Below the pieces are notes generated by a model, which saw only the letters and a list, made by a program, of their open reading frames with translations, was not told where the DNA came from and did no database searches. Position numbers and translations under genes: made by a program. A stretch of DNA of 64,000 bases from Pseudomonadota bacterium (GTDB lineage: Bacteria; Pseudomonadota; Gammaproteobacteria; Steroidobacterales; Woeseiaceae): NCBI GenBank assembly GCA_022572185.1, contig JACZWL010000011.1:1-64000 (forward strand), given 5' to 3'. Positions 1-64,000 of the stretch are shown in pieces (within the stretch, counting starts at the first letter, position 1; each line of letters opens with the position of its first letter).

Positions 1-71
1 CTGGCCACGTCCTAAAGATGCGAGAGTCATTGTCTGCAAGTCCTTGAATTCCGCCTACCTACCATCTGATT

Positions 72-96
72 GCAAATGATAACGATTCGCATTTGC
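72..96. promoter_or_regulatory. Putative Fur box
   Basis: A 25-bp imperfect palindrome has outer arms GCAAATG and CATTTGC around an AT-rich centre containing ATGATAACGATTCGCATT. This closely matches the GATAATGAT-type inverted repeat recognised by the ferric uptake regulator. No rightward gene starts nearby, so the likely target is a leftward gene outside the window. Sequence match only; binding is not shown. Confidence 0.6.
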
Positions 97-192
97 GATA
101 GCAATACGTGATTGTGCTTATGGACATAATCTCCCGCCGGGCGTCGCTATCCAGGGGTCCGGGCGCTAACAGTTTGCTTTTCTGGCCCGTAA

Positions 193-217
193 GGGGACGG
201 ACCCGGGGTCCGTCCCC
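193..217. repeat. GC-rich palindrome after tag
   Basis: Twelve-base arms beginning GGGGACGGACCC pair perfectly around one central mismatch, four bases past the tag stop codon. It may act as a transcription terminator for tag, but no clear T-run follows. A shorter relative (AAAGGGG..CCCCTTT) lies at 888-906 on the other side of tag. Confidence 0.6.
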
Positions 218-220
218 GGC

Positions 221-814
221 TTAGCCTTTCTTCGCCAACGCCACACATTCCCTGTACCGGAAACAACTGACCACATGGTCGTTGACCATCCCGGTAGCCT
301 GCATATGTGCGTACATAATCGTGCTGCCGACAAACTTGAAGCCGCGTTTTTTCATGTCCTTGCTCATCGCATCCGATTCCGCAGATGTTGCCGGGATATC
401 GGAGTCTTTACGAAATTTATTCTGCTTCGGTCTGCCGTCTACGAATTGCCAGATGTAATTGCTGAAGCCGTCGTACTCTTCCTGAACTTCGAGAAACGCC
501 CTGGCATTCGTTACCGCCGAATTGACTTTTAGCCTGTTTCTGACAATGCCCGGATCCTGCAGGATTTTTTCTATTCTTTTTTTTGTAAATCGCGCCACTT
601 TCTCAACGTCGAAATTGGCGAAGTTTTTCCGGTAGCCCTCGCGTTTGTTGAGAATGGTCGACCAGCTCAAGCCTGCCTGTGCACCCTCGAGGATCAGGAA
701 TTCAAACTGGGTCTTGTCGTCCCGGACGGGTACCCCCCATTCTTTGTCGTGATACTCGATATACGGCAGACTCACTTCCCCCGCCCAGGCGCATCGGGTG
801 ACCTTGTTTGTCAT
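221..814 (-). CDS. tag: DNA-3-methyladenine glycosylase I
   Basis: Base-excision repair enzyme that removes N3-methyladenine from alkylated DNA. The 197-residue product has the family's usual length and landmarks. An N-terminal Cys (RCAWAG) and a His (YHDKEWG) correspond to half of the structural zinc site, and the C-terminal NDHVVSCFRY supplies the other His and Cys. The acidic active-site stretch is FLILEGAQAGLSW. The start ATG is preceded by a good AGAGGAA ribosome-binding site. The gene stands alone between two palindromes and shows no damage-response operator that I can recognise. Confidence 0.95.
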   Translation of the reverse strand: MTNKVTRCAWAGEVSLPYIEYHDKEWGVPVRDDKTQFEFLILEGAQAGLSWSTILNKREGYRKNFANFDVEKVARFTKKRIEKILQDPGIVRNRLKVNSAVTNARAFLEVQEEYDGFSNYIWQFVDGRPKQNKFRKDSDIPATSAESDAMSKDMKKRGFKFVGSTIMYAHMQATGMVNDHVVSCFRYRECVALAKKG

Positions 815-887
815 TAGCGTTCCTCTTATGAAGTAGCGGCGGAGCCCTTTTTCATGCGCCAGTCATCAAGCCCAGAATAATAGGTAA

Positions 888-906
888 AAAGGGGCCCGTC
901 CCCTTT
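888..906. repeat. Short GC-rich hairpin
   Basis: AAAGGGG and CCCCTTT pair around a CCCGT loop. Read on the minus strand it is followed by TTTTT, so it could be a second terminator downstream of the cysteine-rich repeat gene. It resembles the palindrome at 193-217. Confidence 0.45.
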
Positions 907-928
907 CTTTTCTGGTCCTTAGTGCGAC

Positions 929-958
929 AAAAAAGGCCCGCAACTACGCGGGCCTTTT
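929..958 (-). terminator. Rho-independent terminator of the cysteine-rich repeat gene
   Basis: A GGCCCGC..GCGGGCC stem with a short loop lies about 35 bases past the stop codon of the repeat-protein gene. On the minus strand it is followed by six T residues, and on the plus strand by four, so it could work in both directions. Confidence 0.8.
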
Positions 959-990
959 CTGCTTAACGTGCTTAAACAAGGTTTGGGGTC

Positions 991-1530
991 TTAGACCGAA
1001 CCTCCGCACTTGCCTTCGCCGCATTTGCCCTCAGCGCCTTTATCCTCGCCTTCGGCCTTGTCGCCACCACAGCTGCCTTCGGCGTCTTTATCGCCACCAC
1101 AACTGCCTTCGGCGTCCTTGTCGCCACCACAGCTGCCTTCGGCGTCCTTGTCGCCACCGCAACTGCCTTCAGCATCTTTGTCGCCACCACAGCTGCCTTC
1201 GGCGTCTTTGTCGCCACCGCAACTGCCTTCAGCATCTTTGTCGCCGCCGCAACTGCCCTCAGCGTCTTTAGCCTTTCCTTCGGCCTTATCGCCACCACAG
1301 CTGCCTTCGGCGTCTTTGTCGCCGCCGCAACTGCCTTCAGCTTTATCGCCACCTTTGTCGCCGCCGCAGCTGCCTTCGCCCTCTCCGAGCATATAGGCAA
1401 CACTCAGCGTCGTCATGGCAAACGGACTCGCGCCCGTATCAGCGCTTGCAGCTTCGACAGCTGCAAGTGAGCCAGCCAGTGCTATGCCGACTGCCAATGC
1501 AATGGGCTTTGCTACTTTCTTATCAGACAT
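991..1530 (-). CDS. HvfA-like cysteine-rich repeat protein, putative RiPP metallophore precursor
   Basis: A 179-residue protein with an N-terminal export signal (residues 1 to about 30, ending near [11 protein letters not shown]), a short linker containing [13 protein letters not shown], then a low-complexity region with ten EGSCGG motifs, mostly in a ten-residue unit [10 protein letters not shown]. It ends in [13 protein letters not shown]. All twelve cysteines sit in EGxCG contexts. The ASPFAMTxLS leader and the terminal [10 protein letters not shown] are hallmarks of HvfA-type precursors, whose EGKCG cysteines are converted to oxazolone/thioamide groups by an MNIO (DUF692) enzyme with a DUF2063 partner. 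Neither enzyme is encoded anywhere in this window. A strong site (AGGAAGGAG) precedes the ATG. It follows the sigma/anti-sigma pair by 97 bases on the same strand and may be co-transcribed. Modification and metal binding are inference. Confidence 0.75.
1057..1266 (-). repeat. Seven tandem 30-bp coding repeats
   Basis: Seven contiguous 30-bp units encode [10 protein letters not shown]. Three further EGSCGG copies in less regular spacing lie between 1267 and 1380. Units differ mainly at synonymous positions (for example GCC/GCA and AAG/AAA), which suggests expansion by slippage or unequal crossover with the protein sequence kept under selection. Confidence 0.9.
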
Positions 1531-1558
1531 TTCGATCTCCTTCCTCTGGTCAATGTAA

Positions 1559-1623
1559 AAGGTGTCAGGTTCTATTTAGTGACACCCCCAAAAAAGGAAA
1601 AAGGAAAACTTACCTGACACCTT
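1559..1623. repeat. Intergenic inverted-repeat element
   Basis: Perfect 11-bp arms AAGGTGTCAGG (1559-1569) and CCTGACACCTT (1613-1623) enclose 43 bases. An alternative internal hairpin pairs GGTGTCA with TGACACC (1561-1587). The element fills most of the gap between the anti-sigma gene and the repeat-protein gene. It looks like a dispersed palindromic repeat of the REP/RAYT-associated kind (inference). Confidence 0.65.
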
Positions 1624-1627
1624 CTTC

Positions 1628-2389
1628 CTAAATACTCCACTTCACCGTTTCGGTGACTCTTGTTTTCAACTCGTCAATTTGTTCGCCGCGTTCGCCGATG
1701 ATCGCGATGCTGCCGTTACCGATCGGAAGAATGACGCCTTCGATACTTTGGCCCTCGAGGCGTATCAGCATATCGATCATTTCTTCAGGCATCAGCAAAA
1801 TTGTTACGGGGCCTTTTTTGCCCTGTATGACGAGATGTGGGATATCTTTGCCGTTAATCTCACAACTCCTGGCATAGGTGATCAGGCCGATGCCACGATC
1901 CAGGGTCGCTATTGCAGGCCGGACTACCGAGTAAAGCCTGCGGTCCGACACGGCCACGTCCGTAACTTTCAGTGCCTGAGGCTCGTAGTCAAGGTGCGCG
2001 ATAATCTGTTCAGCCAGCGTACCGCCCTCCTTGCCTGCGTGCCCCATGCCTGTGTCGGTCATTCGCACACCGATAACCGTTGCCAGAACGACACTGGCTG
2101 CCAGACCGATCCAGGCCGGTGTCGTCCATCTGATCGGCCGGCGCGATGCCAGGTCGACAACCTTGTCTGCGCCCGTCAGAGCCGGCAGCTCGGGCATCTT
2201 CAGGTCTGGCACGTCAATCGCAAGCGCCGCAGCAATCCTCACATCGAGCGCCTGCATTTCCGCCTTGACAGTGTTGCAGGACGGGCATTCAGCCGAGTGC
2301 AGGGCGCCACCATCGAATGATTCCGACGGGTCTGCTGCTATTGCCTGTTTGTAGTCCTCGCAATTCATGTTTCGTCCGGCGGCGCTCAT
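1628..2389 (-). CDS. DUF3379-like anti-sigma factor, membrane-anchored
   Basis: A 253-residue protein whose start overlaps the end of the ECF sigma gene by four bases (ATGA), the usual arrangement for a sigma/anti-sigma pair. The N-terminal domain has an H31-x3-C35-x2-C38 zinc-finger-like motif (HSAECPSC). One transmembrane helix spans about residues 91-109, so the C-terminal 140 residues are probably periplasmic. The start is supported by AAGGAG eight bases upstream. Family assignment to DUF3379 is from memory and is moderately sure; the role as antagonist of the neighbouring sigma factor is inferred from layout and topology. Confidence 0.75.
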   Translation of the reverse strand: MSAAGRNMNCEDYKQAIAADPSESFDGGALHSAECPSCNTVKAEMQALDVRIAAALAIDVPDLKMPELPALTGADKVVDLASRRPIRWTTPAWIGLAASVVLATVIGVRMTDTGMGHAGKEGGTLAEQIIAHLDYEPQALKVTDVAVSDRRLYSVVRPAIATLDRGIGLITYARSCEINGKDIPHLVIQGKKGPVTILLMPEEMIDMLIRLEGQSIEGVILPIGNGSIAIIGERGEQIDELKTRVTETVKWSI

Positions 2390-2901
2390 GGGGCCGCTCC
2401 TTCACCTATTTCATCCTTCAACTTGTGGCGTGCCCGGTGCAATCTGGTCAAAACAGCGCCCGGCTTGATATCCATCAGTTCCGCGATCTCCTTCGTCGAA
2501 TGTCCCATCAGGACCTGCAGTACGAGCGGTTCGCGGTAATCGTCCTCCAATCTGTAAATAGCCTGTCTAACGTCATCGAGATCCGAGTCTGAACTTTCGG
2601 CAAGCATCACGGCCTGAGACGCGGTCAAGTTGTCGATGTCCACTGTCTCCAGTCGCTTCCTTTCGAAATATCTCGCATTCTCCCGGCGCACAATGGTCAA
2701 CACCCATTGCTTTGCCGCCGCATCGTCGCGCAACCCATCCAGCGACTTCCAGGCTCGGAGCATCGCTTCCTGTACGACGTCTTCGGCGATCGCCGGGTCC
2801 CGGCACAGCCACACTGCATAACGGTACATATCCCGATGCCATACACCTACCAGGCGATCAAACCGCTGCTTGCGTCCCACGTCCGCATCGCTACTATTCA
2901 T
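2386..2901 (-). CDS. ECF-family RNA polymerase sigma factor
   Basis: Sigma region 2 (YRYAVWLCRDPAIAEDVVQE) and region 4 with its helix-turn-helix (GHSTKEIAELMDIKPGAVLT) are clear, with no extra domains, as in group 4 sigma factors. I start the protein at the ATG at 2901 (171 residues); an in-frame TTG at 2919 is possible but weaker. It is translationally coupled to the anti-sigma gene. Its targets are unknown; the immediately downstream cysteine-rich repeat gene is the obvious candidate. Confidence 0.85.
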   Translation of the reverse strand: MNSSDADVGRKQRFDRLVGVWHRDMYRYAVWLCRDPAIAEDVVQEAMLRAWKSLDGLRDDAAAKQWVLTIVRRENARYFERKRLETVDIDNLTASQAVMLAESSDSDLDDVRQAIYRLEDDYREPLVLQVLMGHSTKEIAELMDIKPGAVLTRLHRARHKLKDEIGEGAAP

Positions 2902-2959
2902 ACGAGATGACCTGCTCAATTGGCGAAATATTACCCACGCTAAGGAAAGATGTGATTAA

Positions 2960-4030
<1,071 letters not shown>

Positions 4031-4161
4031 GTATACTGAGCCGGCAGAGCAGCAATTAAACGGTTTGTGTAACAATCGATAACAATAAAGACAGGTCCAG
4101 GGGGCGTATTCTTTACCGTCAGAGAGCATGAAAACTTCGCGACGAAAATGGCCTAGCGACC

Positions 4162-5001
4162 GTGGACGGTAAGCCCGCTGCTGTTGATCGCTACGGCGTC
4201 ATGGGCTATCCGGTATCGCACAGCCGCTCCCCGGTTATTCACCGCCTGTTCGCCTTACAAACAGGCGAGAACCTGCAATATGAATTGCTTCAGGTCGCGC
4301 CCAGCAAGCTCGAAACCGCGATCAGGCAATTTCAGCGTACGGGAGGCAAGGGCCTGAACATCACCCTGCCGCACAAGAGCGAAGTGACGCGGCTCGTCGA
4401 TGATCTCAGCGAGCGCGCCAACAGTTCGGGTGCGGTCAATACCCTGGTATTTCGGGATAAAGAGATTTTCGGCGACAACACCGACGGAATCGGACTCATG
4501 CGTGACCTTGTCGGTAACCTCGGCCTCGAACTCAAGGACGCCAGTATTTTGATTCTCGGCGCCGGTGGCGCAACACGCGGCATCATTGGTCCATTGCTGG
4601 ACGCTGAGCCCAAATCGATAACCATTGCCAACCGGACTCTGTCGAGAGCCCGGGTCCTCGCGGAACATTTTTCCGCTTCCGGCCCCGTAACCGCCTGCCG
4701 GTTCAGAGAGGTGAAACCCTCATCGTCATTCGACCTCATCATCAATGCCACCTCAGCCAGTGCTAAGGGCGAATTGCCGCCTTATCCCGAATCCGCGGTC
4801 ACTGACCGGACTTTTTGCTACGACCTGTCTTACGGCCTCAGTCCCACGCCATTCAGCAGCTGGGCCGCGAGGAAGGGCGCGGCGCGTTCCGTGATGGGTT
4901 GGGGCATGCTGGTCGAACAGGCCGCGGAATCTTTTGATCTCTGGCGTGGCGTCAGGCCGGACACGCAAAAGGTGCTGGAGCAGCTTGAGATTAGCGCATA
5001 G
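4162..5001 (+). CDS. aroE: Shikimate dehydrogenase
   Basis: NADPH-dependent reduction of 3-dehydroshikimate to shikimate in aromatic amino-acid synthesis. The substrate pocket motif [13 protein letters not shown] lies at the N-terminus, NITLPHK carries the catalytic lysine, and the Rossmann glycine motif is GAGGATRG. The 279-residue length is normal. It starts with GTG, since an upstream ATG reading through 4148 meets a stop almost at once. The 3' end overlaps that of glutathione reductase, which runs the other way, by 11 bases. Confidence 0.95.
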
Positions 5002-6337
5002 TCACGAACTCTTCCGCACTGGTGGGATGAATCGCGACCGTATCGTCGAAGTCTTTCTTCGTCGCCCCCATACGTATCGCAACGGCAAAACCCTGCATCA
5101 TTTCGTCTGCGCCGTCGCCGACGACGTGGCAGCCGACAATTTTTTCCTCCGGACCAATCGTCACGAGCTTCATGGCTGACGGTTCCTTATGCTTGCCGAG
5201 CGCATAAAGCATGGGTGTAAATCTTGACTCGTACACTCTCACATCATCACCGAATTCTGCCCTGGCTTCGGCCTCAGTCTTTCCAACCGTGCCGATCGGC
5301 GGATGGGCGAATACCACTGTGGGTATGAAGCGATATTCAAGATGACGATCGGCCATGCCGCCGTACAAGCGGTCGGCCAGGCGCCGGCCCGCCGCTATCG
5401 CGACCGGTGTTAACGCTTCCCTGCCCGTTACGTCACCAAGCGCAGAAATGTTGTCGACGTTCGTAGCCTGGTAATCATCGACGGGCACGAAACCGTAACC
5501 GTCTGCTTGCACGCCGGCGGCTTCAAGTTGCAAATGCTCTGTATTCGGCGCGCGGCCAACAGCCCAGACAATACTGTCGAAGGCGCCAAACTCGCGGCCA
5601 TCTTCGGCAATGAGCTTGAGTCCAGCGGAAGTTCGTTCAAGTGCATGCGGCACGACGCCGGTCTCGAGCTGAATACCGTCCCGCTGCATGGCCTTGTGCT
5701 GCTCGTCCCTGAGCATCTGGTCGAAGCTGCGCAATACACCGTCCTTCCTGACCAGCACGGTGGTGTCCGATCCCAGGGCATTGAAAATGCCGCTCAATTC
5801 GACAGCGATGTAGCCGCTGCCTACAAGGACCACCCGTTCCGGACGGTCCGGAAGCTCGAAAAACCCGTCTGAGCTTATGCCCATCTCGGCGCCGTGAATC
5901 CTGGGCATGATCGGACGGCCCCCGGTCGCGATCAAAATGTTGTCGGCGCGATAGTCGTCACTCTCAACACGAATCGAGTTCTTGTTGACGAAGTGTCCCG
6001 TTCCCCTGATGAGTTCGATATTCCTTTTGTCGAGATTTTTCTGATAGATATCGTTGAGCCTTGCGACATAGGCATCGCGCCTTTGCTTGAGTGCCGACCA
6101 GTCGTGGCCGTTCACCGTCAGATCGAATCCATAGTCCGCCGCAAGCCGGGCACTGTGTGCATGGCTCGCCGAATACCACATGACTTTCTTTGGCACGCAG
6201 CCGAGATTGACACAGGTGCCGCCGAGCGGCCCATTCTCAATCACGGCGACATCCGCCCCATGCTCTGCCGCTCTCTGTGCATGCGCCAGACCACCGCTAC
6301 CGCCGCCAATCACGATCAAATCGAATTTCTTTTTCAC
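4991..6337 (-). CDS. gor: Glutathione-disulfide reductase
   Basis: FAD-dependent pyridine-nucleotide disulfide reductase that keeps glutathione reduced. It shows the FAD motif IGGGSGG (residues 10-16), the redox pair C42/C47 in [13 protein letters not shown], an NAD(P) motif GSGYIAVE, and the C-terminal dimer-interface HPTSAEE with the proton-relay His. I start at the GTG at 6337 (448 residues) because AGGAG sits just upstream and the protein then begins like family members; an upstream start at 6400 would add 21 unrelated residues. It is divergent from the oligopeptidase gene. Confidence 0.93.
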
Positions 6338-6430
6338 CCGTGCTCCTGCCAGGCTGCCGGCGCCGTTGACACGCGGCATGCTTTTCCCCTGTGATAACAT
6401 CCTGCGCCTGACAGGACATCAACAGCATTC

Positions 6431-8455
6431 ATGACCAACCCTTTACTGGATACATCGGCATTACCGCGCTTCGCTGACATCGCGCCCGAACATGTGCTGC
6501 CCGCACTGGAGAAGCTTATCGCAGAGCATCGTAGAAAGCTTGCGGCCCTTCTCGATGATCCCGAGGAAAAAGACTTCGAAGCGCTCGTCTCTCCACTCGA
6601 GGAAATGAGCCATGAATTGAGCCGCGTCTGGTCCCCCGTAAGTCATCTGCAAAGCGTTCTGGAGGCACCCGGCTGGCGCGAAGCATACAACGCTTCTCTG
6701 CCACTTCTGACCCGACACGGCACCGAAATATCACAAAACAAGGGTCTGCATCAGGTTTTTGAACGCCTGTCCGACTCGCTTCCTGCCGATGCGCCAGACG
6801 CGAAGCGCAGTCTCGTCGATCATGCGTTAAGGGATTTTCGCCTGGCCGGCGTCGCCCTGCCGGACGACAAGAAAAAGCAGTTCAGGAAGTTGATGCAGGA
6901 GCTTGCCACCGTGCAGGCGAATTTTGATCAGAATGTCCAGGACGCCACCGATAGCTGGCATTTTCATACTGAGGACGAAGCACAGCTCGCCGGCCTGCCA
7001 CAGCAAACATCGGTTCGCGCCCGCAATGACGCGGAAGCTAATAATGTTGGCGGCTGGTGGCTCACTCTCGATCATCCGACTTATCAGGCGGTTATCACTC
7101 ATGCCGAGAGCCGGAGTTTGAGAGAAACGTTTTACCGCGCATGGTCGACACGGGCTTCCGATCAGGGCGCTGACACAACTTTCGACAACAGCCGAAACAT
7201 CGGCAGGATTTTGCAGCTGCGGCATGAGGTAGCGAAATTGGTCGGCTTCGATAACTATGCCGAATACTCTCTGGCCACCAAGATGGCCGCTGGAACGGTT
7301 GAGGTTATCGACTTTCTGAGCGAGCTGGCTTCGCGTACCCGATCTGCCGCAGAAACCGAACTCGAGACTATCGCAGCGCTCGCCTCTCACGATCTTGCTG
7401 CCTGGGATATCGCTTTTTACACCGAAAAACTAAAGCAGAAGAAATTCTCGATTTCAAACGATACACTGCGCCAGTATTTTCCCATCGCACGTGCGCTAAG
7501 TGGCCTTTTCAGTCTGGCGGAAAAGCTCTACGGCGTTACCATTGCGAAGAACGACGACATTCAAAAATGGCATGACAGTGTAGATTACTACGAGCTGCGT
7601 GAGAGAAGCGGCACCGTAATCGGTGGTTTCTATGCCGATCTATATGCCCGTAACGGTAAACGGGGTGGTGCCTGGGTTGACGAATGCGTGGTCAGGAAAA
7701 ATCTGAACGGCGAAAATATATTGCCGGTCGGTTACCTCGTTTGTAATTTCTCTCCGCCCGATAAAAATGGTGGTTCCTTGCTGACCCATGAGGATATTGT
7801 CACGCTTTTTCATGAATTCGGGCACATGCTCCACCATCTTCTTACACGAGTAGACTATCCAAGCCTTGCGGGCATCAATGGGGTGCCCTGGGATGCCATC
7901 GAGCTGCCAAGTCAGTTCATGGAGAACTTTGCCTGGTGTTACGACGTTCTGGTCGGTGCATCGGGACACTGTGAATCCGGCGAGCCGCTGCCCAAGGCCC
8001 TTTTTCAGAAACTCGATGACAGCCGGCATTGTGGTGCGGCAATGGCGATGCTGCGGCAGATCGAGTTCGCACTTTTCGATTTTCAGTTGCACGCCAACTA
8101 CGATCCGGACAAAGGCACCGAAGCGCTGGACATACTCAGGCAAGTTCGCGATGAGCTGTCTCTGGTGCCTCACCCCGACTACAACCGGCTGCCGCACAGC
8201 TTTACGCACATATTCGCCGGCGGTTACGCGGCTGGCTACTACAGCTACAAGTGGGCTGAAGTGCTGGCGGCCGATGCATTTTCTGCATTTGAAGAGTCCG
8301 GGATCTTCGATGAGCAAACCGCCAGACGTTTTCGGTCTGAGATTCTCGAGATCGGCGGCAGCAAGGACATCATGGAAGCCTTCATTGCATTTCGGGGCCG
8401 CAAACCGACCATGGATGCTCTGCTCCGTTACAACGGCATTGGCCTCGCAGCATGA
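6431..8455 (+). CDS. prlC: Oligopeptidase A (M3 metallopeptidase)
   Basis: Cytoplasmic zinc peptidase that degrades short peptides, including cleaved signal peptides. The HEFGH zinc motif (H461, E462, H465) lies in LFHEFGHMLHH, with the third ligand Glu in the following helix (AIELPSQFMENF). The 674-residue length and the C-terminal HIFAGGYAAGYYSYKWAEVL match M3A peptidases such as PrlC. It overlaps the next gene, xth, by four bases (ATGA), indicating a two-gene operon. Confidence 0.93.
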   Translation: MTNPLLDTSALPRFADIAPEHVLPALEKLIAEHRRKLAALLDDPEEKDFEALVSPLEEMSHELSRVWSPVSHLQSVLEAPGWREAYNASLPLLTRHGTEISQNKGLHQVFERLSDSLPADAPDAKRSLVDHALRDFRLAGVALPDDKKKQFRKLMQELATVQANFDQNVQDATDSWHFHTEDEAQLAGLPQQTSVRARNDAEANNVGGWWLTLDHPTYQAVITHAESRSLRETFYRAWSTRASDQGADTTFDNSRNIGRILQLRHEVAKLVGFDNYAEYSLATKMAAGTVEVIDFLSELASRTRSAAETELETIAALASHDLAAWDIAFYTEKLKQKKFSISNDTLRQYFPIARALSGLFSLAEKLYGVTIAKNDDIQKWHDSVDYYELRERSGTVIGGFYADLYARNGKRGGAWVDECVVRKNLNGENILPVGYLVCNFSPPDKNGGSLLTHEDIVTLFHEFGHMLHHLLTRVDYPSLAGINGVPWDAIELPSQFMENFAWCYDVLVGASGHCESGEPLPKALFQKLDDSRHCGAAMAMLRQIEFALFDFQLHANYDPDKGTEALDILRQVRDELSLVPHPDYNRLPHSFTHIFAGGYAAGYYSYKWAEVLAADAFSAFEESGIFDEQTARRFRSEILEIGGSKDIMEAFIAFRGRKPTMDALLRYNGIGLAA

Positions 8456-9219
8456 AGATCGCGACATGGAACGTAAATTCGCTGAACGTCCGTCTGCCGC
8501 ACGTCCTCGAGTGGCTTGGGGCACATGAGCCCGACGTGCTCGTGCTGCAGGAAATCAAGCAGCTAACCGAGGTCTTTCCGGAAGAGGCTTTCGTCGCGGC
8601 CGGCTACCAATCGATCGCAAGCGGCCAGAAAACATACAATGGCGTCGCTACGGTCTGTCGCGACAAACCCCTGGATCCCGTCACCGATTTTCCGGGGTTC
8701 GAGGACCTCCAGCGCCGCATATTAGCGACCACGATCAACGGTGTACGTGTCATAGACCTGTACGTGCCGAATGGCCAGGCTGTCGGCACGGAAAAATACG
8801 AATACAAGTTGAACTGGCTCGCAGCCCTGCGCGATTTCCTGCAGCAAGAACTCGATAATCACTCAAGGCTTGTCGTACTCGGAGACTTCAATATCGCGCC
8901 CGCTGACCGTGACGTCTATGACCCGGAAAAGTGGGGCGATGGGATTCTCTGCAGCGAGCCGGAGCGAGATGCTTTAGCTGAGTTGATCAAACTCGGGCTA
9001 AGCGATGTATTCCGCCAATTCGATCAGGCAGAGAAGAGCTTCAGCTGGTGGGACTACCGGGCGGCTGGCTTCCGGCGCAACGCAGGACTCCGGATCGACC
9101 TGATACTGGCGAGCCCGGCCATGGCACAGGCCTGCCGGGCAAGCTACATAGACAAGGAGCCGCGTGCCTGGGAGCGGCCATCCGATCACGCTCCCGTAGT
9201 AGCGGAATTTGCGATCTGA
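8452..9219 (+). CDS. xth: Exodeoxyribonuclease III
   Basis: AP endonuclease/3'-5' exonuclease of the EEP superfamily, acting in base-excision repair. It opens with MKIATWNVNSLNVRLPHVL; the metal-binding Glu is in LQEIKQ, the catalytic Asp/Asn pair in LGDFNIAP, and the terminal Asp-His in SDHAPVV. The 255-residue length is normal. It is translationally coupled to prlC. Confidence 0.94.
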   Translation: MKIATWNVNSLNVRLPHVLEWLGAHEPDVLVLQEIKQLTEVFPEEAFVAAGYQSIASGQKTYNGVATVCRDKPLDPVTDFPGFEDLQRRILATTINGVRVIDLYVPNGQAVGTEKYEYKLNWLAALRDFLQQELDNHSRLVVLGDFNIAPADRDVYDPEKWGDGILCSEPERDALAELIKLGLSDVFRQFDQAEKSFSWWDYRAAGFRRNAGLRIDLILASPAMAQACRASYIDKEPRAWERPSDHAPVVAEFAI

Positions 9220-9348
9220 CAAAAGTCAGGCCAATATTACATATTCTTGCCAAAACCTGTGCCCGACGATGATCCTCAGTGTATTATTTTGCTACGTCAA
9301 GCCGACACGCCGTCGGCTATCCGCGAGCAGTGCGGAGCGGGGGTTGGC

Positions 9349-10458
9349 ATGAATAATATGAGTAACCCCCGCATCGCAATGCCTGCGATGACTGCGCCAC
9401 CGAAAGATAAAAAGAAGAAGCAAATTTTGTCTCAGGATCGACGTAACGATTACGACGTGACTAATACGGTACAGGTCAGCAGTCCTGCCGCGGTCCGCGA
9501 TGCCGTGCACGAACTCATCCTGGAGACGTTCCCCAGCGCCTCTTTCGATAAGCTCTGGCTTGCGTTCTACGACTTCGAGCGGCTGTTCACTGGAAAATTT
9601 CCCGGCTATAAGGGTTGCGATACGACGTATCACGACATGCAGCATACGCTGGACATGACCTTGGCCCTCACGAGGCTCGTCGCCGGCCGCGAGCGCAGCG
9701 TCGAGCTCCCTGACCGCCTCGGCGCCGAACGTGCCCAGATGGCAATTGTCACGTCTCTGTTCCACGACTCCGGCTACATACGTCACGAGGAGCGAGACAG
9801 CGGGTTTCACAACGGCGCCGAGTTCACGCTTTATCACGTATCACGAAGTGCCGATTTTCTCCGCCGTTACCTGCCCGAGCTCGGCATGTCCAGGGATGTT
9901 CCGGTCAGCAGCATGATTGTCCATTTCACCGGATTTGAACTGGATCTCGACAAAATAGAACTCGACGATCCGAGGGACATTATTTGCGGACATCTGCTCG
10001 GAACTGCCGACCTCATCGCACAGATGGCAGACCGCTGCTACCTCGAAAAATGCAGGGACCGCTTGTACAACGAATTCGTGCTGGGCGGGATTGCGGTCGA
10101 AAATGCCAGTCCCGGCGAGTACACAATACGATACAAGTCAGGCATCGATCTTCTCGCCAAGACTCCCCTGTTTTATCAGCAGGTGTCCCGCGAACGCCTG
10201 CAACAAAAATTCAATCGCGCCTACCGCTACATAGAAGTTCTGTACGACGGCGAGAATCCTTACGTAGATGCAATGAAGAACAACATGATGCATCTCGTCC
10301 GCGTGCTCAAATCGAGTGACTGGAGGCTCTTGCGCCGCAGCCCACCGTACTTCCTGGGAATCCGCAGCGCCATTCAGGACGTCGAAAAACTTGTCCACGC
10401 TTACCTGGCGAAAGTGCCGAAGACCGCACAGGTCACCAGCGGTTACGCCACTGCCTGA
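9349..10458 (+). CDS. HD-domain protein, putative metal-dependent phosphohydrolase
   Basis: A 370-residue cytoplasmic protein. The metal-binding HD signature is spread over TTYHDMQHTLDM and, about 40 residues on, SLFHDSGYI, followed by HNGAEFTLYHVSRSADFL; the pattern resembles 3',5'-cyclic nucleotide phosphodiesterase-type HD domains. No sensor, REC or GGDEF domain is visible, and the first 40 residues are basic and probably disordered (PPKDKKKKQILSQ). I start at the ATG at 9349, preceded by GGGGG, rather than an in-frame start at 9247. The substrate cannot be read from the sequence. Confidence 0.75.
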   Translation: MNNMSNPRIAMPAMTAPPKDKKKKQILSQDRRNDYDVTNTVQVSSPAAVRDAVHELILETFPSASFDKLWLAFYDFERLFTGKFPGYKGCDTTYHDMQHTLDMTLALTRLVAGRERSVELPDRLGAERAQMAIVTSLFHDSGYIRHEERDSGFHNGAEFTLYHVSRSADFLRRYLPELGMSRDVPVSSMIVHFTGFELDLDKIELDDPRDIICGHLLGTADLIAQMADRCYLEKCRDRLYNEFVLGGIAVENASPGEYTIRYKSGIDLLAKTPLFYQQVSRERLQQKFNRAYRYIEVLYDGENPYVDAMKNNMMHLVRVLKSSDWRLLRRSPPYFLGIRSAIQDVEKLVHAYLAKVPKTAQVTSGYATA

Positions 10459-10510
10459 TATTGCTGGTAGGATCCTGACAGGCGATTTGCGCGACGCCCT
10501 GAACAGCGGT

Positions 10511-10555
10511 CGAACCGTTAAGAAATGGCGTCGAATTGCGTTTCTTAACGGTTCG
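10511..10555. repeat. Long palindrome between convergent genes
   Basis: Perfect 15-bp arms CGAACCGTTAAGAAA (10511-10525) and TTTCTTAACGGTTCG (10541-10555) enclose a 15-base loop. It sits between the convergent HD-domain gene and the isomerase gene, so it could end transcription from both sides. It resembles the element at 29324-29361 (GGTCGAACCG-type core). Confidence 0.75.
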
Positions 10556-10559
10556 GCCC

Positions 10560-11135
10560 CTAATTTAGTGCTTCCTTAATGAAATCGAAGCGGTCGTTGC
10601 CAAAAAACATTTCTTTACCTACAAAAAATGTCGGCGCCCCGAACGCGCCCCTGCTGACTGCTTCGTCAGTATTTGCTTTGAGCTCGTCTTTGACTGACTG
10701 ATCCGCGATACGGGCAAATGTCTCGCTTTCATCGAGGCCCGCAGCATTCATGATATCTGCAAGCACTTTATCGTCATCCAGGTCCAACTCATGCACGAAC
10801 ATCGCCGCAAACAATGTACTATGGACTCTATCGAATACGCCATCCCGTTGTGCCACGACTGCGAGCCGGAGCGCTTTGAGCGTGTTTTGTGGAAACTTCG
10901 GATTCCATTTGTACGATACGCTGTAACGTGACACCCAGCGACTAATATCTTTTCGTAGATATTTTTCCTTGACTTCGATCGAACCGGGCGGTTTGTTGCC
11001 CGTTGCCTGCATGACCGCAGCAAGAAACATGGGACGGTAGACCAGGCTTGACCCGCCAACTTTGACGACCTGACTGTCGGCCAGATAGGAATAAGGGCTC
11101 ACATAGTCGTAGAAAAACTCAAGCTTCTTTGCCAT
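10560..11135 (-). CDS. 2-hydroxychromene-2-carboxylate isomerase / kappa-GST family protein
   Basis: DsbA-fold, glutathione-dependent family. It begins MAKKLEFFYDYVSPYSYLA, where the SPYSY segment replaces the CxxC of oxidoreductases with the Ser used by HCCA isomerases, and has the cis-Pro motif GAFGAPTFFVG near the C-terminus. I start at the ATG at 11135, which overlaps the stop codon of the upstream glutathione S-transferase (TAATG) and has GGAG upstream. The length of 191 residues is usual. The pairing suggests glutathione-linked detoxification; the substrate is unknown. Confidence 0.85.
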   Translation of the reverse strand: MAKKLEFFYDYVSPYSYLADSQVVKVGGSSLVYRPMFLAAVMQATGNKPPGSIEVKEKYLRKDISRWVSRYSVSYKWNPKFPQNTLKALRLAVVAQRDGVFDRVHSTLFAAMFVHELDLDDDKVLADIMNAAGLDESETFARIADQSVKDELKANTDEAVSRGAFGAPTFFVGKEMFFGNDRFDFIKEALN

Positions 11136-11752
11136 TAGCGGGACTCCATTGGTACATGGCCTGGCATGGCCCTCACGCGATCCAGCCACGCGCGCGTTGC
11201 CGGGTAACCATTCAAATCAAAGCCGCCCTCATGGGCGACATGGGTATAAGCATAAAGTGCGATATCCGCAATACTGTACTCTGACCCGGCCATGAACGTG
11301 TTGTCACCAAGCTGCTGCTCCATCACATCGAGCGCTTTATAACCACCAAGCCGTTTCTCCTCGAGCGCCGCTTGCCGATCAGGAGGATTGCCGAGATATT
11401 GAATGATGAATCGCGATGTCGCGATATTCGGCTCATGGCTGTACTGTTCAAAAAACATCCACTGCAAAACTGCCGCACGTGAGAACCTGTCCGAACCCGC
11501 CAATTCCGAGCCGTCCGCCAGGTAAGTAAGAATCGCATTAGATTCAGCAAGATAGCGACCGTCTGGCAGCGCAAGCAGGGGAATTTTTCCGTTGGCGTTC
11601 ATGGCAAGAAACTCAGCCGTGCGGGTATCGCCGGCCAGGATATCCACTTCGTGCCATTCGTATGCGATACCCAGTTGCGAGCAAAGCAATTTTATTTTGT
11701 AATAGTTGCCGGATCGCGAGTCACCGTAAACAACAAACTTATCTTTCGGCAT
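11135..11752 (-). CDS. Glutathione S-transferase family protein
   Basis: A 205-residue protein with an N-terminal thioredoxin-fold domain (FVVYGDSRSGNYYKIKLL, NANGKIPLLAL with the cis-Pro, and ESNAILTYLA with the Glu-Ser that binds the glutathione gamma-glutamyl group) and an all-helical C-terminal domain (SIADIALYAYTHVA). It overlaps the preceding membrane-protein gene by 14 bases and is coupled to the downstream isomerase. The class and substrate are not determined. Confidence 0.9.
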   Translation of the reverse strand: MPKDKFVVYGDSRSGNYYKIKLLCSQLGIAYEWHEVDILAGDTRTAEFLAMNANGKIPLLALPDGRYLAESNAILTYLADGSELAGSDRFSRAAVLQWMFFEQYSHEPNIATSRFIIQYLGNPPDRQAALEEKRLGGYKALDVMEQQLGDNTFMAGSEYSIADIALYAYTHVAHEGGFDLNGYPATRAWLDRVRAMPGHVPMESR

Positions 11753-12263
11753 TTCTATCTGCCGCGTGCTTTCTCAATGCGAGTACCTCGTACCGGTTTA
11801 GTGGCCTCTTCGAATAGAATATTGCAACCGCGACGGCACAAAACGCGTAGATCACGTCGATAACAGATACGGTATTCTCGAAAAAGCTCCCCAGGACCCG
11901 CCACCAGTTGCTGCCAACACCGGTAGCTTCTGTCCCCGTAAATACCAGCGCAATGAACAGATTGCCACTAAATGCGGCTATCCAGGCTGCCGATCCGGCA
12001 ACCACTGGAAAACGCCAGTCCAGTCCGCGCCCGGCCCTCTGAACGACCATCCCGATGACCGCGCCTTGTACGATGGAAATCCACGGCAAAAACTTGCCGG
12101 ACGCTGATGCCGTATATGCCCAGATAATATTGAACATGATGATCGCGATCGCTGCGCCTGTAATCGCCGCCCGAACGGACTGGGCAGCAATCAATTTCTC
12201 TGCGTTGACGAGCGTGACTTCCCGGCCGAGATTACGCGAGTGTTTTTGCCTGAGTCGAAACAT
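11739..12263 (-). CDS. Unknown membrane protein
   Basis: I do not recognise this 174-residue protein. It has about four hydrophobic stretches: AAITGAAIAIIMFNIIWAY, a central segment from WISIVQGAVIGMVV, VVAGSAAWIAAFSGNLFIAL and VIDVIYAFCAVAVAIFY, joined by short loops, and a basic tail. It is first in an operon with the GST and the isomerase, overlapping the GST gene by 14 bases, which supports it being real. No catalytic motif is visible. Confidence 0.7.
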   Translation of the reverse strand: MFRLRQKHSRNLGREVTLVNAEKLIAAQSVRAAITGAAIAIIMFNIIWAYTASASGKFLPWISIVQGAVIGMVVQRAGRGLDWRFPVVAGSAAWIAAFSGNLFIALVFTGTEATGVGSNWWRVLGSFFENTVSVIDVIYAFCAVAVAIFYSKRPLNRYEVLALRKHAADRNAER

Positions 12264-12417
12264 TCACTAAATTCGCAAATCAGCAAGTTTGCTAATCTGG
12301 CCCACTTATTCCTGTCGCGCACTGCTGTAGAATCCGTAGCCCGGTAGGGTATTCGCCTGGTCGCCACATTAGCCGATTGCACCGAATATACCTTACCTGG
12401 CGCTGCTCAGGAGTCCC

Positions 12418-13002
12418 GTGGAAATGCTTGTGATATCAAGAGCTTATCGAACAGCAGCCGTTATCGCGACCCTCGCTCTTGGTTTGGGTGCCTGCGCCGA
12501 GTCTACGAGCATCGTCAAGACTTTTCACGATGGTTCTTATGATGGTACGTTCTTCAGCAATTTCCTTGTCATAACAGTGGCCGGAAGTTCCGATTCGCGA
12601 ACACTGTTTGAAAAGACATTGGTATCCCGCCTGGGCGACCTGGACACATCGGCATCGGCCTACTATGCGGTTATGGGTCGCAAACAGCCAATTGGACGAG
12701 AACTTATCAGTATTGCGGTCCGCTCCCGTGGATTTGACGCCATATTGCTAACGCGTCCGGTGAATCGGGAATTACCTGTCGTTGATCTTTTCCGATTCGA
12801 CTACGACGAACTCAACCAGCCTCACGACATCAATGTAAGCGACGCAGTTGAACTTGTGACGGAACTCTATGCTGCTGCGGACAAGAAAAGAATTTGGGCG
12901 ATCAGGAGCACGAGTGCAGATACTGCCTCCTCAGAAGAATTTGTCGATGTCCACGTATCAAAAATCGTAGCGCAGCTTCAGAAAGACCGCTTAATACACT
13001 AG
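12418..13002 (+). CDS. Putative lipoprotein of unknown function
   Basis: A 194-residue protein with a lipoprotein signal peptide (hydrophobic run ending LGLGACAES). The mature part is soluble, mixed alpha/beta, with a conserved-looking central stretch (GRELISIAVRSRGFDAILL) and no motif I know. It could belong to a small family predicted to sense or bind at the outer membrane, but nothing in the sequence shows this. The GTG start is chosen because AGGAG lies six bases upstream; an ATG two codons later is possible. The next gene also encodes a lipoprotein. Confidence 0.7.
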   Translation: MEMLVISRAYRTAAVIATLALGLGACAESTSIVKTFHDGSYDGTFFSNFLVITVAGSSDSRTLFEKTLVSRLGDLDTSASAYYAVMGRKQPIGRELISIAVRSRGFDAILLTRPVNRELPVVDLFRFDYDELNQPHDINVSDAVELVTELYAAADKKRIWAIRSTSADTASSEEFVDVHVSKIVAQLQKDRLIH

Positions 13003-13084
13003 TTGCCGGCGGGTAAGTAAAAATACGGCTATTGAATGTAAATGAAGTGGGCGAACATCCGTTATAACTATGAGGAGGGAAATC

Positions 13085-13513
13085 ATGAAACGATGGCAAT
13101 CATTAATTCTCATCCCGGTCTTGGGCGGTTGCGCTGCCTCATCGGGAAACGTCGCTGACGAGTCTCTGGGAGCACCCGAGAAGGTGTGTGTGAATGTGCG
13201 AAACATCAGCTCATTTGATGCTATTGATGACCGGCACATATATATCAAAGCCCGTGGTGAGCAGAAGCATTTTCTTTTCACGATGTATGGCGGATGCACC
13301 GGGCTGCGCAGCGCACAGACGATCGCTGTGAAAGATACAATGAGCCGCGTCTGTTCCAACAGTTTCGGTGAGGTTGTTTTCCGCCAAATGGGCCGGGGCT
13401 TGGAGTCCTGCCGCATTCGGACTATCGAAGCGGTCTCGGACAAAGACGACGCCAGGGGCCTGGTAGAGGATCGCAAGCGGGCGAAACGAGAAGCGCAGTC
13501 TGAGAGTGAGTAG
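13085..13513 (+). CDS. DUF6491-like lipoprotein
   Basis: A 142-residue secreted protein, lipid-anchored through the Cys in LGGCAASS. The mature part has four cysteines in the arrangement CVNVRNISSFDAI..GGCTGL..RVCSNSFG..ESCRIR, which matches what I recall of DUF6491; two disulfides are likely. The start at 13085 has an excellent AGGAGGG site, and an in-frame ATG at 13070 lies upstream of that site. Function is unknown. Confidence 0.75.
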   Translation: MKRWQSLILIPVLGGCAASSGNVADESLGAPEKVCVNVRNISSFDAIDDRHIYIKARGEQKHFLFTMYGGCTGLRSAQTIAVKDTMSRVCSNSFGEVVFRQMGRGLESCRIRTIEAVSDKDDARGLVEDRKRAKREAQSESE

Positions 13514-13866
13514 TTGCGATCGTAGAGACCCCATCTGACAGGCGGCCTCAGGTTTGGTCACGTCCGACAGGCCGCTCCTCGAGTGCCATGTCAAGCGGTT
13601 AACGCAACACAAAAAGTCTTCGCAACCGAATCCTGACCGTCGGCTTTTGCGTATAGCAGCCACTCATGCAGCTAGAAAAACGAACGAAATGGCCGGCAGA
13701 AAACGGGACGGAATATCTATATCGGGTCGACTCCGGCCTGTCACCATCCTGCCACGCGACCGACTGCTCTGAGGGCACCAGCCGCCATTGCCGAAAAACG
13801 CCACCGACAATAACGTCGCCCAGCTCAGCTTCGGTGTGGTAGTTTATGATCTCTATCGTGTCTTTG
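13514..13866. other. Gap with one weak small open frame
   Basis: Apart from the small minus-strand frame at 13599-13874 described separately, I see no gene, clear promoter or terminator in this stretch. Confidence 0.4.
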
Positions 13867-13874
13867 CTACGCAT
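13599..13874 (-). CDS. Possible small unknown protein overlapping the ornithine cyclodeaminase end
   Basis: A 91-residue frame whose ATG overlaps the last eight bases of the ornithine cyclodeaminase-like gene. The first 70 residues have protein-like composition (IEIINYHTEAELGDVIVGG, QWRLVPSEQ), while the tail is Arg/Cys-rich and less convincing. The overlap suggests translational coupling. It may be real, a decayed 3' part, or chance; I recognise no family. Confidence 0.35.
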   Translation of the reverse strand: MRSKDTIEIINYHTEAELGDVIVGGVFRQWRLVPSEQSVAWQDGDRPESTRYRYSVPFSAGHFVRFSSCMSGCYTQKPTVRIRLRRLFVLR

Positions 13875-14808
13875 TCTGATTCCGCATGACGAGCTCTGCT
13901 GCTGCGAGGTCTTCCAGTGCCGTGCCGACTGATTTGAACAAGGTGATCGCTTCACCCGATGAGCGCCCCTGACACTTTCCGCGGGCGAGCTCGGACAGAT
14001 CGCCGACAATGTCCGATTCTTTCATCGCTCCTTCTTCTATCGCCTGCAGAATATCACCGGCTTCCGATAATGCACCGTTGTATGTATCGACGAACACTTC
14101 GGCGCGTGCGACCGCCTCGCCATCTGCTTCGCGCATGTCTTGCTTGAAGGCGCCGACCAGGTCCAGATGCTGTCCCTCTTGCAGCCACTCACCCTTTATT
14201 ATTGGTTCGATAGAAAGCGTCGCGCAGGAGATAATGTCGGCCTCATGCACCGCTGCTTCAAGATCAGTCACAGGCTCAATCGAGAAAGACTCCACCGAAA
14301 AGTTTTCCACCACCTTTCTTGCTGCCTGTTCGCGCCGACCCCAGATCAGAACTCTGTCGATGTCCCTCGAAGTCGCGTGTGCCGCCACCATATGCGGCGC
14401 GAGTTTGCCTGTACCAACCATCAGCAGTGTTTTCGAATCGCCTCGTGACAGGTACCTTGCTGCAAGGGCTGATGCCGCAGCCGTACGTCGCAGCGTAAGC
14501 TCCGTGCCATCGAGCACTGCGAGAGGAACACCTGTGGTGGCGTCCATCAGGAAGTAGCTCGCATTGACCGCGGACAACTCATGTCGAGAATTATCCGGAA
14601 ACACGGTGGCGATTTTGACGCCGAGCTTCCCGCCTGCCTGCCAGCACGGCATAAGTAACAGCGTACCATCCGCGCCGCCTGTCACTTCGACCGGGTAATG
14701 GGATCGATCCGGACTGTTTGCCCCGGCTTTAAACGCTGTATCGAGTGCGTCGATCAAGGCGTCATAAGGTAGTGCTTCGGCGATGTTTTCCGCGTTGAGA
14801 ATTATCAT
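13867..14808 (-). CDS. Ornithine cyclodeaminase / mu-crystallin family protein
   Basis: NAD(P)-binding enzyme family covering ornithine cyclodeaminase, alanine dehydrogenase and reductases of cyclic imino acids. Seen here are the substrate-binding N-terminal segment (KIATVFPDNSRHE), VLDGTELTLRRTAAASALAA, a Rossmann motif MVGTGKLAPHM, and VGAFKQDMREAD near the C-terminus. I start at the ATG at 14808 (313 residues), where family similarity begins. It faces away from a degraded amino-acid permease gene, hinting at a former amino-acid uptake and catabolism pair. The exact substrate is undetermined. Confidence 0.88.
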   Translation of the reverse strand: MIILNAENIAEALPYDALIDALDTAFKAGANSPDRSHYPVEVTGGADGTLLLMPCWQAGGKLGVKIATVFPDNSRHELSAVNASYFLMDATTGVPLAVLDGTELTLRRTAAASALAARYLSRGDSKTLLMVGTGKLAPHMVAAHATSRDIDRVLIWGRREQAARKVVENFSVESFSIEPVTDLEAAVHEADIISCATLSIEPIIKGEWLQEGQHLDLVGAFKQDMREADGEAVARAEVFVDTYNGALSEAGDILQAIEEGAMKESDIVGDLSELARGKCQGRSSGEAITLFKSVGTALEDLAAAELVMRNQNA

Positions 14809-14912
14809 TATTGTCGGCTGCTCGACCCGGCATAGTATTATCGTGCTACAGCACAATCTTACCTTTCGAGCCCGTACGAACAAAATCGGCTACCCTCCCA
14901 CCCTGATAATCG

Positions 14913-15011
14913 ATGACATTTAAGCGAAAACTGGGCCTGTCCGCGGTGCTCGCCGTGGTCATGGGCGACATGATCGGTTCAGGCATTTTCTTCACGCCGG
15001 GCGAGCGTTAG
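14913..15011 (+). pseudogene. Truncated amino-acid permease (APC family) remnant
   Basis: An ATG opens a 32-codon frame ending at a TAG. It encodes KLGLSAVLAVVMGDMIGSGI followed by FFTPGE, which is the N-terminal first helix and the GxxIGSGIF substrate-binding motif of APC-superfamily permeases. Intact members run about 450 residues; everything after the first helix is missing and the next gene begins 125 bases later. It reads as the stump left by a deletion. Confidence 0.75.
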
Positions 15012-15136
15012 CGCGAGTCTAATGAAAGGCGCGTCACTATCGGCCGATATCATTCAATGCGCAGGCGCTAACTGATACCTTTCTTGATTCCCGCGCGGGT
15101 AGGTTATAGTGCCGAAAACGGCTGGGGAGAACTGAC

Positions 15137-15703
15137 ATGGTGTGGCTTTGCGTTGGTGTACTGCTTTGGATGGTCGTGCATTTCATCCCGAGTGCAGCCC
15201 GGGGGTTACGGACCTCGCTGGTCGAGCGCGTCGGTGAAAATCCCTACAAGGGTATCTTTGCTCTCACACTTGTTTTATCCATCGCGCTAATGGTAATCGG
15301 CTGGCGCTCCACGACGCCGGAACTCATCTATGTGCCTCCGACTGCCGGCGCCTCGCTCACATCGATGCTGATGCTGATTGCTGTATTGTTATTCGGCGCG
15401 GCCCATCAGCCAACCCGAATCAAGAGATTCATCCGCCACCCTCAGTTGACCGGCATGGTTGTGTGGTCTCTGAGCCACCTGCTTTCGAACGGCGATTCCC
15501 GCTCTCTCGTATTGTTCGGTGGACTGGGTTTGTGGGCATTGATCGAAATGCCGTTGATCAGCCGACGGGAAGGCGTCTGGGTAAGGCCTTATGGTCCGGC
15601 CCTGTCGGTGGAAATCAGGGGCATTCTGATCAGCGTCGTGATCTTCTTCGTCCTGGTGTTCCTGCACCCTTATTTCACCGGCGTCTCGCCAATACCGCGT
15701 TAG
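15137..15703 (+). CDS. NnrU family membrane protein
   Basis: A 188-residue integral membrane protein with about five or six hydrophobic segments. The family pattern is visible in VVHFIPS near the N-terminus, a GAAHQPTRIKRFIRHPQLTG loop and WSLSHLLSNGD in the middle. NnrU proteins were first linked to nitrite/nitric-oxide reductase regions and resemble the isoprenoid carotenoid-modifying family, but no denitrification genes are nearby, so the role here is open. The upstream gap carries only the permease remnant. Confidence 0.85.
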   Translation: MVWLCVGVLLWMVVHFIPSAARGLRTSLVERVGENPYKGIFALTLVLSIALMVIGWRSTTPELIYVPPTAGASLTSMLMLIAVLLFGAAHQPTRIKRFIRHPQLTGMVVWSLSHLLSNGDSRSLVLFGGLGLWALIEMPLISRREGVWVRPYGPALSVEIRGILISVVIFFVLVFLHPYFTGVSPIPR

Positions 15704-15740
15704 TTAAACCACAGCTGCAAGAACTCTGGAAAACCTGTAA

Positions 15741-15798
15741 CTCGTCATAAACTACGATATAACGCCGATTTTTTGCTGTATCTCGTCATATATTACGA
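15741..15798. repeat. Pair of near-identical 17-bp motifs
   Basis: CTCGTCATAAACTACGA (15741-15757) and CTCGTCATATATTACGA (15782-15798) share 14 of 17 bases, with starts 41 bp apart (about four helical turns). Each is roughly palindromic (TCGT..ACGA). They lie between the convergent nnrU-like and glmS genes, which argues against a promoter operator. Confidence 0.45.
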
Positions 15799-15828
15799 CT
15801 TGTTGAACAGGGCAGTGTTGTCGGGTGA

Positions 15829-17661
15829 CTACTCCACAGTCACCGACTTTGCGAGATTCCTCGGCTGATCGATGTCCGTGCCTTTCAGTACGGCTACATG
15901 ATAGGCGAGTAGCTGCAGCGGAATCGTATAGATGATTGGCGCCTGAAAGTCCTGAATCGGCACGGGCATTTTCATCGTGTGGATGCCGACCCGATCTCCG
16001 AACTGTACCCTCGGGTCGGCAAACACATACAGCTCTCCGCCGCGTGCCCGCACTTCCTGCAGGTTGCTCTTGAGTTTCTCCAGGAGTTCGTCATCCGGCG
16101 CCACCGCAACGACCGGCATGTCCTCGTCAACCAGCGCTAATGGTCCGTGCTTTAACTCCCCGGCTGCATACGCTTCGGCATGGATATACGAGATCTCTTT
16201 GAGCTTCAGCGCACCCTCCATCGCGACAGGATTCTGCACACCCCGGCCGACAAACAACGCGTGATGCTTATCCGCGAAATGCTTGGCCAGGGACTCTATC
16301 GCACTATCCAAGGTCAGGACCTGTTCTATAAGCCCGGGAATTTCCGCGAGTTGAGTAACCAGCATACGTTCCTGCTCTTCCTCGAGACCATTGCGCCTTG
16401 CGAGTGCGATGGTCAACAGGGAAAGCGCCGCGAGCTGAGTCGTGAACGCCTTTGTCGATGCCACACCAATCTCCGGCCCCGCATTCGTCATCATCACGAG
16501 TTCCGACTCGCGGACCAGCGAACTCTCCGGTACGTTGCATATCGCCAGCGTGGAGATGTAATCGATTTCCTTTGCCAGGCGTAGTGCTGCCAGCGTGTCG
16601 GCCGTTTCACCGGACTGACTGATCGTTATGAAGAGAGTGCCTTCCGGCACGACGGGCGAACGATAGCGATATTCGCTGGCTATCTCGACGTTACAGGGCA
16701 GCTTGCACAGTTGCTCAATCCAGTAACGCGCTATCAATCCCGCATGGTAACTGGTGCCACAGGCGACAATATGCACGCCGCGCGTCTTGTCGAGCACCTT
16801 GTTGGCCTTCGCTCCGAAAGCCGTGTCCAGCACTTTGCCGTTCGCGATACGTTTATCAAGCGTGCGCGAGACTGCAGCAGCCTGCTCGTGAATTTCTTTT
16901 TGCATGTAGTGCCGGAACTTGCCGCGTTCGGCGGCATCGGCCGACAGCTCGCTTTCCTTAGCGGGCCGTGCGACCTCCTTACCGTCGCTGTCATAAACCG
17001 TCACGTCTTCCCGGCGCACGACAGCCACGTCTCCCTCGTCGAGGAACATGAACTTCCGTGTCACCGGCAGCAGGGCGGCAACATCAGATGCAACGAAGTT
17101 CTCACCTATCCCCAAGCCGATGACAACCGGACAACCCGCTCGCGCCAATACAATTGTGTCCGGATCGTCCGCGCTCAGGACTGCGAGTGCATAAGCGCCT
17201 TCAAGTTCGGCAACGGTCGCCCGAACCGCTGCCGGGAAATCCTTTGTCTCTTTCAGGTGAAGCAGAATACGGTGTGCGATAACTTCCGTATCGGTCTCGG
17301 ATTCGAACTCGAAACCAGACTTTTTCAGATCCTCGCGCAATTCTTCATAGTTCTCGATGATGCCGTTGTGAACAACGGCAATCGTCTGCCCCGACATATG
17401 CGGGTGCGCATTATTTTCACTCGGGGCGCCATGTGTCGCCCAGCGCGTATGCGAGATGCCGGTCGTGCCCTGGAGCGGTTCTTCGTCGAGCGCCTGTTGC
17501 AATTCCCGCACTTTGCCGAGACGGCGAATCCGGTTAATGACCTTGCCGTCCAGAATCGCGATACCCGCCGAGTCGTAACCGCGATACTCGAGCCGGCGCA
17601 GGCCCTCCATCAGTATCGGGACGACATTTCTCTCGGCAACAGCACCGACGATTCCACACAT
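15829..17661 (-). CDS. glmS: Glutamine--fructose-6-phosphate aminotransferase (isomerizing)
   Basis: Makes glucosamine-6-phosphate, the first committed step to UDP-GlcNAc. The N-terminal glutaminase domain opens MCGIVG with the nucleophilic Cys exposed after Met removal; two SIS domains follow (for example [16 protein letters not shown]), and the protein ends [13 protein letters not shown] as usual. The 610-residue length is standard. It lies 146 bases after glmU in the same direction, the common gammaproteobacterial order. No ribozyme-like structure is apparent upstream. Confidence 0.97.
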
Positions 17662-17807
17662 GGATGCGCTCTTCCTGAACTTGTTATTGACTCAGTCTGA
17701 TTGTCGCAGCTTTCGCGGCCGGCCAGAGTGCATGAATTCGCAGAATTCAGCAAGCAGTATCCTGGCCGCTGCCCGGAAGGAAATAAATCATTGAAAACTA
17801 TGAGCTT

Positions 17808-19169
17808 TTAACTTTTCTTTTTCGGGCGCTTCCAACCGGGCACGGTCACCTGTTTGGCGCGCTCGAGGGTCAATGCGTCGGCCGGTGCGAACTTTGAGAT
17901 GGTCGAACCGGCGCCGATTGTGGCCCCTGCGCCGACATCCACCGGTGCCACCAACTCCACGCCGGAACCGATGAACGCATTGTCGCCGATCGTCGTGCGG
18001 TATTTGTTGGCACCATCGTAATTGCAGGTGATGGTTCCTGCCCCCACGTTGACGTCCTTACCGATGTCCGTATCGCCGATGTAAGTCAGGTGATTGACTT
18101 TGCTGCCGCTCGCTATCGTGCTCTTTTTGATTTCAACGAAATTGCCGACCTTGACATTGTCAGCCAACTCGGCCCCCGGCCTAAGCCGGGAAAAAGGCCC
18201 AATCTCGCAGTCATCGCCGGTTTTCGCACCTTCGATATGACAATTCGAGTGCACAATCGTGCTGCTACCGATTTGACTGTCGCGGATGAGATTGTTCGAC
18301 TCAATCCTGACGTTGTCACCGAGCGATACTTCGCCTTCGAAAACCGCGTTCACATCAATATAGACATCCTTGCCGCAGTTCAAACTGCCACGAATGTCTA
18401 CCCTTGCAGGATCTGCAAAACCCACACCCTGCGTCATCAGTTCGTCCACGAGTCTCGCCTGCAACGCACGCTCCGCTTCCGCCAGTTGCTTCTTGTCATT
18501 GATACCCATTACTTCTACCCAACTATCGGCTTTGACGCCGTGCACCATACAACTATCAGCTACGGCAAGGCTGATGATGTCTGTCAGATAATACTCTCCC
18601 TGACTGTTGCGGTTATCCAGCCCGTCGAGCCAGCCCTTGAGTCGCCCGGCAGGACAGACCATAACACCGGAATTGATTTCAGTGACCGCCCGTTCCTCAG
18701 CTGTTGCCTCCTTTTCCTCGACATTGCGGACCACGTTCCCGCCTTCACGAATGATGCGGCCGTAACCGAAAGGGTCTTGCATGTCGACGGTCAGTACAGC
18801 GATTTCGTCTGCACCGCAGCTGTCTAGCAGACGGCTTAGTGTTTCCGGCCGTAACAGCGGCACATCGCCGAAGAGAATCATCACGCGGTTTCCCTCAGGT
18901 GTCTCAGGCATCGCCTGTTGTACTGCGTGACCGGTGCCCAGTTGCTCTGCCTGCAGTGCCCAGCGCAGTTTTTGCCCCGCAAAAGCAGCCGGCACGGCAT
19001 CGCCTCCGTGGCCATAGACGACACAGATATCATCGGCGCCGATTCGTACCGACGTATCAACAACGTGTTGCAGCAGAGGCTTTCCTGCCAGCGGCTGCAT
19101 GACTTTCGGCAGCAGAGAATGCATGCGCTTTCCCTGGCCCGCAGCGAGAATTATGATGCTAACGGCCAA
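17808..19169 (-). CDS. glmU: Bifunctional UDP-GlcNAc pyrophosphorylase / glucosamine-1-phosphate acetyltransferase
   Basis: The N-terminal uridylyltransferase domain has the signature LAAGQGKRMHSLLPKVMQPL, and the C-terminal left-handed beta-helix shows hexapeptide repeats ending in the acetyltransferase site (HLTYIGDTDIG, GAGTITCNYDGANKYRT). The 453-residue length is normal. Its start lies only 38 bases from that of the divergent phosphodiesterase gene, so the promoters must overlap. It forms a UDP-GlcNAc supply unit with glmS. Confidence 0.97.
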   Translation of the reverse strand: MAVSIIILAAGQGKRMHSLLPKVMQPLAGKPLLQHVVDTSVRIGADDICVVYGHGGDAVPAAFAGQKLRWALQAEQLGTGHAVQQAMPETPEGNRVMILFGDVPLLRPETLSRLLDSCGADEIAVLTVDMQDPFGYGRIIREGGNVVRNVEEKEATAEERAVTEINSGVMVCPAGRLKGWLDGLDNRNSQGEYYLTDIISLAVADSCMVHGVKADSWVEVMGINDKKQLAEAERALQARLVDELMTQGVGFADPARVDIRGSLNCGKDVYIDVNAVFEGEVSLGDNVRIESNNLIRDSQIGSSTIVHSNCHIEGAKTGDDCEIGPFSRLRPGAELADNVKVGNFVEIKKSTIASGSKVNHLTYIGDTDIGKDVNVGAGTITCNYDGANKYRTTIGDNAFIGSGVELVAPVDVGAGATIGAGSTISKFAPADALTLERAKQVTVPGWKRPKKKS

Positions 19170-19207
19170 ATGGCCCTCCCGTAGTTTCTTGCATCAGGGA
19201 ATGTGAT

Positions 19208-20482
19208 TTGAAGCTTGCTTCATGGACTTTATCGTTGGCGCTCTGGGCCATAGCGGCCTGCAGTATACCGGCAAATGCCGAAATTGGATCCGGCGGCATA
19301 AACGCCCCTGAGCGGCGGAACAAGCCATACCTGATATTGATATCCATTGACGGCTTTCGATGGGATTATCAGGACCTGTTCGAGACACCGGCGCTGGATC
19401 GCCTGGCTGCTCGTGGGGTACAGGCCGAATCGCTCCAGCCCGTATTCCCGACGCTGACGTTTCCCAATCATTACAGCATCGTCACAGGGCTTTACCCCGC
19501 TAAGCATGGCATCGTCGCCAATGATTTTCCCGATCCCGACAGCGATGACTGGTATATGCACAACCGCCCCGATATCGTGCGGCAAGGCCGATGGTATGGC
19601 GGCGAACCGATATGGGTGGCCGCCGAAAGAAACGGCATGGTCAGCGCCGCCTTTTTCTGGATCGGCACAGAAGCTGACATCAAGGGAATCAAACCGACTT
19701 ACTGGCACAAATTCGACTACAAGGTCTCGGCCAAGCGACGCGTCAAGCAAGTCCTGAAGTGGCTGCAGATGCCTGTCGAAACGCGGCCGCATCTCATTAC
19801 GCTTTATTTCGAGCACGTCGACAGGAGTACCCATGACAGCGGCATCGGATCCAAAAAAAGTGTCCGCGAAATTAAAAGAATAGACCGCTACCTGGGCAGC
19901 CTAATGGACGGCATCGATAAGTTGCCACATAGCAAAGACGTCTACATTATTCTGGTATCCGATCATGGACAGTCCGGATACGATACTGATACCAGGGTTC
20001 TCACTCTGAACGGATTCCTGGACCTCGAGGGCATTTCTGTTGTCGAGGGTGGCAGCTATGCATTCCTGTTCTTTGATAAGGAAGATCCGGATCGCGCAAT
20101 TGCGATTCGGGATGAAATAAATCGAGGCTGGCGCCATGGTCGCGCCTGGCTACCTGGAGAATCACCCGAAGACTGGCATGTCTCAGCAGACTCCCATTTT
20201 CCTGATGTTATCGTGCAGCCTTACTTGCATTATGGCGTTGTCTCCTCTCGGGACAAACTGCACAAACTGAATCGCGGAGCCCATGGCTGGGATCCCGGTA
20301 ATAAGGAAATGCACGGCATCTTTATTGCCGCAGGTGCGCGGCTGCCGCAAGGCAAGAGAATCGACACTATTAACAGCGTCGACATTTATGCACTGATGAT
20401 GGAGATTCTGGAGATTCCGCTAACGACACCGATCGATGGAGATCCAGACAAGCTTACACGGTTCCTGACGGCCCGACATTGA
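19208..20482 (+). CDS. Exported NPP-type nucleotide pyrophosphatase/phosphodiesterase
   Basis: Alkaline-phosphatase superfamily protein of 424 residues with a cleavable signal peptide (TLSLALWAIAACSIPANA). The two-metal site is complete: Asp in LISIDGFRWDY, nucleophilic Thr in TLTFPNHYSIVTGLYP, Asp/His in HVDRSTHDSG, Asp-His in VSDHGQ, and His in RGAHGWDPGNKEMHG. The pattern matches ectonucleotide pyrophosphatase/phosphodiesterases. It starts at TTG with AGGGA upstream; no better start exists before the signal peptide. Likely periplasmic phosphodiester hydrolysis; the substrate is unknown. Confidence 0.88.
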   Translation: MKLASWTLSLALWAIAACSIPANAEIGSGGINAPERRNKPYLILISIDGFRWDYQDLFETPALDRLAARGVQAESLQPVFPTLTFPNHYSIVTGLYPAKHGIVANDFPDPDSDDWYMHNRPDIVRQGRWYGGEPIWVAAERNGMVSAAFFWIGTEADIKGIKPTYWHKFDYKVSAKRRVKQVLKWLQMPVETRPHLITLYFEHVDRSTHDSGIGSKKSVREIKRIDRYLGSLMDGIDKLPHSKDVYIILVSDHGQSGYDTDTRVLTLNGFLDLEGISVVEGGSYAFLFFDKEDPDRAIAIRDEINRGWRHGRAWLPGESPEDWHVSADSHFPDVIVQPYLHYGVVSSRDKLHKLNRGAHGWDPGNKEMHGIFIAAGARLPQGKRIDTINSVDIYALMMEILEIPLTTPIDGDPDKLTRFLTARH

Positions 20483-20581
20483 AGGGGTTCGCTTGTCAGG
20501 TTGCAATCCGCCGGAGTTCGGATCAGATAATCGCCCCTTTTTTCTGATAGCTAAGCAGAGAAGAGTGCCAACATACAAGGA

Positions 20582-20597
20582 GCCCGTCCTGACGGGC
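20582..20597 (-). terminator. Likely terminator of the atp operon
   Basis: A GCCCGTC..GACGGGC stem with a two-base loop lies about ten bases after the atpC stop. On the minus strand it is followed only by TCCTTG, so the T-run is weak; on the plus strand it could also end the phosphodiesterase transcript. Confidence 0.5.
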
Positions 20598-20607
20598 GAC
20601 TTTCGGC

Positions 20608-21024
20608 CTAGCGCTTGCCTTTGAGTTTTTGCGCAGCGCGATAGCGGGCTTCGGCTTCTGCGAGTTCGGCCTGGGCACGGGCGAGGTCTGTTTCGTCCGA
20701 AATGCCTTTCAGCGCTTCTTCGGCTTCTTGTTTCGATGCAAGTGCCGCCGCCTCGTCGAGTTGCTCGCCTCGAAGCGCCGTGTCGGCGAGAACAGTTACC
20801 AGGTGTGGCTGAATCTCGAGCAGGCCACCCGTGATATAGAAGAAGTGCTCTTTGCCTTCCGGGTCTTCGACACGAACCTCTCCCGGCTTCAGCGCCGTCA
20901 GTAACGGCGCATGGCGTGGCGCGATGCCGACCTCACCCATACGGGCCGGCGCATACACCATTTTGGCGTCACCCGAGTAGATTTCGCCCTCGGCTGAAAC
21001 GATGTCGACGCGTATTGTTGCCAT
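20608..21024 (-). CDS. atpC: ATP synthase F1 epsilon subunit
   Basis: Rotor-stalk subunit that links F1 to the c-ring and restrains ATP hydrolysis. The N-terminal beta-sandwich (VDIVSAEGEIYSG, GEVGIAPRHAPLLTALKPG) and the C-terminal helical hairpin (AAALASKQEAEEAL..RAQAELAEAEARY) are both present in 138 residues. Last gene of the operon, 18 bases after atpD. Confidence 0.97.
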   Translation of the reverse strand: MATIRVDIVSAEGEIYSGDAKMVYAPARMGEVGIAPRHAPLLTALKPGEVRVEDPEGKEHFFYITGGLLEIQPHLVTVLADTALRGEQLDEAAALASKQEAEEALKGISDETDLARAQAELAEAEARYRAAQKLKGKR

Positions 21025-21042
21025 TCGATTGTTCTCGTGTGC

Positions 21043-23306
<2,264 letters not shown>

Positions 23307-23320
23307 GTCGTTCTTCCTTA

Positions 23321-23467
23321 CGTTGTTGTCGCGGCTAAAGCCGCTCCTACGATGCTTTGTCGTTTTTCCCTGCGTTGTTGTCGCGGCTAAAGCCGCTCCT
23401 ACGATGCTTTGTCGTTTTTCCCTGCGTTGTTGTCGCGGCTAAAGCCGCTCCTGCGACGCTTTGTCGT
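23321..23467. repeat. Three tandem 52-bp REP-like repeats between atpA and atpG
   Basis: Three direct copies with a 52-bp period begin at 23321, 23373 and 23425. Each carries the palindromic core GCGGCTAAAGCCGC (23331-23344, 23383-23396, 23435-23448) followed by TCCTACGATGCTTTGTCG. The first two copies are identical over almost their whole length. A second array of the same period and core lies at 26104-26235. Confidence 0.9.
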
Positions 23468-23476
23468 TGCACCTAA

Positions 23477-25018
23477 TTAATAGGCGCCTTTCTCCGAGAA
23501 TGCTTCCATCACGCCTTTGAGTTCACCCTCGATCTCGTCGTTGTAATCACCGGATTCATTGATCTTATCGAGGAGATCGCCGTAGTTTCCACGCGCATAG
23601 TCATGCAGGGCCGCCTCGAAGTCGCCAACCTTTGCAATATCGACATCGTCGATATAACCCTCGTTAACCGCGTAAAGCGAAAGCGCCATCTCCGCGACGG
23701 ACAACGGTGAATACTGTTTCTGCTTCATGAGTTCCGTGACGCGTTGTCCGCGCTGGAGTTGTCGGCGCGTTGCTTCATCAAGATCGGAAGCAAACTGGGC
23801 GAATGCCGCGAGCTCTCGATACTGTGCCAGCGCAAGGCGAACGCCGCCGCCGAGTTTCTTGATGATATTCGTCTGTGCCGCACCGCCGACACGAGATACC
23901 GAAAGACCGGCGTTTATCGCCGGACGGATACCAGCGTTAAAGAGATCGGTCTCGAGAAAAATCTGGCCATCGGTGATCGAGATCACATTGGTCGGTACGA
24001 ATGCCGATACGTCACCGGCCTGGGTCTCGATGATCGGCAAGGCGGTCAACGAGCCTGTTCTGCCTTTGATCTTGCCGCCTGAAACCTCCTCGACGTGCTC
24101 GGCGCTTACTCGCGACGCGCGCTCGAGGAGGCGTGAGTGCAGATAGAAAACATCGCCAGGATATGCTTCACGGCCCGGCGGACGACGGAGCAGGAGCGAC
24201 ACCTGACGATATGCCCAGGCCTGCTTCGTGAGGTCATCGAAAATGATCAGCGCATCCTCGCCTTTTTCCAGGAAATACTCGCCCATCGAGGTACCCGAGT
24301 AGGGGGCGATGTACTGCATGGCAGGGGAGTCCGCTGCCGCCGCAGCGACGACGATAGTGTGCTCCATTGCACCTTCTTCTTCGAGCTTTCGTACGACGCT
24401 GGCAATCGAAGAGGTTTTCTGGCCGATCGCGACATAGATACATTTGATGCCTGTGCCACGCTGGTTGATGATCGTATCGATAGCAAGCGCGGTCTTGCCG
24501 GTCTGCCTGTCGCCGATGATCAGTTCGCGCTGGCCACGACCAATCGGCACCATGGCGTCAATCGCCTTCAGCCCGGTTTGTACCGGCTGGCTGACCGACT
24601 GACGGGCAATAACGCCCGGCGCGACTTTTTCGATCGGCGAAAACTGAGAGGCCTCAACCGGTCCCTTGCCATCGATCGGGTTGCCGAGCGAATCGACGAC
24701 CCGGCCCAGAAGCGCTTCACCGACCGGAACTTCGAGAATGCGCCCCGTTGTCTTAACCGTGTCACCCTCGGAGATGTGCTTGTAATCGCCAAGCACTACC
24801 GCGCCGACCGAGTCCTGCTCGAGATTCAACGCCAAGCCGTACGTGTTCTGCGAAAACTCGAGCATTTCACCGTACCGCGCGTCGGCCAGTCCGTGAATGC
24901 GCACGATACCGTCGGTAACGCCGATGATAGTGCCCACATCGCGTGCTTCAGCCGATGCTTCGAAATTCTCGATTCGCTCTTTAATCAGTTGGCTGATTTC
25001 AGAAGCCTTGAGTGCCAT
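23477..25018 (-). CDS. atpA: ATP synthase F1 alpha subunit
   Basis: Non-catalytic nucleotide-binding subunit of F1. The Walker A is [13 protein letters not shown], with [17 protein letters not shown] as the Walker B region and [13 protein letters not shown] later; 513 residues. It follows atpH by 13 bases and is followed by the 52-bp repeat array. Confidence 0.98.
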
Positions 25019-25031
25019 TTTGTTTTCCTCT

Positions 25032-25595
25032 TTAAGTGATCAGCGCGTTCGCCAGACCCTCGAGTCTCGAACGCAGTGATCCGTCAATGACTACGTCGCC
25101 GGCGCGAATGACAGCACCGCCGATCAGATTTTCGTTTATCTCTGTTTTCAGATTGACTTCCCGGCCGAGCCGGTCCGTGAGTGCTTTCGCAATGGTTTTC
25201 TGTTGTGCCGCGCTCAATGGTGCAGCGGATGTCACGATGACATCTATCGTGTTTTCGACCTCGGCCTTCAAGGCATCAAAGTGATCGGCAATTTCCGGCA
25301 ATACGGAAACACGCCTGTATTCGAGCAACAGTTTCAGGAAGTTCGTCCCCTGCTTGTTGCCGCCGGCCAGAATCGACGATTTGCCGCCCGCCGAGGCGAA
25401 CAGGTCCGTAAGGAAGGAAAGCCGTTCATCGTCAGTCAATGCGGGGTTGCCCAGAAACTTTGTTACCTGACCGTCGCCAAGCAAGTCCCTGGCCACACCC
25501 AGTGCTTCCGACCATTTGGCAAGGCCATTCGACTCGTTCGCGAACTCGAAAGTCGCCTGTGCGTAAGGCCTGGCTATGGTGTGATTATCAGCCAT
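25032..25595 (-). CDS. atpH: ATP synthase F1 delta subunit
   Basis: Peripheral-stalk subunit joining b to the top of F1. The N-terminal helical domain starts [21 protein letters not shown] and the C-terminal region has the conserved [18 protein letters not shown] stretch. 187 residues, 13 bases upstream of atpA. Confidence 0.96.
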
Positions 25596-25613
25596 CGTTT
25601 TATTTGCCTGAAC

Positions 25614-26084
25614 CTACAGTTCCGCCGCCAGCTTGCTCAGAATGTCTGCGTGAGCTTTGCTATCGATTTCCCGCTGCAATATTTTCTCCGCACTCGCGAC
25701 AGCAATGGCCGAGACCTGGCCACGCAGTTCTTCGCGTGCGCGATTGGTTTCCTGCTCAAGCTCCGCCAGCGCTGCCGCTATCTGCCGCTCACGCTCCTTC
25801 GCGCCATCAGCTTTGCCTTCCGCAACGATTTCATTCGCCCGGGTGTGCGCCTGATCGAGAATGGTCGTCGCCTGCTTGCGCGCCTCGTCGACGATGTCGT
25901 CGGATTCCACCTTGGCCTTGTCAAGGCTCTGCTGTCCACGTTCCGCGGCTGCAAGACCATCGGCGATCTGCGTCTGACGTTCTTCGATCGCATTCATGAT
26001 CGGCGGCCAGATGAATTTCATACAGAACCAGACGAACACGAACATCGCGACCGTCTGACCGATGAGAGTCATATTGATATCCAA
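25614..26084 (-). CDS. atpF: ATP synthase F0 b subunit
   Basis: Peripheral-stalk subunit with one N-terminal membrane helix (TLIGQTVAMFVFVWFCMKFI), the typical WPPIMNAIEERQ at its cytoplasmic end, and a long charged coiled coil; 156 residues. A 156-base gap containing three REP-like repeats separates it from atpE. Confidence 0.97.
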   Translation of the reverse strand: MDINMTLIGQTVAMFVFVWFCMKFIWPPIMNAIEERQTQIADGLAAAERGQQSLDKAKVESDDIVDEARKQATTILDQAHTRANEIVAEGKADGAKERERQIAAALAELEQETNRAREELRGQVSAIAVASAEKILQREIDSKAHADILSKLAAEL

Positions 26085-26103
26085 GATACTCTCCCTGGGT
26101 GCC

Positions 26104-26235
26104 TGTCGCGGCTAAAGCCGCTCCTACGATACATTGTCGTTTTTGCTTGCATGGCTGTCGCGGCTAAAGCCGCCCCTACGATACATTGTCGTTTTTGCTT
26201 GCATGGCTGTCGCGGCTAAAGCCGCTCCTGCGATG
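26104..26235. repeat. Three tandem 52-bp REP-like repeats between atpE and atpF
   Basis: Palindromic cores GCGGCTAAAGCCGC lie at 26108-26121, 26160-26173 and 26212-26225, exactly 52 bp apart and all in the same orientation. The linker reads ACGATACATTGTCG then TTTTTGCTTGCATGGCTG. The last copy ends right at the atpE stop codon. The arrangement copies that between atpA and atpG. Confidence 0.9.
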
Positions 26236-26240
26236 CCTGG

Positions 26241-26564
<324 letters not shown>

Positions 26565-26572
26565 TCAGAAAT

Positions 26573-27797
<1,225 letters not shown>

Positions 27798-28149
27798 GCC
27801 TCCGGCACTAAAAACGCCACGTCCATCGGCTAACCGGCGGTTGGTGGCGTCATGAAACGATATTTCCAGGCGGGCCTGTTCTTGGCCCGCGCATTATAGT
27901 GTTGCAAATGGTGCAAGGCAATAAATCCGGGCACATCAAATACCTGTCTTCGCCAGGCTTTCATGGGGCTTGCTGAGGCCCTTTCAACGCCTGCGGGGCC
28001 TGCCTACCGGCATTTCCGTATTGCGACATACCGCACATTCTGCAGGCGCCGCGGCACGTATAACTGGACGTGCTTGCCGGGACAGTGTGCCGGGAGCGGT
28101 GAAAACGGACGGGGCGAGTCTGACAGGATTGCCCGGCTCTGGAGGCGTC
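27798..28149. other. Divergent intergenic region atpI / EAL gene
   Basis: This stretch holds the atp promoter (27893-27921, described separately) on its left. The right half, up to the start of the EAL gene, is GC-rich and open in the frame of that gene, but has no coding character that I can support. I see no operator or riboswitch. Confidence 0.45.
27893..27921 (-). promoter_or_regulatory. Probable sigma-70 promoter of the atp operon
   Basis: On the minus strand, a perfect -10 box TATAAT (27893-27898) is preceded at 17 bp by TTGCCT (27916-27921) as -35. Transcription would start about 90 bases before the atpI start codon. Confidence 0.65.
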
Positions 28150-29313
28150 ATGCTAATGGTAACCAGCGAGTCCGTAGGCAGGACTCGGACACTCTTCGAG
28201 GTTGCGCGGGAGCTCAGCCTGTCCCCCAGTTATTTCGCCAGCGTCGAGACGCTGGACAAGCTGATGACCGGCCACTCGCGGCGCATCGTCGTCCTCACAG
28301 AAGAGGACATCAATGAGGGAACCCTTGCCAGCCTCGAGAAAGCCGACGGCCGCGCCCAGTTCGGCCTGATTATCTGCGCCGATCGGGCCGGCTTGAGGAC
28401 CAGTAAGCGTGCCGAGCTCCTGCACCGGGTAGGAGGGCTTATGAACGTCGAATGGATCTCAAGAGAATACGACGTCGATTCACTTTGCGCGGCAGCCCGG
28501 GAATGCCGCCGCCGGATGCTTCGAATTTCGAAGCACGAACTCGAAGTTGCAATTGTCGGGCAACAGTTTCTCATTCAATACCAGCCGAAAGTTCAACGTA
28601 GCAACGGTTCGGAGTGGATTACGAAGGAAGCAGAGGCACTTTTGCGCTGGCACCATCCGGATCACGGTCTGCTCGGCCCCCTGGAGTTTCTGCCTGAGGT
28701 TGAGGCGTTCGGCCTGATTGGCCCGGTCAGTGAATTCGTGCTTAACGAGGCCGCCGCCCAGCTCGTCAGGTGGCGGGAGCGGGGTCTCAACCTGAATTCC
28801 TGCATAAACCTGGCCTCCAGCCTGCTCATAGACCCGAAGATTCCGGACGACTATGTGGCGATTGTCAAAAAGCATGGCCTGGAATGCAGCAGTTTTACAT
28901 TCGAGGTAATCGAGAAGGATGTTGCCAATTCCGGCGCCCCGTACCTGCGTGTGTTGAGCGCCCTGCGCGAAAAGGGTTTCCGGATTTCCCTCGATGACTT
29001 TGGCGCCGTGGTGTCTTCACTCGGCACTTTCGAGCAGTTGCCGTTCGACGAAATCAAGATTCACGCCTCACTGCTTACGAGAGCACGACGTAATCCGGTC
29101 ACAATGCAGGTTCTTGCTGCTGTTACCGGCCTCGCCCACAGGCTGGGCATTTCCGTTTGTGCCGAGGGCGTCGAAGACCAGGAGACTTTCGAGTTCCTCA
29201 AGACCATCAAGTGCGACAAGATGCAGGGCTTCCTGATCTCGGAGGCCGTGCTGCCCGACATCATCCGCCGCGTCTACAGCGCCAAGTCCAACGACGTCGA
29301 AGACGTCGCCTAA
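28150..29313 (+). CDS. EAL-domain protein with N-terminal receiver-like domain, probably degenerate
   Basis: A 387-residue protein. Residues about 1-125 look like a CheY-like alpha/beta domain without an obvious phospho-acceptor Asp. The EAL domain follows: EAEALLRW (EAL at 162-164), INLASSLL, TFEVIEKD, ISLDDFGAVVSSL, EIKIH, CAEGVED and KMQGFLIS. The catalytic acids, Lys, Glu and Gln are kept, but loop 6 reads DFGAVVSS instead of DFGTGYSS and the KID motif is KIH; loss of loop 6 usually abolishes c-di-GMP hydrolysis, so it may be a c-di-GMP receptor or protein-interaction module. The start at 28150 has GGAGG five bases upstream. Confidence 0.85.
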   Translation: MLMVTSESVGRTRTLFEVARELSLSPSYFASVETLDKLMTGHSRRIVVLTEEDINEGTLASLEKADGRAQFGLIICADRAGLRTSKRAELLHRVGGLMNVEWISREYDVDSLCAAARECRRRMLRISKHELEVAIVGQQFLIQYQPKVQRSNGSEWITKEAEALLRWHHPDHGLLGPLEFLPEVEAFGLIGPVSEFVLNEAAAQLVRWRERGLNLNSCINLASSLLIDPKIPDDYVAIVKKHGLECSSFTFEVIEKDVANSGAPYLRVLSALREKGFRISLDDFGAVVSSLGTFEQLPFDEIKIHASLLTRARRNPVTMQVLAAVTGLAHRLGISVCAEGVEDQETFEFLKTIKCDKMQGFLISEAVLPDIIRRVYSAKSNDVEDVA

Positions 29314-29323
29314 GCATCAGCAA

Positions 29324-29361
29324 GGGGTCGAGCCGCTAAGCATCTTTGGCGGTTCGACCCC
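29324..29361. terminator. Palindrome between convergent genes, probable bidirectional terminator
   Basis: GGGGTCGAGCCGCTAAG pairs with TTTGGCGGTTCGACCCC across a four-base loop, with two G-T or mismatched positions. It fills the gap between the EAL gene and the FAD oxidoreductase gene. Its core resembles the palindrome at 10511-10555. Confidence 0.65.
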
Positions 29362-29366
29362 ATGTA

Positions 29367-30833
29367 TTAAGCCGATTCCGGTCTGATATTCGCGTTCAGG
29401 CGGAACAGGTTGTGTGGATCAAACTCTGTTTTGATTTTGACCAGCCGTTCGTAATTGCTGCCGTAATTTCCCCAGGTTTTTTTCTCGGTGTCATCGTTCA
29501 GGTTGGTGTAGAAACCCGCCATATGCGGCTCCATCGCCGCGTAGTATTTTCTCACCGCTGCAATTCTCTGATCGGATTCCGCCTCGTCGGTCCAGAATCC
29601 CTGGATGCCGAAATTGCTGTGCACCTTGCGGTGCGCAAACGCCGTCGCATCCGGCGCAACGCGGGCGGTTTGGCCTCCCAGGTGTTGAAACCACATCATC
29701 GAAACATTTTCGCCATCGAAGTTTTCGACAATGGCCTCGACGGCGGCTGGCGTCAGCTCCGGTATGTAGCCGGACTTGAGATAATTCTGCAGTCCGTGCC
29801 CCATAACGCCGTCGTATTTTGTCTGCAATTCTTGATAGGAAAGCGGACCGATGTCATCGAACATTGGTTTACCGAATGCGCGCAGCGGCGCAAAGACCTG
29901 CTCCGCCTTCTTGTGATCTCCGGCGTAGCACACCTCGACGACCAAAATCTTGTCGCCTTCCGGTGATACAGTTCCAATGGGTTCCACATTCGCTTCGTCA
30001 GGCAGCGATTCTGAATACTCCGCATAGAACAGCAGCACATCTTTCGCCTGCTCGAAGGGATAGACGACGCTGCCACCAAAGATCTTCGGTTCGAACGGAT
30101 GCAGCTGGTATGTGAATGAGGTAGCCACGCCAAAATTTCCGCCGCCACCGCGAATAGCCCAGTACAAGTCCGAATTCTCATCGGCGCTAACATGCCGCAG
30201 CTGTCCATCCGCCGTGACGAGATCTGCAGCCAAAACGTTATCGATCGCGAGGCCGAACTTCCGATCGGTTCGCCCAAAGCCTCCGCCAAGCGTGAAGCCA
30301 CCCACGCCCGTATGGGAAACGATGCCGGTCGTCGTTGCGAGATTATGCGCGAAGGTTGCGGTATCCAGCTGCCCGAGAAGAGCACCGCCACCGACAACGG
30401 CCGTTTTTTCCTCGGCATTGACCTCGACCGAGCGCATCAGTGACAGATCGATCATCAGGCCACCTTCGCACACCGATTTACCCGGGAAGCTGTGGCCGCC
30501 ACCCTTGACCGCAACGAGCAAGCCTCTTTCGCTGGCAAATGTCACCGCGTTTTGGACGTCGGCTGCGTCCGCACAGACGGCAATCAGCGCGGGGCGCTTG
30601 TCGATCATGCCGTTCCAAATTGTCCGTGCTGCATCGTAGCCATCATCTCCGGATAACAGCAGTCGTCCGTTGAGGCTTTCGCCCAGCTCCTTTACTGCAG
30701 CGGCCTCCAGCGTCAGTTCCTCGCCACTCAGACTGATTGCCGGTACTCCGCCGGCAACCTTTGTGCTGCATGCCGGGAATGTCGCGGCTGCGGCTGCGGC
30801 TACTGTAGCTTTACAGAAAGTTCGTCTTTTCAT
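29367..30833 (-). CDS. Tat-exported FAD-linked oxidoreductase (BBE-like)
   Basis: A 488-residue protein of the berberine-bridge/PCMH flavoprotein group. It begins with a twin-arginine signal (KRRTFCKATVAAAAAATFPA), and the Cys in FPACSTK could also be lipidated. The FAD domain carries GGGHSFPGKSV, where the His is the usual covalent FAD site, and GVGGFTLGGGFGRTDRKFGL; the second, cysteinyl FAD link seen in some relatives seems absent. The BBE C-terminal motif is NYGSNYERLVKIK and FDPHNLFRLN. It lies 17 bases after the amidohydrolase gene, probably co-transcribed. Substrate unknown. Confidence 0.87.
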   Translation of the reverse strand: MKRRTFCKATVAAAAAATFPACSTKVAGGVPAISLSGEELTLEAAAVKELGESLNGRLLLSGDDGYDAARTIWNGMIDKRPALIAVCADAADVQNAVTFASERGLLVAVKGGGHSFPGKSVCEGGLMIDLSLMRSVEVNAEEKTAVVGGGALLGQLDTATFAHNLATTTGIVSHTGVGGFTLGGGFGRTDRKFGLAIDNVLAADLVTADGQLRHVSADENSDLYWAIRGGGGNFGVATSFTYQLHPFEPKIFGGSVVYPFEQAKDVLLFYAEYSESLPDEANVEPIGTVSPEGDKILVVEVCYAGDHKKAEQVFAPLRAFGKPMFDDIGPLSYQELQTKYDGVMGHGLQNYLKSGYIPELTPAAVEAIVENFDGENVSMMWFQHLGGQTARVAPDATAFAHRKVHSNFGIQGFWTDEAESDQRIAAVRKYYAAMEPHMAGFYTNLNDDTEKKTWGNYGSNYERLVKIKTEFDPHNLFRLNANIRPESA

Positions 30834-30850
30834 GATATGCCCCCATGTTG

Positions 30851-32134
30851 CTATTGTCGTTTGCCGTCCTTGATGACGGCCCGGACGTTCTCCAGCACGC
30901 TGATGTCGTCCAGCGGGCTGCTGTCCACCGCAATCATATCGGCGAGTTTGCCTGGCTCGATCGTGCCAAGGCTGTCCGACATTTCGATCAGCTCTGCCGC
31001 CACAACGGTGGCGGAGCGAATGGCCTCCATTTCACTCATGCCACCATCGACCATCAAAGCGAATTCTTCCGCATTAGCACCGTGCCTGGTCACACCAGAA
31101 TCGGTGCCAAATGCAATCTTGACCCCACCTTTATAGGCCTTACCGAAACTGGCTTTAGACGCAGCAGCGGCTGCCCGCGCCTTCGCTTTTATCGCGTCAG
31201 TAAAGAAAGGATTGCCCTCCATCGTCGCGGGGACCTTATGCCCGGGCAGCAGCGTCGGCACGAGGTAAGCGCCGGTTCGTTTGAAGAGCTTTATCGATTC
31301 ATCATCGAGAAAGGTGCCGTGGTCAATACTATCTACGCCGGCTTTGAGTGCGGCGTTGATGCCATTGGTGCCATGTGCATGTGCTGCCACTTTGACACCG
31401 AGACTGTGTGCCGTCTTCATGATTTCCCGAAGCTCATCGTCCGTCATCTGCTGGTCCGTGCCGGTTGCGGTATCTGACAGTACGCCGCCGGTTGCCGTAA
31501 TTTTGATCCAATCGGCGCCGTACTTGATCGCATAACGCGTTGCGTGACGGCAATCATAGGGGCCGTCACAGATCGTGTCCGGTGTCCACAAGGTCAGCAA
31601 TTCGGCTTTAAAACCGTCCACGTCACCGTGCCCGCCTGTCGCAGCAATCGAACTGCCAGCCGCGAGAATTCTCGGCCCGGGAACGACACCCTGGTCGATC
31701 GCGTCCCGAAGGGCGTAAATTGCTTCGGGTTTTCCGCCAAGATCCCGCACTGTCGTGAATCCTGCATGCAAGGTACGCTTTGCATGCAATGCGCCTTGCA
31801 GCGCCTGCATTGACGTCGTGACTTGCAAGGCATCCGTACGGGTGTTCGGGCCCAGCTCACTGAGCAGATGTACATGCATGTCCATCAGTCCTGGCAGGAC
31901 AAATTTGTCGGAAAGATCTATGATCGTAACCTCGCCGTCCATGTTTGCCGGGTCAACGAACCCGTCATCGACGGCCGTGATGCGATTACCCTCGATAGTT
32001 ATCGTCTGTCTGGCTTTCGGTGCTTCACCGGGCACCGCCAGCAATGCGCCCGCATGAACAATGGTGATGTGCTCATCGGCAAATGAAATGCTCAACAAAA
32101 CTGACACCAGTATCAGGCAGACGGCGACACGCAT
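30851..32134 (-). CDS. Exported metal-dependent amidohydrolase
   Basis: A 427-residue amidohydrolase with a signal peptide (VAVCLILVSVLLSISFADE). The metal site is complete: HVH in LMDMHVHLL, carboxylated Lys in YGADWIKITATGG, His in AAHAHGTNGI, His in SIDHGTFLDD and Asp in AFGTDSGV. This order fits the imidazolonepropionase/Xaa-Pro dipeptidase-like exported subgroup. A good AGAGGAA site precedes the ATG. It is followed closely by the FAD oxidoreductase; a joint peptide or lactam breakdown role is possible but not shown. Confidence 0.87.
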   Translation of the reverse strand: MRVAVCLILVSVLLSISFADEHITIVHAGALLAVPGEAPKARQTITIEGNRITAVDDGFVDPANMDGEVTIIDLSDKFVLPGLMDMHVHLLSELGPNTRTDALQVTTSMQALQGALHAKRTLHAGFTTVRDLGGKPEAIYALRDAIDQGVVPGPRILAAGSSIAATGGHGDVDGFKAELLTLWTPDTICDGPYDCRHATRYAIKYGADWIKITATGGVLSDTATGTDQQMTDDELREIMKTAHSLGVKVAAHAHGTNGINAALKAGVDSIDHGTFLDDESIKLFKRTGAYLVPTLLPGHKVPATMEGNPFFTDAIKAKARAAAAASKASFGKAYKGGVKIAFGTDSGVTRHGANAEEFALMVDGGMSEMEAIRSATVVAAELIEMSDSLGTIEPGKLADMIAVDSSPLDDISVLENVRAVIKDGKRQ

Positions 32135-32157
32135 AATTTTCCTCTTTGTAATTGTTC

Positions 32158-32216
32158 GCGGCTAAAGCCGCTCCCGCTGGTGCCTGTAGATGCGCCGTAG
32201 GAACGGCTTTAGACGC
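32158..32216. repeat. Inverted pair of REP-like elements
   Basis: GCGGCTAAAGCCGC (32158-32171) is followed by an inverted, slightly diverged copy GTAGGAACGGCTTTAGACGC (32197-32216). It lies between parB and the amidohydrolase gene and has the same core as the arrays in the atp operon. It looks like a REPIN-type doublet and may limit read-through from parB. Confidence 0.8.
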
Positions 32217-32234
32217 AAATGGTTTTTGCTAATT

Positions 32235-33128
32235 CTATTTTATGTGTTTAAGAATTCCGTCGAGCTCGTCGAGGCTGTTGTAGTTGATCACCAGCTTGCC
32301 TGAGCCTTTTTGTGAATGGTCGATGCGCACTTTCGCCCCGAGCTTTTCCGAAACTTCAAGCTCGAGCCGCCGAATGTCTGCATTGTTGCTGGTTGCGGCT
32401 TTCTTAGTTGTCTTACGAGCCTGGTCTGACAGCAAGCGCCTGACAAGCCGCTCGGTCTCGCGTACCGACAACCGCTTCCTGACAACCTGACGGGCCGCCT
32501 CCAGCTGATGCTCGCTGCTGCTGATAGAAAGGAGAGCCCGGGCGTGGCCCATTTCGATCTGTCGCGACTCGAGCATCCCCTTGACGCGATTGGACAGGTC
32601 GAGAAGCCGCAACAGATTGCTGACAGAAACCCTCGATCGCCCAACCGCATCCGCCGCTTCCTGATGCGTCAGTCCGAATTCCTTGATAAGGCGGTCGAGT
32701 GCCTGTGCTTCTTCGAGTGGGTTCAGGTTCTCCCGCTGAATATTTTCGATGAGCGCCACTGCAATCGCGGCGTCATCGGGCACCACCCGTACGACGGTCG
32801 GAATATCCGTCAGGCCGGCCATTTGAGCCGCGCGCCAGCGGCGCTCGCCCGCGACTATTTCATATCGCTGCGTTTCACCATCTGTTTTTTTCAGCAGCCG
32901 GGCGATAATAGGTTGTACCACCCCCTGCGACTTGATTGAATTGGCGAGATCCTCCAGTGTGTCCTGCCGCATGTCGATGCGCGGCTGGTACTTGCCACGC
33001 TGCAGCAGCTCGAGCGGAATATTTCTGAGCGTATCCTTGTCCGCCCCTGTAACAGAAGCGGTATCTGCGATGGGCTTGCTCAACAGCGCCTCAAGTCCGC
33101 GGCCCAGCCGTTTTTTCTTAACGGTCAT
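32235..33128 (-). CDS. parB: Chromosome-partitioning protein ParB
   Basis: CTP-dependent clamp that loads at parS. It opens KKKRLGRGLEALL, has the CTPase/arginine-patch motif GERRWRAAQMAG and ENIQRENLNPLEEA, a helix-turn-helix (HQEAADAVGRSRVSVSNLLR), and a C-terminal dimerisation segment; 297 residues. It follows parA by 45 bases. Its parS-like targets are seen in recF at 60030-60045 and 60642-60657. Confidence 0.96.
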   Translation of the reverse strand: MTVKKKRLGRGLEALLSKPIADTASVTGADKDTLRNIPLELLQRGKYQPRIDMRQDTLEDLANSIKSQGVVQPIIARLLKKTDGETQRYEIVAGERRWRAAQMAGLTDIPTVVRVVPDDAAIAVALIENIQRENLNPLEEAQALDRLIKEFGLTHQEAADAVGRSRVSVSNLLRLLDLSNRVKGMLESRQIEMGHARALLSISSSEHQLEAARQVVRKRLSVRETERLVRRLLSDQARKTTKKAATSNNADIRRLELEVSEKLGAKVRIDHSQKGSGKLVINYNSLDELDGILKHIK

Positions 33129-33173
33129 TCACGCATCTCTGAGTAATCGGGCGCGGACCCCATTTTTCTGTCA

Positions 33174-33956
33174 CTACCCTACGGCCCGGCGCTCGTCTTC
33201 GCGTCGCAGCACTTCGCCGGCCAAAGCGAGATACGCTATTGCGCCACGCGATGACCTGTCGTGAAACAGCACCGGCCGGCCAAAACTCGGGGCCTCGGCA
33301 AGCCGCACGTTTCTCGGTATGACCGTCCTGAATACCTTGTCATCGAAATGGGCAACAAGTTGTGCCGATACTTCATTCGACAGATTAATGCGCGGATCAA
33401 CCATCGTGCGCAACAAGCCGAACACCTCGAGATTGGGGTTGACCGTTTTTCGCACCTGTTCGACCGTGTTCAGTAGCGCACTGAGTCCCTCGAGTGCGTA
33501 ATACTCGCATTGCATCGGTATCAGCACACCGTCAGCCGCGGTCAAGGCGTTGATCGTCAACATGTTTATCGATGGCGGGCAGTCGATCAGAATAAAGTCG
33601 TATAAGCCGCGAACCGGCGCGAGCGCCTGACGCAAGCGCATTTCCCTGCCGAGTTCCTGCAGGAGCTTCACCTCTGCGAGCGTAAGGTCCTCGTTGGCTG
33701 GCAAAACGGCGAAATCGCCTTCGGGTGCCGAAACAATCGCGTCTGCCGCTGTCTCTTCGCCCAGCAATACCTCGCAAGCGGAGCGTTCGAGGCTCATCTT
33801 GTCGATACCGCAGCCCATTGTGGCATTACCCTGCGGATCCATATCTACGAGCAACACCCGACGCTGCGTTGCGGCCAGTGACGCCGCCAGATTGACACAG
33901 GTCGTCGTCTTACCAACGCCTCCTTTCTGGTTTGCTACGGCAATGATGCGCGTCAT
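33174..33956 (-). CDS. parA: Chromosome-partitioning ATPase ParA (Soj)
   Basis: Deviant-Walker ATPase that positions ParB-parS complexes. It starts RIIAVANQKGGVGKTTTCVN with both signature lysines, and DFILIDCPPS forms Walker B; 260 residues. The start overlaps the rsmG stop by four bases, so rsmG-parA-parB are translated from one message. Confidence 0.97.
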   Translation of the reverse strand: MTRIIAVANQKGGVGKTTTCVNLAASLAATQRRVLLVDMDPQGNATMGCGIDKMSLERSACEVLLGEETAADAIVSAPEGDFAVLPANEDLTLAEVKLLQELGREMRLRQALAPVRGLYDFILIDCPPSINMLTINALTAADGVLIPMQCEYYALEGLSALLNTVEQVRKTVNPNLEVFGLLRTMVDPRINLSNEVSAQLVAHFDDKVFRTVIPRNVRLAEAPSFGRPVLFHDRSSRGAIAYLALAGEVLRREDERRAVG

Positions 33957-34591
33957 GCGTCAGGTTTCCTGCGTTTAAGGGTGATAACGTGTCGCGCTTC
34001 CAGTCCCGGTACCGCCAGTTCGGTCACCTTGTATTTCCACGCATCGGGTAACTCTTTCAGTTCCTCGGCCGGATACCGGCCTTTCTGTGCCAGCATAACG
34101 CCTTCTTCCGCCAGCAGATGGCCGGCAAGCTCGAGCAATTGCGGTAATGGTGCCAGCGCTCTTGCGATCACGGTATCAAAGCGCTTGCCGGGTGCATAGT
34201 TCTCGGCGCGCGATCTCACTGCAGTCGCGTTGGAAATTTCAAGCTCGCCAATCATATGCTGCACGAAGGCGATTTTCCTCGCGTTGCTGTCCAGGAGCTC
34301 TACGGCCAGTCCAGGCTCCGAAATTGCGATGGGCAGGCCCGGAAAACCAGCGCCCGTTCCAATGTCGATCAGGGTCTTGCCACAGATCAGCGGCCGCATC
34401 GCAAGGCTGTCGAGCACATGGCCGCTGACCATCGCAACCGGTTTGCGAATCGCCGTCAGGTTCATGCGCGCACCCCAGCGATCGAGTTCGCACAGCAGCC
34501 GCGCGCACTTTTGCACACATTCCGGCGAAAGCTCCTGTCCGAGCGACTCGACGCCACTCGTAATCTGATCGATGAATTGTGCCTGGTCCAT
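33953..34591 (-). CDS. rsmG: 16S rRNA (guanine-527-N7)-methyltransferase
   Basis: SAM-dependent methylation of G527 in 16S rRNA. The SAM motif is LIDIGTGAGFPGLPIAI and the RNA-binding segment VIARALAPLPQLLELAGHLL. I start at the ATG at 34591 (212 residues), where the protein resembles family members; an in-frame start at 34645 adds 18 unlikely residues and would overlap the prpD stop. In most gammaproteobacteria the gene follows mnmG directly; here about 12 kb of other genes separate them. Confidence 0.95.
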   Translation of the reverse strand: MDQAQFIDQITSGVESLGQELSPECVQKCARLLCELDRWGARMNLTAIRKPVAMVSGHVLDSLAMRPLICGKTLIDIGTGAGFPGLPIAISEPGLAVELLDSNARKIAFVQHMIGELEISNATAVRSRAENYAPGKRFDTVIARALAPLPQLLELAGHLLAEEGVMLAQKGRYPAEELKELPDAWKYKVTELAVPGLEARHVITLKRRKPDA

Positions 34592-34641
34592 GACAATCAG
34601 GATTATCCGCAAGATCGATGAATATCGACTGTCTCCGTTTA

Positions 34642-36090
34642 TCACACAACGAGCAAGGCCATAAAATCATCGACCGTGGTTGCGGCGAGTTTTTCCGGAT
34701 CTGCACAAAGCGCATTCAGCTCTTTCCACTGCCCGGCTTTCAGCTTCGGCGATATGCTCGTTTCGAACTTGCGAATCAGCACCGGCATGCCTTCTGTCCG
34801 GCGCTGTCGGTGACCGATCGGAAAATCAATACTGACACGCTCGGTACTCGAGCCGTCTTTGAAGAATACCTGCAGAGCATTGCCGATGTAGCGTTTCGCG
34901 GGATCGAAATAGTCTTTGCTAAAACCCTCGTTTTCCGTGACTTCCATCTTATCGCGAAGTGCATCGATGCGAGGATCACTTGCTACCTCATCTTCATAGT
35001 CGGCCGCACTCAATCGGCCAAAAATCATCGGCACGGCCGTCATGTATTGAATGCAATGGTCCCTGTCGGCGGGATTGTCTAGCGGCCCGGTCTTGTCGAT
35101 GATTCGTACACCGGCTTCCTGGGTCTCGATAAGGACTTTTTCTACTTCATCGAGCCGGTCTTTGACCGCCTCGTGCAGCGTCATTGCTGCCTCGACTGCA
35201 GTCTGGGCATGAAACTCCGCCGGGTACGAGATCTTGAACAGGATATTTTCCATCACATAACTGCCGAAGCCTTGTGGAAAAGTAAACGGTTTGCCGCCGA
35301 AGAGCACGTCGAAAAAGCCCCAGGTCTTTGCGCTTAGCGCTGACGGATAGCCCATTTCGCCGCTCATCGCGATCAACGCCAGGCGCACCGCGCGGCTCGT
35401 GGCATCGCCAGCCGCCCAGCTCTTGCGCGAGCCCGTGTTCGGCGCGTGCCTGTACGTGCGAAGTGCACCGCCATCGATCCAGGCATTGGAGACCGCATTT
35501 ATCACCTGCTCATGCTCGCCGCCCAGCATCCGTGTCACGACAGCGGTCGACGCGACGCGCACGAGTAACACGTGGTCGAGCCCGACACGGTTGAAGCTGT
35601 TCTCCAGCGCCAGTACGCCCTGGATTTCATGCGCCTTTATCATCGCCGTCAGAACATCCCGCATGGTAAAAGGCGCATTGCCCTCGGCGCGGTTTCGCCT
35701 GCTCAGATAATCGGCGACAGCCAGGATGCCGCCCAGGTTGTCCGAGGGGTGACCCCATTCGGCAGCCAGCCAGGTGTCATTGAAGTCCAGCCACCGGACC
35801 ATCGCTCCTATGTTGAAAGCGGCGGCCACAGGCTCGAGTTCGTATGACGTTCCCGGCACGCGCGCACCGCCTGCGAGGGTCGCGCCCGGCACAACAGGTC
35901 CGAGGAGCCTGGTGCAGGCCGGGTAATCAAGTGCCTGAAAGCCGCAGGCCAGCGTGTCCAACAGGCAGTAATGCGCCGTCTCGAAGGCAAGTTTGCTGTC
36001 AATATCTGTGCCGCAAACATAATCGGCAATATCGATGAGAAGCCGATCCGGCTCGGCGCGCCTCGCCGATCGAATATCTGCTCCCGACAC
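34642..36090 (-). CDS. prpD: 2-methylcitrate dehydratase
   Basis: MmgE/PrpD-family enzyme that dehydrates 2-methylcitrate to 2-methyl-cis-aconitate. Visible landmarks are [41 protein letters not shown] and [15 protein letters not shown]; the 482-residue length fits. It lies four bases after prpC and is the last gene of prpB-prpC-prpD. As prpD is present and no acnD/prpF pair is seen, rehydration is presumably done by a housekeeping aconitase elsewhere. Confidence 0.94.
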
Positions 36091-36094
36091 GGCG

Positions 36095-37231
36095 TTAGCC
36101 CCGTTCGTCTATCGGCACCCAGGCCTGAAGACCGGGCCCGATGTAATCCGCAGCGGGCCGGATAAGTCTGTTGTCGGCTCGCTGTTCCATGATGTGTGCG
36201 GCCCATCCCGTGATCCGGGAACAGACGAAGATGGGTGTGAACAGATAGGTCGGTATTCCCATGAAGTGATAGACGCTCGCGGCAAAGAAGTCGGCATTAG
36301 CGAACAGTTTTTTCTCGTCCCACATTACTTTTTCGACCGCCTCGGATACAACATAAAGCTGCGTGTCGCCGGCCTCATCCGAAAGTGCTTTCGACATTTT
36401 CTTGTTGACCGCATTGCGCGGGTCCGAAGTCGTATAAACCCGGTGACCGAAACCCATTATTTTTTCCTTGCGTTCGAGCATGGCCAGTACGCCATCGGTC
36501 GCCTCCTCGGGCGAGGAGTATTTCTTAATGAGTTCCATCGCCGCCTCATTTGCCCCGCCATGCAGCGGGCCGCGCAGCGCGCCGATCGCACCGACTACTG
36601 CCGAGTGGAAATCCGACAAGGTGCCGGTAATCACCCGCGCCGCGAATGTCGACGCGTTGAATTCATGCTCGGCATAAAGAATCAGCGTCGTGTCGAGCGT
36701 TTTGCGATGAAGCTCGCTCGGCGCTTTGTCATGTAGCATGTCAAGGAAGTGACCTGACACGCTGTCGTCATCGGTCTCGACGTCGATACGCTTGCCATCG
36801 GTATGAAAACAGTGCCAGTAAAGCAGCATCGACGGCAGACAGGCGAGTAAGCGGTCGGCGACGTGACCCTGGTTTTTGAAATCGCCTTCAGGCTCGATGT
36901 TGCCGAGAATTGAAACGCCGCTTCGAAGAACGTCCATCGGGTGACTGTCCGCCGGAATCATTTCGAGCACCTGCTTCACTTGATCGGGCAGGCCGCGCAG
37001 CGTTTTGAGCCGCGTGATGAATGCGTCGAGTTCCGACCTGTTCGGCAATTTATCATGCATTAAAAGGTAGGCGACCTCTTCAAAACCGGCGTTATCAGCC
37101 AAATCGTAGATATCGTAGCCGCGGTACGTCAGGCCCGCGCCTTCCTTGCCGACCGTACAGATGGCGGTTTCTCCCGCCGATACGCCCGCGAGTCCGCCCG
37201 TTTTTTTGTTTCCTGCCACTTTTTTCTCCAC
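36095..37231 (-). CDS. prpC: 2-methylcitrate synthase
   Basis: Citrate-synthase-family enzyme joining propionyl-CoA and oxaloacetate. It begins [20 protein letters not shown] as in PrpC, has the catalytic His residues in [11 protein letters not shown] and [14 protein letters not shown], and an Asp-containing C-terminal segment; 378 residues, the short form typical of methylcitrate synthases. It lies ten bases after prpB. Confidence 0.95.
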
Positions 37232-37241
37232 TGTAATCGGG

Positions 37242-38135
37242 TTAATCGTCCGGCTTGTCTGTCAGCTCGGTGTCCGCAAACAACTTGTCCAGTTTTTGTT
37301 CGTATTCGTGATAGCCGAGCACATCGTACAGTGCGGACCGGGTTTGCATCGTATCGATGATCGCCTTCTGGGTCCCGTCCTTGCGGAGCGTTTGGTAGAC
37401 GTTCTCGGCTGCCGCCGACATCGCCCGGAAAGCCGATAACGGATACAGCGTGAGGCGCACGCCAGCCTCCGCCATTTCCTCCTTCGTGAACAGCGGCGTC
37501 TTGCCAAATTCCGTGAGGTTCGCCAGCACAGGAACATCGATTGCCGATGTGAATTGCCTGTACTCCTCCACCGTCGTCAAGGCCTCGGCGAAGATCATGT
37601 CTGCGCCGGCTTCGACATAGCCTGCGGCCCGCTCCAGCGCAGCCTGCTGCCCTTCCACGGCATGGGCGTCTGTGCGGGCCATGATCACGAATTTTGGGTC
37701 GGTCCGGCCGTCGACGGCTGCCTTGATCCTGTCCATCATCTCCGCCGTATCGACGAGCGTCTTACCGGGCCGATGGCCACAGCGCTTGGCGACGACCTGG
37801 TCTTCGATATGGCAACCCGCAGCACCGCCCCGAATCATTTCACGTACTGTCCGCCCGATCATGAACGCACCGCCCCAGCCGGTATCCGCGTCCACGAGCA
37901 GTGGCACATCGGTGGCATAACAGATCCGCCGAACGTCCTCGCAGACATCGTTCAGGGTTGTCATGGCCAGGTCGGGCAGGCCGAAGGAGGCATTGGCGAC
38001 GCCGGCGCCGGACAAATAAATCGCTTTGAAGCCGGCGCGTTCTGCCAGCAATGCGCTATAGGCATTGATTGTGCCCACGACCTGTAGCGGTCGCTCTTCT
38101 TCCAGGGCCTGCCACAGCCTTGCACCTGCGCTCAT
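37242..38135 (-). CDS. prpB: 2-methylisocitrate lyase
   Basis: Cleaves 2-methylisocitrate to succinate and pyruvate. The active-site loop is KRCGHRPGK with the catalytic Cys, the metal-binding Asp is in [11 protein letters not shown], and GCHIEDQV follows; 297 residues. It is first of the prp genes; no prpR- or GntR-type regulator lies next to it. Confidence 0.95.
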
Positions 38136-38219
38136 TGCGATTCCTCACTCGTCAGGAACTTGATCCCGATCAGGAGATTTAATCCTTATCAAGTTTCCGG
38201 GGAGGCGGCGATTTTAACA

Positions 38220-38253
38220 AATTACCTGACGGTGCCGGCACCGTCAGGTAATT
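38220..38253. repeat. Perfect 34-bp palindrome at the acuI 3' end
   Basis: The half-site AATTACCTGACGGTGCC is followed directly by its exact reverse complement, with no spacer. The last three sense codons and the stop of the AcuI-type gene (AAA ATT ACC TGA) form part of it. It may terminate or process the acuI message before prpB; the run after the stem (TGTTAAAATC) is only partly T-rich. Confidence 0.85.
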
Positions 38254-39233
38254 TTGACGACCGTACGACCGCTTACCGTGCCGTCGATGTAAGCCTGAAA
38301 TGCATCGGGCAGCTCGTCGAATTCAATCGTGCGACCGCTGATTACATCCAGGTGCCGGGGACGAAGATCACCACCGATTCTCGCCCAGACCTCAAGCCTG
38401 AGGTTCCTTGGCGTGTCGACAGAGTTGATGCCGAGGAGGCAGACAGCGCGCAGAATAAACGGCAATACGGTCGTGTTGAGCGTCGGGCTTGCTGCGAGAC
38501 CAATGCTGGCGATGTTGCCCCCGTATTTGACGGTGCGCGTCAGCCAGGTCAGCACGTCACCGCCGAGATTATCGATGGCGCCACCCCACTGTGCTTTTTC
38601 CATCGGCCTCTTGCCGAGATCGACTTCGTCCCGCAACAGTACCTTGTGCGCACCGATGCTCTTTAAATACTCTATCTGTTCCGCTTTGCCGGTAAGCGCG
38701 ACCACTTCGTAGCCACGGCCATCCAGCATATCGACCGCAATGCTGCCGACTCCGCCGCTTGCGCCCGTAACAACGATGGGCCCGTTCTCGGGACGCTGGC
38801 TGTTTTGCTCCATGCGCTGTATGGCAAGCGCCGCCGTGTAGCCTGCTGTACCAATCTGCATCGCCTGTGCCACAGTCATCCCGACCGGCACGGGCACGAC
38901 CGAATCGCTCTTCACCCGTGCGTATTCCGCATACCCTCCATCAACTGTTTCGCTCAGGCCACAACCATTGACGAGCACTTCCGAGCCGGGTTCGAGGCGT
39001 TCATCTTCGGAACTGACGACAGTTCCCGCGAGATCAATGCCGCCGACGAGCGGGTAGGTTCTTAATATTTTGCCGGCACCGGTCGCTGCGAGGGCGTCCT
39101 TGTAATTGATGGTCGAGTGGCTGACCTTGATAACGACCTCTCCTGCGGTCAGGTCATCGAGGCTGAGCTCACAAAAACCAGCAATGATCTTGTCATTATC
39201 CTGGTCGATTCGAAAAGCACGAAAGCTTTCCAT
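38244..39233 (-). CDS. acuI: Acrylyl-CoA reductase / YhdH-type quinone oxidoreductase
   Basis: Zinc-independent medium-chain reductase of the YhdH/AcuI group, 329 residues. It has INYKDALAATG and YPLVGGIDLAGTVV, the NADPH site VTGASGGVGSIAVDML, and the family-specific GLAASPTLNTTVLPFILRAV. AcuI reduces acryloyl-CoA to propionyl-CoA. Its position directly upstream of prpBCD, which oxidises propionyl-CoA, supports that reading. AAGGAA precedes the ATG. A general enoyl reductase is the main alternative. Confidence 0.85.
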   Translation of the reverse strand: MESFRAFRIDQDNDKIIAGFCELSLDDLTAGEVVIKVSHSTINYKDALAATGAGKILRTYPLVGGIDLAGTVVSSEDERLEPGSEVLVNGCGLSETVDGGYAEYARVKSDSVVPVPVGMTVAQAMQIGTAGYTAALAIQRMEQNSQRPENGPIVVTGASGGVGSIAVDMLDGRGYEVVALTGKAEQIEYLKSIGAHKVLLRDEVDLGKRPMEKAQWGGAIDNLGGDVLTWLTRTVKYGGNIASIGLAASPTLNTTVLPFILRAVCLLGINSVDTPRNLRLEVWARIGGDLRPRHLDVISGRTIEFDELPDAFQAYIDGTVSGRTVVKIT

Positions 39234-39250
39234 AGCAGTTCCTTTTCTTT

Positions 39251-40225
39251 TCAGTCTATTTCGGCGGTCCCGGCCCTATCCAGCCAGTACTCGATGCCCA
39301 TCGTGTTGATCTCAACATCCAGGTCGAGGATGGCATGCAGCCGATCCTCATCTGCTTCGACGCCATGCGTCTCAAGGCAATTGGTCAAGTACGAAAACAT
39401 GGCTGTCTGCATCGCCTCGGTTCGATTGTTGTCGGTGGCGTGTTCTCTTGCAATTGCAACGAAGTCGTCTATTCGTTTGTGCATGTCATCCGCGAGGCGG
39501 ACAAGGTTCGTGACGCGACTGTAGTGCGTCAGGTATAGCTGTTCCGGCTGCAGACCCATTATCCGGTCAATTGCCTTGTGCGCCTCGGCCGGATCGAAGT
39601 GAATCGGTGTCGTGGTCGGATAAATAAATTCGCCAGCCGCAGTATCCAGCTCCCGGTAGGACACGCCGAAGCTGTCGCCGGTAAACACGCCTTTCGATGC
39701 CGGGTCCGACAGGCAGTAGTGATGCCGCGCATGGCCCTCGGTGAAAATGCACTGCAGGGGCCGGCCTTGTAAAAGGATCGTTTGTTCATCGTCGACGACA
39801 ATTATTCGCTTCGCATCGATTGGCACAGGGACCCCGTATTCTTTATCGAAGTGCTCCGCACCAAACACGGCCCTGGCTCCCTGAATGAGCTTCGCCGGGT
39901 CAATCATATGCGCTGCGCCGCGCGGGTGAATGACGGCTTTCGCGTTGGGAAGGTGTTGCATTAACGCCCCGGCCCCTCCCGCATGATCGAGGTGCACATG
40001 CGTTAGAAATACGTATTCGACCGCTGCTGCATCAATGTCCTTACGGTCCAGCGCGTCAAGCAGCAACACCGTGCTGTGATTGACGCCGGTGTCGACAAAG
40101 GCAGCATGGCCATCCTGGATAATCAGGTGGCTGGCATCGAATAACGGCCGCAAGTGGTCGGTGTCTATTGCCGATATGCCGTTTTCAAGCTCGGTTATGC
40201 GGGCCACTTGATTAGCTCTGTTCAC
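39251..40225 (-). CDS. Metallo-beta-lactamase-fold hydrolase
   Basis: A 324-residue MBL-fold protein. The zinc motif is LTHVHLDHAGG, with further ligands in TEGHARHHYC, FTGDSFGV and YLTHYSRV, followed by a C-terminal helical domain (residues about 220-324). I start at the GTG at 40225; the frame is open for another 144 codons upstream, but that part is low-complexity and runs antisense to the DUF945 gene. A GTG at 40207 is an alternative. It lies 17 bases upstream of acuI and probably shares its transcript; a thioesterase-like role is conceivable but unproven. Confidence 0.85.
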   Translation of the reverse strand: MNRANQVARITELENGISAIDTDHLRPLFDASHLIIQDGHAAFVDTGVNHSTVLLLDALDRKDIDAAAVEYVFLTHVHLDHAGGAGALMQHLPNAKAVIHPRGAAHMIDPAKLIQGARAVFGAEHFDKEYGVPVPIDAKRIIVVDDEQTILLQGRPLQCIFTEGHARHHYCLSDPASKGVFTGDSFGVSYRELDTAAGEFIYPTTTPIHFDPAEAHKAIDRIMGLQPEQLYLTHYSRVTNLVRLADDMHKRIDDFVAIAREHATDNNRTEAMQTAMFSYLTNCLETHGVEADEDRLHAILDLDVEINTMGIEYWLDRAGTAEID

Positions 40226-40373
40226 GAGTCTTTGTCCGGGAAAAGGCAGGCACGCTATGGTAATGGCAGAGCCCACTGACTTCCAGGCGGCCAGGGCGCA
40301 ATCCCAGCGCCGGCCCGAACAGCGGTGCCGTGCTAGCATCGCCGGGATCAATCGATACAAACGGAGATTCGGA

Positions 40374-41699
40374 GTGAATCGATGGTTCGTGGCGTCGTTG
40401 ATCACACTCGCTGTGATCGTCCTCGTTTCGCCCGGCATTGTCGGACGCCTGGCGGAGAAAAGTGTAGAGGAGAATCTCGATTTTGTAGCCAGTGAAAACG
40501 ATGATGTTGTTATCACGACCGAGCATTTCGACCGCGGCTGGTTCACTTCCGAAGGCCGGCACCGCATCGAGCTTCGTGAAGGCGGTGTCCGCGCCCTCTT
40601 CGAGAATGACGCGGACGAGCATGAGCGTATTCCATCTTTAATCATCGATACCCACATCGATCATGGCCTGATCCCGGTCACCTCCCTGTCGCGCGATTCC
40701 GGTTCGCTCAAACCCAGCCTCGCCAGCGCAGTTTCCACGATAACGCTTGACCTTGGCAACGGTGAGCTGTTCGAAATACCCGGCAAGATTTACACCGATG
40801 TCGGATTAACGGGCGAAACGGCATTTCGCTTTCTTCTGCAGGCTGGCTCCCGAAAATTCGACAACAAAACGGCTGAGTGGCAGGGCGCCGATGTCACCGT
40901 GCATACGAATCCTGCGACCGGCTCCGTATCCCTAAAAGGCGACGTTCTGCCATGGTCGATCCTGGACGAGCATGGCAGCGTCAGATTCGGCGGCATGACG
41001 ATCGAGGGGAGCCAGGAGAAAAGCCCGTACGACTTTGGCACCGGCAGCATGCAGCTTGAGCTGGGCCGGGTAGACATCGAAAACGGCAATAGCCCGGGAA
41101 CCGGCTTTAACAAGCTCTCGTTCAACGCCAGCAGCGAAATCGACGGCGGCCGGGTCAACGCCGCTTCGAAATTCGACATATCGGGCATCAGGGCCCTGGA
41201 CTTCGAGAATATCGATGTGGCGATGGATCTCGTTCTTAACGGGCTCGATGCGCTTTCTTTTCATAATATTGCACAAGCCTTGAAAAATTCGCATGGGTCC
41301 GCTGATCCGGAGTCCGCTATGGAAGAGCTGTATCCGGTTATAGCGGCCGACCTTCAAAAATTCCTTACCACAGGGTTTGAGATACGGATTGACCGATTCG
41401 ATCTCACGCTACCGAGCGGCAAAGTGACCACGAAACTGCGCTTCGATCTACCGGCCACTGCTCCGACGGCAGAGTTTTCCTGGCCCGCCCTGCTGCTTGT
41501 ACTTGACGCGTCCGCCGATATCCGGCTGCCCGTGGAACTTTTCAACATGGTGCAGGAGATGAGCCCGGAAGCCGGTACGCTTGTCGCGATGGGCTTCTTG
41601 CAGAAGGACGGTGACTTCTATGAAATGCGGGCCGAGTATGCAAAGGGCCTGCTAATTGTGAACGGCGCCCCCCTGCCTATGCCCCTGTCCGGTTTTTGA
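40374..41699 (+). CDS. DUF945 (YdgA-like) family protein
   Basis: A 441-residue protein with a single N-terminal membrane anchor (WFVASLITLAVIVLVSPGIV), the rest periplasmic. The family signature is visible in TTEHFDRGWFTSEGRHRIEL near residue 60, followed by beta-rich repeats and helical inserts, and a C-terminal MGFLQKDGDFYEMRAEY. I start at the GTG at 40374 with CGGAG upstream. It is the only plus-strand gene between 34 and 49 kb. Function unknown in the family. Confidence 0.82.
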   Translation: MNRWFVASLITLAVIVLVSPGIVGRLAEKSVEENLDFVASENDDVVITTEHFDRGWFTSEGRHRIELREGGVRALFENDADEHERIPSLIIDTHIDHGLIPVTSLSRDSGSLKPSLASAVSTITLDLGNGELFEIPGKIYTDVGLTGETAFRFLLQAGSRKFDNKTAEWQGADVTVHTNPATGSVSLKGDVLPWSILDEHGSVRFGGMTIEGSQEKSPYDFGTGSMQLELGRVDIENGNSPGTGFNKLSFNASSEIDGGRVNAASKFDISGIRALDFENIDVAMDLVLNGLDALSFHNIAQALKNSHGSADPESAMEELYPVIAADLQKFLTTGFEIRIDRFDLTLPSGKVTTKLRFDLPATAPTAEFSWPALLLVLDASADIRLPVELFNMVQEMSPEAGTLVAMGFLQKDGDFYEMRAEYAKGLLIVNGAPLPMPLSGF

Positions 41700-41746
41700 A
41701 AAGGGCTGGACCCACTGCTGTCCTATAAACCGGGTACGACGATCCA

Positions 41747-41860
41747 GGACATGGGTTGCCAGCCTGCAGTCTGAGACCGTGGCCCGCAGGGATGCGGGCC
41801 CCGAGCCTACATGGACGTACTTGCGGCGTGTCTCAGACTGCAGGCTGGCTATTCATGTCC
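41747..41860. repeat. Structured 114-bp inverted-repeat element
   Basis: Outer arms GGACATG and CATGTCC, a 4+4 internal loop, then perfect 19-bp arms GCCAGCCTGCAGTCTGAGA (41758-41776) and TCTCAGACTGCAGGCTGGC (41831-41849) enclose a small GGCCCGC..GCGGGCC hairpin (41781-41800) and the stretch CTACATGGACGTACTTGCGG. I recall similar stretches after genes in other gammaproteobacteria. It sits between the convergent DUF945 and oppDF genes and could terminate both. Confidence 0.8.
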
Positions 41861-41912
41861 GTAGTGATTTACTCCAGCGGAAACCCTCGTTTCGACCTCT
41901 TTCTTATTGAAA

Positions 41913-43691
41913 CTACAGCGCCAGTTCAGCAGCCCGATGACAGGCCGCGCTGCTTTTCTTGAAATCTTGTAGCTCGGGCAACTCTTCGCTACAGCGCGAG
42001 ATTGAATACGGGCAGCGGGGGTGAAACGCGCACCCGGATGGTGGCTGCAACATCGACGGCGCTTCCCCGAGATCGCTGGCTACAATAATACCGATAGCCG
42101 GATCGGCAATCGGTACGGCATCAAGCAGCGCTTTGGTATACGGATGCTTCGGCCGCATGAACAGGCTCTCTGTATCTGCCAGCTCGCAAAGTCGTCCGAG
42201 ATACATGACCAGTACGCGATGGCTGATCTGCCTGACCGTCGTCAGATCGTGCGTGATGAATAACAACGACAGCCCCGATTGTTGCTGCTCGGCCCGGAGC
42301 AGTTCGAGTATGTCCTGACGAATCGAGCCATCGAGCGCCGCCACGGCTTCATCACAAATCAGAATTTTCGGTTTCAGAACAAGTGCTCTTGCAATCGCGA
42401 CGCGCTGCGCCTGTCCGCCCGACAGCTCGTGTGGAAATCGTTTCTTCAGGGCATCGTCCAGCCCGACTCGTCGAAGCATCGCTGCGACAACTTCGTCCTT
42501 GTTAGCTTTGATCTTGTCCGGCTCATGAACCGTTAACGGCTCGGTGATTATGTCGTCGACGCGCATCGCCGGGTTCAACGATCCAACCGGATCCTGAAAC
42601 ACCATTTGTACGGCGCGGCGCAGCGCATTCGGCCTCGATTCGACGCGGCCGGTTAACGGTTTTCCAAGGAGCACCATGCTGCCGCTCTGCACGGGCAGCA
42701 ATCCGACGATAGCGCGGGCCAGGCTGGTTTTGCCGGAGCCGGACTCACCCACGAGTGCAACCGTTTCACCTGGCGCAATTGTCATAGTCAGCTGCTGCAC
42801 TGCGGGCAGTCTTTTCCGGCTCCTCCTTTCGCCTGGAACGGCATAACTGACAGCAAGGCCTTCGATTTCGAGTACCGGGGTCTGATCCTTTGGGGTCCGC
42901 TCGTGAGACCGAGCCAGAAAGTCCGAGCGCCTGGCCGCCGCCAGCATCGCCCTGGTGACCGGATGCACGGGCTCTGCAAAGATCTGCGGCGTCATACCCT
43001 CTTCGATCAGTTTGCCGTCCTTGAGCACAATCATCCGCTCACAATTGCCGGCGACGACACCCAGGTCATGCGTTATCAGAAGCAACGCTGTGTTGAACTC
43101 GTGCCTTAGCCCGCGCAGCAGACCAAGAATCTGCGCCTGCACCGTGACGTCGAGCGCTGTTGTCGGTTCGTCTGCGATCAAGAGGTCCGGTTTGCCGATC
43201 AATGCCGCAGCGATCATCACGCGCTGCCGCATGCCGCCCGACAGCTGATGCGGATATGACCGGAACTGCCTTTCCACATCGGGCAAGCCAACCAGCCGCA
43301 GCATTTCCAGCGAGCGGCTGTCTGCTTCATCGTCGCTTGCCAGGCCATGCTCGAGCAAAATCCTGTTGAGTTGAGCACCAATCCGGACATACGGGTTCAG
43401 CGCAGACATCGGATCCTGGAACACGATGCCCATGCGCCTGGTGCGGTACAGGTTCAGCATTCGCTCCGGCTGACCAAGCAGCTCCGTGCCATCGAAGACA
43501 ACGCCTCCCGCCACCCTGGCGTTCGTGGGCAGCAAACCCATAATCGCAAGTGCCGTCTGGGTCTTGCCCGAACCTGATTCACCGACCAGGCCGAGCGACT
43601 CTCCCTTCTCGATGACGAAACTCAAGCGATCGAGCACCGCCGCTGATCCCGGATAGCTGATACTGAGTCCGCTGATTTCCAGCAGGCTCAT
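41913..43691 (-). CDS. Oligopeptide ABC transporter, fused ATP-binding subunits (OppD-OppF / YejF type)
   Basis: A 592-residue protein containing two complete ABC ATPase domains. Each has a Walker A ([22 protein letters not shown]), a signature ([18 protein letters not shown]) and a Walker B ([24 protein letters not shown]; the second has Ala for Pro). The oligopeptide-type C-terminal segment [14 protein letters not shown] is present once, at the end. It is the last gene of the oppA-B-C-DF set, overlapping oppC by four bases. Confidence 0.94.
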
Positions 43692-44545
43692 TTAGCCTCC
43701 TGCCTCGGATCGAAAACATCCCGCAATCCGTCTCCCAGAAAATTGAAGCACAGAAGGACCACTGCAAGCAGCACCGCTGGTATCAATAGCATCCAGGGCG
43801 CCTGCTCCATCTGCCGCACGCCGCCGTTTACCAGTGCCCCAAGGGATGTCTGCGGCTCCTGAACGCCGAGTCCGAGAAAACTGAGAAATGATTCCACGAG
43901 AATCGCCTGTGGAATCGTCAACGTAACGTAAACGATCACAACACCCAGCAGGTTAGGCGTGATGTGCCGGAAGATAATTCTCCACGCGGGTACGCCGATT
44001 AGTTTCGCCGCATCGACGAATTCGCGCTGCTTAAGGCTAATTGTCTGGCCGCGCACGATGCGCGCCATATCGAGCCAGTTTATTGCTCCGATCGCCACGA
44101 AGATCAATAAGAAATTTCTCTCAAACACCACCATCAACAGGATGACCAGAAATATGAAGGGCAATGCGTAAAGCGCATCAACAGCGCGCATCATGATCGC
44201 GTCGATATGGCCGCCGACGTAGCCGGCAACCGCGCCATAGGCGACGCCAATCACGAGACTGACGAAACTGGCGATGACGGCGACCAGCAGCGTAATTTGC
44301 CCGCCCATAAGCGTACGTACGAACAGGTCGCGGCCAAGGTCATCGGTACCGAAGATATGAAAATTGTTTAGCGTCGGTTCGATGAAGCGGCCATCAAAAT
44401 CCGTGGTCAGATAACTGTGCGGGCTGATGAGCGGCCCCAGTACAGCGAGCGCCGCGATGAAAACGAGAATGCCGCCGCATATCGTGATCGACCTCGAGCG
44501 TCGTATCTCTTTCCAGATCCGCGACAGAACAAGCCCGGCGTTCAT
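43688..44545 (-). CDS. Oligopeptide ABC transporter permease (OppC-like)
   Basis: Inner-membrane permease of 285 residues with about six helices. It has the N-terminal OppC domain (HIFGTDDLGRDLF) and the EAA loop for contact with the ATPase (AAKLIGVPAWRIIFRHI..). Overlaps both neighbours by four bases. Works with the adjacent OppB-like permease. Confidence 0.93.
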   Translation of the reverse strand: MNAGLVLSRIWKEIRRSRSITICGGILVFIAALAVLGPLISPHSYLTTDFDGRFIEPTLNNFHIFGTDDLGRDLFVRTLMGGQITLLVAVIASFVSLVIGVAYGAVAGYVGGHIDAIMMRAVDALYALPFIFLVILLMVVFERNFLLIFVAIGAINWLDMARIVRGQTISLKQREFVDAAKLIGVPAWRIIFRHITPNLLGVVIVYVTLTIPQAILVESFLSFLGLGVQEPQTSLGALVNGGVRQMEQAPWMLLIPAVLLAVVLLCFNFLGDGLRDVFDPRQEAK

Positions 44546-45465
44546 CGATGACGAATCCTCGGGTCGAGGAAGCCGTAAAGCACATCGACGATAAGGTTCA
44601 AGAGAATCACGAGTGCTGCGTAAAAAATCACGATGCCGAGCACCAGCGTGTAATCGCGGTTAAGCGCGCCGCGCACGAAGAATTGTCCGACTCCCGGGAT
44701 ACCGAATATCTCTTCGACGACGACGGAACCCGTCAATATTGCCGCAATGGCGGGCCCCATATAGGACAACACGGGCAGCATCGCCGGTTTCATGGCGTGG
44801 TAACGGATGATCGCCGCCGTCCCGAGTCCCTGTGCTCTGGCGGTGCGAATGAAATCGCTGCCCAGCACCTCGATCATGCTGGCACGTGTCAGGCGGGCAA
44901 TGTACGCGATCTGCGGCAACGCGAGCGCGACAACCGGTAGCAGGAGGCGCCAGGCACTTGTGCTGCCGCTCCAGCTGGCCGGCAGCCACTGCAATTTCAC
45001 GGCGAAGAACAAAATAAACAAGGGCGCAATGACAAATACCGGAATCGAGATTCCGGTCATTGCCAGGCCCATCATTAACCTGTCGAGTGCAGAATTCTGC
45101 CGTAGCGCGGCCAGGGTTCCAAGACTAATACCGACAAGGACGGCGAGCGCCATCGCCAGAGCACCAAGTTTCATCGAGACGGGAATGGCGTTGCCGATCA
45201 GTTCCGACACACTGTAGTCACGATAACGATATGACGGCCCGAAGTCTCCCCTTAAGACGCCACCGAGATACCGGGCGAACTGTTGCGGCAATGCCTCGTC
45301 AAGATGATAGGCCCTGGCGATGTTTGCCTCGATCTCCGGCGGCAAAGCGCGTTCCGCATCGAAGGGCCCGCCAGGCGCCGCGTGTACCATGAGAAACGCG
45401 AGGACAATCACGAGCAACAAAGTGGGAATTGCCCACAGGAGTCGCAGCAAGGCAAATCGCAGCAT
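44542..45465 (-). CDS. Oligopeptide ABC transporter permease (OppB-like)
   Basis: A 307-residue inner-membrane permease. The N-terminus is FALLRLLWAIPTLLLVIVLA with HAAPGGPFDAERALPPE following, as in OppB/DppB, and the EAA loop is TARAQGLGTAAIIRYHAMK. It lies nine bases after oppA and overlaps oppC by four. Confidence 0.93.
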   Translation of the reverse strand: MLRFALLRLLWAIPTLLLVIVLAFLMVHAAPGGPFDAERALPPEIEANIARAYHLDEALPQQFARYLGGVLRGDFGPSYRYRDYSVSELIGNAIPVSMKLGALAMALAVLVGISLGTLAALRQNSALDRLMMGLAMTGISIPVFVIAPLFILFFAVKLQWLPASWSGSTSAWRLLLPVVALALPQIAYIARLTRASMIEVLGSDFIRTARAQGLGTAAIIRYHAMKPAMLPVLSYMGPAIAAILTGSVVVEEIFGIPGVGQFFVRGALNRDYTLVLGIVIFYAALVILLNLIVDVLYGFLDPRIRHR

Positions 45466-45474
45466 CAGACTCTA

Positions 45475-47097
45475 TTATTCGGCGATACTCAGGTGCTGAC
45501 TGTAATGGTAATCCAGCACATTGTCTCCCCAGCCGCGAACGCGCGGCTTGACCAGGTGCTTGCTGACATAGAAGTAGATGGGGATGACCGGGTGATCTGC
45601 CAACAGCACGCGCTCCGCCTCCTCGAGGTAAAGCCGACGCCGGGAGAGGTCTGTCTGCTCCGCCGCGCGCCGCATCAGGGAATCGTACTCCTCACTCACG
45701 TAACCGCTCATGTTCGACGGGTTCCCGCCTTGCAACACCTGCAAGAAAGTGTGCGCGTCGTTGTAGTCGCCCGTCCAGCTCGAGCGAAACACCTGCGTTA
45801 TTTCCCTGTTTCGCATGTTGGCAAGGAGCACCTGAAACTCCTCGTTAATCAATGTGGTCTCGAAACCGAGCGTCTCCCGCCACATCGACTGAATCGCCAG
45901 CGCAATGCGTTGATGTGTATCCGACGTGTTGTAGCGAATCTCCACCTCAAGCGGATTGTTTTCGCCGTAACCCGATTCCTTATATAAGCGTCTCGCGCCC
46001 GCATGACGCTCTGCGGGGGTCATGTCGGCATACGGCAAGCGAATCGCCTGGTAATTAATGACGCCCGGCGGCACCCAGCTATACGCGGGCTGCTCGCCGC
46101 GGCCGATAATTTTTTCCGTCAATACCTCGCGGTCGATCGCCATGGACAGCGCCTGCCGCAGTGCCGGGTTGTCCTTGAATGGTGCCCGGGTCACGTTCAG
46201 ACCGTAGTAGTAGACGCCAAGATAAGCTGCGACACGTAACTCCTCAGGCCGCCCCTGCCGGAGAGCCGCAAATGCTTCGGGAGGCACAGTTGCCGTTATG
46301 TCGAGTTCACCGGCTCGATAGCGGTTGAGTTCCACCTGTGGTTCCGGGGTTACGTAGTGGTTTACTTTATCTATGGCCGTGCCAGCGTTGTTCCAATAGT
46401 AAACATTCCGGCTCAAATGTATGACCGAGCCCAGCTCCCAGGAATCGAGTTTATAGGCACCATTCGATATCAGCTTGCCTGCTTTGGCAAACGCGTCCCC
46501 ATACTGCCCGACGGATGCGGGATGTACCGGAAACGCACTTGGATGCGTGAGCAGGCCGAGAAAATAGGGCGTCGCATTTCTCAGCCTGATGCGAAGATGA
46601 AATTTCTCCGGCGCTTCGACCGCGAGGCCGTCTATCGCCTTGTTGCCGGCAATGATCTCTGCCGCATTTTCGATGTCCGCGAGCGCCTGGGCATAAAACG
46701 CAGCCGTCTCCGGGTTTACGAGTCGACGGAAACTAAAGACAAAATGCTCGGCGAGCACCGTGTCCCCGTTTGACCACCGGGCAGCCGGCCTCAGCCAGAA
46801 GTCGTATTGTCGGCCGTCCTCGGAGATTTCCCATTTCTCGGCTGCCGCCGCGATCAACTCGCCGTCCGGCGAATACCCTATCAGGCCCTCGCCGATATCT
46901 CTGAGGACGTCGGCTGCCTGAATGCTGCGGGACTTGTGTGGATCCAGCGATTCGGGCTCCGGTCCGTTGCCCCGATGCAGCACGGTCCCGGCAGCACCCT
47001 GCGGCTCGGTTGCGCTCAGGTAGATGAACGCCGCGAATGCGCAAGCCAACAGGATTATCGCGACGCGGATCGTCCGTCTCTGCCCTGCGGACATCAC
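45475..47097 (-). CDS. Oligopeptide-binding protein (family 5 extracellular solute-binding protein)
   Basis: A 540-residue periplasmic binding protein with an N-terminal hydrophobic segment ([18 protein letters not shown]) that may be an uncleaved anchor; the Cys in it is not in a standard lipobox. Family hallmarks are [28 protein letters not shown] and [18 protein letters not shown]. The start codon (GTG at 47097 or the next ATG) overlaps the stop codon of mnmG, so the opp genes appear to be translationally coupled to a tRNA-modification gene. Confidence 0.92.
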
Positions 47098-48995
47098 GCC
47101 GATTTCTTCATCTGACGCTTCTTGAGATGGATGAGCAGCAGGGAAACGGCAGAAGGTGTCATGCCTTCAAGCCGCGACGCCTGGCCCAGCGTTGCGGGTC
47201 TCGTGCTCTCCAGGCGCTGCATGGCTTCGGTCGACAAGCCCGTCACATTCGAGTACTTGAGGTCAGCGGGCAGTTTCAGCGATTCCTGCTTCGCCTGCCG
47301 CGCTATTTCTCGCTCCTGTCTTTCGATATAGCCCTGATACTTGGCCTGCACCTCGACTTGCAGCTCGATCTGCTCGATCTGTTCGATGCCGATCGTATCG
47401 TCCCAATGACCGCCCCCGACCGGAGAGAGCCTGGCGATATCCCGGTAGCCGTACTCCGGGCGTCGCAACAAATCCGCCGCGAAACATTCGCGCTGCAAAT
47501 CCCCGCCGAGAATCTCTTTGTCTGCCGCATTCAGATCGGCATTGCGCACGAATTGCCTGGCGAGGCGCCGCTGTTCCTGCACAACAGCATGGCGCTTGGT
47601 TTCGAAGATTCGCCAGCGCTCATCGTCAACGAGCCCAAGCTCACGCCCGATCGGCGTCAGTCGCAGATCGGCGTTGTCTTCGCGAAGCGAGAGTCGGTAT
47701 TCGGCACGGCTGGTGAACATCCTGTATGGCTCGCTGACTCCGCGCGTGATCAGGTCATCGATTAATACCCCGAGATACGCTTCATGGCGCGACGGGTACC
47801 ATTCCTGCAAGTCTTTCGCGCGGCGCGCGGCATTAATGCCGGCCAGCAACCCCTGAGCTCCAGCTTCTTCATAACCCGTGGTGCCGTTTATCTGCCCGGC
47901 GAAATAAAGGCCGGCCACGAATCGCGTTTCGAGTGTCGGTCGGAGATCACGCGGATCGAAATAGTCATACTCTATCGCGTAGCCCGGCTGCGTTATGTGC
48001 GCATTTTCAAATCCCGGTATCGAGCGCACGAAGCGAAGCTGCGTTTCATAGGGCAGGCTCGTTGAAATGCCGTTCGGATAAACTTCGCGCGTGCGCAGGC
48101 CCTCGGGCTCAACGAAGATCTGGTGCGACGGCCTGTCGGCGAAACGAACGATCTTGTCTTCGACCGACGGACAGTAGCGCGGGCCAACGCCTTCGATGAT
48201 TCCCATGAACATCGGCGATTTCCTGAGCGAGCCGCGAATGATTTCGTGTGTTTCTTCCGTTGTCCTGGTGATATGACATTGAACCTGCTGCGGGTGATTG
48301 CTGCGCGTTCCCATAAAAGAAAACACCGGTCGCGGTTCGTCGCCCGGCTGCGGTGTCATTACATTGAAATCAATTGTCCTGCCGTCGAGTCGCGGCGGCG
48401 TCCCTGTCTTCAGCCTGGCAACGCGAAAGGGCATTTCACGCAGACGCGCGGCAAGCAGATTTGAGGGCGGATCGCCGGCGCGACCTCCGGCGTGTTCCGT
48501 ACTACCGATGAGCATGCGGCCGCCCAGAAACGTCCCGACCGTCAGAACAACTGTTTTCGCGTAGAACTTGAGACCCTGACCGGTCACAACACCGGTAAGC
48601 CGATCACCTTCAACGATCAGGTCCTCTACCGACTGCTGGAACAGAGACAGGCCAGGCTGGTTCTCCAGCAGGCTGCGTATGGCCTGGCGATAGAGTTGCC
48701 GGTCGGCCTGCGCCCTGGTCGCCCTGACGGCCGGGCCCTTGCTCGCATTCAATGTGCGGAACTGTATCCCGGCCTGGTCGATGGCCCGCGCCATCGCGCC
48801 GCCCATTGCATCGATTTCCCTCGTCAGGTGTCCCTTGCCAATGCCGCCGATGGCCGGATTGCAGCTCATCTGCCCAAGCGTTTCGATGTTCTGGGTAATA
48901 AGAAGCGTGCGCGCTCCGGAGCGCGCAGCAGCGAGTGCCGCTTCCGTTCCAGCGTGGCCGCCGCCGATCACAATGACATCGATTTCGCTGTTCAT
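47094..48995 (-). CDS. mnmG: tRNA uridine-5-carboxymethylaminomethyl modification enzyme MnmG (GidA)
   Basis: FAD protein that, with MnmE, makes cmnm5U34 in tRNA. The FAD motif is [16 protein letters not shown], the GidA signatures [11 protein letters not shown] and [14 protein letters not shown] are present, and the C-terminal MnmE-binding helices are seen. I start at the ATG at 48995 (633 residues); an in-frame TTG at 49007 is less likely. It ends overlapping the solute-binding-protein gene. Confidence 0.97.
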
Positions 48996-49062
48996 AATAC
49001 TGATCAAAAATTGAGCAATACGAGGCGAGCCATTCTAATGCGGGGGCGCACGCGGCGCCATA

Positions 49063-50613
49063 ATGCTTTACTTAATTTCGTGCAGCTTGGAAGATAGCGG
49101 CGCCGCTCACATAGCGGCGCCGCTTGCAGCGGGGACCACGGGACGACAGCTTGAGACCGCGTTTTATTTTGACAGCCGCGCTGTGCGCGATTTGCACCAC
49201 CCCCTGCCGGCTGCGGCTGCCGATCTCGTTCTCGAGGAGTGTCGCATCAGCGGCGGCGCCGGCTTTCCCGGCATCACAGCGCGCTGCGGAATTCTCGAAA
49301 GACATGAAGACCCGTCGGACAGGAATTCGCCCCTGCTTTATTTGCGTGTCGCGGTCGTGCCGGCCCTGAGCCTGGAGCCCGAGCCTGACGCTTTTGTGCC
49401 GATTGCCGGCGGCCCCGGTCAGTCGAGCATAGAATTCTATTCACTGCTATCACATGCCTTCGAACAAATACGGCGCACACGAAACATCGTATTGCTGGAT
49501 CAACGCGGGACGGGTAGCTCAGCACGCATGGACTGTGATATCGGCGATGAAATCGTGGCGGGTCAATTAACACCCGGTCAAACCATCGCCGCAACCGAGG
49601 ACTGTCTCGAAGCACTGCCTTACCGGCCTGAATTTTTTACGACCAGCGTCGCCGTCGGCGATCTGGAGGCTTTGCGCATTGCGCTCGGCATTCCCCGGTT
49701 CAATCTTTACGGCGTCTCCTACGGCACGCGGGTAGCACAACATTATGTGCGTCGTTATCCGGGATCTGTGCGTACTGTCATCCTCGATGGTGTCGTGCCG
49801 CCCCAGCTGGCGCTTGGCGCCGGGATCGCCATTGAGGCGCAGAAGGCCCTGGGGAAAATTTTCGCTCGCTGCGCGGAGAACGCTGCCTGTAATGCGCGCT
49901 TCCCTGAGCTCGTCGACGCGTTTGCGGTACTCGAGGAACGCCTGGCGGCCGGCGAGGTCTCGGTCGATCTGGCCAACCCGCTGACCGGTGTTCCGCAGAC
50001 GCTGCAATTCGGCGCTGCCGAGCTTGCCGCTGCGATACGCCTCATGAGCTACAACCCGCATACGGTTGCGCTGATGCCTTTGTTGATCCACGAGGCCGTC
50101 AGCGGGAACTATGCGCCCCTCGCGTCACAGTTTCTTATGGCAATGGCGCGCATGTCGGACTTGCTCGCCATTGGCATGCACAACGCTGTTGTCTGCACCG
50201 AAGACGCCCCTTTCTACGATGCTGAAAACGTCAGCCGGGAGGCGCTCGAATCGACTTATATCGGCCCGATGCAGGTCGAGGCCCTCCAGGCAATCTGTTC
50301 TGTCTGGCCAGCCGGCGTGCTGGATCCGGAATTCAAGGCGCCGCTGGCTACAAACACGCCGGTGCTCTTGCTCTCCGGTGATGCGGACCCGGTTACCCCA
50401 CCGCATTTTGCCGAACTCGCCGCGGTGCGTCTCGGCAACGCGCGGCATCTGATTGGCCGCAACCAGGGTCACGGCCAGGCCGCTACCACTTGCATGCCGG
50501 ACATAATGGGCCGCTTTGTCGAAGCCGCCAGGGTCAATGATCTCGATACTGATTGCCTGTTGCGACAGTTTGCGATGCCCTTCTTCGTCGACTTCTCGGG
50601 GCCCGACCCGTGA
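49063..50613 (+). CDS. Alpha/beta-hydrolase, tripeptidyl-aminopeptidase-like
   Basis: A 516-residue serine hydrolase of the S33-like group. The oxyanion region is PIAGGPGQSS, the motif LLDQRGTGSSA follows, the nucleophile Ser is in YGVSYGTRVA, the acid Asp in SGDADPVTPP, and the His in NQGHGQAATT. A long lid lies between. The N-terminus has a weak export signal at best, so location is uncertain. Its stop overlaps the natA-like start (GTGA), making a three-gene operon with the ABC transporter. The coupling suggests linked peptide processing and export, which is inference. Confidence 0.87.
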   Translation: MLYLISCSLEDSGAAHIAAPLAAGTTGRQLETAFYFDSRAVRDLHHPLPAAAADLVLEECRISGGAGFPGITARCGILERHEDPSDRNSPLLYLRVAVVPALSLEPEPDAFVPIAGGPGQSSIEFYSLLSHAFEQIRRTRNIVLLDQRGTGSSARMDCDIGDEIVAGQLTPGQTIAATEDCLEALPYRPEFFTTSVAVGDLEALRIALGIPRFNLYGVSYGTRVAQHYVRRYPGSVRTVILDGVVPPQLALGAGIAIEAQKALGKIFARCAENAACNARFPELVDAFAVLEERLAAGEVSVDLANPLTGVPQTLQFGAAELAAAIRLMSYNPHTVALMPLLIHEAVSGNYAPLASQFLMAMARMSDLLAIGMHNAVVCTEDAPFYDAENVSREALESTYIGPMQVEALQAICSVWPAGVLDPEFKAPLATNTPVLLLSGDADPVTPPHFAELAAVRLGNARHLIGRNQGHGQAATTCMPDIMGRFVEAARVNDLDTDCLLRQFAMPFFVDFSGPDP

Positions 50614-51341
50614 TCTCCGTAAATGATCTTCGCAAGTCCTTCGGTGACATAAAGGCCCTCGACGGCGTCAGCTTCGAAGCACAGGATGGCCGCGTCACCG
50701 GTTTGCTCGGGCCGAACGGCGCCGGCAAATCGACCGCGCTCAGGATTCTGTACACGGTGCTCAAGCCTGATTCGGGTTCGGCAACGATCGACGGCATAGA
50801 CGTCGTCGCCGAAAGCCTGAAGGCTCGCAGCCAGATCGGCACCTTGCCGCACGCCTCCGGCCTGTATCCGCATCTGACGGCAAGAGAAAACATCGCTTAT
50901 TACGCGAAGCTGTACGGCATGAGTTGCAACGTGGTCGACGAACGCGTGCAAAAAATTATCGAGCAACTCGATATAAGAGATTTCGCCGACAGGCGAACGA
51001 AAGGGTTTTCGCAGGGGCAAAGAACGAAAGTCGCCCTGGCGCGCGCCCTTGTGCATGAGCCCCGCAACATCATCCTCGATGAACCGAGTAACGGTCTGGA
51101 CGTCATGGCAACCCGCTCCCTGCGCGCTTTGATCCGGGACCTCAGGTCAGCCGGTAAATGCATTCTGTTTTCGAGTCACGTCATGCAGGAAGTCGCCCAG
51201 CTCTGCGATGAAATCGTGATCATTGCCGAGGGCCGGGTCGCGTTACACGACAGCGCTGAGGGCATCCGGAACAGAACGGGCTGTGACGACCTCGAGGATG
51301 CTTTCGTTAAAGCCATCAACCTGGCTGGAACACCGCTGTGA
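50610..51341 (+). CDS. natA: ABC transporter ATP-binding protein (NatA-like)
   Basis: A 243-residue ABC ATPase. Walker A is GLLGPNGAGKSTALRIL, the signature FSQGQRTKVALARAL and Walker B NIILDEPSNGLDVMA; Q in FSQGQ is typical of the NatA sodium-export group. I start at the GTG at 50610, which overlaps the stop of the hydrolase gene, since the upstream part of the frame lies inside that gene. It overlaps natB by four bases. Function as a sodium or peptide exporter is inferred from similarity. Confidence 0.9.
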   Translation: MISVNDLRKSFGDIKALDGVSFEAQDGRVTGLLGPNGAGKSTALRILYTVLKPDSGSATIDGIDVVAESLKARSQIGTLPHASGLYPHLTARENIAYYAKLYGMSCNVVDERVQKIIEQLDIRDFADRRTKGFSQGQRTKVALARALVHEPRNIILDEPSNGLDVMATRSLRALIRDLRSAGKCILFSSHVMQEVAQLCDEIVIIAEGRVALHDSAEGIRNRTGCDDLEDAFVKAINLAGTPL

Positions 51342-52516
51342 ATCCGCTGCGCACCGTTTTCGTAAAAGAGGTGCGGGACAATCTGCGGGATCGGCGGACC
51401 TTGCTTTCTGCCTTGCTCATGGGCCCGCTTTTTGGGCCGATTCTGTTTGCATTCGTTATCAATATCTCTCTCAAACAATCCCTCTCTGATGACAGCGAGC
51501 CACTGGACGTGCCGGTCATCGGCCGGGAACATGCGCCCAACCTGATCGAATTTCTAAAAAGCCACAACATCAATATCAGCGAGGCACCGGCAGATCGTGC
51601 GGCGGCCGTGAAAGCGGTAAAGACCGGCGAGCACGACCTGGTGCTTGTCATTCCCGAGACTTTCGGCGCACAGCTCGCGGACACCATCCCGGCAATGGTG
51701 GAGGTCATTTCCGACCTTGCCAACACCCAGGCACAACGCCAGTCCCGGCGCGCCGTGCGAGCGCTTCGCTCATACAATCAGCAGCTTGCGGCGATGCGGC
51801 TCCGGGCCCGAGGCGTCAGTCCGGTGGTTCTTCGGCCCCTGAACATAGACGTCGTGGATGTATCCACACCCAGCGGACGCTCTGCCCTGTTGCTCGGCAT
51901 GCTGAGTTACTTTTTTGTCTTCGCGCTTTTGACCGGCGGCATGAACCTTGCGATTGATTCGACCGCCGGAGAGCGGGAACGAGGTTCCCTGGAGCCGCTG
52001 CTGTGCCTGCCGGTTACCCGCGACCAGTTGATTTTCGGCAAGATATTTGCCGCCTGCCTGTTCATGGCCGTGTCGCTCGGCTTAAGCCTTGTTGCGTTCT
52101 ATGTGATGCTGAAGTTCGTGCCGCTCGAAAAGCTGGGCATGACGCCGAACTTCGGGCCGGGCGTGGTGGCAAAAGCGTTTCTGTTGTTCGTGCCGTTTAC
52201 TCTGCTCGGTGCTTCGCTGATGACGCTCGTCGCGTCTTTCACGAAAAGCTTCAAGGAAGCCCAAACCTGGCTTAGCGTGGTGCTTCTCGCGCCAACGCTG
52301 CCGATCCTCATCGTCAGCATTCTGATGGTCCGGCCAAGCACGGAGCTGATGCTTATCCCGAGCCTGAGCCAGCACCTGTTGCTGGTCGGCCTTATCAAGA
52401 ACGAGCCGGTCAACATGCTGCATGTCCTTGTCTCGGTCAGCGGCACATTGATTATCGGTGGAATGGTGACATTGATTTGTGCCCGCCTGTACCGGCGCGA
52501 GGGGCTCCTGGGTTAG
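51338..52516 (+). CDS. natB: ABC transporter permease (NatB-like)
   Basis: A 392-residue membrane protein of the ABC-2/NatB type. It has an N-terminal helix preceded by FVKEVRDNLRDRRTLL, a periplasmic domain of about 150 residues, then five or so helices beginning SALLLGMLSYFFVFALL, with the typical ERERGSLEPLLCLPVTR motif. It starts with GTG overlapping the natA stop. Confidence 0.9.
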   Translation: MNPLRTVFVKEVRDNLRDRRTLLSALLMGPLFGPILFAFVINISLKQSLSDDSEPLDVPVIGREHAPNLIEFLKSHNINISEAPADRAAAVKAVKTGEHDLVLVIPETFGAQLADTIPAMVEVISDLANTQAQRQSRRAVRALRSYNQQLAAMRLRARGVSPVVLRPLNIDVVDVSTPSGRSALLLGMLSYFFVFALLTGGMNLAIDSTAGERERGSLEPLLCLPVTRDQLIFGKIFAACLFMAVSLGLSLVAFYVMLKFVPLEKLGMTPNFGPGVVAKAFLLFVPFTLLGASLMTLVASFTKSFKEAQTWLSVVLLAPTLPILIVSILMVRPSTELMLIPSLSQHLLLVGLIKNEPVNMLHVLVSVSGTLIIGGMVTLICARLYRREGLLG

Positions 52517-52584
52517 CCGGTGGGGTATCATCCCGTATTGTTCTCGCGTGCCTGCGGGGAACAGACTGCCGTTATGGGGCGCTA

Positions 52585-52962
52585 ATGATGTCCCGATACT
52601 TCCTGTTGATACTTTTCCTTGGCGCCGCTTCTGCCTGCTCACCGGGCGATAAGGCAAAAGTCCCTGCCGGGCAGATGGCGCCCGCCGCGCCTGCGGGCGC
52701 TTCGATACCCGGCCAACGCGCGTATGAGCGGGTATGCGCCAGTTGTCACGATGAAGGTCTCGCTGGCGCGCCGGCTGTGGGCGACCAGGAAGCCTGGGCC
52801 GGTCGCTCTTCATTGTGGGTGGCAGTACTCGTGGACCATGCCAAAGAGGGCTATCTCGACATGCCCGCCAGGGGTGGCGATCCCGCCCTCTCCGACCCGG
52901 AGGTAGCCGCCGCCGCAGAGTACATGCTGGCACTGACGCATCCCGACCGTGCCGCAGACTGA
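52585..52962 (+). CDS. Small exported c-type cytochrome (cytochrome c5-like)
   Basis: A 125-residue protein with a signal peptide ending at a possible lipobox (LGAASACSPG), a Pro/Ala-rich linker, and one haem site in YERVCASCHDEG; the sixth ligand is probably the Met in YLDMPARGG. The C-terminal helix AAAAEYMLALTHPD fits the c5/c551 group. I start at the ATG at 52585 (an adjacent ATG follows); the frame continues upstream without similarity. It may share the natAB transcript, being 68 bases downstream. Confidence 0.85.
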   Translation: MMSRYFLLILFLGAASACSPGDKAKVPAGQMAPAAPAGASIPGQRAYERVCASCHDEGLAGAPAVGDQEAWAGRSSLWVAVLVDHAKEGYLDMPARGGDPALSDPEVAAAAEYMLALTHPDRAAD

Positions 52963-53066
52963 AGCATCAGCCTGAACCCCCACCAGTCGTCCAGCAAGGC
53001 CATATTGATGGACCACCATATCGATATTGCAATACTTCGCGCTTTCGACGCATAGCGTGATCGCGA

Positions 53067-54440
53067 CTATTTGCCGATACAGAACTCCGAGAAGATTTTT
53101 CCAAGCAGGTCGTCACTCGTGAACGAGCCGGTAATCTGGCCCAGCGCTTCCTGGGCAAGTCGAAGCTCTTCTGCAAGCAGCTCGCCCGCCTTTGACTCTT
53201 CCAGCACCTTGCGGCCTGCCTGGAAATGCGCCTCTGCCCGCCCCAGTGCGTCGCTGTGCCGGCGCCGTGCCGTGAAGGCGCCCTCACCCAGGTCCTTGTG
53301 ACCGGCAAGCTTCAGCACTTGTTCCCGGAGGATGTCTGTGCCGGCACCTGTTTTCGCAGAAACATTCAGCGTCAGCGGCCGCTTATCCTGCAGGCCCGGA
53401 TTCTCATCGCTCAGGTCTATTTTGTTACGAATGGTGATGACGGGCACATTGGCCGGCAATTCTTCGCCCAGTGCGGCCAGCGATTCTTTTTCTATCGCGT
53501 TTTCTTTGGCGCTCGCGTCCTGAATCCACAGGACAGCGTCTGCGCTTTTGATGGCTTCGCGCGCCCGCCGGATGCCTTCCGCCTCGATCTGGTCCGGGTT
53601 TTCCCGGAGACCAGCCGTGTCAATCAGCTCGACCAGCAGGCCGTCGAGGTTGATATGCTCTCTCAATATGTCTCTCGTGGTACCGGCCACTTCGGTGACA
53701 ATTGCCGCTTCCTGGCCGCTAAGGAGATTGAGCAGGCTCGACTTGCCGACATTCGGCCGCCCCACAATAACGACCTGGTAACCGTCCCTGAGCAGTCGGC
53801 CGGCGCGCGTTCCTTCCCTGAGTGCTGCGAACGCCGCATGACAATCATCGATTGCTGCGACTAACTGTTCATCAGAGAGAAAATCGATTTCTTCTTCGGG
53901 AAAATCAAGCGCCGCCTCTACCTGCGCTCGAAGCCTGATGAGCTGCTCCTGCAACGCATCGACCGCAGCTGAAAATGTTCCCGACAAGGAACGAAGCGCC
54001 GCCCTTGCTGCCTGTGCTGTGCCACTGCCAATCAGGTCGGCAATTGCCTCGGCCTGGGCGAGGTCGAGCTTGTCGTTCAGAAAGGCTCGCTTCGAAAATT
54101 CGCCCGGTTCTGCCTGCCGTGAACCCAGGGAAACTGCGGCATCGACAAGAAGCGCCATGACGACGGGGCCCCCGTGGCCGTGCAGCTCGAGAACCGGCTC
54201 GCCGGTGAATGACCCGGGCTCTGGGAAATAAAGCGCCAGGCCCGTATCAATCGGCTCACCTGCCGCATCGTGAAACTCCCTCAGGCTTGCCACGCGCGGT
54301 GGTGGCAGGCCGCCCAGCATCTTCCCGGCTATTTGCGGCACGTCCGGACCGGAGATGCGCACAATACCGATGCCGCCGACGCCGGCTGGGGTGGCCGCCG
54401 CGACAATCGTATCGTGCAGGTAGTCAGGCTTGTCGCTCAC
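53067..54440 (-). CDS. mnmE: tRNA modification GTPase MnmE (TrmE)
   Basis: Partner of MnmG. The N-terminal tetrahydrofolate-binding domain begins DTIVAAATPAGVGGIGIVRI; the G domain has GRPNVGKSSLLN, DTAGL and the NKID-type motif RNKIDLS; the protein ends in the invariant FCIGK. I start at the GTG at 54440 (457 residues), because GGAGG stands seven bases upstream and the extra upstream residues are not family-like. It follows yidC by 13 bases. Confidence 0.97.
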   Translation of the reverse strand: MSDKPDYLHDTIVAAATPAGVGGIGIVRISGPDVPQIAGKMLGGLPPPRVASLREFHDAAGEPIDTGLALYFPEPGSFTGEPVLELHGHGGPVVMALLVDAAVSLGSRQAEPGEFSKRAFLNDKLDLAQAEAIADLIGSGTAQAARAALRSLSGTFSAAVDALQEQLIRLRAQVEAALDFPEEEIDFLSDEQLVAAIDDCHAAFAALREGTRAGRLLRDGYQVVIVGRPNVGKSSLLNLLSGQEAAIVTEVAGTTRDILREHINLDGLLVELIDTAGLRENPDQIEAEGIRRAREAIKSADAVLWIQDASAKENAIEKESLAALGEELPANVPVITIRNKIDLSDENPGLQDKRPLTLNVSAKTGAGTDILREQVLKLAGHKDLGEGAFTARRRHSDALGRAEAHFQAGRKVLEESKAGELLAEELRLAQEALGQITGSFTSDDLLGKIFSEFCIGK

Positions 54441-54453
54441 AAACCCTCCGTGA

Positions 54454-56145
54454 TCAGGCTTTTGACTTGCCCTTCGCTTTTTTGCTTTCCTGTTCCACGA
54501 TTTTATTGATGCGCCATTGTTGCGCAATCGACAAAATCGTATTGGTCACCCAGTACAGCACAAGGCCTGAAGGGAAGAACGCAAAAAAGCCGGTAAACAT
54601 GATCGGCATGATCTGCATGACTTTGGCCTGAACGGGATCCGCTGGCGCCGGATTGAGCTTCGTTTGCAGCAACATCGCGACACCCATGATAAGCGGCAAA
54701 ATGAAATATGGATCCCGGGATGACAGATCCGTAATCCACAGAGCAAATGGCGCCTGACGCATTTCGACGCTTTCCAGCAGCACCCAGTAAAACGCGAGAA
54801 AGAACGGCATTTGAATCAATATCGGCAAACAGCCCGCCGCCGGGTTGACCTTCTCCCGCTTGTAGAGCTCCATCATCGCCTGACTGAGTTGTTGGCGATC
54901 GTCTTTGTAGCGCTCCTGCAGCGCTTTCATGCGCGGTTGAATGGTTCGCATCTTTGCCATCGAGCGGCCACTGGCTTGCGTCAGCTTGTAAAAAGCGAGC
55001 TTGATGAGAATCGTCACAAAAATAATTGCGACCCCCCAGTTTTGCACAACCGCATGAACCTTGTTCAACACCCAGAAGAGCGGTTGCGACAGAATGGTCA
55101 GCCAGCCGTAATCAACGGTCAGCTTGAGGCTTTCGGTTACTTCTTCGAGCTGGCTCTGCAGCTTCGGGCCGACAAACAAGGTCGTGTCGAAGGTCGTATC
55201 AGCGCCGGCCGCGACGCTACGCGCCGGCCCGATGATGCTCGCCACGAGTACCTCGCCTTTCTGTGAGACGTTGACTCGATACGGCTCCTCTGTCGTTGGC
55301 ACGATGGCGCTCAGAAAGTGGTGTTGAATTGTCGCGATCCAGCCAGCCTGTACAGACGCTGAGAACGGGCCATCCGACAGCAGATCGTCCCTCTTGATTT
55401 TCTCTGTCTTGTCGCCGTCGTATATGACCGGTCCGTCGAACGAATATGTATCAACATTGAACATCGAGCGCTCAACCGGGTAGGACCGCCGCTGGATCTG
55501 CGCATATTCAGCGCCGCGCCACTCGTCTGCGCTTCGATTGATGACTTTGTGCTGCAGGCCAATCACGTAGCTGCCGCGCGTAAAACGGTACTCTTTGATA
55601 ACGGTAACGCCGTTGCCGTCCGTCCAGGTCAGGGGAACGACAAGCTCATCGTTACTATCCAGCGCGTAATCGCTTCTGTTGCTGGAGAATGATGCGAGAT
55701 GATTGGCTTCGGGCCCGCCGCCGGCCACCCGCAGTCCCGATTGGATGAGCCCGAGATTCGCTGGCTGTGAGCTGAGGAGTGCGACGAGCGTATCGGGCTG
55801 GTCCTTGGCTACCGGATAGTTGCGCAGCACGGCTTTGCGAATAGTGCCGCCACGCGTATCGATCTCCACATCGAAGACGTCCGTGCTTACCCGTATAAGA
55901 CCCGCAGCGGCCTCAACAGCGGCAACCTGCGGTAGCTCGGGCGCCGCCTCCATGACCGGAGCATCGATTGTGGTATCCGGCAGGGCCGGCAACTCACTGT
56001 CCTGGGCGGCCGGCGACAGGGTCTGTTCACTGACGGGCGCCACAGGTGCCCCCGGCGGGGACCCATAATCCTGCCTCCATTGCTGGTACGTAAACCAGAC
56101 CAAAAGGCCGAAGGCGGCCCACACCAGCAGTCGTTGATTATCCAT
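54454..56145 (-). CDS. yidC: Membrane protein insertase YidC
   Basis: Inserts and folds inner-membrane proteins, including the F0 c and a subunits encoded in this window. It has the N-terminal anchor (LLVWAAFGLLVWFTY), a large periplasmic domain, and the five-helix core with FYKLTQASGRSMAKMRTIQP, NPAAGCLPILIQMPFFLAFY and LYWVTNTILSIAQQW; 563 residues. The start at 56145 has GAGGG upstream. It begins eight bases after the rnpA stop, leaving no room for the yidD gene often found between them. Confidence 0.97.
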   Translation of the reverse strand: MDNQRLLVWAAFGLLVWFTYQQWRQDYGSPPGAPVAPVSEQTLSPAAQDSELPALPDTTIDAPVMEAAPELPQVAAVEAAAGLIRVSTDVFDVEIDTRGGTIRKAVLRNYPVAKDQPDTLVALLSSQPANLGLIQSGLRVAGGGPEANHLASFSSNRSDYALDSNDELVVPLTWTDGNGVTVIKEYRFTRGSYVIGLQHKVINRSADEWRGAEYAQIQRRSYPVERSMFNVDTYSFDGPVIYDGDKTEKIKRDDLLSDGPFSASVQAGWIATIQHHFLSAIVPTTEEPYRVNVSQKGEVLVASIIGPARSVAAGADTTFDTTLFVGPKLQSQLEEVTESLKLTVDYGWLTILSQPLFWVLNKVHAVVQNWGVAIIFVTILIKLAFYKLTQASGRSMAKMRTIQPRMKALQERYKDDRQQLSQAMMELYKREKVNPAAGCLPILIQMPFFLAFYWVLLESVEMRQAPFALWITDLSSRDPYFILPLIMGVAMLLQTKLNPAPADPVQAKVMQIMPIMFTGFFAFFPSGLVLYWVTNTILSIAQQWRINKIVEQESKKAKGKSKA

Positions 56146-56153
56146 TTGGCCCT

Positions 56154-56525
56154 CTATCCTGCACCGGTTGGCTTTGCGTTCCCGGTTCGGCATCTTTGCC
56201 AATGTCCGGCCAGGCTGTCAAAAAGCGTCCTGTTGCTGGCCCCGCTTGCCCCAGCCCGGCTCATGACCACGACATCCAGCCCGCCTAATACTTGCTGGTG
56301 CAAGCGAAAAGATTCACGAACCACTCTCTTCAGGCGGTTTCGCTGCACCGCCGACCGGCAGTTCTTCTTGGAAATCGCCAGACCCAACCTGCCGCCCTGC
56401 TTGCCGTTCGCTCGTGACAGGACCGTAAACAGTGTGTCACGACTCCGCTGTGATTTCTCGAATACGCGCTGAAACGAGCGTGCGTCAAGCAGCCGGGTTT
56501 CTCTGCTAAACCGGTGACTCGAGAT
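56154..56525 (-). CDS. rnpA: Ribonuclease P protein component, no canonical start codon
   Basis: Protein subunit of RNase P. The in-frame sequence reads FSRETRLLDARSFQRVFEKS, then LGLAISKKNCRSAVQRNRLK RVVRESFR, with the RNR signature, and ends before yidC. Between the preceding in-frame stop (near 56580) and the conserved FSRETRLL there is no ATG, GTG or TTG; the first is the TTG at 56387, inside the conserved core. Family alignment suggests initiation just before HRFSRETR, where the only plausible near-cognate codon is ATC at 56525, giving 123 residues. A non-AUG start, or a sequence error, must be considered. The gene lies between rpmH and yidC as usual. Confidence 0.85.
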   Translation of the reverse strand: MSSHRFSRETRLLDARSFQRVFEKSQRSRDTLFTVLSRANGKQGGRLGLAISKKNCRSAVQRNRLKRVVRESFRLHQQVLGGLDVVVMSRAGASGASNRTLFDSLAGHWQRCRTGNAKPTGAG

Positions 56526-56610
56526 GTCTTTCTGCTTTGGCTTATTTTCAGTCGTAACGGAGAGCGCGGCTCAGCGCTTGAGTTGTATTGTGCGCGATGC
56601 GCGGGATATT

Positions 56611-56745
56611 TTACGGCGACAGCTGCGCGCGCCGTTTCGCGCGTCGACGATTCAGGATTTTCCGCCCGCCTTTTGTTGCCATGCGCGCTCTAAAGCCGTG
56701 TGTGCGTGCCCGCTTGATTCGGCTGGGCTGAAAGGTGCGTTTCAT
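56611..56745 (-). CDS. rpmH: 50S ribosomal protein L34
   Basis: A 44-residue, strongly basic protein beginning [20 protein letters not shown] and ending in [16 protein letters not shown], which is L34 in full. It is the first leftward gene from the origin boundary; dnaA begins about 200 bases away in the opposite direction. No DnaA box is seen in that short gap. Confidence 0.98.
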
Positions 56746-56951
56746 TTGCGTCAATCCTGGGCCTGCCGCAACCTTAAGATAGCGGCGAAAAAGAAGGCGG
56801 GCAAGGGTACGCGGGAGTGAAAATTGTGTCAATAGAATAAGGTCCCGGAACCTCCCAATCGGCAATTGAATTGAATGTTGCGGGTATCTGGCGAAGCCCC
56901 GATAGACGTTATAGACTGCTTGGTCTTTGCCGATTTTTGTGTCTGATCCAA

Positions 56952-58292
56952 ATGACCGTTGAGGGACCCCTGTTGCAGGCCGAAGCTACTCCCTGGGACC
57001 GCTGCGTCGGCGCCTTACAGGCCGAACTTGCGGAGCAGGAGTTTAATACGTGGATTCGGCCCCTTCAGGCTGTCGAAAACGGCCGCGTATTACGCCTGCT
57101 GGCACCAAATCTGTTTGTCGTCAAATGGGTCCAACGGCACTACCTCGAGAAAATCAGCGAGCTTCTTAAAGGCCGGCTGGACCCGGTACTCGAAGTCGGC
57201 TCCCGGCAAACAGGCGCGGTCGACGGTACTGGCGCTACGAGGCAATTACGACCAGCACGCGTTGAGCCAATCGCAAGCCGCCTTAATCCGACCTTTACCT
57301 TCGCAACCTTCGTCGAGGGCAAGAGCAACCAACTGGCCAGGGCCGCTGCGTGCCAGGTCGCGGAAAACCCCGGCACCTCATATAATCCGCTCTTTATTTA
57401 CGGTGGTGTGGGTCTTGGCAAAACGCACCTGATGCAAGCCGTCGGCAATGCTTTATTGGCAAACAATCCATCCGCAAGAGTGAGCTATCTCCATTCGGAA
57501 CGGTTTGTAGGCGATATGGTCAGGGGCTTGCAGCACAATACCATTTCGGAATTCAAACGTTTCTACCGCTCACTGGATGCTCTGTTAATCGACGATATTC
57601 AGTTCTTCGCCGGAAAAGAGCGCTCGCAGGAAGAGTTCTTTCACACGTTTAATGCACTCCTGGAAGGGCATCGCCAAATCATCCTGACCTGCGACCGATA
57701 TCCAAAGGAAGTCACCGGCCTCGAGGAGCGATTGAAGTCCCGCTTTGGCTGGGGACTAACGGTTTCCATTGAGCCACCGGAACTGGAAACATCAGTAGCA
57801 ATCTTGATGAGCAAAGCGGCCATAGAAGGCCTGGAGCTACCGGAGGAAGTCGCATTTTTTATCGCCAAGCGAATTCGCTCCAATGTACGTGAACTGGAAG
57901 GCGCGCTACGCCGGGTAATGGCCACCTCCCTGTTCACCGGCCAGGCAATTGACCTCGCTTTCGCAAAGACAGCACTCAAGGATTTACTTGCCGTACAAGA
58001 CCGCTTGGTTTCTATAGAAAATATTCAAAAAACCGTTGCAGAATATTTCAAGATTCGTTTGGCAGACTTGCTCTCAAAGACACGCAGCAGATCGATTGCC
58101 CGGCCCAGGCAAATAGCAATGAGTCTCGCCAAGGAACTTACAAACCATAGCCTGCCTGAAATTGGCGCTGCTTTTGGGGGCCGCGATCACACAACAGTTT
58201 TACATGGCTGCCGCCGTATCACGATGCTGCGTAATACCGAAAAACGAATAGATGATGATTACCGGAATTTGTTGAGAACCCTGACAGGATGA
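56952..58292 (+). CDS. dnaA: Chromosomal replication initiator protein DnaA
   Basis: AAA+ initiator that melts oriC. Domain I is [20 protein letters not shown]; the ATPase has Walker [13 protein letters not shown] and Walker [11 protein letters not shown]; domain IV ends with the DNA-binding signature [16 protein letters not shown] take the ATG at 56952 (446 residues); a TTG at 56973 has a better-placed GAGGG site and may be the true start. dnaN follows after a 206-base gap with DnaA boxes. Confidence 0.97.
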
Positions 58293-58498
58293 TGTGCACA
58301 AGTAGTGGATAAAAAACCAGGCAAAGTTATCCACAAGAAACTCACAGTCTAGTCGTAATTGTTACAGGCCTTCTGGCAGCACAAAATGATTGATAACCCA
58401 TTGATTTTAAACGATTAGTTTAACTTATCCACAGGCCTTTGCTTTGCTAATAATAATAATAAAGCAAAATTTCCAATATTTATTAACAGGAAAAATTA
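58293..58498. other. Candidate oriC with DnaA boxes
   Basis: The dnaA-dnaN gap contains two perfect DnaA boxes TTATCCACA (58327-58335, 58425-58433) and one with a single mismatch on the other strand, AGTGGATAA (58304-58312). An AT-rich stretch with TAATAATAATAATAAAGC follows (58447-58466) and could be the unwinding element. Gene orientation flips 1.5 kb away, between rpmH and dnaA. Three boxes are few for an origin, so it may instead be mainly a regulatory region for dnaN. Confidence 0.6.
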
Positions 58499-59596
58499 AT
58501 GAAATTTACCGCTAGTCGCGAAGCGTTGCTAAAGCCCTTACAGGCAGTTATTGGTGTTGTGGAACGTCGGCAGACCATGCCTATACTCGCGAATGTCCTA
58601 CTTGTCGCCAAGGATGACCGCGTATCGGTTACGGCAACCGATCTGGAGGTCGAGCTGGTAGCGAGTATGGAGGCTGAAATAGGAGGAGCCGGGGAAATAA
58701 CGGTGTCAGGGCGGAAGTTGCTGGATATCTGCAGGGCCTTGCCGGAGCAAGCAGAGCTTGCAGTACAGTTGAGTGGCGAAAAACTCAGCATTAAATCGGG
58801 GCGAAGTAAGTTTACGTTGGCGACCCTGCCGGCAGCGGATTTTCCCACGGTAGAAGATATTAACGCCAGGCAAACATTGGCTCTGCCGCAGGCGACACTC
58901 GCGACCTTGCTGGATAAGACGCATTTCTCAATGGCTCAGCAGGATGTTCGCTACTATTTGAATGGTTTGCTTGTTGAAACAGATGGTAAGTATCTGCGGG
59001 CAGTGGCCACGGATGGCCATCGGCTGGCGCTTTGCCAGGTGCAACTTGATGGCAAGAAAATGCCTCAGCAACAGGTTATTGTGCCGCGGAAAGGCGTGCT
59101 GGAACTACAGCGGCTAATGAGCGGGGAGGGGGATGTCGAACTGCAGCTGGGAAGTAATCATATCAGGATAGAGCTCGATGGTATTCGATTTACCTCGAAG
59201 CTTATCGATGGGCGGTTCCCGGAGTATGAACGGGTGATACCACAGGATACGAGCAATCACCTCACTGCCGACAGACAGCTGTTGAGGGGCGCACTGCAGC
59301 GGACTGCGATCTTGTCGAATGAGAAATATCGAGGTATTCGGCTGATTATTCGTGATGGCGGTGTGATCCTTCAGGCCCATAACCCCGAACAGGAAGAAGC
59401 AGAGGAAGAACTGGAAGTTAGTTATAAGGGTGAGCATATCGAGATAGGTTTCAATGTTAATTATCTGCTGGATGCCCTCGGAGCGATTGATTCCGATGAA
59501 GTCATTCTGGCCGTTGTAGATGGCAATTCCAGCTGCCTGCTACAGATGCCGGGCAATGAGGACTGCAAGTACGTTGTCATGCCGATGCGGCTATAG
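58499..59596 (+). CDS. dnaN: DNA polymerase III beta subunit (sliding clamp)
   Basis: Ring-shaped processivity clamp of 365 residues. It begins KFTASREALLKPLQAVIGVV with ERRQTMPILANVLL, has DGHRLALCQ in the middle domain and ends in CKYVVMPMRL, as clamps do. An AACAGGAAAAATTA leader supplies the ribosome-binding site. First of dnaN-recF-gyrB. Confidence 0.97.
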   Translation: MKFTASREALLKPLQAVIGVVERRQTMPILANVLLVAKDDRVSVTATDLEVELVASMEAEIGGAGEITVSGRKLLDICRALPEQAELAVQLSGEKLSIKSGRSKFTLATLPAADFPTVEDINARQTLALPQATLATLLDKTHFSMAQQDVRYYLNGLLVETDGKYLRAVATDGHRLALCQVQLDGKKMPQQQVIVPRKGVLELQRLMSGEGDVELQLGSNHIRIELDGIRFTSKLIDGRFPEYERVIPQDTSNHLTADRQLLRGALQRTAILSNEKYRGIRLIIRDGGVILQAHNPEQEEAEEELEVSYKGEHIEIGFNVNYLLDALGAIDSDEVILAVVDGNSSCLLQMPGNEDCKYVVMPMRL

Positions 59597-59614
59597 GCAA
59601 CAAAGCAGAAACGG

Positions 59615-60682
59615 TTGGCACTCCGCCATTTCCAAGCCACTAACTTTCGTTGCCTGACAAGTATCAGCTTAGAGGTAGACCCTCGGTATAATCTGATTTA
59701 TGGCCCGAATGCCTCTGGGAAAACCAGTGTTTTGGAGGCTATAGCTTACCTCGGGCGTGGTAAATCCTTTCGCGGCGCCAGTCCGCAAAACCTCATCAGG
59801 CACGGGGCGAGCGAATTCCTGTTGTGCGGAAAAGTAGATACCCGGAGGCGGCAGGTGACCGTGGGGGTTCGTAACAGCAAGGAGGGCCTCGAGGTCCAGA
59901 TAGATGGCGATCGCGAAACAAGGGCGGCAGCGCTGGTGGAGATCTTGCCTTTACAGGTCCTCGACCCCGAGGTCCACAGTCTCGTGGCGGGCGGGCCGGA
60001 GCACCGACGGCGGTATCTCGACTGGATGGCGTTCCACGTGGAACCGGGTTATCAGCAGCGCTGGCGCCGGTTTCGCCGCGCACTTCGGCAACGAAATGCA
60101 GCATTGCGGGAGGGCGCAAACAAGATATCGATTAGTGCCTGGGACCGCGAATTTCTGGAAGCGGCCGAAGAGGTAGACCAAACCCGGCGGCGGGTCCTCG
60201 ATATCGCACACACGGCGCTGGAGCAAACGGGTGCGGCGCTGCTTGGTTGCGCCGTGGGTTTCGAGTATCTGCAAGGCTGGGCAGCGGAGCGCGGCCTGGA
60301 AGAGTCGCTGGAGATTGCTTGGGAGAGAGACCAGCAGACGGGCACGACGCAAGCCGGCCCGCAGCGAGCGGAGCTACGACTGATTTATGATGAGCGGCGA
60401 GCAAAGCCCCTGGTGTCCAGGGGCCAGCAAAAACTTTTCGCATGCACAATGATTCTGGCTGCCACGGAAGTGGTGCAGCTAGCACTGGAGCGGCCGTTAC
60501 TGCTGTTGCTGGATGATCCCGCGGCCGAGTTGGATGAAGAGGCTCTGGATCGACTCATGAGCCGTGTTTTCGGGCTCGGCAGCCAGATCATAGCGACGGC
60601 GCTGGGCGCGGAAACGCTGGTGTTTCCAGGGCCGGCAGCGATGTTCCACGTGAAACAGGGCGAGTTGCAAAAAACCGCATAA
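59615..60682 (+). CDS. recF: DNA replication and repair protein RecF
   Basis: SMC-like ATPase that helps load RecA at gaps. Walker A is YGPNASGKTSVLEAI, the signature region SRGQQKLFACTMILA, and Walker B LLLLLDDPAAELD; 355 residues, starting at TTG. Two parS-like sites lie within its coding sequence, translated as FHVEPG and FHVKQG, near the middle and at the 3' end. Confidence 0.94.
   Translation: MALRHFQATNFRCLTSISLEVDPRYNLIYGPNASGKTSVLEAIAYLGRGKSFRGASPQNLIRHGASEFLLCGKVDTRRRQVTVGVRNSKEGLEVQIDGDRETRAAALVEILPLQVLDPEVHSLVAGGPEHRRRYLDWMAFHVEPGYQQRWRRFRRALRQRNAALREGANKISISAWDREFLEAAEEVDQTRRRVLDIAHTALEQTGAALLGCAVGFEYLQGWAAERGLEESLEIAWERDQQTGTTQAGPQRAELRLIYDERRAKPLVSRGQQKLFACTMILAATEVVQLALERPLLLLLDDPAAELDEEALDRLMSRVFGLGSQIIATALGAETLVFPGPAAMFHVKQGELQKTA
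60030..60045. promoter_or_regulatory. parS: parS-like site 1
   Basis: CGTTCCACGTGGAACC contains the perfect palindrome GTTCCACGTGGAAC and differs at one base from the Pseudomonas-type parS TGTTCCACGTGGAACC. It lies inside recF. ParB for binding it is encoded at 32235-33128. Confidence 0.7.
60642..60657. promoter_or_regulatory. parS: parS-like site 2
   Basis: TGTTCCACGTGAAACA differs at one base from the consensus TGTTTCACGTGAAACA. It lies near the 3' end of recF, 612 bp from site 1 and about 2.2 kb from the candidate oriC. Confidence 0.8.
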
Positions 60683-63273
<2,591 letters not shown>

Positions 63274-63297
63274 GTGGAATCATCGCGGTTTGAAGGA

Positions 63298-63311
63298 GCG
63301 GCTTTAGCCGC
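63298..63311. repeat. Single REP-like core overlapping the acyltransferase stop
   Basis: GCGGCTTTAGCCGC is the same palindromic core as in the atp and parB repeats. It lies between convergent gyrB and the acyltransferase gene, and the acyltransferase stop codon (TAA on the minus strand) is inside it. Confidence 0.8.
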
Positions 63312-63999
63312 GATTCCAATAACCCTCACTAATCTCCGCCATCTTTGTTTCAATCCAGGCCTGGGTAATCTTATTTGTCTCCTTTGGCTCTTGCCTTGAC
63401 GGGTCGACAGGCGGTCCAATGCAGATACGGATTCGCCCGGGCCGCTCAGGCAAGCCGTTGCGCGGAAAGAAATCCCTGGCGTTGTGTGCGACCGGGACGA
63501 TCAGGCACCCGGCCTCTCTGGCAAGGGCCGCGCCGCTGATTCCGTAACGACGGGTTTGTCCTGGCGGCATTCTGGTGCCCTCCGGAAAGATCGTGATCCA
63601 GATGCCTTCGGCCAGGCGCGCTTTACCTTGCCGAATTACCTGCTTGACTGCTTCGCCGCCGCCGCGCCGGTCTATCGCGATACATTTCATTGCAGATGCT
63701 GCCCAGCCAATGACAGGGACCCAACGAAGCTCTTCTTTAACTACCCAGGCGTGAGGCGGAAACACACCGACCTGCGCATAGGTCTCAAAGACCGAAGAAT
63801 GTTTGATATAAATGACGCTCGGTTCGGCGGGCAGGTTTTCCCCGCCCTCGACCACCCATTCGAGCCCGCATATAAGGCGCCCGGCCCATAGCATCCCCCT
63901 GGACCACGCCCGGGCTATGCCGAAGCGGACCCGATATGGAAGCGGCCAGAGCAATATGATGGCAACGGCGCCGGGGACGACCGTCAGCACGAAATACAA
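63304..63999 (-). CDS. plsC: 1-acyl-sn-glycerol-3-phosphate acyltransferase (PlsC-like), start possibly beyond the window
   Basis: Membrane acyltransferase making phosphatidic acid. A hydrophobic N-terminal helix precedes the acyl-acceptor motif YIKHSSVFET (His with the KHxSxxET form), then FPEGTRMPPG and GCLIVPVAHNA; 231 residues are visible. A TTG at 63999 lies one base from the window edge, so the real start may be further right. The last codons and stop run into a REP-like palindrome. Confidence 0.88.
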   Translation of the reverse strand: MYFVLTVVPGAVAIILLWPLPYRVRFGIARAWSRGMLWAGRLICGLEWVVEGGENLPAEPSVIYIKHSSVFETYAQVGVFPPHAWVVKEELRWVPVIGWAASAMKCIAIDRRGGGEAVKQVIRQGKARLAEGIWITIFPEGTRMPPGQTRRYGISGAALAREAGCLIVPVAHNARDFFPRNGLPERPGRIRICIGPPVDPSRQEPKETNKITQAWIETKMAEISEGYWNRG

Positions 64000-64000
64000 G

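What the first reader, a model, noticed from the sequence alone, without database searches (positions are those of the whole stretch)
991..1530. Orphan HvfA-like RiPP precursor with ten EGSCGG repeats
Seen: export signal, [10 protein letters not shown] leader region, ten EGSCGG motifs, then [10 protein letters not shown] at the C-terminus, and twelve Cys all in EGxCG contexts. Known: HvfA-type precursors carry a few EGKCG motifs modified by an MNIO (DUF692) enzyme with a DUF2063 partner encoded next door. Here no such enzymes are present in the 64 kb, and the motif is changed from EGKCG to EGSCG and multiplied. If modified in trans, it would be an unusually high-capacity metal-binding peptide; if not modified, it is a derived, unmodified cysteine-rich metal-binding protein.
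Basis: partly seen in the sequence, partly recalled or inferred. Interest (0 to 1): 0.75.

Follow-up and report, generated by a model that had tools for sequence, protein, structure and literature searches.

The report
Copper-peptide precursor split from its enzymes
This gene encodes an exported, repetitive, probably copper-binding peptide precursor whose modifying enzymes sit elsewhere in the genome; in this family of marine sediment bacteria the two distant loci share the same stress-type promoter motif, so a pathway that is normally one gene cluster appears to be held together by a shared regulator.

Summary
In detail: ORF 991-1530 (-) encodes a 179-aa exported protein with ten EGSCGG and two EGKCG motifs, all 12 Cys in EGxCG. 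"Orphan" is wrong at genome level. The genome (Woeseiaceae) has exactly one MNIO, on another contig, in an nth-DUF1841-hvfB-hvfC-hvfX operon passing the HvfB, HvfC and HvfX equivalog cut-offs; no other candidate substrate was found. Across 60 relatives the precursor never occurs without an MNIO (38 both, 0 precursor only, 5 MNIO only, 17 neither). In Woeseiaceae the precursor sits in an ECF sigma / DUF3379 anti-sigma / precursor / tag locus, while the enzymes stay at nth, where some non-split relatives keep the whole cluster. Both loci carry one promoter-like motif, GTAATA-N16-GGTC: 56 of 58 sigma operons, 11 of 11 Woeseiaceae hvfB operons examined, 12 of 12 in six whole genomes. It also precedes an un-split hvfABC cluster and a bufferin-type operon. 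EGSCG-only precursors lie directly beside MNIO genes elsewhere, so K-to-S does not mean "unmodified". Best reading: a captophorin/oxazolin pathway split into two loci, probably co-regulated by its own ECF sigma factor. Modification and copper binding are inferred, not shown.

The parts
991..1530 (-). HvfA-like (captophorin/oxazolin-type) RiPP precursor, 179 aa
   Evidence: ORF; NF050137 above cut-off; homologues in 38 of 60 genomes
1441..1530 (-). Sec-type signal peptide, residues 1-30 (cleavage site estimated by eye)
   Evidence: sequence; helix 8-28 in the low-confidence model
1387..1428 (-). conserved leader [14 protein letters not shown], residues 35-48, presumed HvfC binding element
   Evidence: P36, F37, L42, Y46 invariant in alignment A1; PF..L..GY also in un-split precursors
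1003..1377 (-). core: 10 EGSCGG and 2 EGKCG motifs, main unit 10 residues ([10 protein letters not shown])
1558..1625 (-). intergenic hairpin before the precursor (GGTGTCAGGT...ACCTGACACC); relatives have a GCCC-loop-GGGC hairpin at this place
1628..2389 (-). DUF3379 membrane anti-sigma factor (inferred role) with N-terminal HxxxCxxC
   Evidence: PF11859 E 1.8e-27; 49 of 54 homologues keep HxxxCxxC
2386..2901 (-). ECF sigma factor (PRK12517 subfamily); likely start is the ATG at 2901
   Evidence: NF009170 206.5 vs 197 bits; Pfam Sigma70_r2 and r4_2; start inferred from conserved upstream sequence
2909..2934 (-). promoter-like motif GTAATA-N16-GGTC of the sigma / anti-sigma / precursor operon
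   Evidence: only match in window, 0.04 expected; 56 of 58 homologous loci
221..814 (-). tag (DNA-3-methyladenine glycosylase I), conserved neighbour of the split locus, not thought to take part
2963..4030 (+). hemB, divergent conserved neighbour, not thought to take part
   Evidence: conserved beside the sigma gene; name from sequence knowledge

Best explanation
This is the precursor of a captophorin/oxazolin-type RiPP whose pathway is split into two distant loci. Envelope stress (copper or oxidation, inferred) releases an ECF sigma factor from a DUF3379 anti-sigma factor. The sigma factor transcribes its own operon, which carries the precursor as third gene, and through the same promoter motif it transcribes hvfB-hvfC-hvfX, left behind at the ancestral nth locus. 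HvfC binds the PF..L..xY leader and HvfB converts the EGxCG cysteines (up to 12) to 5-thiooxazoles in the cytoplasm; the peptide is then exported by Sec and sequesters copper in the periplasm. Shown here: gene content, synteny, vacated slot, co-occurrence, shared motif. Inferred: recognition of the motif by this sigma factor, co-transcription, modification, metal binding.
For: One MNIO in the genome, in an hvfB-hvfC-hvfX operon above equivalog cut-offs; sole detectable substrate candidate. Precursor never without MNIO in 60 genomes. Conserved sigma-DUF3379-precursor-tag and nth-DUF1841-hvfBCX loci, far apart on single contigs in G006 and G008. Un-split clusters at nth in L075, L105, L142. Shared GTAATA-N16-GGTC motif in 56 of 58 sigma and 11 of 11 Woeseiaceae hvfB operons, 12 of 12 in six genomes, also before the un-split L075 cluster and a bufferin-type operon. 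EGSCG-only precursors beside MNIO genes. FonBC tolerance at the Lys position (PMC13097082); ECF control of hvf in H. influenzae (PMC7907618).
Against: No direct evidence of modification, copper binding or expression. The narrow HvfA equivalog NF050188 is not met (14.2 vs 95 bits). The window's leader has Ala where nearly all relatives have Gly. FonBC needed two adjacent repeats in the tested minimal substrate, while most units here are single and 10 residues apart (PMC13097082). The motif was found by eye and then tested, and about half of the genome-wide matches are probably background. G007 keeps sigma/DUF3379 without the pathway.
Confidence: 0.85

Rival explanations
1. The protein is a derived, unmodified Cys-rich metal-binding protein (metallothionein-like, periplasmic), and the HvfBCX operon serves another, unseen substrate.
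For: Lys of EGKCG is replaced by Ser in ten of twelve motifs; enzymes are not adjacent; the genome is 96% complete, so a second precursor could be missing.
Against: Precursor never occurs without MNIO in 60 genomes; EGSCG-only precursors lie directly beside MNIO genes (L130, L131); leader conserved; no other substrate candidate found; shared motif.
Confidence: 0.1
2. Precursor and enzymes are one pathway, but they are not regulated by this sigma factor: the shared motif belongs to another regulator, or to a general promoter class.
For: Sigma recognition was not tested; 4 to 12 matches per genome include likely background; downstream of GGTC the consensus differs between locus types.
Against: Motif sits at the sigma gene's own promoter in 56 of 58 loci, as autoregulated ECF factors do; it is absent before the sigma gene in G007, which lacks the pathway; recurrent redox and MNIO-linked targets.
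Confidence: 0.15
3. The separation is an artefact of a fragmented assembly.
For: The genome is a 99-contig draft and the precursor lies about 1 kb from a contig end.
Against: Same two loci at 105 kb and 2,477 kb on the single contig of G006, and at 2,910 kb and 814 kb in G008; both loci have conserved, different neighbours in many genomes.
Confidence: 0.01

Closest known systems
Oxazolin (HvfA/HvfB/HvfC/HvfX) of Haemophilus influenzae, fontiphorin (FonABC) and the 'captophorin' class (PMC13419390, PMC13097082)
   Same: Sec signal, leader, repeated EGxCG core; HvfB, HvfC and HvfX equivalogs in the genome
   Different: Precursor gene far from the enzymes; ten of twelve motifs are EGSCG; mostly single motifs every 10 residues rather than paired [12 protein letters not shown]050188 equivalog not met
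Buf_EGKCG/oxazolin precursors, including stand-alone precursor genes (PMC12452194)
   Same: Repeated EGxCG precursors; precursors not associated with an MNIO gene are already reported for the bufferin subfamilies
   Different: Here the split is lineage-wide, with conserved synteny on both sides and a shared promoter motif; 10-residue single-motif units instead of the published 17-residue two-motif repeats
RpoE2/HrsE control of the doxX (hvf) operon in H. influenzae (PMC7907618); sigma/NrsF genes in Buf1 clusters (PMC12452194)
   Same: An ECF sigma factor and anti-sigma factor govern or accompany an MNIO pathway
   Different: Anti-sigma is DUF3379 rather than the small HrsE or NrsF; the precursor is inside the sigma operon and the enzymes are not
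Bufferins Buf1/Buf2
   Same: Exported MNIO substrates; in G008 a BufA2-like precursor upstream of a second MNIO has the same promoter motif
   Different: No DUF2282 gene in this genome; different Cys pattern

Membership tests
EGxCG captophorin/oxazolin precursor (HvfA-like) | signal peptide, leader, repeated EG(K/S)CG core | tested here: met
EGxCG captophorin/oxazolin precursor (HvfA-like) | NCBIfam domain NF050137 above its cut-off | tested here: met
   27.7 vs 19.5 bits
EGxCG captophorin/oxazolin precursor (HvfA-like) | dedicated MNIO plus DUF2063 partner encoded in the genome | tested here: met
   HvfB 419 vs 360, HvfC 313 vs 142, HvfX 232 vs 80 bits on contig C42
EGxCG captophorin/oxazolin precursor (HvfA-like) | precursor and enzymes in one gene cluster (usual, not strictly defining) | tested here: not met
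   different contigs; far apart on single contigs in relatives
EGxCG captophorin/oxazolin precursor (HvfA-like) | cysteines converted to 5-thiooxazole; copper binding | not testable with these tools
   needs MS, NMR and metal titration
HvfA oxazolin in the narrow sense (NF050188 equivalog) | score above the curated cut-off | tested here: not met
   14.2 vs 95 bits
Buf1 bufferin (DUF2282) | PF10048 match | tested here: not met
   none in the genome; the window protein matches no Pfam family
ECF sigma regulon linking both loci | shared promoter motif at both loci, conserved in relatives | tested here: met
ECF sigma regulon linking both loci | sigma factor recognises the motif and DUF3379 inhibits it | not testable with these tools
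   needs reporter assays

The most novel reading that the evidence does not exclude
The precursor was captured by the sigma/anti-sigma operon because the mature peptide takes part in sensing: apo- or copper-loaded peptide in the periplasm interacts with the conserved Cys/His-bearing, putatively periplasmic segment of the DUF3379 anti-sigma factor, so the natural product feeds back on the sigma factor that commands its own synthesis.
Probability: 0.1. Interest if true: 0.8.

Novelty: new variant of a known kind. Interest (0 to 1): 0.6.

Why it matters
Neighbourhood-based RiPP mining looks for precursors beside the enzyme, so it would call both halves of this pathway orphans throughout a family of marine sediment bacteria. 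The case offers a way to match stand-alone precursors to enzymes (co-occurrence, vacated slot, shared ECF motif), predicts a regulon for DUF3379-linked sigma factors that includes a redoxin, and makes a link between captophorins and envelope stress testable.

Tried and rejected
Assembly artefact: rejected by the single-contig genome G006. EGSCG as a sign of lost modification: rejected by EGSCG-only precursors beside MNIO genes. Beta-helix fold as published for 17-residue repeats: not seen (mean pLDDT 43.5, disordered core), but the alignment held only 10 sequences, so inconclusive. Intergenic hairpin as a mobile repeat: only one copy in the genome; a first pattern with a wrong spacer was useless. 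The whole intergenic stretch does not fold better than its shuffles (z -0.79). MNIO tree: split taxa need at least 3 changes and the backbone is unresolved, so the number of relocations is not settled. No paper joining DUF3379 and sigma factors was found. The BufA2-like search of the own genome had no positive control.

Full report
OBSERVATION. The ORF at 991-1530 on the minus strand is real and as described: 179 aa, signal peptide, [10 protein letters not shown] leader, ten EGSCGG, terminal [11 protein letters not shown], 12 Cys, all in EGxCG. The ten EGSCGGDK units have identical residues but 9 different DNA sequences; all codon differences between them are synonymous, which points to selection on the peptide. 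Pfam gives nothing. NCBIfam gives the HvfA-type repeat domain NF050137 above cut-off (27.7 vs 19.5 bits), but the narrow HvfA equivalog NF050188 is far below its cut-off (14.2 vs 95). In a ten-member family alignment 9 match NF050137 and 7 match NF050188 at E<=0.01.

THE ENZYMES ARE ELSEWHERE IN THE GENOME. A search of the window's own genome (3.14 Mb, 99 contigs, 96% complete) finds exactly one MNIO (PF05114, E 3e-100), at C42:62980-63765. Its gene order is nth - DUF1841 - MNIO - DUF2063 - DoxX, and the three pathway proteins pass the NCBIfam equivalog cut-offs for HvfB (419 vs 360), HvfC (313 vs 142) and HvfX (232 vs 80). The MNIO aligns well with the solved Histophilus homologue 3bww over nearly its whole length. 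The window precursor is the only NF050137-type gene in the genome; there is no DUF2282 bufferin, no BufA2-like hit (a search without positive control) and no other Cys-rich candidate within about 7 kb of the enzymes.

CO-OCCURRENCE. In 60 genomes (own plus relatives) precursor and MNIO are both present in 38, MNIO alone in 5, neither in 17, and precursor alone in none (Fisher P 7e-11; phylogenetic non-independence makes this P optimistic). Within the window's family: 25 both, 0 precursor only, 1 MNIO only (G036, 77% complete), 11 neither. The DUF3379 anti-sigma gene is present in 33 of the 38 genomes that have the precursor. G007, which lacks both precursor and MNIO, still has a sigma/DUF3379/tag locus, but with no precursor and no promoter motif.

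TWO CONSERVED LOCI AND A VACATED SLOT. Named relatives identify the family as Woeseiaceae. In nearly all Woeseiaceae loci retrieved with enough flanking sequence the order is hemB (divergent) - ECF sigma - DUF3379 - precursor - tag, with no MNIO in the flanks. In the single-contig genome G006 the two loci lie at 105 kb and 2,477 kb; in G008 at 2,910 kb and 814 kb, so this is no assembly artefact. In other bacteria, mostly Gammaproteobacteria (Lysobacter, Alteromonas, Pseudoalteromonas, Alcanivorax and others), the precursor directly precedes MNIO. Some of these un-split clusters lie at nth: nth - precursor - MNIO - DUF2063 (L075, L105) and nth - DUF1841 - precursor ... MNIO (L142). The Woeseiaceae nth - DUF1841 - hvfB arrangement is therefore best read as the same cluster with the precursor moved out. 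An MNIO tree keeps split and un-split types largely apart (3 changes minimum against about 18 to 20 in shuffles), but its backbone is unresolved, so one relocation cannot be told from a few.

SHARED PROMOTER MOTIF. Reading the upstream regions showed GTAATA-N16-GGTC, with fixed spacing, before both the sigma operon and hvfB. It is at window 2909-2934 (-), the only match in the window (0.04 expected), and at C42:62876-62901, the only match in that 18-kb locus (0.01 expected). It is present in 56 of 58 sigma loci and in all 11 Woeseiaceae hvfB operons examined, with the reversed control pattern at 0; six further hvfB operons from other families of the order have it, and none of the un-split clusters has it just before MNIO. 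In six whole genomes both sites are present every time (12 of 12), at a background of about 1.2e-4 per 100 bp; the hvfB sites of G006 and G008 were not among those from which the motif was read. Some of the 58 sigma loci are the same locus fetched from two collections, so the number of independent cases is smaller. In un-split L075 the motif lies between nth and the precursor. In G008 a second MNIO locus has the motif about 56 bp before a BufA2-like precursor. The consensus downstream of GGTC differs by locus type: GGTCAtCTCG at sigma, GGTCT.AT at hvfB. A recurrent further target is a thiol redoxin (AhpC-TSA/Redoxin), with the motif in 5 of 6 genomes, including this one at C65. That this sigma factor recognises the motif is an inference from autoregulation; about half of the genome-wide matches are probably background.

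EGSCG IS NOT A LOSS OF MODIFICATION. Precursors with only EGSCG occur directly beside MNIO genes (L131 Alloalcanivorax, L130 Myxococcota), and L075 has 12 EGSCG and 4 EGKCG beside its MNIO. Published FonBC work found Ala, Arg and Thr tolerated at the Lys position, Phe and Glu strongly impairing, and Pro not tolerated at any position (PMC13097082); Ser was not listed in the text read. The leader pattern PF..L..GY is shared by split and many un-split precursors. A caution: the window has Ala for the near-invariant Gly.

MECHANISM. Known for the family: HvfB with HvfC converts EGKCG cysteines to 5-thiooxazoles, and the products bind copper (PMC13419390, PMC13097082); in H. influenzae the operon is induced by HOCl through the ECF factor RpoE2 (PMC7907618). 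Applied here (inference): stress releases sigma from DUF3379, which has an N-terminal HxxxCxxC in 49 of 54 homologues and a conserved, putatively periplasmic Cys/His segment; sigma activates its own operon with the precursor, and hvfBCX; the peptide is modified, exported and binds copper. The GCCC-loop-GGGC hairpin before the precursor in 39 of 40 relatives, replaced here by another hairpin, may raise precursor level over sigma level; this is speculation.

NOVELTY. Stand-alone MNIO precursors are already reported (PMC12452194). What was not found in the papers read is a lineage-wide split with conserved synteny on both sides, capture of the precursor by an ECF/DUF3379 operon, and a shared motif that re-links the halves. 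Verdict: new variant of a known kind.

Noticed in passing
window 2901-2934 (-): The motif ends about 7 bases before the likely sigma ATG in nearly all relatives, which suggests a leaderless or nearly leaderless sigma transcript.
   Followed up: partly
window 1558-1625 (-); relatives L006-L030, L066-L122: A GCCC-loop-GGGC hairpin, sometimes two in tandem, precedes the precursor's ribosome-binding site in 39 of 40 relatives; the window has an unrelated hairpin there, with one copy in the genome.
   Followed up: partly
L177 (G000:C65:984-1009), L147, L148, L149, L156: A redoxin/AhpC-TSA gene with a signal-like N-terminus carries the same motif in 5 of 6 genomes, a likely further member of the regulon.
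   Followed up: partly
L184 (G008:C1:210500-214300): A second, BufB2-like MNIO locus with a BufA2-like precursor carries the same motif about 56 bp upstream of the precursor.
   Followed up: partly
L186 (G007:C59): Sigma, DUF3379 and tag without precursor, MNIO or motif: a natural loss case.
   Followed up: partly
L032, L034 (G043, G056): In one other family of the order the precursor sits between hemB and tag with no sigma or DUF3379 hit and no motif at hvfB: same place, regulator apparently lost or replaced.
   Followed up: no
L180 (G000:C56), L181 (G000:C2): A radical SAM protein and a DUF547 protein have the motif 46 and 66 bp upstream in this genome; not seen in the other five, so possibly background.
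   Followed up: no
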